A stretch of DNA of 32,487 bases from Prochloron sp. SulCav_FS08_3_32_3330 (GCA_020721205.1 DYNF01000049.1:1-32487), one strand, 5' to 3'. Positions 1-32,487 are shown, numbered from the stretch's first letter. The notes: generated from the letters alone by a model not told the origin. Numbers and translations: made by a program.

Positions 1-64
1 GGAATAGATGAAATTAAAAATAAAGTAACATTTATTCAGGGTAAAATGTTTTAAATAAACGCTC

Positions 65-148
65 GTAGTTGGGCTTCAGCCCTTTCCAAATTAATAAATG
101 GGCTGAAGCCCAACTACAAACTTAATCATTGGGCTGAAGCCCAACTAC
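65..148. repeat. Palindromic interspersed repeat, GGGCTTCAGCCC core, three arms
   Basis: One arm GTAGTTGGGCTTCAGCCC lies at 65-82. Its exact reverse complement is at 100-117 and again at 131-148. Arms 1 and 2 can form an 18-bp hairpin with a 17-base loop. The arms resemble the GTTGTTGGGCTTTAGCAC repeats at 6108-6132 and 23433-23492, so this is probably a member of the same genome-wide family. No gene overlaps it. Confidence 0.8.
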
Positions 149-156
149 AAACAAAC

Positions 157-190
157 TTAATTAATTGAACTAAGATCGGTTATAATATTA
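157..190 (+). repeat. Left copy of 34-base direct repeat flanking the ATPase-nuclease cassette
   Basis: Positions 157-190 match 2235-2268 at 29 of 34 bases without gaps, in the same orientation. The best-conserved stretch contains AACTAAGAT followed by an ATAATATTA end. The two copies bracket the genes at 215-2163. The copy includes the putative -10 box of the ATPase gene, so a shared promoter-like or repeat-derived motif is an alternative to an insertion scar. Confidence 0.5.
181..186 (+). promoter_or_regulatory. Possible -10 box (TATAAT) for the ATPase-nuclease operon
   Basis: A perfect TATAAT lies 28 bases before the ATG at 215. No good -35 element sits at 16-18 bases; a TTGAAC at 165-170 is only 10 bases upstream. 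No clear Shine-Dalgarno sequence precedes the ATG. In such AT-rich DNA a TATAAT alone is weak evidence. Confidence 0.3.
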
Positions 191-214
191 TTAACTATTG
201 ACTACTTAAACATT

Positions 215-1600
215 ATGAAAATTAAAGTAAAAAATCTTGGAGTTTTAAAAGAAGCATCATTTTCAGTAGGGGAAATGACCATTATTTGTGGTGAAAATAA
301 TACAGGTAAAACCTACGCAACTTACTCATTATTTGGTTTTTTATCTAGTTGGGAAAAAATAATTACCATTGATATTACAGAAACAGAAATTAATCAATTA
401 TTAGAAGATGGCGTAGTACAAATTGACGTATTAAAGTATTTTAAAAATCTCAAAATAATTTTAGAGAAATGTTGTCAAGAATATACAAAACAATTACCAG
501 AAATATTTGCCACCCCATCAGAAAGATTTGCTAAAACAGAATTTAAAATTGAGATTAACCCCGAAGAAAATCAGTTAAATCAACCCTATCAACAATCTAT
601 TAGTTCAGCTAAAACTAATCTTTTTTCCTTAATTAAAAAAGAAAATAGTCAAGAATTAATTGTTACTTTATTAGGGCAAATTAATCAAATAAAAATACCG
701 AAAGATATTATTAAACAAGTCATCAGTGATGCCCTTAAAGAAATAATTTTCCGCCCATTTTTTCCTAAAGCTTTTATCGCTAGTGCAGAAAGAACAGGTA
801 CAGCAATTTTTCGCAAAGAATTAAATTTTGCCCGTAATCGTTTATTAGAAGAAATTAGTAAATCTAATCAAGAACTTGATCCCTTTGAGCTTTTATTTAA
901 AGGCTATGATGACTATGCTTTACCAATAAAAAGTAATGTAGAATTTACCAGAAAATTAGAAACTATTGCCAAAAAAACCAGTTTTATTGCTGAAAAATAT
1001 CCTGATTTATTAAAGGATTTTGCTGATATTATTGGCGGAGAATATATTGTTACGAAAAATGATGAACTTTATTATGTTCCTAAAGGTAATAAAATTAAAC
1101 TTTCAATGGATGAAAGTTCTAGTGCAGTGCGCTCTTTATTAGATATTGGATTTTATCTTAAACATATAGCACAAAAAGGTGATTTATTAATCGTAGATGA
1201 ACCAGAATTAAACTTACATCCAGAAAATCAACGGCGAGTAGCCCGACTTTTTGCTAGATTAATTAATCTAGGAATTAAAGTATTTATTACTACCCATAGT
1301 GATTATTTAATTAAAGAATTAAACACTTTAATTATGCTCAATCAAGATAAGTCTTATTTAAGAGAAATTGCCCAAAGAGAAGGTTATCAAAAAGATGAAC
1401 TTTTAGACGCTAATCAAATTAAAGTTTATTTAGCACAATCAACATTAATTAAGTTAGAAGATAAACAAAGAAAAACCAATTGCCAAACCTTAATTTTAGC
1501 TAATATTAATCAAGAATTAGGGATAGAGATTGGTAGTTTTGATACAGCGATTGAAACAATGAATCGTATTCAAGAAGCAATTATTTGGGGGGAAGAATAG
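215..1600 (+). CDS. OLD/AAA_15-like ATPase, first gene of a two-gene nuclease cassette
   Basis: This 461-residue protein is an ABC/SMC-type ATPase of the OLD-like AAA_15/AAA_21 group. Walker A is GENNTGKT at residues 26-33. A signature-like ESSSAVRSL segment is at about 300-308. Walker B is LLIVDEPE, with D328 and E329, and the switch histidine is H361 in TTHSDYL. The middle (about 60-290) is a long insert typical of this group. OLD nucleases carry a C-terminal TOPRIM domain; here only about 100 residues follow the H-loop and no TOPRIM acidic motif is visible, so this looks like a stand-alone motor. Its stop TAG overlaps the GTG start of the next gene by one base, which implies translational coupling. 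The likely role is nucleic-acid sensing or cleavage with its partner, as in ATPase-nuclease phage defence systems; that role is inferred. ATP binding is near certain. Confidence 0.85.
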   Translation: MKIKVKNLGVLKEASFSVGEMTIICGENNTGKTYATYSLFGFLSSWEKIITIDITETEINQLLEDGVVQIDVLKYFKNLKIILEKCCQEYTKQLPEIFATPSERFAKTEFKIEINPEENQLNQPYQQSISSAKTNLFSLIKKENSQELIVTLLGQINQIKIPKDIIKQVISDALKEIIFRPFFPKAFIASAERTGTAIFRKELNFARNRLLEEISKSNQELDPFELLFKGYDDYALPIKSNVEFTRKLETIAKKTSFIAEKYPDLLKDFADIIGGEYIVTKNDELYYVPKGNKIKLSMDESSSAVRSLLDIGFYLKHIAQKGDLLIVDEPELNLHPENQRRVARLFARLINLGIKVFITTHSDYLIKELNTLIMLNQDKSYLREIAQREGYQKDELLDANQIKVYLAQSTLIKLEDKQRKTNCQTLILANINQELGIEIGSFDTAIETMNRIQEAIIWGEE

Positions 1601-2163
1601 TGGGTTATTATTCCGAAGATTTAATGATTCTTGAACAGATGATTAAAGATAATGCTAAAGTACCCTTAATTGATTCTTATGGAAAGAAACAAGTGATTTT
1701 AAAAGAAACTCAGGGGATTAATTATGAGGTAACAATTTTAGATATTCCTGAACAAACTTTAGTGATTCAATCTGATCTTTTTGAAGCACCTAAATCAATT
1801 TTTAAGAATAGTAAAGGGGAATGTAAAAGAAGCGATTTTATCCTAATATCAGATCAGGATAATCTCAAGGTAATTATGTTTATAGAAATGAAAGCAGGTA
1901 AAGCGATCGAAAAAGAGATTATACAGCAACTAAAAGGCTCAGAATGTTTAATTAGTTATTGTCGAGAAATTGGCAAAAAATTTTGGAATCAGATTAATTT
2001 TTTAGAAAAATATGAATATCGTTTTATTAGCATGAAACATATTAATCTAAATAAAAAACCTACTAGAGAAAAAAATTTACCAACTATTCATAATTCTCCT
2101 GAAAATATGTTAAAAATTTATGCTCCCAAGAAAATTCAATTTAATAAATTAATTGGTAAATAA
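1600..2163 (+). CDS. Putative PD-(D/E)XK-fold nuclease partner of the ATPase
   Basis: I do not recognise a named family. The protein has 187 residues from the GTG at 1600, which shares its G with the preceding TAG stop and has a GGGGGGAAG ribosome site just upstream. A TTG at 1585 is in frame but would sit in front of that site. The visible pattern is Asp79 in RSDFIL at a strand end, Glu96-x-Lys98 in FIEMKAG, then a helix with Gln110 (IIQQLKGS). This D...ExK...Q order is the usual active-site layout of PD-(D/E)XK nucleases. There is no signal peptide or membrane segment, and the C-terminus is basic. Coupling to an OLD-like ATPase suggests a split motor/nuclease defence module. The nuclease call rests on motif reading alone; a non-catalytic partner is possible. 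Confidence 0.55.
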   Translation: MGYYSEDLMILEQMIKDNAKVPLIDSYGKKQVILKETQGINYEVTILDIPEQTLVIQSDLFEAPKSIFKNSKGECKRSDFILISDQDNLKVIMFIEMKAGKAIEKEIIQQLKGSECLISYCREIGKKFWNQINFLEKYEYRFISMKHINLNKKPTREKNLPTIHNSPENMLKIYAPKKIQFNKLIGK

Positions 2164-2200
2164 GATAAAATAGATTAAGCTTAACTCCTTACAATAAACC

Positions 2201-2222
2201 GCCTCGAAATGAATTTCGAGGC
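2201..2222 (+). terminator. Hairpin after the ATPase-nuclease cassette
   Basis: GCCTCGAAAT at 2201-2210 pairs perfectly with ATTTCGAGGC at 2213-2222. It lies 38 bases after the nuclease stop. Only a weak TTAT follows, so termination would be inefficient, but the position at the operon end fits. Confidence 0.5.
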
Positions 2223-2234
2223 TTATAAAATCGT

Positions 2235-2268
2235 TTAATCAATTAAACTAAGATAGCTGATAATATTA
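2235..2268 (+). repeat. Right copy of 34-base direct repeat flanking the cassette
   Basis: This copy matches 157-190 at 29 of 34 positions in the same orientation and follows the cassette's terminal hairpin. It contains no evident gene. A HIP1 octamer follows at 2275-2282. Confidence 0.5.
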
Positions 2269-2304
2269 AAATAAGCGATCGCCGATGGGGGAATTTTAAA
2301 AGTC

Positions 2305-2323
2305 GGGGATTTGGAAAATCCCC
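2305..2323 (-). terminator. Probable murE terminator hairpin
   Basis: On the minus strand GGGGATTT pairs with AAATCCCC around a three-base loop, 23 bases after the murE stop. The minus-strand transcript then reads GACTTTTAAAATT, a short U-rich run. The shape fits an intrinsic terminator. Confidence 0.55.
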
Positions 2324-2346
2324 AGCTTTTGGGCGATCGAGATTGA

Positions 2347-3819
2347 TTAAGAAAGTAAGGCTTTTCTTGCTTCTTCTCGATCATCAAAATGGATCTTTTC
2401 TGTGCCTAAAATTTGATAATCTTCATGCCCTTTTCCTGCTATTAATACCCCATCTCCCGCTTTTGCTGTTTTAATTGCGGTTTTAATTGCTTCAGCACGA
2501 TCGCTGATTACAAGATGCTCAATATTACTCGGAATACCCTCTATAACATCTTTTAAAATTTGTTGAGGATTCTCAGTGCGAGGATTATCAGAGGTAACAA
2601 TAGCTAAATCTGCTAGTTGTGAGGCTATTTTTCCCATTAAAGGGCGTTTTGTGCGATCGCGATCGCCACCACAACCAAAAACACAAATCATTTTCCCCGT
2701 AATAAAGGGACGAGAAGCCTTCAGTAAATTTTCTAAACTGTCGGGAGTATGGGCATAATCCACAATTACCGAAATAGGCTGATCCTCTGAAACCTGTACT
2801 CTTTCCATCCGCCCCGGCACCCCGATAAACTGAGGTAACAGAGTCATAATTTTAGCTAAATCTAAATCAAAATGAACTCCCGTGGCGATCGCCGCTAAAA
2901 GGTTAGATAAATTAAATTGTCCCACTAAAGGCGAAACAAAATTAAACTGACCTTTCGGAGTGTGTAAAATACCTTTAACTCCCGTTGCTTCATAACTTAA
3001 ATTAGAAGTATAAAAATCCGCAGAAGTATGATTAACACTATAACTCCAAGCATTTTCACAAGTTTCTAATAATCGTTGACCGTAGGGATCATCCAAATTA
3101 ATAATTGCCCTTCCTTTCAGATATTGAGGGGAAAATAACAAAGATTTAGCTTGAAAATAATCCTCCATTGTCGAATGATAATCTAAATGATCCTGAGTTA
3201 AATTAGTAAATATTGCTAATTCAAAACCACAACCTAAAACCCTTCCCTGATCTAAAGCGTGGGAACTCACTTCCATTACACAATATTTATTCCCCGCTTT
3301 CAGAGCCTCTGATAACAGAGATTGTAAATCTACCGCAAAAGGAGTAGTATGAGTAGCAATTTTTTCATAACCCTGCCAACGAGTATATAAAGTTCCGACT
3401 AAAGCAGTAGGATAACTCATAGAACTCAGAAAATACTCGATTAAATGGGTAGTAGTAGTTTTACCATTTGTTCCCGTTATGCCGATCATGTTTAACTTTT
3501 GAGTGGGATACTCATAAAAAGCGTTAGCAACCTCAGCACAAGCGGTGATCATATTTTCCACCTCGATCACCAACTCAGAAGTAGGGGGAAATTTTTGTTT
3601 AGCGTTAGGAGTGACTAAAGCAGCGATCGCCCCCTCCTTAATCGCCCCTTGCCAAAATTCGCCCCCGTCTACCCTTGTGCCGGGCATCCCGATAAAAAGA
3701 TCACCCTTTTTAGTAGCATGGGAGTTAGTGGAAAGCCCCTTTACCTCTAAATCCAAAGCAGAATGCTCATTATCAGGTTTAATAGCGGAAATTTTACTTA
3801 ATAATTCTCGTAGTTTCAT
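2347..3819 (-). CDS. murE: UDP-N-acetylmuramoyl-tripeptide synthetase MurE
   Basis: This cytoplasmic ATP-dependent ligase adds meso-diaminopimelate to UDP-MurNAc-L-Ala-D-Glu in peptidoglycan synthesis. From the ATG at 3819 it has 490 residues, the usual length. The Mur-ligase P-loop GITGTNGKTTTTH is at about 114-126. The carbamylated-lysine and middle-domain segment SSHALDQGR is present. The C-terminal domain carries SDNPRTE, and DNPR is the signature of meso-DAP-specific rather than lysine-specific enzymes. A GAGGAG ribosome site lies nine bases before this ATG; an in-frame TTG three codons upstream would abut the site and is less likely. The gene stands alone, with its own terminator-like hairpin at 2305-2323. 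Confidence 0.96.
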   Translation of the reverse strand: MKLRELLSKISAIKPDNEHSALDLEVKGLSTNSHATKKGDLFIGMPGTRVDGGEFWQGAIKEGAIAALVTPNAKQKFPPTSELVIEVENMITACAEVANAFYEYPTQKLNMIGITGTNGKTTTTHLIEYFLSSMSYPTALVGTLYTRWQGYEKIATHTTPFAVDLQSLLSEALKAGNKYCVMEVSSHALDQGRVLGCGFELAIFTNLTQDHLDYHSTMEDYFQAKSLLFSPQYLKGRAIINLDDPYGQRLLETCENAWSYSVNHTSADFYTSNLSYEATGVKGILHTPKGQFNFVSPLVGQFNLSNLLAAIATGVHFDLDLAKIMTLLPQFIGVPGRMERVQVSEDQPISVIVDYAHTPDSLENLLKASRPFITGKMICVFGCGGDRDRTKRPLMGKIASQLADLAIVTSDNPRTENPQQILKDVIEGIPSNIEHLVISDRAEAIKTAIKTAKAGDGVLIAGKGHEDYQILGTEKIHFDDREEARKALLS

Positions 3820-4027
3820 CGTTGACAACTCCTCATTTGATCATCACAATTAGAATCCTGATTTTACTTTAGCTTAAATTGTTTAACAATTTGTAACAAT
3901 TGAACTTATTTTTTAAATTTGTGAAAAACTAAGGTAAATTGAAAAAAGTAAGATCAAAAAAAATGGGAAATTTTCCAAAGATCTTAGACAAAAATGAGAT
4001 CTTCAGAAAAATCTTCAACTTTTGATT

Positions 4028-4033
4028 TATAAT
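4028..4033 (+). promoter_or_regulatory. Possible -10 box upstream of the small membrane protein and transporter
   Basis: A perfect TATAAT lies 31 bases before the ATG at 4065. No convincing -35 is seen. Upstream, AAGATCT (3978-3984) and AGATCTT (3997-4003) form a short inverted repeat that could be an operator. The rest of the 3820-4064 spacer is AT-rich without an open gene. Confidence 0.3.
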
Positions 4034-4064
4034 ATCTTGAAAACAAATAATTAATTAATTAACA

Positions 4065-4259
4065 ATGAATAATCAATTAACTTTCATCTTAAAAGTTTTT
4101 ATTTCATCCTTAGTCTTGTCATTTATTATTAAATATGGCGGTGATTTACTACCAATTAATGAGCATACTCCCATAGCACTATACTCTTTAATTTCGATTA
4201 TTTTACCCTCTCTAATCCTAGCGATCGCTTTAGGAAAAAGAAGTCTATCTAATATTTAA
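4065..4259 (+). CDS. Small two-helix membrane protein, unknown function
   Basis: The 64-residue protein consists almost entirely of two hydrophobic segments, at about 6-24 and 37-56, joined by a short loop containing KYGGDLLPINEHTP. A short basic tail GKRSLSNI follows. It begins with an ATG 31 bases after a TATAAT box and ends 29 bases before the AI-2E family transporter, so the two are probably co-transcribed. No family is recognised. It could be an accessory subunit of the transporter, but nothing in the sequence shows that. Coding looks real because the frame matches the promoter and hydropathy is patterned. Confidence 0.6.
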   Translation: MNNQLTFILKVFISSLVLSFIIKYGGDLLPINEHTPIALYSLISIILPSLILAIALGKRSLSNI

Positions 4260-4288
4260 AAAAAATAATCAATGGAGACACAATAAAA

Positions 4289-5686
4289 GTGAATATAGGT
4301 AGATGGATCGGTTTAATTTGTTTAATTCTTTCCCTTTATATTTTATGGCAAATAAGACAATTAGTCTTATTACTTTTTACCGCCGTAATTTTAGCAAATG
4401 CCCTCAATCTTTTGGTAAAACAATTACAAAAATGGAATGATAAATTAATTCATAAATTAGGATTTAAAGCCCATTTAAAAAGAGGAGGGGCTATTAGTTT
4501 AGCTATTTTTATCTGTCTATTTTTCTTGTTTATATTTTTCTGGTTAATTATACCTCCTTTTGTGGATCAATCTCAAGAATTAACAGTAAAAATAAATGAA
4601 GGAATTGAACAAATTAATTCTTGGTTAAATATTTGGGTTATTAATCTTGAAAAAGAATTAAATATAGATATTCAAGAATATTTACCCGATATTAATGATT
4701 TAATCAAACAACTACCTCCTTTCTTAAATGAATTAATCGGCAAAGGTTGGACATTTTTCTCTAATTCTTTAATCATTATTTTAAATATTTTACTATTATT
4801 TATTTTAACGATTATGTTATTAATAAATCCTGAGCCTTATCGCCGAGGATTTATTCGACTTTGCCCTTCCTTTTATCGCCAGAGAATGGATGAAATTTTA
4901 ATTTTATGTGATGAAGGATTACAAGGATGGTTAACAGGCTTATTTGTGAATATGGTCTGTATTACCATATTAAGTTTTTTCGGTTTATTAATATTAGGAA
5001 TACCCTTGGCTTTAGCACAGTCTCTTTTAGCAGGAGGTTTAGCTTTAATTCCCAATATTGGACCTGCTTTAAGTGTCATTCCACCGATGATTATTGCCTT
5101 ATTAGATGATCCTTGGAAAGCGGTTGCTGTCTTAATTCTTTATATAATTATTCAACAAATTGAAAGTAATCTTTTAACTCCGGTAGTAATGGCTAAACAG
5201 GTAGATTTATTACCTGTAGTCACCTTATTAGCACAGGTTTTCTTTGCCACCTTTTTTGGATTTTTTGGGTTATTTTTAGCCTTACCTTTAACCGTAATTG
5301 GTCAAATTTTACTCAAAGAAATTATTGTCAAAGATGTATTAGATCAATGGAAATTAACTAATCTTAATTTACAGGAATCTTCTATTAGTATTAAACCGAT
5401 CTATGAAATAGGATCTGAGGGAGAAAATTGGTCAGATATGGAAGAAATAGAGCCAGAAAATCAAGTTTCTTTTTCTAATTCTTCTAGTCAAAATGATCAG
5501 ATTAATGAAATAGGATCTGAGGGAGAAAATTGGTCAGATATGGAAGAAATAGAGCCAGAAAATCAAGTTTCTTTTGCCGATTCTTCTAAAGAAGATAATC
5601 AAAACAAAGAAGAATCTTCTGAAGGAGAAAATGACTCTAATATTCAAGATAAGATTAAACAAAGAAACGAGGATAATAATGAGTAA
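4289..5686 (+). CDS. AI-2E/PerM family membrane transporter with duplicated acidic tail
   Basis: This 465-residue integral membrane protein belongs to the AI-2E (PerM/YhhT) family. Family members export autoinducer-2 or act as ion antiporters; the substrate here is unknown. Hydrophobic segments occur at about 7-40, 68-93, 157-180 and then as a block at about 210-350 with the family-typical GGLALIPNIGPALSVIPP and FGLFLALPLTV stretches. From about residue 370 a soluble, very acidic tail of about 95 residues follows, containing two near-identical 34-residue units that start IGSEGENWSDMEE. The GTG start at 4289 has a GGAGA ribosome site 10 bases upstream. The stop overlaps the next gene by eight bases. 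Confidence 0.85.
   Translation: MNIGRWIGLICLILSLYILWQIRQLVLLLFTAVILANALNLLVKQLQKWNDKLIHKLGFKAHLKRGGAISLAIFICLFFLFIFFWLIIPPFVDQSQELTVKINEGIEQINSWLNIWVINLEKELNIDIQEYLPDINDLIKQLPPFLNELIGKGWTFFSNSLIIILNILLLFILTIMLLINPEPYRRGFIRLCPSFYRQRMDEILILCDEGLQGWLTGLFVNMVCITILSFFGLLILGIPLALAQSLLAGGLALIPNIGPALSVIPPMIIALLDDPWKAVAVLILYIIIQQIESNLLTPVVMAKQVDLLPVVTLLAQVFFATFFGFFGLFLALPLTVIGQILLKEIIVKDVLDQWKLTNLNLQESSISIKPIYEIGSEGENWSDMEEIEPENQVSFSNSSSQNDQINEIGSEGENWSDMEEIEPENQVSFADSSKEDNQNKEESSEGENDSNIQDKIKQRNEDNNE
5403..5575 (+). repeat. Tandem 102-bp duplication inside the transporter tail
   Basis: Bases 5403-5473 recur unchanged at 5505-5575, a period of 102 bp or 34 codons. The remaining 31 bases of each unit are diverged. 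The period is a multiple of three, so the reading frame is kept. Confidence 0.9.
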
Positions 5687-6080
5687 TAATAAAGAAGTTG
5701 ATCTAATTGCGAAAAGTTATATCGAGCAATTATTAAATCAATTACTTTTTGACTATCAAAATACTCAGCAAGAAAGAGTTAAAATTGCTGAATGGGAAGA
5801 AAGTAAAGAATTTAGTATTTTAGGTATAATTGAAATATTAACCGATGATATTCGAGGTTATTCTTTTCAAGTTCTTAATCATAATTCATTAACAAACTTT
5901 GATGAGATTATTAATCAATTAAAAGAACAAAAAATATTTGAAATTCCTGAATTTACTAATTGGTATTTTTCGGATCAATTCAATTATCCAAACCTTAAAT
6001 TTTATGTAGAAAAGCTCAATTATTTACGATTACTAATAATTGAATATATGAGAGAAAAGCAACTTAATCGTAATGATTAA
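5679..6080 (+). CDS. Small soluble protein of unknown function, coupled to the transporter
   Basis: The ATG at 5679 overlaps the transporter's stop (ATGAGTAA, eight bases), which gives a 133-residue protein; an in-frame start further upstream would run deep into the transporter gene. It is soluble, helical in appearance and acidic. Visible segments are an N-terminal helix IAKSYIEQLLNQLLFDY and a central FSILGIIEILTDDIRGY. There is no signal peptide and no catalytic motif. Translational coupling to the AI-2E family transporter suggests a functional link, perhaps a cytosolic partner. I do not recognise the family. Confidence 0.7.
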   Translation: MSNNKEVDLIAKSYIEQLLNQLLFDYQNTQQERVKIAEWEESKEFSILGIIEILTDDIRGYSFQVLNHNSLTNFDEIINQLKEQKIFEIPEFTNWYFSDQFNYPNLKFYVEKLNYLRLLIIEYMREKQLNRND

Positions 6081-6107
6081 ATCTAGCTTTTGATCAATCA
6101 AAAAATT

Positions 6108-6132
6108 TAGTGCTAAAGCCCAACAACAAACC
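6108..6132. repeat. Single arm of the GTTGTTGGGCTTTAGCAC repeat family
   Basis: TAGTGCTAAAGCCC followed by AACAACAAACC matches the reverse complement of 23433-23457 with one change. The partner arm is missing. It lies between two convergent genes, four bases from the RNase D-like stop. Confidence 0.7.
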
Positions 6133-6135
6133 TTA

Positions 6136-7056
6136 TTAAAAAGGTAAATCATTCTCATCTATCTCGGTAATTTTTAACTGTAAAAAACTACTAATTTCTT
6201 CCTCTATCGGTAACTGATCTAAATAATTTCTTAATTGTTTTTGGATCGGTTGAGTCAGATTAATGGTAAAATCTAAATCAAGATCAGATTCCTGCATTAA
6301 TTGAGCTAAATTTTGAAAAGAAATTTTTTTCGTCGTGCGACTTTGACTAGCTAATTTAAAACCTTGAAATTCAGAAATTTCTTGAAAATTCATCGCCTTT
6401 TTTAACCTTTCTTTTAAATGTTCAATTTCACTATTTAACTGTTTCCAACGATGTTCAAGTTGACGATAACGTAAAGTTAAATTAGTAATATTTTCCTTTT
6501 CTGGATCAGGATTAGCAAGGATATTAAACTGTAATAATCTAGTATGAAGTTGTGCCAAATAAATTACATCCATTTTTGCATAATTTAACTGAGTTTCTGT
6601 TAAAGGGCGTATTTTCCAGTCACTTTTTTGTTCAGTTTTATCAATATTAGTAAAATTACAAAATTTTTCCGTTAAAGTTTTTAGTGTAAAATCAGGAGTT
6701 GCTAATAAATAATAAGGGATTTGTTTCGCAATTTCTAAAGTACAAGTGACATTTTTAACCTTAGTTTTACCTAAAAATCTACAATCATATTTCGCATTAT
6801 GAAAAACTTTTTCAATCTCAGGATTAATCATAACTTTATTAATAAATTGAGCAATTAAATCAGGATAATTTAACAAATCTAAAATACAGACTTGATCCCC
6901 TTCTATATCTGTGGGATCATCTAAAATTGTAATTAAAGAAAGTTGAGGATTTTTAGTTTGATAATCAGCAGTTTCCGTATCTAACCATAAAATTTTAGCT
7001 TTTTGATAACGGGCGATTGTCTTTTCAATTAAATCAATTTCGGTTAAATATTGCAT
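6136..7056 (-). CDS. RNase D-like 3'-5' exonuclease (DEDDy)
   Basis: This is a 306-residue ribonuclease D-type exonuclease, expected to trim RNA 3' ends with two metal ions. Exo I is WLDTETA with D26 and E28. Exo II is HNAKYDCRFL, whose Asp follows Asn-Ala-Lys-Tyr. Exo III is YAKMDVIYL, the Tyr-x3-Asp of the DEDDy class. The exonuclease domain covers about 1-200. The last 100 residues contain a charged helix (about 205-225) and lack an obvious complete HRDC domain, so the protein is shorter than E. coli Rnd (375) but normal for cyanobacterial homologues. It is convergent with the gene ending at 6080. Known RNase D substrates are tRNA precursors; the substrate here is not shown. Confidence 0.88.
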   Translation of the reverse strand: MQYLTEIDLIEKTIARYQKAKILWLDTETADYQTKNPQLSLITILDDPTDIEGDQVCILDLLNYPDLIAQFINKVMINPEIEKVFHNAKYDCRFLGKTKVKNVTCTLEIAKQIPYYLLATPDFTLKTLTEKFCNFTNIDKTEQKSDWKIRPLTETQLNYAKMDVIYLAQLHTRLLQFNILANPDPEKENITNLTLRYRQLEHRWKQLNSEIEHLKERLKKAMNFQEISEFQGFKLASQSRTTKKISFQNLAQLMQESDLDLDFTINLTQPIQKQLRNYLDQLPIEEEISSFLQLKITEIDENDLPF

Positions 7057-7082
7057 AATTATAATTAATAATAAAAAATTTT

Positions 7083-7173
7083 GGGTTTGCTGAATCGAGG
7101 TATAAATTAAAAATATTTCTTTGCGTTCTTTGCACCTTTACGAGATTTTATCATACCTTAATTATGCAACGCC
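7083..7173. mobile_element. MITE-like remnant with terminal inverted repeats
   Basis: The left end 7087-7104 (TTGCTGAATCGAGGTATA) and the reverse complement of 7152-7169 (TTGCATAATTAAGGTATG) agree at 13 of 18 positions, and similarity extends four bases outwards. The roughly 91-bp element has no coding capacity. It sits in the 243-bp spacer between divergent genes. The rest of the spacer, 7174-7299, is AT-rich with no clear feature. The call depends on finding other copies. Confidence 0.4.
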
Positions 7174-7299
7174 AGAATTTCAATCTACAAATAATTAAGC
7201 AAAACAAAAAAAATTTTATCAATATTTGGAATATTATATATACTTGTAGCAATTAATCTAAAATAAAACTTTTAGCAATTTTAAAAATAAATATTGATT

Positions 7300-9048
7300 A
7301 TGTTTAAACCTCATTTTTACTTGTTTTACTTATTATTAATCGAAATTTTCTTATTTCCTACCCTTGTCAGCGCACAAAATATCCCCATACCCCAAGAGGC
7401 TGATCTGATTCCACCCCATAGTGACACATTACCCGAAATTCAAACTCCACCCACTTTACCCCCTTTAGATCAGTTATTTCCCCCTACCGATACCACTCCC
7501 ACCCCTTCCCAACCTTCCCTTGAGGATATTCCCGGAGAAATTAAAGTTCAACAATTTGATTTTGAAGGAAATACTACTTTTAGCGATGAAGATTTGAGTA
7601 AACTTGTTAAAGATTATCTTAATAAACCTCTTTCTTTTGCTCAATTAATTGAAATACAAGAGATAATAACCGCTTATTATATTAGTAATAATTATATTTC
7701 TTCGGGTGCTTATATTCCGCCTCAATCATTAAATACCATTGAAACCGATATAAATGGAGTTAAAACTGTCGAAAAAATAACAATTGAAATCATTGAAGGC
7801 TCTATATCTGAAATAAATATTGAAGGATTATGGCGATTAAATCCTAATTATATTAAAAAACGCTTAGAAAATGGTTCTCAAGCTCCTTTAAATCAAGAAA
7901 CCTTATTAACCAGTTTACAAATGTTACAACTGGATCCCCTCATTGAGACCATTTCCGCCGAGTTAGCCGCCGGAGTGCGACCCGGAGAAAGTATTTTAGA
8001 TGTGACAGTCAGGGAGGCTGATGCTTCCTCTCTACGCTTAAGTTTGGATAATCAACGATCCCCTTCTGTGGGTAGTGTGCGCCGTCAAATCGAATTTAAT
8101 CACAATAACTTTTTGGGATGGGGCGATCGCTTTAGTATCGCCTACCTCAACACCGATGGGAGTGATTCTTTAGATCATGTGAGTTATACGATTCCGATTA
8201 ATGCTCAGAATGGTACTTTTGGCTTTAGTCACAGTCGCTCAGATAGCGATATTATTGAAGCTCCTTTTAATATTCTCGATATTCAATCCAAATCGGTTAA
8301 TACTGAGTTTACCTTACGGCAACCTTTAATCCAAACTCCCACCGAAGATTTTGCGATCGGGATCACCAGTTCATGGCAAGATTCAAAAACCTCTTTATTA
8401 AATATTCCTTTTCCCCTCTCAAGGGGCGCAAATGATTTGGGAGAAACCCGTATTTTTGCCCTCAGATTTTTTCAAGAATATACCCAACGAAATGAAAGAG
8501 AAGTTTTTGCACTGCGATCGCAGTTTAATTTGGGTTTAGGAGGAGCATTTGATTCTACCATTAATGAGAGTGAACCAGATAGTGAATTTTTATCATGGCG
8601 GGGACAAGCTCAGTATTTAACACTGATAGGCACTGAAAGTATTTTACTTTTTCGTACCGATTTACAACTAGCAAAAGAAGCATTAGTCCCTTTAGAACAG
8701 TTTAGTGCGGGGGGGGCATTAAGTGTGAGGGGCTACCGTCAAGACGTATTACTAGCAGATAATGGGCTTTTTGCCTCAGCAGAATTTCGTACCCCCATTT
8801 TAAAAATCCCTGAATGGGATACAGTGATACAGTTAACGCCATTTTTTGATTTTGGCACAGTGTGGAATAGTGACGAAATCGCCCTTGAAACTCAAACTAT
8901 TTCTTCTGTGGGTTTAGGCTTAAGATTTTTAGTAGGAGACTACTTTAATGCTCGGATTGATTGGGGAGTCCCGCTTGTGAGTGTAGATCGTCGTGGGGAT
9001 AGTTTACAGGAAAATGGGATCTATTTTACAGTGGAATTTTTACAATAA
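7300..9048 (+). CDS. Two-partner secretion TpsB / ShlB-FhaC-type outer-membrane transporter
   Basis: This 582-residue outer-membrane pore of the ShlB/FhaC/HecB family should secrete a large TpsA exoprotein. The start is set at the ATG 7300; the in-frame TTG at 7294 lacks support. A signal peptide ends at about residue 26 (LVSA/QN). A Pro-rich linker follows (about 30-80), then a POTRA region (about 86-245) with IKVQQFDFEGNTTFSDEDL and a second POTRA with ISEINIEG. The C-terminal half is a 16-strand type beta barrel with the VRGY motif (SVRGYRQD), the conserved loop-6 motif of the Omp85/TpsB superfamily. No TpsA with a haemagglutination-activity domain lies beside it, so it is an orphan in this window. 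Confidence 0.93.
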   Translation: MFKPHFYLFYLLLIEIFLFPTLVSAQNIPIPQEADLIPPHSDTLPEIQTPPTLPPLDQLFPPTDTTPTPSQPSLEDIPGEIKVQQFDFEGNTTFSDEDLSKLVKDYLNKPLSFAQLIEIQEIITAYYISNNYISSGAYIPPQSLNTIETDINGVKTVEKITIEIIEGSISEINIEGLWRLNPNYIKKRLENGSQAPLNQETLLTSLQMLQLDPLIETISAELAAGVRPGESILDVTVREADASSLRLSLDNQRSPSVGSVRRQIEFNHNNFLGWGDRFSIAYLNTDGSDSLDHVSYTIPINAQNGTFGFSHSRSDSDIIEAPFNILDIQSKSVNTEFTLRQPLIQTPTEDFAIGITSSWQDSKTSLLNIPFPLSRGANDLGETRIFALRFFQEYTQRNEREVFALRSQFNLGLGGAFDSTINESEPDSEFLSWRGQAQYLTLIGTESILLFRTDLQLAKEALVPLEQFSAGGALSVRGYRQDVLLADNGLFASAEFRTPILKIPEWDTVIQLTPFFDFGTVWNSDEIALETQTISSVGLGLRFLVGDYFNARIDWGVPLVSVDRRGDSLQENGIYFTVEFLQ

Positions 9049-9196
9049 TTTTATTAGATCTATTCTTAATTTATGGTTTTTTCGGCACTTAAAATAACTT
9101 TTTTTATGAAAAACTTAAATTAGAATTTGCAAAAAAGTGCAGTTTTCCATTTTTAAATTTGAGATTATTAGACTTCTTGCAGAAGTCGAGTAATAA

Positions 9197-9433
9197 CTAA
9201 TGAGTAACAACAAAAGTTAACCATTGTTGTGTTTGAGAACTCCAGACAACGGTAAATTTATCTTTAGGAATAGAGCAAAGGGCGGTAGTTTCTCCTTTCT
9301 TATTGATAAATTCAATCTCAAATACTCCATCTTCATAGTCATCTATAATTGTTCCCTGTTCGCCTTTTCTGAGGTTAAATTCAGGAATATCTGTTAAAAG
9401 TTCGATTACGTCAAATAATTCTGGTTTATTCAT
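9197..9433 (-). CDS. DUF4926 protein
   Basis: This 78-residue small soluble protein matches the DUF4926 pattern as I know it: an N-terminal FDVIELLTDIPE, a Gly-Glu-Gln-Gly-Thr-Ile turn, and an EIEFINKKGET beta hairpin. It resembles a compact SH3-like beta barrel. Its ATG overlaps the stop of the DUF6883 gene (ATGA), so the two are translationally coupled. DUF4926 genes are commonly found beside DUF6883 genes, and a toxin-antitoxin or immunity relation is possible but not shown here. The function is unknown. Confidence 0.8.
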   Translation of the reverse strand: MNKPELFDVIELLTDIPEFNLRKGEQGTIIDDYEDGVFEIEFINKKGETTALCSIPKDKFTVVWSSQTQQWLTFVVTH

Positions 9434-9777
9434 CTTTCTATAATATATAAAGTTGTTAATTGAGCTATAGTGGTATTAAATTTAATGATCCACCCGGTTC
9501 TAACTTTTTCTTTTTGCCCTTCATAATTTCCTCGTATTTCCAGATCTACTTGAAATATCCTCCCGTAATTATTAGGTTGACGTTCTACTACATCAGTAAT
9601 TAATGCTTTTTCTCTGATTTGCTGTTCTAAGAAACTATAGTTATCTTGAGTATAGCCTAAATGTTTTTGAAACATATAAGCTTTATCTCCTCCTAATGGG
9701 TGATTAGTATTGAGAGCATATTTAGGTATTTTAGCAGGAGGAATAAAAATATCAGTGACAATATCTTGTAGTTTCAT
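9430..9777 (-). CDS. DUF6883 protein
   Basis: This 115-residue protein has the DUF6883 hallmarks: KIPKYALNTNHPLGGDKAYMFQKHLG near the start, RIFQVDLEIRG in the middle and VRTGWII near the end. The family occurs as a stand-alone small protein and, as I recall, as a C-terminal domain of some larger toxin-like proteins. Its biochemical activity is unknown to me. It has no signal peptide or membrane segment. It overlaps the DUF4926 gene by four bases and is the first gene of this pair. Moderate AT bias matches neighbouring genes. Confidence 0.8.
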   Translation of the reverse strand: MKLQDIVTDIFIPPAKIPKYALNTNHPLGGDKAYMFQKHLGYTQDNYSFLEQQIREKALITDVVERQPNNYGRIFQVDLEIRGNYEGQKEKVRTGWIIKFNTTIAQLTTLYIIER

Positions 9778-9793
9778 AAAAAGTTATGAATAA

Positions 9794-9877
9794 AATTATA
9801 TATTAGAAAATATTAGGGGTAAATGTCCTCATTTTAATCAATGGTTGACTCAATTAGAAAATTTATCTGACTACTAA
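9794..9877 (+). pseudogene. Possible C-terminal remnant of a lost gene
   Basis: Between an in-frame stop at 9791 and a TAA at 9875 there are 27 open codons with no start. They read as protein-like sequence containing GKCPHFNQWLTQLENLSDY. The residue mix looks coding, but the stretch is too short to name and may be chance. Confidence 0.25.
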
Positions 9878-9930
9878 ACTGTTAAAATGTGATTAATTAT
9901 AAAAATCCGGCTTTAGCACAAAGATCACAA

Positions 9931-9959
9931 ACGCCAATCTCGGCGAAGGAGATTGGCGT
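9931..9959 (-). terminator. Strong hairpin downstream of the poly-Asp secreted protein
   Basis: ACGCCAATCTC at 9931-9941 pairs perfectly with GAGATTGGCGT at 9949-9959, an 11-bp stem with a 7-base loop. It lies about 40 bases after the minus-strand gene's stop. No long T run follows on either strand. Confidence 0.5.
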
Positions 9960-9999
9960 AGTTGATCAAGTAAATATTATTGATCACAGATCCCTAATA

Positions 10000-12072
10000 T
10001 TAGTCATCATCGTCATCGTCATCGTCATCATTAATATTGCTATCTACATCATTATCAATGTTAATTTCTGTATTATCACTATCTTCCACATTAACATTAT
10101 TATTAATCGTCGTATTATTGATTGTGATATTACTAGCCACTAAACCTTGTTCTGTTAAAACTGATTGGAGTGCTTCAGCAAAACCGTCAGGTAAACTTTC
10201 AGGGTTAATTTCAATAATTGACACTTGACCCGGGAAAATCCGAGAAGAAGGTCCAACTTGTTTGAAAACAACCACTTGATCCCGTTCCCGACGACCTAAC
10301 GCTAAACCCCGTCCATGTCCATGTCCACGATGACCCGGTACAGCTACAAAATAGCGATCGCCCCGTAATAGGATCACAACGATGCGAGGTTGATCCGAAC
10401 TGGTCAAACTTAATAAATAAATAGTACGTCCGACCTCAGAATTTTCCCCACCAATCACTTCAATATTGGTATTACCACGACCCCGATCCCGATTCTCCCG
10501 ATCGCGATCCCGATCATCATCATCATCGTCATCATCATCACGATCAATAATGACAACAGAGCCATCTTCGGAAACGGCTTCGTTAATCAAAGTAGAAAAT
10601 TCAGGATCGAAGTCCCCTAAAGCACAAACCGTACAATTTTCAGGATCGAGACTATCAATAATTTCTTGTCCATCTAATTTTTCTAACCCTTCCTGAAAGT
10701 TAGTTTGTCCGGGGAAACCAGCAAATGCCACAAACCCATCACTGCGTCCTTGTAAACTAGCATTAGTTGACGCTTGTTCAAAATTAAATTGAGTATCTCG
10801 ACGCGCTCCACCCATACTTACCACTAAAGAAGGATCTAAAAGAGTAAATACACTTAACGCTTCCCCTTCAATCCGATAATCTAAAGGTTGAGTATAATCA
10901 AATTCTCCAGCTTGATTATATTGGTAAATATCACCAATAGCGATCGCTACTGCTCCAGTAGTGGGACCGATTTTCGTTTCGCTGGTAGCTTGTGTTCCAA
11001 TGGTTTGAACTTGGAATTTTTCATTAGCTTGACCAATAAAAACAATCCCATTTGCACCTTGGGGTATTTCCACTATTCCATCGGGAGGAGTTTCTAATAA
11101 ACTTTCATCAAAAGTAGCTTCATCACCTATTTCCGTATTAAGTGCGGTAGTTAAATCATCTTTGCTACCCGTAAAAATTACTCCCCCTTGATCATTCACC
11201 ACTTTTAAATTAGTAGTTTCATTAGGATCAATAGAAGCATTAACACCAGAATAATAACCAATAACTTCACCATTTTGTACTAAAGCAAAAAGTTGTCCCT
11301 GTGCAAGATTAGTATTAGGATCAACCCCCGTTACATCGGAGTTACCCACATCATAAACCTGAACAGTCGCCACCATCGAAATATTCGGATCTAATTGAGT
11401 GCCTTCCTCTGGAGTAACATCATTTCCTTTAAATTGGAATTTAACTCTTAAAGCAGAGGTTTCAGCCTCACTATTATTACTAATTCTTGTCCCATCAGAA
11501 AAACGATAGGTACTAGGAAGACCAATTAAACCATCATCTAAATTAGCTCCAAAATTACCCAGTTGAAGTGCGCCTTGATCCCCTTCAAATTGAATCGGAT
11601 CAGGAAGAAATAATTTAGAGTTAAAATTTTCAGGAGAGGCTAAAGTTCCGGGTAAATTTAAGAGAGTATCAAAAGAATTTAACGTAAATTCTAACTCCGT
11701 AGGACGATCCCGAAAGAGTACAGGAGATCCATTGCCTGATAATGCCAAACCAGATAAAGTTCCTTGTAAAATACCTGTATCATTGCGATCGGGAAGACCA
11801 TTAGCGTTAACATCAGTAAATTGAGAATTGATCGCATTAAAAACAGCTTGACTGGTATTACCACGATCAGTTTGTAAATTTAAGGTTTGAATATTCGCAC
11901 CATATAAAGAAATACCATTAGTTTCGGTAATTTCACTAGGTACAAAAAAAGCGGCTTGACCAGTCATAGAGCCACCTGTGACTTGAATTTGAGCGTTAAC
12001 GCCCGTCATGCCAAAAGAAACAGAACCGATTAAACCTAAGCTAAGAGCATAAACACTTGATTTAGAAAACAT
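10000..12072 (-). CDS. Secreted protein with two nine-aspartate tracts, unknown function
   Basis: No family is recognised. The ATG at 12072 has a GGAG ribosome site nine bases upstream, which gives 690 residues; an in-frame TTG five codons earlier overlaps that site. A signal peptide is clear, with cleavage after Ala27 (VNA/QI). Residues 28 to about 500 are beta-rich, Asn/Asp/Gly/Thr-rich and nearly cysteine-free, apart from one CTVC pair near 482. Nine aspartates at 512-520 are followed by a RDRDRENRDRGRG linker. A folded segment with GHRGHGHGRG follows, and the protein ends in nine aspartates (682-690) after an NNTTINNN stretch. The aspartates come from GAT/GAC triplet runs. Acidic runs plus a His-rich patch suggest divalent-cation binding outside the membrane; this is inference. 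No TPS domain is visible, so it is probably not the substrate of the TpsB at 7300. Confidence 0.85.
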   Translation of the reverse strand: MFSKSSVYALSLGLIGSVSFGMTGVNAQIQVTGGSMTGQAAFFVPSEITETNGISLYGANIQTLNLQTDRGNTSQAVFNAINSQFTDVNANGLPDRNDTGILQGTLSGLALSGNGSPVLFRDRPTELEFTLNSFDTLLNLPGTLASPENFNSKLFLPDPIQFEGDQGALQLGNFGANLDDGLIGLPSTYRFSDGTRISNNSEAETSALRVKFQFKGNDVTPEEGTQLDPNISMVATVQVYDVGNSDVTGVDPNTNLAQGQLFALVQNGEVIGYYSGVNASIDPNETTNLKVVNDQGGVIFTGSKDDLTTALNTEIGDEATFDESLLETPPDGIVEIPQGANGIVFIGQANEKFQVQTIGTQATSETKIGPTTGAVAIAIGDIYQYNQAGEFDYTQPLDYRIEGEALSVFTLLDPSLVVSMGGARRDTQFNFEQASTNASLQGRSDGFVAFAGFPGQTNFQEGLEKLDGQEIIDSLDPENCTVCALGDFDPEFSTLINEAVSEDGSVVIIDRDDDDDDDDDRDRDRENRDRGRGNTNIEVIGGENSEVGRTIYLLSLTSSDQPRIVVILLRGDRYFVAVPGHRGHGHGRGLALGRRERDQVVVFKQVGPSSRIFPGQVSIIEINPESLPDGFAEALQSVLTEQGLVASNITINNTTINNNVNVEDSDNTEINIDNDVDSNINDDDDDDDDD

Positions 12073-12499
12073 AATTTCAGACTCCAAGTAAATATTTAAG
12101 ATTTAAGATTGAGTAAAAATGAAAAGAACAAAGGACAAAGGACATAAGAAAAACTTTTTCCTTAAATTTAAAATTATTTTTAAATTTTGGTGGAACTTAC
12201 TGTTAAGTATTTCTGTCTATGAAAGCAACTCATTAATTTAAAATTTCCGTAATTTCACTGATTTAATGTTAAGTAAAAATACGAGACAGTTTAAGTTAAT
12301 AAGAGCTATTTCATAGATAAAAAGCCGATTTAGCAATTAAATTCCTCATTGCTAAATTTGCTTTGAAGCATCCCTAATTCCCTAGATTATAGTTTAGTTA
12401 TTAGAGACGCTTCTTTTATTTTTAAAGTTCCTTTTTTAAAAAAAAGTTTTCAGTTTGTAGTTTGAGTTAAAGAAAAGTTAATAACCTTAATTAATTTCT
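12073..12499. other. Intergenic region between the porin and the poly-Asp protein
   Basis: The 427 bases have no supported gene. They hold the minus-strand terminator at 12317-12357, a weaker imperfect stem (12365-12374 with 12404-12413) followed on the plus strand by a T-rich run, and a short direct repeat ACAAAGGACAAAGGAC near 12130. The 12073-12310 part should contain the promoter and leader of the 12072 gene, but no box stands out. Confidence 0.6.
12317..12357 (-). terminator. Porin terminator
   Basis: On the minus strand ATTTAGCAAT pairs with ATTGCTAAAT (10 bp, 10-base loop), followed by CGGCTTTTTATC. It is a plausible intrinsic terminator about 140 bases after the porin stop, which implies a sizeable 3' untranslated region. 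Confidence 0.55.
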
Positions 12500-14314
12500 T
12501 TAGAAAGTAAAAGTAGTACGGATTGCACCAATGGTAATCGTATCATTGGCACTATTATGACCCGGATTCAATACCACAATCAAACCCGGAGTAACACTAA
12601 TATAATCATTCACTTTAAAACGGTAAAATGCTTCAATATGAGTAGCAGTGGAAGGTTGACCTCCGGGCTGAGAGGCTAGATTCCCGTTATTAATCACATC
12701 GGGAATATTAAAACCTACGGGCAAGTTACTATCAGTAATTTTAGGGGGTTGTCCCACAAAAATAGCTCCTAAGTTTCCTTCAGCAAATAAATCAGGGAAG
12801 GTGACATAACTCATCCAGTTAAAGGTATCTACATCTCCCCCTAAAGTTTCTAAACTTGATGTGGTATAACCAGCCCAACCGCCAACCGTTACAGCCGGGG
12901 TAATCCGCCAGTCCACAGTACCGCCAAAAGCATCAGTATTAATGGGAGCAGATGCGGACACGGTACTATCTCCTACGGCTGTGCCAAGGGTGCCAAAAGG
13001 AGAATAGGCGTTAAGATATTGAAAAGCTACATCCACATTATCCACTGGAGTGGCGATTAATTGCATTCCTAGAGTGGTTGTACCACTATTTCCACCAAAT
13101 ACACCGCCAAAGGTAGAATTATTGGCTAAATCAGTAGAGTAAACTCCTTGCATACTTAAGCGATCAACTATTTGCCAGTCAAAACCTACCCCCGCACCCC
13201 CTGCACCCACGTTAATAATCGGGTTTCTTTGGGCAAAACGGGATAAAGGACCAAAACCTGCACTTTCTACTCGGTTGGGACCTCGAAATACGTTAACGGC
13301 ATTAACTCCTGCCGCACCTACCACAGCGGAGAAATTATCCGTGATTAAATGACGATAAGTTAGATCACTAAGCCCCACATCATTATTTGTATCCCCTTCA
13401 TAGCCTAAACGGACAAAATCTTTTAAGCCTGTGATGCCAGTGGAGCCAGACCCCGCACTAAGTCCGGTTAATAAAATACTGCGAGGTCCAAACTGGGTGA
13501 ATAAGCTTAACTGAGTATTGGTAATAGTATTAATGTTCGTGTCTGTATCTTGAATCCGTGCCGTCCCAAAAGTATATTCGTTATCACTGCGTCCTTGAAA
13601 ACCAACGATTACCTGTCCAAATAGTTTAGTAGTGGTAGAAAATTGGCTATCTTCTAAGACTGCAACTCTTTCTTCTAAACCGTTTACCCTTGTGCCAAGG
13701 GCATCAAGTTCTTCTTGAAATTGTGCTACTAATCTTCTGACTGTATCTAAATCTTGTGTCGAAACTAGATCTTGAGTTGGTCCCATTTTTTCTAAACAAG
13801 CATTTAATCCCGCCGCAAACTCATAACGAGTCATGGCACGATCGCCTCTAAATGTGCGATCGGGATAACCTTCCAGACAGTCATAATCTTCCACAAGGTT
13901 ACGCAACGCCTGATAAGCCCAATCTGTAGGAGATACGTCTCGCAATTGATTGACGTTATTGACTTGAGCCATTGTCTCGTCACTACTATATTTGAGTGCT
14001 TCTTCTAAGGAAATAGGCTCAAAATTAAAGTTAGGATTTTCGGAAAAAGTTGAGTGATTAAGGGTTTCAGGGGTAGAAATATTCTGATTAAGAGTATTTT
14101 CGCTCGTTTCAGAAATAAGGTCTGAAACTTTGATTTCTTCTGAATTTTCGGTCGTTTCAGAAATTAAGGGCTGATCCGATGGGGTTAAAATATTTTCATT
14201 CTTAGCATTTAAGTCTTCTGAGGCTGTAGCAAGAGTCGGGAAAATCCCTAGACTTAAAAGGGAAAACAGCAAAATCGCTGATAATCGTTGGTCAAAAAAT
14301 TTTTGTTTTTTCAT
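12500..14314 (-). CDS. SLH-domain outer-membrane porin (OprB/iron-uptake porin type)
   Basis: This 604-residue cyanobacterial porin likely conducts small solutes or inorganic ions across the outer membrane. A signal peptide ends at about residue 31 (ATA/SE). A Ser/Glu/Asn-rich stretch with imperfect SETSEN-type repeats follows (about 50-110). One SLH domain is at about 127-180 (SPTDWAYQALRNL ... GYPDRTFRGDRAMTRYEFA), which anchors to peptidoglycan-linked polymers. A coiled-coil of about 190-222 (RLVAQFQEELDALGTRVNGLEERV) is next, then an OprB-type barrel ending in the aromatic IRTTFTF. This order matches SomA/Slr1841-type porins. An AGGAGT ribosome site precedes the ATG. Many cyanobacteria carry several copies, so the exact substrate cannot be assigned. 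Confidence 0.93.
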   Translation of the reverse strand: MKKQKFFDQRLSAILLFSLLSLGIFPTLATASEDLNAKNENILTPSDQPLISETTENSEEIKVSDLISETSENTLNQNISTPETLNHSTFSENPNFNFEPISLEEALKYSSDETMAQVNNVNQLRDVSPTDWAYQALRNLVEDYDCLEGYPDRTFRGDRAMTRYEFAAGLNACLEKMGPTQDLVSTQDLDTVRRLVAQFQEELDALGTRVNGLEERVAVLEDSQFSTTTKLFGQVIVGFQGRSDNEYTFGTARIQDTDTNINTITNTQLSLFTQFGPRSILLTGLSAGSGSTGITGLKDFVRLGYEGDTNNDVGLSDLTYRHLITDNFSAVVGAAGVNAVNVFRGPNRVESAGFGPLSRFAQRNPIINVGAGGAGVGFDWQIVDRLSMQGVYSTDLANNSTFGGVFGGNSGTTTLGMQLIATPVDNVDVAFQYLNAYSPFGTLGTAVGDSTVSASAPINTDAFGGTVDWRITPAVTVGGWAGYTTSSLETLGGDVDTFNWMSYVTFPDLFAEGNLGAIFVGQPPKITDSNLPVGFNIPDVINNGNLASQPGGQPSTATHIEAFYRFKVNDYISVTPGLIVVLNPGHNSANDTITIGAIRTTFTF

Positions 14315-14423
14315 AAAAAATGAACACTCCTCGAATATGTTTAAGTGGATCCCTATTTGATTTTAAGTTACACTTTACCTAAAATTAAATATATACAATA
14401 ATTCTCAGTAAGGATCAAAAATT

Positions 14424-14741
14424 ATGGCAATTAAGAAACAATTTTCCAGTTTTCAAGAAATGATCTCTCAATCTAATATACCTGTATTAGTAGATTTCTA
14501 TGCCACTTGGTGCGGTCCTTGTCAAATGATGGCACAAGTTTTAGAGCAAGTTCATGGAGTAATGGGTTCAAAAGTGCAAATTATTAAAGTGGATACGGAT
14601 AAATACCCTAAAATTGCTTCAGCTTTCAATATTAAGGCTTTACCTACTCTTGTTTTATTTAAAAATGGACAACCGATTAATCAGATTGAAGGAGTGGCTC
14701 AACCTCAGCAAATTATTCAATATTTACAATCTCAAATTTAG
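14424..14741 (+). CDS. Thioredoxin, y-type (TrxQ-like)
   Basis: A 105-residue thioredoxin with the classic WCGPC active site (C30, C33), the buried Asp24 in VDFYATW and the cis-Pro in ALPTLVLF. The N-terminus MAIKKQFSSFQEM and the DTDKYPKIA segment resemble Synechocystis Slr0233 (TrxQ, y-type) more than m- or x-type thioredoxins; that comparison is from memory. It would reduce protein disulfides in the cytoplasm, receiving electrons from ferredoxin- or NADPH-thioredoxin reductase. It is divergent from the porin, with a 109-base shared spacer, and 133 bases before hemH, so it may have its own promoter. It is full length and shows nothing unusual. Confidence 0.93.
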   Translation: MAIKKQFSSFQEMISQSNIPVLVDFYATWCGPCQMMAQVLEQVHGVMGSKVQIIKVDTDKYPKIASAFNIKALPTLVLFKNGQPINQIEGVAQPQQIIQYLQSQI

Positions 14742-14874
14742 GGATTTAATCTTTCATCACTTATTAGTTATGAAACTCGATTGATTGGGAATAATTTAAC
14801 TTACAAATTGAACCAATATCTTGTTACAATTAGGTCAACAATTTGAAAAAACTTATAAGAAAAAAGTAAAAACT

Positions 14875-16038
14875 ATGGGTCGTGTAGGGGTATTATTACT
14901 CAATCTTGGGGGACCAGATAAAATAGAAGATGTTCGTCCCTTTTTATTTAATTTATTTTCTGATCCCGAAATCATCCGTTTACCTTTTCCTTGGCTTCAA
15001 AAGCCTTTAGCTTGGTTTATTTCTACTTTAAGAGCAAAAAAATCTCAAGAAAATTATTTGGAAATAGGGGGTGGCTCTCCTTTACGACGGATTACGGAGG
15101 AACAGGGGACAGCCCTCCAAGCGAACTTAGAAAAAATGGGTAAGGACGTTAAAATTTATATTGGGATGCGTTATTGGCATCCTTTTACTGAGGAGGCGAT
15201 CGCCCAGATCAAACAAGATCAAATTCGGAAATTAGTAATTTTACCTCTTTATCCTCATTTTTCTATTAGTACCAGTGGCTCTAGTTTTCGTGTCCTAGAA
15301 GAAATGTGGAAGCAGGATCCGGCTTTAAGATTAATAGATTATACTCTGATTCCTTCTTGGTACGATTATCCGGGTTATGTCAAAGCGATGGCATATTTAA
15401 TGATTAAAGAGTTAAATAAATGTGAAAATCCTGATAATGTACAGATATTTTTTAGCGCTCATGGTGTGCCAAAAAGTTATGTAGAAGAAGCGGGAGATCC
15501 TTATCAACAGGAGATTGAAGCTTGTACCCGGGCGATCATGACTGAGCTTAATCGTCCTAATCCTCATGTATTGGCTTATCAAAGTCGGGTCGGTCCGGTG
15601 GAATGGTTACAACCTTATACAGAGGATGCTTTAAATTCTTTAGGAGCAAAAGGAGTTAAAGATATTTTAGTTGTGCCGATTAGTTTTGTTTCTGAGCATA
15701 TTGAGACTTTACAGGAAATTGATATTGAGTATAAAGAAATTGCTCATGAGGCTGGGATTAAGAACTTTTATCGTGTTCCGGCTTTAAATACTGAACCAAT
15801 TTTTATTGAGGCTTTATCAAATTTAGTGATCGAATCTTTAGATCAGTCTCCTTGTAGTTTTACACAGGTGACACATCCGAAGAAAAATATGAAAATGTAC
15901 CCCCAAGAGAGTTGGGAGTGGGGACTTACGCCGATCGCCGAGATATGGAATGGTCGTTTAGCAATGTTAGGTTTTTTAGTGTTACTTTTAGAGTTAGTTA
16001 GTGGTCATGGTCCGTTGCATTTTGTAGGGTTATTATAG
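14875..16038 (+). CDS. hemH: Ferrochelatase with chlorophyll-binding-type C-terminal helix
   Basis: HemH inserts Fe2+ into protoporphyrin IX to make haem. The ATG at 14875 gives 387 residues, the usual cyanobacterial length and N-terminus ([14 protein letters not shown]); an in-frame extension to 14821 is not needed. The catalytic pair is His196 ([10 protein letters not shown]) and Glu277 ([11 protein letters not shown]), whose spacing of 81 matches that of the Bacillus enzyme (H183/E264). Residues about 345-387 form a linker plus a CAB-like helix ([16 protein letters not shown]) like those of high-light-inducible proteins. This helix is typical of cyanobacterial and plastid type II ferrochelatases and links the enzyme to thylakoids and chlorophyll balance. 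A repeat-derived terminator starts at the stop codon. Confidence 0.97.
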
Positions 16039-16105
16039 GTTTGTTGCAGGGCTTGGTTTCCCTATACGGTAGTGCTAGAGCCTCTGCAACGAACCATCTT
16101 TTTTT
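16038..16105 (+). terminator. hemH terminator built from a palindromic repeat
   Basis: The arm GGTTTGTTGCAGGG (16038-16051) pairs imperfectly with CCTCTGCAACGAACC (16081-16095), followed by ATCTTTTTTTG. The arms are diverged copies of the GGTTCGTTGTTGGGCTTTAGCACTAC repeat seen at 23433-23457. A further scrap, TTAGCACTACAACGAAC, lies at about 16134-16150. The stem plus T-run fits an intrinsic terminator. Confidence 0.65.
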
Positions 16106-16155
16106 GTTACTTTATTTATGACCATCTACTTATTTAGCACTACAACGAACGAAAT

Positions 16156-17832
16156 TTACCAAAAACCGCCCCTTTTACCATCGGGTTTAATCGTAGCCCA
16201 ATTGGTTTTAGTTAATGCTAATTGTTCTGGGGTAATTTTAGCATTAGTTAAATTTGCCCCACAAAAATTAACCCCTTTTAAATTAGCTTTACTGAAATAA
16301 GCAAAACTTAAATCAGCCCCCCGAAAATCCGCCCCTTCTAAGTTAGAAGCACTAAAATAAGCTCTCCCTAAATTAGCATTTTGCATATTAACTTGAATTA
16401 AACTAGCTCTGCCAAAATCCGCATTAGCTAAATTTGCTCCTTGAAAATTAGTTTTATTCAGTTTAGATTGATGAAAAATTGCCCCGGATAGATCAGATTC
16501 GGGTAATTTTAAATAACTTAAATTTTGATCAGTAAAATCCCTTCTCCCATTACGATAAGCAACTAAAAGTTCTTGTTCGGTTAATCTTTGGGGAATTTTT
16601 TTCTGTCCTTGGGGATTAACTTTTTGAGTACCTCCTGCCCTTTGATAACTTCCGGTGGTACTTTGAGGGGGATTTTGGGGTGTTCTTGTGCCAAAATTAT
16701 CTAAAGAACGATTCCGATTAACGGGATTTGATGTCCCACTACTATCTAAACCCGGACGACGGGCGCGACGGTTACGAATAGCATCAGCTAACTGAGAATG
16801 CCCGGTAGTATGACTATCGGTAGAGGAAATATTAGTCTGACCAGTGCCAAAGGGATTAATAATACCCGTTTTAGGCTCATCGGCTGGTTGAGTGGGTTTT
16901 GCCACTAAACCTTGAGCTAAACTATCCATATAAGGCTCCATCTCTAAAGCGTCAAGGACTTCTTGGGCGCTTTGATAACGATGGCGCACTGATACTTCTA
17001 GCATTTTTTGTAAAACCCCAGCCAGATGACTACTAATACTGACATATTTTTGCCATTCCATGTCTCCGGTAGCGGGATTATAACCCATATCTTTAGGGGA
17101 TTTAGCCGTGAGTAAATAAAGACAAGTCGCGCCTAAAGCGTAGACATCACTAGCATAAACGGGACGCATTGCCATTTGTTCAGGAGGGGCAAAACCCGGA
17201 GTTCCTACGGCAAAAGAGGTTAAAGCTGTTTGTTCCGAGCTATTTTCAGCTAATTCTACATTAACTTGATTTTTCACTGCGCCAAAATCAATTAAAACTA
17301 ACTTGCGATCCTGTTCTCTACGAATTAAATTAGCAGGTTTAATATCTCGGTGAATCACTTGATGAGCGTGAATATATTGAAGCATGGGGAGCATTTCGCT
17401 CAAAAATTGTTTTAATCCGGCTTCACTAAAGACTCCATTTTTTCTCACTTCTTCCTGTAGGTTTTTGCCTTTCACATATTCTTGAATGAGGTAAAACTGT
17501 TGATTATGTTCAAAATAATCTAAAAGTCTTGGCACTTGGGGATGATTTCCGATGCGTCCTAAAGTTTGGGCTTCCCTTTCAAATAATTCCCTTGCCATCT
17601 GAAATACTTGAGGCACATTACTAGCGGGGCGTAACTGTTTAATCACACAAGGGGGTGTACCCGGTAGGGAAATATCTGCCGCTAGGAAAGTTGCACCAAA
17701 ACCGCCCTGACCTAAACTTCTCACGACTAAATAACGATCTTTGAGAATCAAACTTGAACCACAAGCTTGACAGATTCTGGTTTTGGGTGGGTTTTTAGGA
17801 TTAGGACATTGAGGATTTATGCAATAGCTCAT
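16156..17832 (-). CDS. Ser/Thr protein kinase with zinc-ribbon-like start and pentapeptide repeats (SpkB-like)
   Basis: This 558-residue eukaryotic-type kinase has all core residues: glycine loop GQGGFG (41-46), Lys65, HRDIKPAN with D163 and N168, and DFG at 182-184. The N-terminus has four cysteines (C4, C9, C21, C24) in a zinc-ribbon-like pattern. The kinase domain covers about 33-300. A Ser/Thr/Gln/Pro-rich disordered linker spans about 310-430. The C-terminus (about 440-545) holds A(D/N)LxX pentapeptide repeats such as ANLKG and ADFRGADLS, a right-handed beta-helix surface for protein contacts. This layout matches Synechocystis SpkB, a kinase reported to work in oxidative stress and glycyl-tRNA synthetase phosphorylation; orthology is probable, not proven. 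No transmembrane segment is seen. It is monocistronic and convergent with hemH. Confidence 0.92.
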   Translation of the reverse strand: MSYCINPQCPNPKNPPKTRICQACGSSLILKDRYLVVRSLGQGGFGATFLAADISLPGTPPCVIKQLRPASNVPQVFQMARELFEREAQTLGRIGNHPQVPRLLDYFEHNQQFYLIQEYVKGKNLQEEVRKNGVFSEAGLKQFLSEMLPMLQYIHAHQVIHRDIKPANLIRREQDRKLVLIDFGAVKNQVNVELAENSSEQTALTSFAVGTPGFAPPEQMAMRPVYASDVYALGATCLYLLTAKSPKDMGYNPATGDMEWQKYVSISSHLAGVLQKMLEVSVRHRYQSAQEVLDALEMEPYMDSLAQGLVAKPTQPADEPKTGIINPFGTGQTNISSTDSHTTGHSQLADAIRNRRARRPGLDSSGTSNPVNRNRSLDNFGTRTPQNPPQSTTGSYQRAGGTQKVNPQGQKKIPQRLTEQELLVAYRNGRRDFTDQNLSYLKLPESDLSGAIFHQSKLNKTNFQGANLANADFGRASLIQVNMQNANLGRAYFSASNLEGADFRGADLSFAYFSKANLKGVNFCGANLTNAKITPEQLALTKTNWATIKPDGKRGGFW

Positions 17833-17991
17833 TGGTGCATTACCGATATAATATTCACAAGAAGGACAAAATCAGAAAAATTAAAATTAAATTTAAGGAA
17901 AGGGAAACGAGATTTTTTTCTGTTGTAATCTATGATAACCTGAACCTTTACAATTTGACTGTGATTTATCTATGTTTTTGGGGAAATTTTC

Positions 17992-19386
17992 TTAATGGTT
18001 CTTTTTTTCCAGTAGTAAGTAGGTTGTCATTTGTCCTTTCCCTTTTATGTAAATCATACCTCTGTCCTCAAAAAGATAGTGATCTTTGAGTTTATGATAG
18101 GTTGCTGAGGATACTTGAATTGTCCCCGCAATCCCTGATGATTCCATTCTACTAGCCGTATTCACCGCATCTCCCCACAGATCATAAATAAATTTTTTTT
18201 TGCCGATCACTCCAGCGATCGCTTCCCCACTATTAATTCCAATTCTAATACTTAAGGAGGTATTTTTAGTAAGATTAAATTCTCTAATTTTTTGTTGCAT
18301 TTCTAATGCTAACTGTGCGATCGCAAGAGCGTGATCTTCTCTTGGGATAGGAATACCACTTGCTACCATGTAAGCATCCCCAATCGTTTTAATTTTTTCT
18401 ACATTATATTGATCACATAATTGATCAAAAGTGGAGAAAATTTGATTTAATAATTCGATTAATTCTTGAGGGGAAATAGATTGAGAAAGTTTAGTAAAAC
18501 CGACTAAATCAGCAAATAAAATACTAACTTCGGAAAAAGATTGGGCAAGACAACCTTGTTTTTCTTTTAATTGTGTAGCAATAGTTGGGGGTAAAATATT
18601 TAATAATAACTGTTCAGATTTGTCCTGTTCTATTTTTAAAATTGATTCGGTTTCATAAACCCTAGTAAACATTTCTTGAAATGCGATCATTACTTCTCCT
18701 AATTCATCATTGCGTTTAATATAATTAGAATGAAAAATATTTTTTTGATCAACTTGTCTTAAAACATCAGGGGCTTTAATTAAATCATCTCTTAGTTGTA
18801 AAATGGGGGTAATAACGATGATATTTAAAACTATCATCATTACCCCGGTGACAAAAAGAGAAATTATTAGAACTAAAAAAATAATTCTTCCTTTATAATA
18901 CCATAATTCTTCTTGAATTAAATTTCCATCACAACGAATCACTAAAATATGATTATTAGATAATACTTCTTGAGAAAATACGAGATCATAACGCCGTTTT
19001 TTTGGATACTTTTTAATTAAAAGTTTTTGCTTGTTAAAATCAAAAAAAGATAATTGAGGATTTTCGCCATAACTGTTAATTAATTGTCCATTTTCCTGAT
19101 AAAGAGAAGCCCCTAAAATTGTGCCTAAATTAGAATTAATTTGTAAAGTTTTAAGCTGATCTAAAAATTCTGGTTCTGAAATTTCTGGAGTCGTCATAAA
19201 TAACCAAGATATTTTACCCGAAATAGATTGTTGAAGTTGAATTAATAATTCCTTTTCTCTTTTCTGAACAGAAGGGATTAAAATAATAATTTCAATCACA
19301 ACAATACTTCCAAAGATCCACAAAATTATTTTACGAGATAAAAGAGATTTAAAAGGATTACAATTTTGAAAAAGTTTTTTAAACAT
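17992..19386 (-). CDS. Membrane-bound class III adenylate cyclase
   Basis: This 464-residue sensor cyclase makes cAMP from ATP. The layout is TM1 (about 20-42), a periplasmic sensor of about 120 residues, TM2 (about 163-190), a HAMP-like linker with ITPILQLRDDL, a signalling helix, and the catalytic domain (about 285-464). Metal-binding aspartates are D293 (FADLVGFT) and D337 (TIGDAY). Adenine-specifying residues are Lys333 and Asp406 (LWGDAVN), which argue for adenylate rather than guanylate cyclase. Asn409 and Arg413 stabilise the transition state. All catalytic positions are kept. The ATG at 19386 is preferred to a TTG five codons upstream; neither has a strong ribosome site. Closest in type to cyanobacterial Cya proteins with extracytoplasmic sensors; the signal is unknown. 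Confidence 0.92.
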   Translation of the reverse strand: MFKKLFQNCNPFKSLLSRKIILWIFGSIVVIEIIILIPSVQKREKELLIQLQQSISGKISWLFMTTPEISEPEFLDQLKTLQINSNLGTILGASLYQENGQLINSYGENPQLSFFDFNKQKLLIKKYPKKRRYDLVFSQEVLSNNHILVIRCDGNLIQEELWYYKGRIIFLVLIISLFVTGVMMIVLNIIVITPILQLRDDLIKAPDVLRQVDQKNIFHSNYIKRNDELGEVMIAFQEMFTRVYETESILKIEQDKSEQLLLNILPPTIATQLKEKQGCLAQSFSEVSILFADLVGFTKLSQSISPQELIELLNQIFSTFDQLCDQYNVEKIKTIGDAYMVASGIPIPREDHALAIAQLALEMQQKIREFNLTKNTSLSIRIGINSGEAIAGVIGKKKFIYDLWGDAVNTASRMESSGIAGTIQVSSATYHKLKDHYLFEDRGMIYIKGKGQMTTYLLLEKKNH

Positions 19387-19546
19387 GATATTATTAAGCA
19401 ATTGACAAGAGACAATTTATCATTGATAATAAAGGTTTAAATAATTATTTATTATCTATCTTCAATGATTGACTATTTATTATAGAATTTAATTCTACTT
19501 TAAATTTTAGCTAAATTCCGTATTAAAACTAAAAAAAGATCTCAAG

Positions 19547-19765
19547 ATGAAAATACAAGTTAAAGTTAAGCCTAATTCTAAACAACAAATGATTGAACAA
19601 GAAAGTGATGGTAGTTTTACGGTAAAATTAAAATCGCCCCCTGTAGAGGGAAAAGCAAATCGAGAATTAATCGAGATTTTAGCCAAAAAGTTTAATGTTT
19701 CCAAATCACAAATTTTTATAAAATCAGGTTTATCCTCTCGTCATAAATTGATTATTATTGAATAG
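19547..19765 (+). CDS. DUF167 / YggU family protein
   Basis: The 72-residue protein is a complete UPF0235 (YggU) domain, with KVKPNSKQ at the start, a central [18 protein letters not shown] motif and [13 protein letters not shown] at the end. The fold is a small alpha/beta domain of unknown biochemical role, widely conserved. It is shortened at the C-terminus relative to the roughly 95-residue E. coli protein but normal for cyanobacteria. It lies 84 bases before the EcfT-like gene, with a spacer containing short ATGAACG repeats, so co-transcription is possible. Confidence 0.9.
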
Positions 19766-19849
19766 TTATTGGGAAAAAAATGATGAAGTATGAACGATGA
19801 ACGATGAAATTTAACCGATAAGCTATTTTTGAATTTTGAATTAATTTTT

Positions 19850-20728
19850 ATGGATTTATTAAGATCATTACCCATTGGACTTTATTTAGAAAAACCCGAA
19901 ACATGGTTACACAAACTTGATGCTAGAGTAAAATTAATCTGGCTAATGAGTTTTTTAGCGACTCCTTTATTAGCTAATCCTTATTGGCGTTTAAGTTTAG
20001 TCGGTGTATTAATAATTTTAACTCTTTCTGCGGCTATTCCTTTGCGAGTTTGGAAGCAACAAATGGGTTTATTAATGTTTTTATGTATCTTAGTTTTTTT
20101 GATTACCTTAATCGCTCCAGATGGTTTAGCTGTTAACTATCAAGCTAGATTACCCCTTGGGGAAATTTTACCTCCATCTACGGATTATCAATATGTACTT
20201 TTTGAAAAAGGGAGAATTTTAATTACTCGTAGATCTTTAGATTTATCTGTCAGGATTAGTACCCTTTTATTTACTCTGGTTTATAGTAGTAATTTGTATT
20301 TATTAACGACTGCACCGGAAGAAATAACCACAGGTTTAGAAAGATTAATGCAACCTTTAGAAAAACTTAAAATACCGATTACTGAAATTATTTTAACTCT
20401 AACTCTTTCTTTACGTTTTATTCCTTTAGTATTAGAAGAAATCCAAAATTTAATTCGTTCGATTCGCACTAGGGCAATTAATTGGAAAAAATTAGGGCTG
20501 AAAAAAAGTTTTAATTTATGGTTATTAGTAGCGGAAAGATTGTTAGAAAATTTATTACGTCGTGCTGAACAAATTGCTTTAGCCATGGATGTGAGAGGAT
20601 TTACCAGTCCTAATGAACATCGGGTACAATGGCATCAATTTAAGTTAGATTGGGGTGATGGTTTAGCTATGGGAATTTTAGTGTTTTTTTGGTATGCTAG
20701 AATCGTTTTTGGAGGCATGATTTCTTAA
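19850..20728 (+). CDS. Energy-coupling factor transporter T component (EcfT/CbiQ family)
   Basis: The 292-residue membrane protein (from ATG 19850; an in-frame TTG at 19829 is unlikely) has about five to six hydrophobic segments and the EcfT coupling motifs. Helix XRX-type segments include RFIPLVLEEIQNLIRSIRTR and RRAEQIALAMDVRGF, the latter being the conserved Ala-Met-x-x-Arg-Gly element that contacts the ATPase subunits. EcfT links EcfA ATPases to vitamin- or metal-binding S subunits. No A or S gene is near, so it probably works with genes elsewhere, as is usual for cyanobacterial and plastid-related solitary T components. An insert at about 95-125 is hydrophilic. The substrate cannot be told. 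Confidence 0.88.
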   Translation: MDLLRSLPIGLYLEKPETWLHKLDARVKLIWLMSFLATPLLANPYWRLSLVGVLIILTLSAAIPLRVWKQQMGLLMFLCILVFLITLIAPDGLAVNYQARLPLGEILPPSTDYQYVLFEKGRILITRRSLDLSVRISTLLFTLVYSSNLYLLTTAPEEITTGLERLMQPLEKLKIPITEIILTLTLSLRFIPLVLEEIQNLIRSIRTRAINWKKLGLKKSFNLWLLVAERLLENLLRRAEQIALAMDVRGFTSPNEHRVQWHQFKLDWGDGLAMGILVFFWYARIVFGGMIS

Positions 20729-20815
20729 TTTTAAATTCTTAAATTTTGAATTTTGAATTTTAAATTTTGAATTTTGAATTAAGAATTAAGAATTAAGAAT
20801 TTTAAATTTTAAAAC
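20729..20815. repeat. AT-rich simple repeat (GAATTTT / GAATTAA runs)
   Basis: Repeated AATTTTGAATTTT-type units pass into three AAGAATTAAGAATT units, then AATTTTAAATTTT. Many short palindromes result. No open frame is present. It separates the EcfT-like gene from the hyphenated palindromes downstream. Confidence 0.75.
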
Positions 20816-20820
20816 AGGGA

Positions 20821-21052
20821 AGCAACGGGTTAAAACCCGTTGCTACCTAGACAAAACCCGTCGTCACGGGTTTTAAGATTAAATATTAACTAATTTTAAA
20901 AAAATCAACCTGCGTAGAAGCAACGGGTTGAAACCCGTTGCTACCTAGACAAAACCCGTCTTCACGGGTTTTAAGATTAAATATTAACTAATAAAAAATC
21001 AACCTGCGTAGGCAGGTTTTGCTTATGTAGCAACGGGTTTTAACCCGTTGCT
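20821..21052. repeat. Cluster of AGCAACGGGTT palindromic repeats, 98-base period
   Basis: Near-perfect palindromes AGCAACGGGTT-AA-AACCCGTTGCT start at 20821, 20919 and 21029. In the first two units each is followed by CTACCTAGAC, a second hairpin AAAACCCGT-NNNN-ACGGGTTTT, AAGATTAAATATTAACTA and AATCAACCTGCGTAG. The first two units are tandem (98-base shift) and nearly identical. The cluster also holds AACCTGC-GTAG-GCAGGTT at 21001-21018. The last palindrome ends two bases from the Hsp70 stop codon and could terminate that gene. A further copy starts at 32442. Confidence 0.9.
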
Positions 21053-21053
21053 T

Positions 21054-22634
21054 TTATTTTAATTTAGCGATCGCCTGTTTTTCTACTAAGATTTGATCAG
21101 TAAAAAGGTCTTTGACTGTTGCTAATAAAACCCGTTTTTCATCCACTTCAAAATCCACTAAAATGCGATCCATTCCTAACATTCCGGGAGGCGTTAAATG
21201 AGCAATACAAACCTCATTATGATGACATTCTAAGGAGCGATAAATCTCTTTTTGAGATACACCTTTACTGGTCATTCTACCTAAATGATCATACGTTACT
21301 TCCCCTTGAGAAATTTTCCCTAACTCTCCAATATCTAAACGAAAAGTAGTTTGATCCGACTTAACTACTTGTAAATATAAAGATTCTTCCCTTTGACAAG
21401 GATATTTTATTCCCGCCTCAAATAAAGGATAAAAATCATAAGAATTTTGATATTTATTCCATAATCTAATCGCATAACTATGACGTAAATAATCATCAAT
21501 TTCTGCTACTTTTTCTAAGCTTAAAGCTCCATGAGAAACAGCTTCAAAAGGTTTATCTAATTTTACTTTATTCTTGCCAAAATATAACTGAATTAAATTT
21601 TGAATAGCCGGGATTAAACAAGTTCCTCCTACTAATAAAACCTGTTCAATTTCACTTTTTTTTACACCCTTACTTAAAGCAATAGTTAACACTTCATCTA
21701 ACGCTTCTCTTAACTGTTCTAATAATAACCAATTTTCTAAAATTTGCTCTAATTTTTCTCGATTTAAACTAATATTATAAGACATAAAATTATTTTCATC
21801 TAACCAACTTTCTTGAGCAAAATCTTCTTGAGAAAGTCTAATTTTTAATTTTTCAGCTATTTCTAATAAATTTTGCCAACTAATCGGATCAATTTCTTCT
21901 CTTGAAGTATTTATTTGTGTTAAATAATCCTCAACTATCCAACTATCAATATCTTCACCTCCCACATAAGCATCACATTTAGCAATAACTTCAGCCTTTA
22001 ATTGAGTAGAATTTTGAACATTAAAATTAACAGTTTTAACTAAACTTAAATCTAAAGTTCCTCCCCCAAAATCAATCACTAAAACTAGAGTATTAGGGCG
22101 TTTTACCGCATAACCTAAAGCGGCAGAAGTAGATTCATCTATTAATTGAATATGCTCAATTCCTAATTTATTTCCTAAATCTCTAAACCAATCTAAATAC
22201 CTTTCAAAAGCTCCTACAGGGGCGGTAAAAATAACATTAGACGGGTTTATTTCCTGTTTTTGAAGATTGTCCCAAATTTCTTTAATAAAAGCTTCTGAGA
22301 TAATTTCAGAGGTGTATTGTTGTTGATCAATTTGTCGAGGTGGGGGTTGAAAATCGGCGGATAATTCTCTTTTAAAACCCTTAAATAAACGGTGAGGTTG
22401 TGCCATTCCTAACCGTTGCGATCGGACTTTTTCCCCTATAATAATATGATCTTGATCTTTAACAAAAGCGAGGGTAGGAATAACCGCAATTTCTGTTAAA
22501 TTATCTTGGGAATTTTCTATTTTAAATAAACGAGAGATAGCGGGAAAACGCAAGGTTTTTGGTAGACCTGTATCCGCTTCTAAAATACTAACAACAGTAT
22601 TACTTGTACCAAAATCAATCGCAACAGTAGTCAT
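21054..22634 (-). CDS. Hsp70 (DnaK)-like chaperone with shortened C-terminus
   Basis: This 526-residue Hsp70-family ATPase has phosphate-1 motif DFGTSNTVV (7-15), connect-1 region IDESTSAALGYAV, phosphate-2 VIDFGGGTLDLSLV and adenosine motif LLVGGTCLIPAIQ. The nucleotide-binding domain covers about 1-385. The remaining 140 residues are beta-rich and lack the helical lid of canonical DnaK (about 640 residues), so substrate binding must differ. It is 77 bases downstream of a GrpE-like membrane protein on the same strand, so it probably forms a dedicated Hsp70-exchange factor pair rather than the housekeeping dnaK. No J-domain protein is nearby. The client is unknown; membrane location of the partner suggests work near a membrane. 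Confidence 0.9.
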   Translation of the reverse strand: MTTVAIDFGTSNTVVSILEADTGLPKTLRFPAISRLFKIENSQDNLTEIAVIPTLAFVKDQDHIIIGEKVRSQRLGMAQPHRLFKGFKRELSADFQPPPRQIDQQQYTSEIISEAFIKEIWDNLQKQEINPSNVIFTAPVGAFERYLDWFRDLGNKLGIEHIQLIDESTSAALGYAVKRPNTLVLVIDFGGGTLDLSLVKTVNFNVQNSTQLKAEVIAKCDAYVGGEDIDSWIVEDYLTQINTSREEIDPISWQNLLEIAEKLKIRLSQEDFAQESWLDENNFMSYNISLNREKLEQILENWLLLEQLREALDEVLTIALSKGVKKSEIEQVLLVGGTCLIPAIQNLIQLYFGKNKVKLDKPFEAVSHGALSLEKVAEIDDYLRHSYAIRLWNKYQNSYDFYPLFEAGIKYPCQREESLYLQVVKSDQTTFRLDIGELGKISQGEVTYDHLGRMTSKGVSQKEIYRSLECHHNEVCIAHLTPPGMLGMDRILVDFEVDEKRVLLATVKDLFTDQILVEKQAIAKLK

Positions 22635-22711
22635 TATCAGTTAATAGTGATGATTGCTCAATTTTTATTGTTAGATTATACTATAAATTTTTGCTGATTA
22701 CTTAAACTAAA

Positions 22712-23395
22712 TTATTTAGAAATACCTTGGGGTAGATTTTTACTAACTTTTGCAGGGTATAATATTTGCTCTCCATTTCGATAACCGACAAAGCGAATAT
22801 ACACATCTTCTCCTATTTTTAGATCATCACTATCAGCTTGATGAAATTGAGAATCAAAAGCCACTTTTTCCCAAGGTTGACCAATAGTTTCTAAACCCCA
22901 ATTTTTGACTAAATTATCTAAAGAAGTAAAAAGAGAAATTAAATTTTTAGCGGGTAAATCCGTTTTTACTTCCGCCATTTTTTTTGCCGTAGGATAATTA
23001 ATTAATAAACTATTAAGTATTTCTAAGGTATCATTTTGAAAATCTTGTTTAAGGAGATTCGATTGTTGTTTTAATTCTAATTTTAATTGTTGACATTGTT
23101 GTTTTAATGCTTCAATTTCTTGGTTATTTTGTCCTTCTAATTTTTGTAAATGTTCAATTTTTTCTTGCCTTAAATGATGATCATTTAACTCTTTTTTTGA
23201 AGGATTATTTGATTTATTATTAGAAAATTGTTTTGATTTGGTTTGAGCATCGGAATATAAACTAAATAAAAAGATTGTTACTCCTAACCAGAGTAAAATT
23301 GCAAATAAAAAGTCGTTAAAATCATTAATCATAATTATCAATAAAATAATAGTAACAAAAAGCCAGAGGTAGATAAGTTTATTTCTTTTAAACAT
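22712..23395 (-). CDS. Membrane-anchored GrpE-like nucleotide exchange factor
   Basis: The 227-residue protein starts with two hydrophobic segments (about 8-23 and 29-46) forming a membrane hairpin. A hydrophilic linker and a coiled coil follow (about 75-120, with KIEHLQKLEGQNNQEIEAL). The C-terminal part is a GrpE-like beta domain: WGLETIGQPWEKVAFDSQFHQ, VYIRFVGYRNGEQILYPAKV. In GrpE this domain pries open the DnaK nucleotide cleft. Soluble GrpE has no membrane segments, so the anchor is the notable departure. It lies directly upstream of the Hsp70-like gene, which supports a functional pair. The ATG is at 23395. Function is inferred from domain similarity and context. Confidence 0.82.
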   Translation of the reverse strand: MFKRNKLIYLWLFVTIILLIIMINDFNDFLFAILLWLGVTIFLFSLYSDAQTKSKQFSNNKSNNPSKKELNDHHLRQEKIEHLQKLEGQNNQEIEALKQQCQQLKLELKQQSNLLKQDFQNDTLEILNSLLINYPTAKKMAEVKTDLPAKNLISLFTSLDNLVKNWGLETIGQPWEKVAFDSQFHQADSDDLKIGEDVYIRFVGYRNGEQILYPAKVSKNLPQGISK

Positions 23396-23432
23396 TTTAC
23401 CATAATTAATTAATTAAAACCAATTAAATTTA

Positions 23433-23492
23433 GGTTCGTTGTTGGGCTTTAGCACTACAATTTTTTTTAGTGCTAAAGCACAACAACAAACC
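23433..23492. repeat. Long hairpin, GGTTCGTTGTTGGGCTTTAG repeat family
   Basis: The arm at 23433-23457 pairs with 23468-23492 over 25 bases with two mismatches around a ten-base loop. It fills the gap between the DUF2997 stop (23494) and the GrpE-like gene. Single or diverged arms recur at 6108-6132 and 16038-16095, and a related palindrome at 65-148. Confidence 0.9.
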
Positions 23493-23493
23493 T

Positions 23494-23706
23494 TTAAAAT
23501 TGATTTAAAGATTGATTTTCTTCAAGTAAAACTTGATCAGAATTTTCATAATATTCAGGGAGAAATTCTCTTTTTTCCACTTCCCCTAAAGCTTTTTCTA
23601 ATTCTTTAGTAGTGTGGGTACAAGTTTCCCCTTGTCCATTAATTACTTTTTCGGTAATTTTACCATCTTTACCGATCGAATATTCAATTCTTTGATATTC
23701 ACTCAT
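23494..23706 (-). CDS. DUF2997 protein
   Basis: The 70-residue protein fits DUF2997: RIEYSIGKDGKITEKV, a GETCTHTTKELEKALGEVEKRE core with one conserved Cys, and LPEYY. In cyanobacteria this family often lies next to a DUF1257 (Ycf35-like) gene and a ferredoxin; neither is here. Function unknown. It is followed at its 3' end by the large hairpin at 23433-23492 and preceded by another imperfect hairpin, so it is probably its own transcript or follows the 24408 gene. Confidence 0.85.
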   Translation of the reverse strand: MSEYQRIEYSIGKDGKITEKVINGQGETCTHTTKELEKALGEVEKREFLPEYYENSDQVLLEENQSLNQF

Positions 23707-23745
23707 GATCTTTTTTTCTTAATAAATTTAATAATATTAGTTGTG

Positions 23746-23810
23746 TAAGGTGGGCAACTCTTAACTAAATTTTAAGATTATAAACCTAATTATTAGAGTG
23801 GCACACCCTA
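23746..23810. repeat. Imperfect inverted repeat between DUF2997 and PSI factor genes
   Basis: TAAGGTGGGCAACTCT (23746-23761) pairs with AGAGTGGCACACCCTA (23795-23810) at 13 of 16 positions, with a 33-base loop. It resembles the small stem-loop repeats found between cyanobacterial genes and may end the transcript of the 24408 gene. Confidence 0.5.
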
Positions 23811-23817
23811 CTAGAAA

Positions 23818-24408
23818 TTATTTTTTTTCTTCCACTAATTCTGAATTATATTCATTAAAAGTGCGTAACTTTAATTCTACAGATTCAGACCGAGGAAGTA
23901 AATCAAAAATTTCCCGCAATTTAGTATCAATTTCCTCAAAAGAAGTCTGTCCATTTTTATTAAAAACTACCTCACCTTTTTGATTTAATAAGACAGTTTG
24001 AGGAATAAAACCTTGATAATAATATCCGGGTTCATCTTTGCTATAATTAGATTTTTCGGGAATAGAATCTACTGCTACGGGAATAATATTCGCCGCCCTT
24101 CCATAAAATTCCTGTAGTCGAGAAACCACAATAGAATATTGTTTACAATCACTGCTATCATCCACATAATATACTAATAAAGATGGCATTTCTCTTTGTA
24201 AAGATTCTTTTAAGGTTAAACGGGAAGGGACAAGAGAGCCATTTCCAGCATATAGAATAAAAATATTACCGTCATATCTATCATCATTAATACTAGCAAA
24301 AGCTGGAGAAGTGGTGAAAATTAGTAAGCTACTAATGCCCACAATAAGTAATAGAAGAAAGCCCCCTATGATCCGTTGCCAATATCCAAAATTAATTGTT
24401 AATTTCAC
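23818..24408 (-). CDS. Thylakoid photosystem I accumulation factor-like, thioredoxin-fold protein
   Basis: A 196-residue exported or membrane-anchored protein. The hydrophobic N-terminal segment (about 12-32) ends in a signal-peptidase-like site (AFA/SI). The rest reads as a degenerate thioredoxin fold, with PSLLVYYVDDSSDC in place of the WCxxC strand, so only one cysteine remains and disulfide exchange is unlikely. GFIPQTVLLNQKGEVV matches the cis-Pro strand. The sequence resembles the cyanobacterial family annotated as thylakoid membrane photosystem I accumulation factor (Slr1796 of Synechocystis, recalled from memory), needed for normal PSI levels. The start is a GTG at 24408; no in-frame ATG gives the full signal. 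It is divergent from purH across a 248-base spacer. Confidence 0.75.
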   Translation of the reverse strand: MKLTINFGYWQRIIGGFLLLLIVGISSLLIFTTSPAFASINDDRYDGNIFILYAGNGSLVPSRLTLKESLQREMPSLLVYYVDDSSDCKQYSIVVSRLQEFYGRAANIIPVAVDSIPEKSNYSKDEPGYYYQGFIPQTVLLNQKGEVVFNKNGQTSFEEIDTKLREIFDLLPRSESVELKLRTFNEYNSELVEEKK

Positions 24409-24640
24409 AATGTTAAAGTATAATTTTAATTAGAACTAAATGAACAGTATAAATCAGTTTTGTTAATCAGTAATAATTAATTAGTTGTTATTAATTACTA
24501 TTGAGTAATATTTGATTAACTGTCTTAGGGTATTATAGCAATAATTAACATTAAATCAAAATAAAATATAATTTCATTATTTTCAGATTATCAGAAAAAA
24601 TGTATTATAGATTTGATGTAAGGAAAATTTAACTTTGATC

Positions 24641-24645
24641 AGGAG
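24641..24645 (+). promoter_or_regulatory. Ribosome binding site of purH
   Basis: AGGAG lies 11 bases before the ATG at 24657 and fixes that start. The remaining spacer (24409-24640) must hold divergent promoters for purH and the PSI factor gene, but no confident -35/-10 pair is seen. Confidence 0.7.
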
Positions 24646-24656
24646 AAATTTTAAAC

Positions 24657-26195
24657 ATGAAGCGTTTAGCTTTACTTAGTGTATCAGACAAAACGGGCAT
24701 TGTGGAATTAGCTCGTCAATTAGTGTCAGAATTTAATTTTGAGTTAATTAGTAGTGGTGGCACGGCAAAAACCCTACAAACTGCGGGTATTCCTGTAAAA
24801 AAAGTGAGTGAATATACCGGATCACCGGAAATTTTGGGAGGCAGGGTGAAAACTCTCCATCCTCGCATTCATGGGGGAATTTTAGCGAGAAAGGATAACG
24901 CTCAAGATTTAGCGGATTTAGAAGGGAATAATATTCGCCCTTTAGATTTAGTAGTAGTTAATCTTTATCCTTTTGAAGAAACTATTGCTAAAGAAGGAGT
25001 AACATTAGAGGATGCGGTGGAAAATATTGATATTGGTGGACCGGCTATGTTACGAGCAACAGCTAAGAATTTTGCTCATTTAACTGTTATTTCTAATCCC
25101 AAATATTACGATCTTTATTTACAGGAATTAGGGGAAAATAATGGGGAAACTTCTTTCAATTTTCGCCGAAAAATGGCTGGAGAAACCTTCGCTTTAACTA
25201 ATAGTTATGATCAGGCGATCGCTAATTATTTTATGAGTTTAGAAGCGGATCAACCTAGTCGTTTTAGTATTTCTGGTCAAGAATTACAATCATTACGCTA
25301 CGGTGAAAACCCTCATCAAAGTGCAAATTGGTATTATACAGGTACGAAAAAAAGTGGTTGGGCTAGTGCTGAAAAGTTACAAGGGAAAGAATTAAGTTAT
25401 AATAATTTAGTTGATTTAGAGTCAGCTAGACGGATTATTTCTGAATTTTCTACGGATAAACCTGCTGTTGCTATTTTAAAACATACTAATCCTTGTGGTG
25501 TAGCGGTAGGAAATACTCTAATTAATGCTTATGAAAAAGCTTTTAATGCTGATTCTATCTCGGCTTTTGGTGGAATTGTCGTATTAAATCGTCCAATTGA
25601 TGAAGATACCGCAAATGCTTTAACTAAAACCTTTTTAGAATGTGTAGTTGCTCCCGGATGTGAGGATTCAGCAAGGGAAATTTTAACCAAAAAATCGAAA
25701 GTGAGGGTTTTAATTTTCCCGGAATTAACTCAAGGGGAAAAACAAAGCGTAAAAATCATTGCGGGGGGCTTTTTAACTCAAGCTTGTGATGATCTAGTGG
25801 AAAATACGGATCAATGGCAAGTAGTAACGGAAAAACAGCCCACACAGCAACAGTTAGAGGAATTATTATTTGCTTGGAAAGTCTGTAAACACGTTAAATC
25901 TAATGCGATCGTCATCACGAAAGATCAGACGACTTTGGGAGTGGGCGCAGGACAAATGAACCGGGTAGGATCGTCTAAAATCGCTTTAGATCAAGCTGGA
26001 GAGGGAGCGAAAGGAGGTTTCTTAGCTAGTGATGGCTTTTTCCCCTTTGATGATACGGTCAGAAATGCCTCAGAATCCGGTATTATTGCGATTGTCCAGC
26101 CCGGAGGCTCAATCAAGGATAAAGACTCAATTAAGGCGGCGAATGAGTTAGGCTTAATTATGGTATTAACTGGCACTCGTCATTTTTTACATTAA
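24657..26195 (+). CDS. purH: Bifunctional AICAR transformylase / IMP cyclohydrolase
   Basis: PurH catalyses the last two steps of purine synthesis: formylation of AICAR with 10-formyl-tetrahydrofolate, then ring closure to IMP. It has 512 residues, the usual length. The N-terminal MGS-like cyclohydrolase domain (about 1-150) contains SSGGTAKTL, RVKTLHPRIHGG and ENIDIGGPAMLRA. The transformylase domain (about 200-512) contains LRYGENPHQSA, the catalytic AILKHTNPCG and SDGFFPFDD near the end. All these motifs are intact. It is monocistronic, with a stem-loop at 26203-26248 just after the stop. Confidence 0.98.
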   Translation: MKRLALLSVSDKTGIVELARQLVSEFNFELISSGGTAKTLQTAGIPVKKVSEYTGSPEILGGRVKTLHPRIHGGILARKDNAQDLADLEGNNIRPLDLVVVNLYPFEETIAKEGVTLEDAVENIDIGGPAMLRATAKNFAHLTVISNPKYYDLYLQELGENNGETSFNFRRKMAGETFALTNSYDQAIANYFMSLEADQPSRFSISGQELQSLRYGENPHQSANWYYTGTKKSGWASAEKLQGKELSYNNLVDLESARRIISEFSTDKPAVAILKHTNPCGVAVGNTLINAYEKAFNADSISAFGGIVVLNRPIDEDTANALTKTFLECVVAPGCEDSAREILTKKSKVRVLIFPELTQGEKQSVKIIAGGFLTQACDDLVENTDQWQVVTEKQPTQQQLEELLFAWKVCKHVKSNAIVITKDQTTLGVGAGQMNRVGSSKIALDQAGEGAKGGFLASDGFFPFDDTVRNASESGIIAIVQPGGSIKDKDSIKAANELGLIMVLTGTRHFLH

Positions 26196-26202
26196 GAGTT
26201 AA

Positions 26203-26248
26203 TAGTCAGTAGAAATAGAGGATTTAATTAGTCTAATTCTACTGACTA
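26203..26248 (+). terminator. Hairpin after purH
   Basis: TAGTCAGTAGAA (26203-26214) pairs perfectly with TTCTACTGACTA (26237-26248) around a 22-base loop, eight bases after the purH stop. It has no T-run, so it may be an RNA-stabilising 3' stem rather than an intrinsic terminator. Confidence 0.6.
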
Positions 26249-26304
26249 AATAAGCTTTCATCGCCTTCCCGATCCCAATCAATAGTAGATTATTTCTCCT
26301 TAAA

Positions 26305-26712
26305 ATGACCCTCACTATTAATAAATCTTTATATAGTCAACTTTTAGCTAAATTTCAACCTCAAATAATTCGCAATGAAATTGAACATGAAAGAGCAATT
26401 ATTTTATGTGAAACTTTAGCTAATAAAACAAGTTTAACCCTTGAAGAAAATGAAATTTTAGAGTTATTAATTACTTTGATTGAAAAGTTTGAATCGGAGA
26501 ATTATTCTTTAGGAAATTCATCAAATCCTAGATCAAGACTACTTTTTTTAATAGAAAATAACCAATTATCTGACTACGATTTAGCAGAAATTTTTGGCTC
26601 AAAAGAAAATTATGAACAATTTATTAATGGAGAACAGAAAATAACCCAAGAATTAGCTTTTAAACTAGCTCAAAGATTTAATCTTAATGCTAATTTATTT
26701 TGGCAAACTTAG
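26305..26712 (+). CDS. HigA-like antitoxin / HTH regulator, no toxin partner seen
   Basis: This 135-residue protein resembles the COG5499 group of HigA-type antitoxins and regulators. An N-terminal helical region (about 14-70) contains IRNEIEHERAIILCETLA and a LTLEENEILELLITLIEKFE core. A C-terminal XRE-like helix-turn-helix (about 80-135) contains SDYDLAEIFGSKENYEQFINGEQ and ends ANLFWQT. Family members usually pair with a HigB-type RNA interferase; no such gene precedes or follows it. The preceding gene is purH, and the following spacer (26713-26902) is AT-rich with no gene. It may be an orphan antitoxin retained as a regulator. Confidence 0.78.
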   Translation: MTLTINKSLYSQLLAKFQPQIIRNEIEHERAIILCETLANKTSLTLEENEILELLITLIEKFESENYSLGNSSNPRSRLLFLIENNQLSDYDLAEIFGSKENYEQFINGEQKITQELAFKLAQRFNLNANLFWQT

Positions 26713-26902
26713 TTAATATTATTGGAGATCGCTTCCTATCATAAACATTCAATAAATTGAACTAAAATTCTATATTAATCAAATAATTTATTTCTGTGAG
26801 GTAAAATGATTAAATTGTAAATTTTTATGTATTTTCTGCATAAAAAATTTATTTACCTGTAATATTTAATTAAATAATCTATTAATCATTCATATTAAAT
26901 CT

Positions 26903-27829
26903 ATGCTAAAAAGTCAAATAATTGTTATTACAGCTTTTGTATTTCCCTTTTTATTTAGTAATATTACTCTAGCACAAGAAACTACACAAATTGAAAATTC
27001 TTATCCAGAATTTACCGAAAGATGTTTACAAAGAGATTCCCTTTCTGAAGCCGAAAAAAATACTTATGAAATGTTATTAAATTATGTAAAAACAGAAGAT
27101 TGTCAAGAAGCTTCCACTGAATTATTTAATCTGACTTATTTAAGTTTGTTTGAAAACAAAATAAATGATCTAAAACCTCTTGCTAATTTAACTAATCTTA
27201 CTCGGTTAACTTTGTATGGAAACAAAATAAATGATCTAAAACCTCTTGCTAATTTAACTAATCTTACTTTTTTATCTTTGGGTAGTAATGAAATAAGAGA
27301 TATTACACCTTTAGGAAATTTAAGTAATCTTACTTTTTTATTTTTATTTGATACCCAAATAAATGATCTAAAACCTCTTGCAAATTTAAGTAATCTTACT
27401 TTTTTATCTTTGGGTAATTTAAGTAATCTTACTTTTTTATCTTTGGGTAGTAATGAAATAAGAGATATTACACCTTTAGGAAATTTAAGTAATCTTACTT
27501 TTTTATCTTTGGGTAACAATGAAATAAGCGATATTACACCTTTAGGAAATTTAAGTAATCTTACTTTTTTATCTTTGGGTAACAATGAAATAAGCGATAT
27601 TACACCTTTAGAAAATTTAACTCGTTTAGATTTCTTAGATTTATCTAATAATCAAATAAATGATATTACTCCTTTAGCAAACTTAACTTATCTTTCTACA
27701 TTATATTTATGGGGAAATAACATCAATGATCTATCACCTTTAGACAATTTGAAATTAGGAAATAATCCTTTAAATTGTCGTGAATCTATAGCTGAATTAT
27801 CGCAAGATGAGATTTGTGGAGAAGAATAA
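26903..27829 (+). CDS. Secreted leucine-rich-repeat protein (internalin-like 22-residue repeats)
   Basis: A 308-residue exported protein. A signal peptide ends at about residue 24 (TLA/QE). An alpha-helical N-cap with two cysteines (CLQRDSLSEAE ... EDC) precedes about nine LRRs from about 72 to 285. The repeats follow the 22-residue internalin form, LxNLTxLxxLxLxxNxIxDITPL. The C-cap has a Cys pair (NCRES ... DEIC). Such arcs bind proteins; the ligand is unknown, and there is no LPXTG or membrane anchor. Repeats at about 161-232 are almost identical in DNA, and one 33-bp half repeat is inserted, which breaks the 22-residue register. Neighbours are regulators and small genes of no clear link. 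Confidence 0.88.
   Translation: MLKSQIIVITAFVFPFLFSNITLAQETTQIENSYPEFTERCLQRDSLSEAEKNTYEMLLNYVKTEDCQEASTELFNLTYLSLFENKINDLKPLANLTNLTRLTLYGNKINDLKPLANLTNLTFLSLGSNEIRDITPLGNLSNLTFLFLFDTQINDLKPLANLSNLTFLSLGNLSNLTFLSLGSNEIRDITPLGNLSNLTFLSLGNNEISDITPLGNLSNLTFLSLGNNEISDITPLENLTRLDFLDLSNNQINDITPLANLTYLSTLYLWGNNINDLSPLDNLKLGNNPLNCRESIAELSQDEICGEE
27383..27448 (+). repeat. Perfect 33-bp tandem duplication inside the LRR gene
   Basis: Bases 27383-27415 are repeated exactly at 27416-27448. The unit encodes NLSNLTFLSLG, half of a 22-residue LRR, so the frame is kept but the repeat register shifts by eleven residues. Confidence 0.95.
27449..27608 (+). repeat. 66-bp tandem LRR units, nearly identical
   Basis: Units start at 27449, 27515 and 27581 (the third is followed for about 28 bases). 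The first two differ at only three bases. A related unit starts near 27285. The near-identity, including at third codon positions, points to recent expansion or gene conversion. Confidence 0.9.
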
Positions 27830-27857
27830 AATTAATTTTTTCTCTTTTATTTATTCT

Positions 27858-27907
27858 GTAAGTTGTGCAATAAATTTTAATGTAATTAGATTTATTGCTC
27901 ACTTTAC
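27858..27907 (+). terminator. Stem-loop after the LRR gene
   Basis: GTAAGTTGTGCAATAAAT (27858-27875) and ATTTATTGCTCACTTTAC (27890-27907) pair at 15 of 18 positions with a 14-base loop, 28 bases after the LRR stop. A loose T-rich stretch follows, so it is a possible terminator. Confidence 0.5.
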
Positions 27908-27980
27908 ACTTATTTTTATAATATATTGTAAAATAAGATCTAATTACCAAAACAAATCAAGACTTTTCTTTTATTAAACT

Positions 27981-28319
27981 ATGCTCATTGTTATTCGTCA
28001 AAAAGCAACTTCTGAAGAAATTAATCAAATGGCAGAAACCTATTTTGGCTTAATGATTAAATTAGCAGTTGATATCGATCAAGAAATTTTAGCAGGAGGT
28101 GGGGAGTTACACGCTGACTGTGAACAAATTTTGTTAGATAATGATAGTATTCAAGAAAATATTTGGGGTGCTGATTGGTATATTAAAACTAAATCAGTAG
28201 GCTTTGAATCATTAATTAATATTCGACCTCGGCAACAAAACCGAAGTATGGAAATTCAAAGCTTAGAAATTAGAAATAAAGTTGAAAAAATTGTTCGTTA
28301 TTTATTGGAGATAAATTAA
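27981..28319 (+). CDS. DUF5674 protein
   Basis: The 112-residue protein matches DUF5674: GGELHADCEQILLDNDS in the centre, QENIWGADWY, then INIRPRQQNRSMEI and a C-terminal helix. The conserved His, Asp and Cys in GELHADCE and the Trp-Gly-Ala-Asp-Trp segment are striking, but no activity is known to me. It is soluble, without a signal peptide. One base separates its stop from the next gene's ATG, and the next gene's GGAG ribosome site lies inside its 3' end, so the two are co-expressed. Confidence 0.85.
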   Translation: MLIVIRQKATSEEINQMAETYFGLMIKLAVDIDQEILAGGGELHADCEQILLDNDSIQENIWGADWYIKTKSVGFESLINIRPRQQNRSMEIQSLEIRNKVEKIVRYLLEIN

Positions 28320-28320
28320 C

Positions 28321-28743
28321 ATGAAATATCAAAAATTATATGAAAAATTTACCGCTTTAACTTGGCAAAAACAATTAGGAAATATTGCCTCAACTTTAGC
28401 AACTATTTCTAAACAAGCAACTATTCCTCAATCTGATCAATTAACTATTTATTTATTAAGGGAAGCAGTTTTAATGATGGAATGGTGTGCCAAAAATATA
28501 CCTCAATCTTTTCATTTAGAATTGGCAATTATGCAAAAAGAATTATTAGCATGGCAAAAAGTTTTTCCCATAGATCAGGTTAGAAATATTTTAGCTTTAC
28601 AATTACGAAATCAAGCTGATATATTATTAGATTTTTCTGGTTTGTTAAATAATGAAGTTGAAAATAATCAGAATAATTCCCCCATGTCTGCTGAAAGAAC
28701 TTTAACTAAAATGTTACAAGAACATTCACAAAATTTAACTTAA
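28321..28743 (+). CDS. Small helical protein of unknown function, co-transcribed with DUF5674
   Basis: A 140-residue soluble protein, predicted by eye to be mostly helical, with a conserved-looking core LTWQKQLGNIASTLATISK and YLLREAVLMMEWCAKNIP, and a Gln/Asn-rich disordered end. The ATG follows the DUF5674 stop by one base, with a GGAG site about ten bases upstream. No motif or family is recognised. It could act together with DUF5674, but only the gene order says so. Confidence 0.7.
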   Translation: MKYQKLYEKFTALTWQKQLGNIASTLATISKQATIPQSDQLTIYLLREAVLMMEWCAKNIPQSFHLELAIMQKELLAWQKVFPIDQVRNILALQLRNQADILLDFSGLLNNEVENNQNNSPMSAERTLTKMLQEHSQNLT

Positions 28744-28762
28744 AAATTAAATTATTAAGATT

Positions 28763-28849
28763 ATGAATAAAATTGACTATGTTACGATGTTAGATCAAGG
28801 CTTTTTTAAATACCCAACTTTTCAAACTTTTAAGCAATTTGATAAATAA
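28763..28849 (+). CDS. Possible 28-residue peptide, doubtful
   Basis: An ATG-initiated frame at 28763 gives MNKIDYVTMLDQGFFKYPTF and eight more residues, ending at a TAA at 28847 inside the 3' end of hicB on the other strand. There is no clear ribosome site. It may be the start of a gene cut off by the hicAB insertion, or chance. Confidence 0.2.
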   Translation: MNKIDYVTMLDQGFFKYPTFQTFKQFDK

Positions 28850-29048
28850 TCGGTTTATATTGAGGAAAAGGAATTGGTTTTCCTTTTTCTTTAGCTACTT
28901 CTAACCATGTTTTTTTTGCAATTAATACTTCTTTTAATGCTTCTTCTGGAGTTTCCCCATAAGCACTACAATATTTAAGATCGGGAATGTCTGCAATATA
29001 ACCTTGATCTTCTTCACTATAAAATATATTTATATGATAATCTTGCAT
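28830..29048 (-). CDS. hicB: HicB-family antitoxin
   Basis: The 72-residue protein has the partial RNase H-like HicB fold: INIFYSEEDQGYIADIPDLKYCSAYGET, then the helix PEEALKEVLIAKKTWLEVAKEKG and the PIPFPQYKP tail. It is the short form, lacking a C-terminal DNA-binding domain. It starts three bases after the hicA-like frame ends, with a GAGG site inside that frame, the normal hicA-hicB order. HicB neutralises the HicA RNase; here the toxin gene seems to have lost its start, so hicB may be a relic or an antitoxin against related toxins elsewhere. Confidence 0.87.
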   Translation of the reverse strand: MQDYHINIFYSEEDQGYIADIPDLKYCSAYGETPEEALKEVLIAKKTWLEVAKEKGKPIPFPQYKPIIYQIA

Positions 29049-29051
29049 AAT

Positions 29052-29261
29052 TTATTCCTCGTTTTCTAATGTTAAGTTATATTTTTCAATTAATAATAAG
29101 AATTGTTTAATTTGATAGGGTGAAACTTCACCTTTTCGATTCTGAATATTGATAATTTCTGGTATATCATCTTGATTATAAATATGATGACTGCCATTAA
29201 TTCTAACTAATTCAAAACCGAAAGCTGTTAATAACTTCTCAAATTCATTAAATTTAACATT
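29052..29261 (-). pseudogene. hicA: hicA toxin remnant lacking a start codon
   Basis: Minus-strand translation from 29261 to the TAA at 29052-29054 gives 69 residues that read as HicA: KFNEFEKLLTAFGFELVR, the catalytic-histidine motif INGSHHIYN, then NIQNRKGEVSPYQIKQFLLL. An in-frame TAA sits at 29262-29264, just before residue one, and no ATG, GTG or TTG occurs in this frame before the NGSHH motif. An ATG at 29258-29260 is in another frame and reaches a stop after ten codons. The double-stranded-RNA-binding-like fold is otherwise complete, with no internal stop. It is either 5' truncated, frameshifted by one base, or uses a non-standard start. It is the first gene of the hicAB pair. Confidence 0.75.
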
Positions 29262-29431
29262 TTACTGATCAAGGAGTGGTGACCAGTGACAGGTAACTGA
29301 AATGACAGATTTTCAAAATTTAGTGATCCAATGGAGAAGCAATGATTTATCCTAGAGAGTGAAATAAAGCTTAAAATATATTCTAAAATTATTAAACACA
29401 ATTCTATTTTATTTACTTTAAGGGAGTAACT

Positions 29432-29989
29432 GTGACCACACAAAAAGTTCTAGTCATTGACGACAGTAAAGTTATTCGGATGCGGGTAAAGGAAATGTTA
29501 CCCCCGGGCTTTGACGTGATTGAAGCTAAAGACGGTTTAGAGGGATGGAATAAAATTCAAGAAATCCATCCTAATCTCATTATGTTAGATTTTCTCCTCC
29601 CCCGTATGAGTGGCTGGGAAGTATATCAAGCTGTACAACAGGAATATAAGTATAAAAGTATTCCCCTCGTCGTCATGTCAGGACGGAAAGAGGAAGTAAC
29701 GGAAAAATTACCCGAACCTTTTCAATTTTTCTCTTTTGTGGAAAAACCTTTTGAGAAAAAACAGTTAGTTGATGCTATTCGAGATGCGATCGCAAAGTCG
29801 AAGAAACATCCTCGTCCAACGGGTGTAACTCCTACTGTCACAGGTGTTGCTGGTGGTGGTGATACTTCCGCTATGTCCGCAGAAATTCAAAAACTCAATG
29901 TCCAAGTCGCTAAAATGCAACAGGAAATTGATGGTTTGAAAAAACAATTAGCTCAATTAGTAGGCTTTATTAAGCAAAAACTCAAATAA
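29432..29989 (+). CDS. CheY-like response regulator with coiled-coil tail
   Basis: A 185-residue regulator. The receiver domain (about 4-124) has the acidic pair D10-D11, the phosphoacceptor D53 (IMLDFLLPR), a Ser in VVMSGR and the conserved Lys in VEKPFE. An Ala/Gly/Thr/Pro linker (about 128-147) leads to a heptad coiled coil (about 148-185, [22 protein letters not shown]) instead of a DNA-binding domain. Output is therefore probably by protein contact or dimerisation. The start is a GTG at 29432 with an AGGGAG site upstream. No histidine kinase is near. lipA begins 11 bases after the stop, so the two genes are probably one transcript. Confidence 0.92.
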
Positions 29990-30000
29990 TTATCAATATA

Positions 30001-30927
30001 ATGTCAAATCAATCCCTTCCTTCATCAGAAAACACTCAGCAATGGCGTTTAGAAGTTCAATCTTTACCTTCTTGGCTTAAACGTCCGATTGGTAAAGCTA
30101 GTGAATTGTCAACGGTACAAAAGATTATTAAACAACGTCAAATTTATACTATTTGTGAGGAAGGGCGTTGTCCGAATCGGGGGGAATGCTACGCTCAGAA
30201 AACTGCTACTTTTTTATTAATGGGTCAAACTTGTACCCGCTCCTGTGGCTTTTGTCAAGTGGATAAAGGTCACGCCCCGATGGGCTTAGACCCCCACGAA
30301 CCGGAAAAAGTAGCAGAATCTGTCCGTTTATTAGGTTTAAATTATGTGGTTTTAACCTCCGTTACGAGGGATGATTTAAGGGACGGAGGTGCGTCATGGT
30401 TTGTGAGGGTTATGAATAAAATTAGGGAGTTTAACCCCGAAACGAAAATTGAGGTTTTAACCCCGGATTTTTGGAGTGGAAAAAATGCTTTAAATGACCA
30501 AAAGGAACGGGTTAAAACCGTTGTTTCAGCTAATCCTGCTTGTTATAATCATAATCTTGAAACGGTTAAAAGATTACAGGATCGGGTCAGACGAGGGGCA
30601 AAATATGACCGTTCTTTAAATGTTTTAAGATATGTTAAGGAATTTAATCCGCATATTCCCACAAAATCCGGCTTAATGTTAGGGCATGGGGAAACAAAAG
30701 CGGAAATAATTGAAACTTTAGAAGATTTAAGGTCATTTCACTGCGATCGCCTGACGATCGGACAATATATGCGTCCTTCCCTTGAACATTTACCAGTACA
30801 AAAATACTGGACACCGGAGGAATTTTCAGAAATAGAAAAAATTGCCCAATCTTTAGGATTTTCCCATGTAAGTTGCGCCCCCCTTGTGAGAAGTTCTTAT
30901 CATGCTTCTGTCTGTGCCACAGATTAA
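30001..30927 (+). CDS. lipA: Lipoyl synthase
   Basis: LipA inserts two sulfurs into octanoyl groups on the lipoyl domains of pyruvate dehydrogenase and related complexes, using S-adenosylmethionine. The 308-residue protein has the auxiliary 4Fe-4S cysteines C52, C57 and C63 and the radical-SAM cysteines C78, C82 and C85 (CTRSCGFC). The end has the conserved RSSYHA, whose serine ligates the auxiliary cluster. All catalytic residues are present. Cyanobacteria often have two lipA paralogues, and which one this is cannot be told. It lies 11 bases after the response regulator and has no strong ribosome site. Its TAA directly abuts the stop codon of the convergent gene. Confidence 0.96.
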
Positions 30928-32259
30928 TTATAAATCATCTAAAATTTGCTGTTTTTTTCCTTCAAAATCTGCTTCTGTAATTAAATTTTTATCCTTTAAC
31001 TGGTTTAATTTTTCTAATTTTGTCATAGAATCAGAACAATCTATATTTTCCTTATAATGATCATATTGATCATATTTTTGCGGATTAGATTGAATAAAGC
31101 CAAGATAAAAAATAGCAGATAAATCATTTTGAATAGCCTGTTCATCATAAATAGTTAATCTGCCATTACTTCTAAAACTAGCATAATATTTTCTTGCTGT
31201 TTGTAGGGCTAATTGTCTTAAATGGATATTATTAGGTTCTTGAGAAAGTTGATTTTTAATATTTTCATATTCTTGTTTTATTTTAATTTGTTTTTGTTCC
31301 TTTTTTATCCCCGAAGTACCAATCTCATTTAATATTTTTATAATCCCGACAAAAAATCCGACAATTATTGTTACTTGAAGGGTCCCCGCTAAAACTCTCA
31401 CCCCATCCTCAATTATATTTGTATTATCATTATACCAAACAAAAATACCAATCAAAATAAGATAAATAATTACAGCTATAGCAATAAATGTAATTCTAGC
31501 TGAGGGAATTGACCATTGTTTTTTAAACCATGTTATCAATTTATTTTCACTATAATTATTCTTTTTTCCCATCTCCAAATTAGATTTTAATAAGTAATCC
31601 TGTTTCCAGATTAAATCATTTTTAATATATACATTTACTTGATTAATGCCCCTAATTTTAATATAATCTAATTGTTTTTGAATGGTAGTAATACAACTTT
31701 CTTTATCCGATAAATTAGCAAATTCTAAAACAATTCTTAAACATTTATTCTCTAAACTAACCTCCGTAGTAATATTTTTATAAGACAAAGCTAAATCTAA
31801 TAAAGTTTTAATCGCAGAAATATTACCAGACTTAGCACTATCCTTAATATTAATCTCCTTACTTTGATTATTTTTTACTAAAGATGCAGTTTTTTTAATT
31901 GTTTTAGCGGAAAAATCTCGATAATCCTGAATCGGTAAATCCTCAAAATCAGGAATTAAACGAAATTCTTTTTGCCAACTTTCATGATCTTCTTTTTTCA
32001 ACTTACCCGAAATAATCACTTGATTAATTCCAGAAATCTTCAATTTTAGCAGATTTTTCTCAATAAAACCCACAATTTTAGCTTGAGTAGCTGAGTTAAA
32101 ACTTTGATCCGATTCTAATACCAAAGTTAAGCAACTATCCTTCAAATCACACTTAACAATCGTGATCCCTTTAGCTGTTAAAGATTTATTGAGTAACACA
32201 GTAACAGCTTGGATATCCCCAGATTTTGCTTGTTGTAAGATACTTTCTTGGTTAGCCAT
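30928..32259 (-). CDS. Membrane protein with duplicated N-terminal domain and SHOCT-like tail
   Basis: This 443-residue protein is of unknown function. Two related units of about 95 residues occur at about 1-95 and 138-230. Each has an AKSGD/N-type helix (QQAKSGDIQAVTVLLNKSL; DSAKSGNISAIKTLLDLAL), a beta strand ending in LVLE/IVLE, and a GINQV turn. Two transmembrane segments follow (about 253-275 and 290-312). A charged helix (about 318-350) and a roughly 60-residue conserved-looking part with ARKYYASFR come next. The last 28 residues, KLEKLNQLKDKNLITEADFE and onward, match the SHOCT domain pattern, a short oligomerisation module. The duplicated domain resembles units seen in other cyanobacterial proteins, but I cannot name it. 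Confidence 0.8.
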   Translation of the reverse strand: MANQESILQQAKSGDIQAVTVLLNKSLTAKGITIVKCDLKDSCLTLVLESDQSFNSATQAKIVGFIEKNLLKLKISGINQVIISGKLKKEDHESWQKEFRLIPDFEDLPIQDYRDFSAKTIKKTASLVKNNQSKEINIKDSAKSGNISAIKTLLDLALSYKNITTEVSLENKCLRIVLEFANLSDKESCITTIQKQLDYIKIRGINQVNVYIKNDLIWKQDYLLKSNLEMGKKNNYSENKLITWFKKQWSIPSARITFIAIAVIIYLILIGIFVWYNDNTNIIEDGVRVLAGTLQVTIIVGFFVGIIKILNEIGTSGIKKEQKQIKIKQEYENIKNQLSQEPNNIHLRQLALQTARKYYASFRSNGRLTIYDEQAIQNDLSAIFYLGFIQSNPQKYDQYDHYKENIDCSDSMTKLEKLNQLKDKNLITEADFEGKKQQILDDL

Positions 32260-32441
32260 AATAAATCAATTTTTTAGAAAAAAGCAAATTTCAGTAATAA
32301 AATTAATCTTTATTAAGATAATTTAATTATTTTAAAATACCATAAAAATGAAGAATACTGATAATATTGAGACAATTTGTATTAAACTATCTTATAGCAC
32401 TACGCACGATTGTTAGCATGGCGTTTTCATTCTTTTTTTTT

Positions 32442-32487
32442 CAACGGGTTAAAACCCGTTGCTACCCAAACAAAACCCGTCTTTACG
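32442..32487. repeat. Truncated copy of the CAACGGGTT palindromic repeat at window end
   Basis: CAACGGGTTAAAACCCGTTG and a following CTACCCAAACAAAACCCGTC match the units at 20821 and 20919 with few changes. The second hairpin is cut off by the window edge. It is preceded by a nine-base T run at 32433-32441. The rest of the 32260-32441 spacer is AT-rich with no gene seen. Confidence 0.85.

What the first reader, a model, noticed from the sequence alone, without database searches (positions are those of the whole stretch)
157..2268. Split OLD-like ATPase plus PD-(D/E)XK nuclease cassette, candidate undescribed defence module
Seen: an ATPase with Walker A, Walker B (DEPE) and a THSD switch, but no evident TOPRIM domain, overlaps by one base a 187-residue protein with Asp79, Glu96-x-Lys98 and Gln110. 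Known: OLD-family systems such as GajA and the PARIS ATPase-TOPRIM pair use a similar ATPase with a TOPRIM effector. Inference: here the effector has been replaced by a separate PD-(D/E)XK-type nuclease, giving a compact two-gene motor/nuclease module. I do not recognise this pairing as a named system.
Basis: partly seen in the sequence, partly recalled or inferred. Interest (0 to 1): 0.8.

Follow-up and report, generated by a model that had tools for sequence, protein, structure and literature searches.

The report
Cyanobacterial PD-T4-4-like ATPase-nuclease defence pair
This is a real two-gene anti-phage-type cassette (an ATP-driven sensor protein plus a small DNA- or RNA-cutting enzyme) of a kind already catalogued and, in distant relatives, already tested, so it is not a new system, although its habit of sitting inside larger restriction-like defence loci is worth a look.

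Summary
At 215-1600 (+) lies a 461-aa OLD-type ABC ATPase without a Toprim domain. It overlaps by one base a 187-aa protein (1600-2163) with Asp79, Glu96-x-Lys98 and Gln110. These residues are invariant in 18 aligned sequences, and the predicted fold has PD-(D/E)XK topology.

The novelty claim fails. PADLOC-DB assigns both proteins to one catalogued candidate system, PDC-M47 (769 and 248 bits). The ATPase also scores 539 bits against PD-T4-4_A, and intermediate pairs link PDC-M47 to PD-T4-4, which came from a phage-resistance selection in E. coli. The similar Vibrio system WonAB aborts infection by stopping translation.

The pair is a tightly linked, patchily distributed module: 21 of 149 genomes, always with both genes; 29 of 30 nuclease hits in a phylum-wide sample had the ATPase next door.

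New here is the context. In two cyanobacteria the pair lies between drmD and drmMI of DISARM loci. The closest copy (90% identity) is on a plasmid between a methyltransferase and a PLD-type helicase gene. In the window's genome, four copies of one promoter-like box flank this pair and a small gene beside that helicase, and were found nowhere else.

Verdict: new member of a known kind, modest interest.

The parts
1..53 (+). 3' end of a truncated upstream gene (GIDEIKNKVTFIQGKMF*), probably a DUF1156/Hma-like DNA methyltransferase; the contig starts here
   Evidence: 10 of 17 residues match the C-terminus GLDEIKEKVSYYQGKLL of the methyltransferase upstream of the pair on the Annamia plasmid; contig C99 of the same genome ends inside the N-terminus of the same gene, 92% identical over 24 residues
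163..190 (+). promoter-like 'P box' copy 1 (AATTGAACTAAGATCGGTTATAATATTA, contains TATAAT)
   Evidence: four copies in the 4.73-Mb genome, none for the reversed control pattern
215..1600 (+). gene A: OLD-type ABC ATPase, 461 aa, no Toprim domain (PDC-M47A / PD-T4-4_A-like)
   Evidence: PADLOC PDC-M47A 769 bits full length, PD-T4-4_A 539 bits; Pfam AAA_15 3e-28; model pLDDT 84
290..313 (+). Walker A (GENNTGKT, K32)
   Evidence: sequence; K32 invariant in 23 aligned sequences
1196..1207 (+). Walker B / catalytic Glu (DEPE)
   Evidence: sequence; invariant
1292..1303 (+). H-loop (THSD)
   Evidence: sequence; T360, H361 and S362 invariant
1600..2163 (+). gene B: PD-(D/E)XK-type nuclease, 187 aa, one-base overlap with A (PDC-M47B)
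   Evidence: PADLOC PDC-M47B 248 bits; AlphaFold2 pLDDT 87.8 with PD-(D/E)XK strand/helix order; top PDB fold matches mostly restriction-type nucleases, none significant
1834..1893 (+). catalytic core of B: D79 ... E96-x-K98
   Evidence: invariant in 18 close sequences and in PD-T4-4-type partners
2201..2222 (+). hairpin GCCTCGAAAT-GA-ATTTCGAGGC after the operon (possible terminator; related repeats elsewhere in the genome)
   Evidence: sequence; related copies
2241..2268 (+). P box copy 2, downstream of the pair (on the plasmid and on contig C186 a P box directly precedes the PLD-type helicase gene)

Best explanation
The two genes are a tightly linked, overlapping, horizontally mobile anti-phage module of the PD-T4-4/WonAB kind, catalogued in PADLOC as candidate PDC-M47. 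Protein A, an OLD-type ABC ATPase, most likely dimerises with ATP at the interface, holds protein B and senses an event of infection (trigger unknown). On activation it licenses B, a PD-(D/E)XK nuclease, to cut nucleic acid and end the infection, either by stopping the host's translation, as reported for WonB, or by cutting DNA. Shown here: two intact genes with a one-base overlap, ATPase motifs, invariant D-ExK core, PD-(D/E)XK topology of the model, near-obligate co-occurrence, patchy distribution, presence on a plasmid and inside DISARM loci. Inferred from relatives: complex formation, ATP-dependent control of B, defence activity, abortive outcome. Unknown: trigger and target.
For: Both proteins match one catalogued candidate system over nearly their full length. 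Co-occurrence: 21 of 149 genomes have B and the same 21 have A (20 above 680 bits, one split). In a 386-genome phylum sample 29 of 30 B hits have A within 1.5 kb; the exception is a marginal hit at 4e-4. One-base overlap conserved. D79/E96/K98 invariant even against partners of 15-21% identity. B model pLDDT 87.8: D79 precedes strand 80-86, E96 ends strand 89-97, K98 follows, Q110 is in helix 104-128. Intermediates bridge to PD-T4-4: the L051 partner hits PD-T4-4_B at 67 bits and PDC-M47B at 33 bits, the L053 pair is PD-T4-4 (527 and 333 bits); enterobacterial plasmid and Vibrio phage pairs fall in PD-T4-4, most with weak PDC-M47B matches. Mobility and defence context: plasmid copy, phage copy next to a CI repressor gene, between DrmD and DrmMI in L005 and in G087, there with DrmA and DrmB. 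Purifying selection between window and plasmid A: dN 0.049, dS 0.38 by NG86. Function of relatives: PMC9519451, PMC12137116.
Against: No phage assay of this subfamily was found in the sources searched; the name PDC-M47 is in no held paper. No PDB fold match of B is significant (best E 0.026; FokI probability 0.80) and no Pfam family fits. B's sequence link to PD-T4-4_B is weak (26.6 bits). Most chromosomal copies have no recognised defence gene beside them (judged by eye and only partly scanned). A-B complex formation was not modelled.
Confidence: 0.85

Rival explanations
1. Accessory arm of a larger methyltransferase-helicase (DISARM-like) defence locus: the pair is co-regulated with, and works with, a DNA methyltransferase and an SNF2/PLD-type helicase.
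For: In L005 and G087 the pair lies between DrmD and DrmMI of DISARM loci. On the Annamia plasmid it lies between a DUF1156/Hma-like methyltransferase and a PLD-type helicase. In the window's genome the apparent end of that methyltransferase precedes the pair, an 85%-identical helicase lies on contig C186, and one promoter-like box occurs four times in 4.73 Mb, at these genes only.
Against: Most of about 20 examined loci have no such neighbours, so the pair probably works alone. The window genome's methyltransferase is not assembled and the C116-C186 link is unproven. The repeated boxes could be recombination scars.
Confidence: 0.15
2. Direct restriction: A loads on invading DNA and B cuts it, sparing the host, with no abortive infection (a variant of the best explanation that differs in the outcome).
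For: PD-(D/E)XK enzymes are mostly DNases (general knowledge); 7 of 11 systems with DNA-binding or cleavage features in Vassallo et al. gave direct immunity (PMC9519451); association with modification genes.
Against: The closest mechanistically studied system, WonAB, leaves DNA intact and blocks translation (PMC12137116).
Confidence: 0.3
3. Toxin-antitoxin pair in which A simply neutralises a toxic B.
For: B is broken while A is intact in three loci: IS insertion on the Annamia plasmid, frameshift in G059, truncation in G142, as expected if B is costly.
Against: In WonAB the effector is toxic only when an active ATPase is present (PMC12137116); all ATPase motifs are kept, more than sequestration needs.
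Confidence: 0.1
4. Housekeeping DNA-repair pair (SbcCD- or UvrA-like ATPase with a nuclease).
For: A resembles Rad50/SMC and UvrA ATPases.
Against: Only 14% of relatives carry it, flanks differ between genera, copies occur on plasmids and phages, and defence genes are neighbours in some genomes.
Confidence: 0.03

Closest known systems
PDC-M47 (PADLOC-DB v2 'phage defence candidate', two genes)
   Same: Both proteins, nearly full length, as adjacent genes: A 769 bits, B 248 bits
   Different: No difference found; it is a candidate only and no held paper names it
PD-T4-4 (Vassallo et al. 2022, PMC9519451; AAA_15 ATPase + PD-(D/E)XK per PMC10952713)
   Same: Same architecture and gene order; A 539 bits to one PD-T4-4_A model; active-site D-ExK shared; intermediate pairs link the two
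   Different: B only 26.6 bits to PD-T4-4_B; PD-T4-4-type B proteins are 15-19% identical to it
WonAB (V. cholerae, PMC12137116)
   Same: OLD-ABC ATPase distinct from the OLD/Gabija/PARIS type + small PD-(D/E)XK-variant protein; both genes required there; its authors relate it to PD-T4-4
   Different: WonB is 16 kDa against 187 aa here; sequences not compared directly; WonAB homologues reported mainly in Gram-negative bacteria
OLD / Gabija GajA / PARIS AriA
   Same: Same ATPase superfamily (AriA 106 bits, Old 53, GajA 43)
   Different: Those use Toprim effectors (in the same chain in OLD and GajA); none here
Septu / retron PtuAB
   Same: ABC ATPase + separate small nuclease gene; best fold matches of A are PtuA
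   Different: PtuB is an HNH nuclease; B here has a PD-(D/E)XK core

Membership tests
PDC-M47 (PADLOC) | ATPase matching PDC-M47A over its length | tested here: met
   769.5 bits, residues 1-461 to profile 1-461 of 461
PDC-M47 (PADLOC) | adjacent partner matching PDC-M47B | tested here: met
   248.3 bits, residues 6-186; one-base overlap
PD-T4-4 | PD-T4-4_A-type ATPase | tested here: met
   539 bits over 459 residues, but lower than to PDC-M47A
PD-T4-4 | PD-T4-4_B-type nuclease | tested here: inconclusive
   26.6 bits, residues 70-160 only; shared D79/E96/K98
PD-T4-4 | protects against T4-type phage | not testable with these tools
   needs plating
WonAB | WonA/WonB sequence homology | not tested
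   WonAB sequences were not fetched; only published motifs compared
WonAB | PD-(D/E)XK effector that inhibits translation under ATPase control | not testable with these tools
   fold supported, activity not assayed
PD-(D/E)XK nuclease superfamily | D ... (D/E)xK core in strand-strand-helix-strand order | tested here: met
   invariant residues; strand/helix order in the model
PD-(D/E)XK nuclease superfamily | significant structural match to a solved member | tested here: inconclusive
   top matches include BsmI, FokI, Mus81, Hjc and DdmD, but E >= 0.026
OLD/Gabija/PARIS | Toprim nuclease domain in or beside the ATPase | tested here: not met
   no Toprim in Pfam or fold; the partner has a PD-(D/E)XK core

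The most novel reading that the evidence does not exclude
In some cyanobacteria this ATPase-nuclease pair has been recruited as a co-regulated third arm of methyltransferase-helicase (DISARM-like) defence loci: it shares a dedicated promoter box with the helicase and supplies the killing nuclease when the first arm fails or is inhibited.
Probability: 0.15. Interest if true: 0.55.

Novelty: new member of a known kind. Interest (0 to 1): 0.3.

Why it matters
The finding itself adds a cyanobacterial member to a catalogued but untested candidate (PDC-M47), and shows by intermediate pairs that PDC-M47 and PD-T4-4 belong to one superfamily of OLD-type ATPase plus PD-(D/E)XK nuclease; WonAB is of the same kind by its published description. 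That lets the mechanism reported for WonAB (ATPase-licensed nuclease, translation arrest) be used as a concrete hypothesis for a family found in about 8-14% of sampled cyanobacteria. The recurrent placement inside DISARM and methyltransferase-helicase loci, with a shared promoter-like box, makes a testable question of whether such pairs act as back-up arms of modification-based defence.

Tried and rejected
1) Novel system: rejected by PADLOC matches of both genes and the literature. 2) VRR_NUC as B's family: E 0.09, below cut-off and in one member only. 3) The 157-190/2235-2268 repeat as an attachment site: no integrase seen beside it, and two further copies lie around an unrelated small gene on contig C186; a promoter-like box or recombination scar fits better. 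4) That repeat as part of a dispersed family: the neighbouring GGGCTGAAGCCC sequence has 85 matches and the hairpin region many, but the P box pattern itself only four. 5) G065 as a broken B: its gap is a run of N, so an assembly gap, not counted. 8) NCBIfam gave no match above cut-off for A and none at all for B. 9) Krishnan et al. (OLD-ABC + REase survey) is not held and could not be read; it is cited only through PMC12137116 and PMC12409358.

Full report
OBSERVATION. The window is the first 32.5 kb of a contig (C116) of a 4.73-Mb cyanobacterial draft genome; its closest named relative of the pair is in Annamia dubia, Geminocystaceae. All motifs named are present. They are not chance: K32, E329 and H361 of A are invariant in 23 aligned sequences, and E74, R77, D79, E96, K98 and Q110 of B are invariant in 18. 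Between the window and the Annamia plasmid copy, A has dN 0.049 and dS 0.38 (NG86; YN00 gives dS 0.94), so it is under purifying selection.

WHAT THE PROTEINS ARE. A is Pfam AAA_15 (3e-28). Its model (pLDDT 84) matches PtuA, retron and Rad50/SMC ATPases in the PDB (E down to 4e-10). It has no Toprim domain. B has no Pfam family. Its model (pLDDT 87.8, pTM 0.86) has the PD-(D/E)XK order: D79 just before strand 80-86, E96 at the end of strand 89-97, K98 next, then helix 104-128 carrying Q110, then strand 139-146. The best PDB matches are largely restriction-fold nucleases (BsmI, FokI, Mus81, Bax1, Hjc, DdmD, HamA, MunI, BamHI), but none is individually significant (best E 0.026, FokI probability 0.80). 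The assignment therefore rests on the invariant core plus topology plus homology to PD-T4-4_B models, not on one structural hit.

IT IS A CATALOGUED CANDIDATE. PADLOC-DB gives PDC-M47A 769 bits over all 461 residues and PDC-M47B 248 bits over 181 residues. PDC stands for 'phage defence candidate' (PMC11514479). The second-best ATPase family is PD-T4-4_A (539 bits); PD-T4-4_B matches B only weakly (26.6 bits). Two other cyanobacterial pairs fill the gap: in L051 the B-like protein hits PD-T4-4_B at 67 and PDC-M47B at 33 bits, and L053 is a plain PD-T4-4 pair (527 and 333 bits). Pairs on E. coli, E. albertii and Serratia plasmids and on a Vibrio phage fall in PD-T4-4, with weak PDC-M47B matches in three of the four partners. 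D79, E96 and K98 are invariant across the whole set, including partners only 15-21% identical. I conclude that PDC-M47 and PD-T4-4 are two branches of one OLD-type-ATPase + PD-(D/E)XK superfamily.

WHAT IS KNOWN OF RELATIVES. PD-T4-4 was isolated in an E. coli phage-resistance selection and lies in an integrative-conjugative-like element (PMC9519451); its domains are listed as AAA ATPase and PD(D/E)XK (PMC10952713). WonAB of Vibrio cholerae has the same architecture; both genes and all active sites are needed; infection is aborted without lysis; the effector is toxic only together with an active ATPase; DNA stays intact and translation stops (PMC12137116). Its authors place it with PD-T4-4 and with an earlier in silico OLD-ABC + REase operon. 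I did not compare WonAB sequences directly.

CONSERVATION TOGETHER. In 149 genomes (mostly of the same order) B occurs in 21; the same 21 have an A ortholog (20 above 680 bits, one split by stop codons in G122), and no other genome has an A above 420 bits. In G129 the B hits are spread over two contigs, an assembly break. In a phylum-wide sample of 386 genomes 30 had a B hit, and 29 of these have A within 1.5 kb; the exception scores only 4e-4. The one-base overlap is common in relatives. The partner relationship is real and near-obligate.

CONTEXT. Flanks differ between genera, and many copies lie among genes that look like housekeeping ones (only selected neighbours were scanned), so the pair probably works alone. 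Four contexts are different. In L005 the pair lies between DrmD (1105 bits) and DrmMI (1272 bits). In G087 it lies between DrmD (1404 bits) and DrmMI (1691 bits), with DrmB and DrmA beyond. On Annamia plasmid pANN4383.03 the 90%-identical copy lies between a DUF1156/Hma-like methyltransferase and a PLD-type helicase. In the window's own genome the contig begins with a 17-codon 3' end resembling that methyltransferase (GIDEIKNKVTFIQGKMF against GLDEIKEKVSYYQGKLL). Contig C99 ends 24 codons into the same gene, and an 85%-identical helicase sits at the end of contig C186, whose last 55 bases repeat window 36-90.

THE P BOX. AATTGAACTAAGATNNNTTATAATATTA occurs four times in the genome (up to 3 mismatches allowed, none for the reversed pattern): before A (163-190), after B (2241-2268), before a 78-aa ORF on C186 and before the helicase. 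On the plasmid the box also precedes the helicase (10077-10127) and, partially, A (6930-6955). This suggests either co-regulation of the methyltransferase/helicase locus and the pair, or recombination between promoter regions that moved the pair in or out. I cannot decide between these.

MECHANISM. Shown: overlapping, obligately paired genes; conserved ATPase and nuclease centres; mobility. Inferred: A senses and licenses B. The outcome is probably growth arrest, by analogy with WonAB (abortive infection by this route perhaps 0.45), with direct DNA restriction as the main alternative (0.3). Three copies with intact A and broken B (IS insertion with TA duplication on the plasmid, frameshift in G059, truncation in G142), against one with broken A and intact B (G122), fit a costly effector, but the numbers are small.

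VERDICT. New member of a known kind; interest 0.3.

Noticed in passing
window 163-190 and 2241-2268; G000:C186 67564-67591(-) and 66982-67009(-); L089 10077-10127: A promoter-like 'P box' found only four times in 4.73 Mb, flanking the A-B pair and lying before a 78-aa ORF and a PLD-type SNF2 helicase; also before the helicase on the Annamia plasmid.
   Followed up: partly
L005 2886-15987; L109 3005-13771 with L124 8883-14707: The pair is inserted between drmD and drmMI of DISARM loci in two unrelated cyanobacteria.
   Followed up: partly
L089 8386-10076 (AP025633.1): On the Annamia dubia plasmid the nuclease gene is split by a roughly 1.1-kb insertion carrying a 345-aa ORF (IS-like, TA duplicated), while the ATPase is intact.
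   Followed up: yes
L055 866-2832 and L056 836-2820 (G093:C45, G003:C16): Related ATPases (PD-T4-4_A 190-210 bits) with a third, very divergent small partner (KICDLIVF...CFVELK core) that matches PADLOC only at 16-25 bits (PDC-M29B): possibly an uncatalogued branch.
   Followed up: partly
window 1-152: A GGGCTGAAGCCCAACTAC palindromic repeat with 85 matches in the genome lies just upstream of the cassette; the contig starts here.
   Followed up: partly
G000:C99 10879-10951, C116 1-53, C186 67783-67837: The methyltransferase gene seems to fall in an assembly gap: its start ends one contig and its apparent 3' end starts C116, with a shared stretch at the end of C186, suggesting two copies or a repeat.
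   Followed up: partly
window 16159-17832 (-): Ser/Thr kinase with pentapeptide repeats scores 425 bits to PADLOC PD-T4-6; such kinases are common in cyanobacteria, so this may be over-annotation.
   Followed up: no
window 17995-19401 (-): Protein with a C-terminal nucleotide-cyclase-like region (PADLOC PycC 47 bits), next to the kinase gene; probably ordinary signalling.
   Followed up: no
G036:C70 3548-3894 and G059:C1 6225930-6226276: Orphan, degraded copies of B with an in-frame stop; no full-length A was reported there.
   Followed up: no
L062/L064 3305-3541 (-): A 78-aa ORF without family matches lies between two P boxes next to the helicase; its relation to the cassette is unknown.
   Followed up: no
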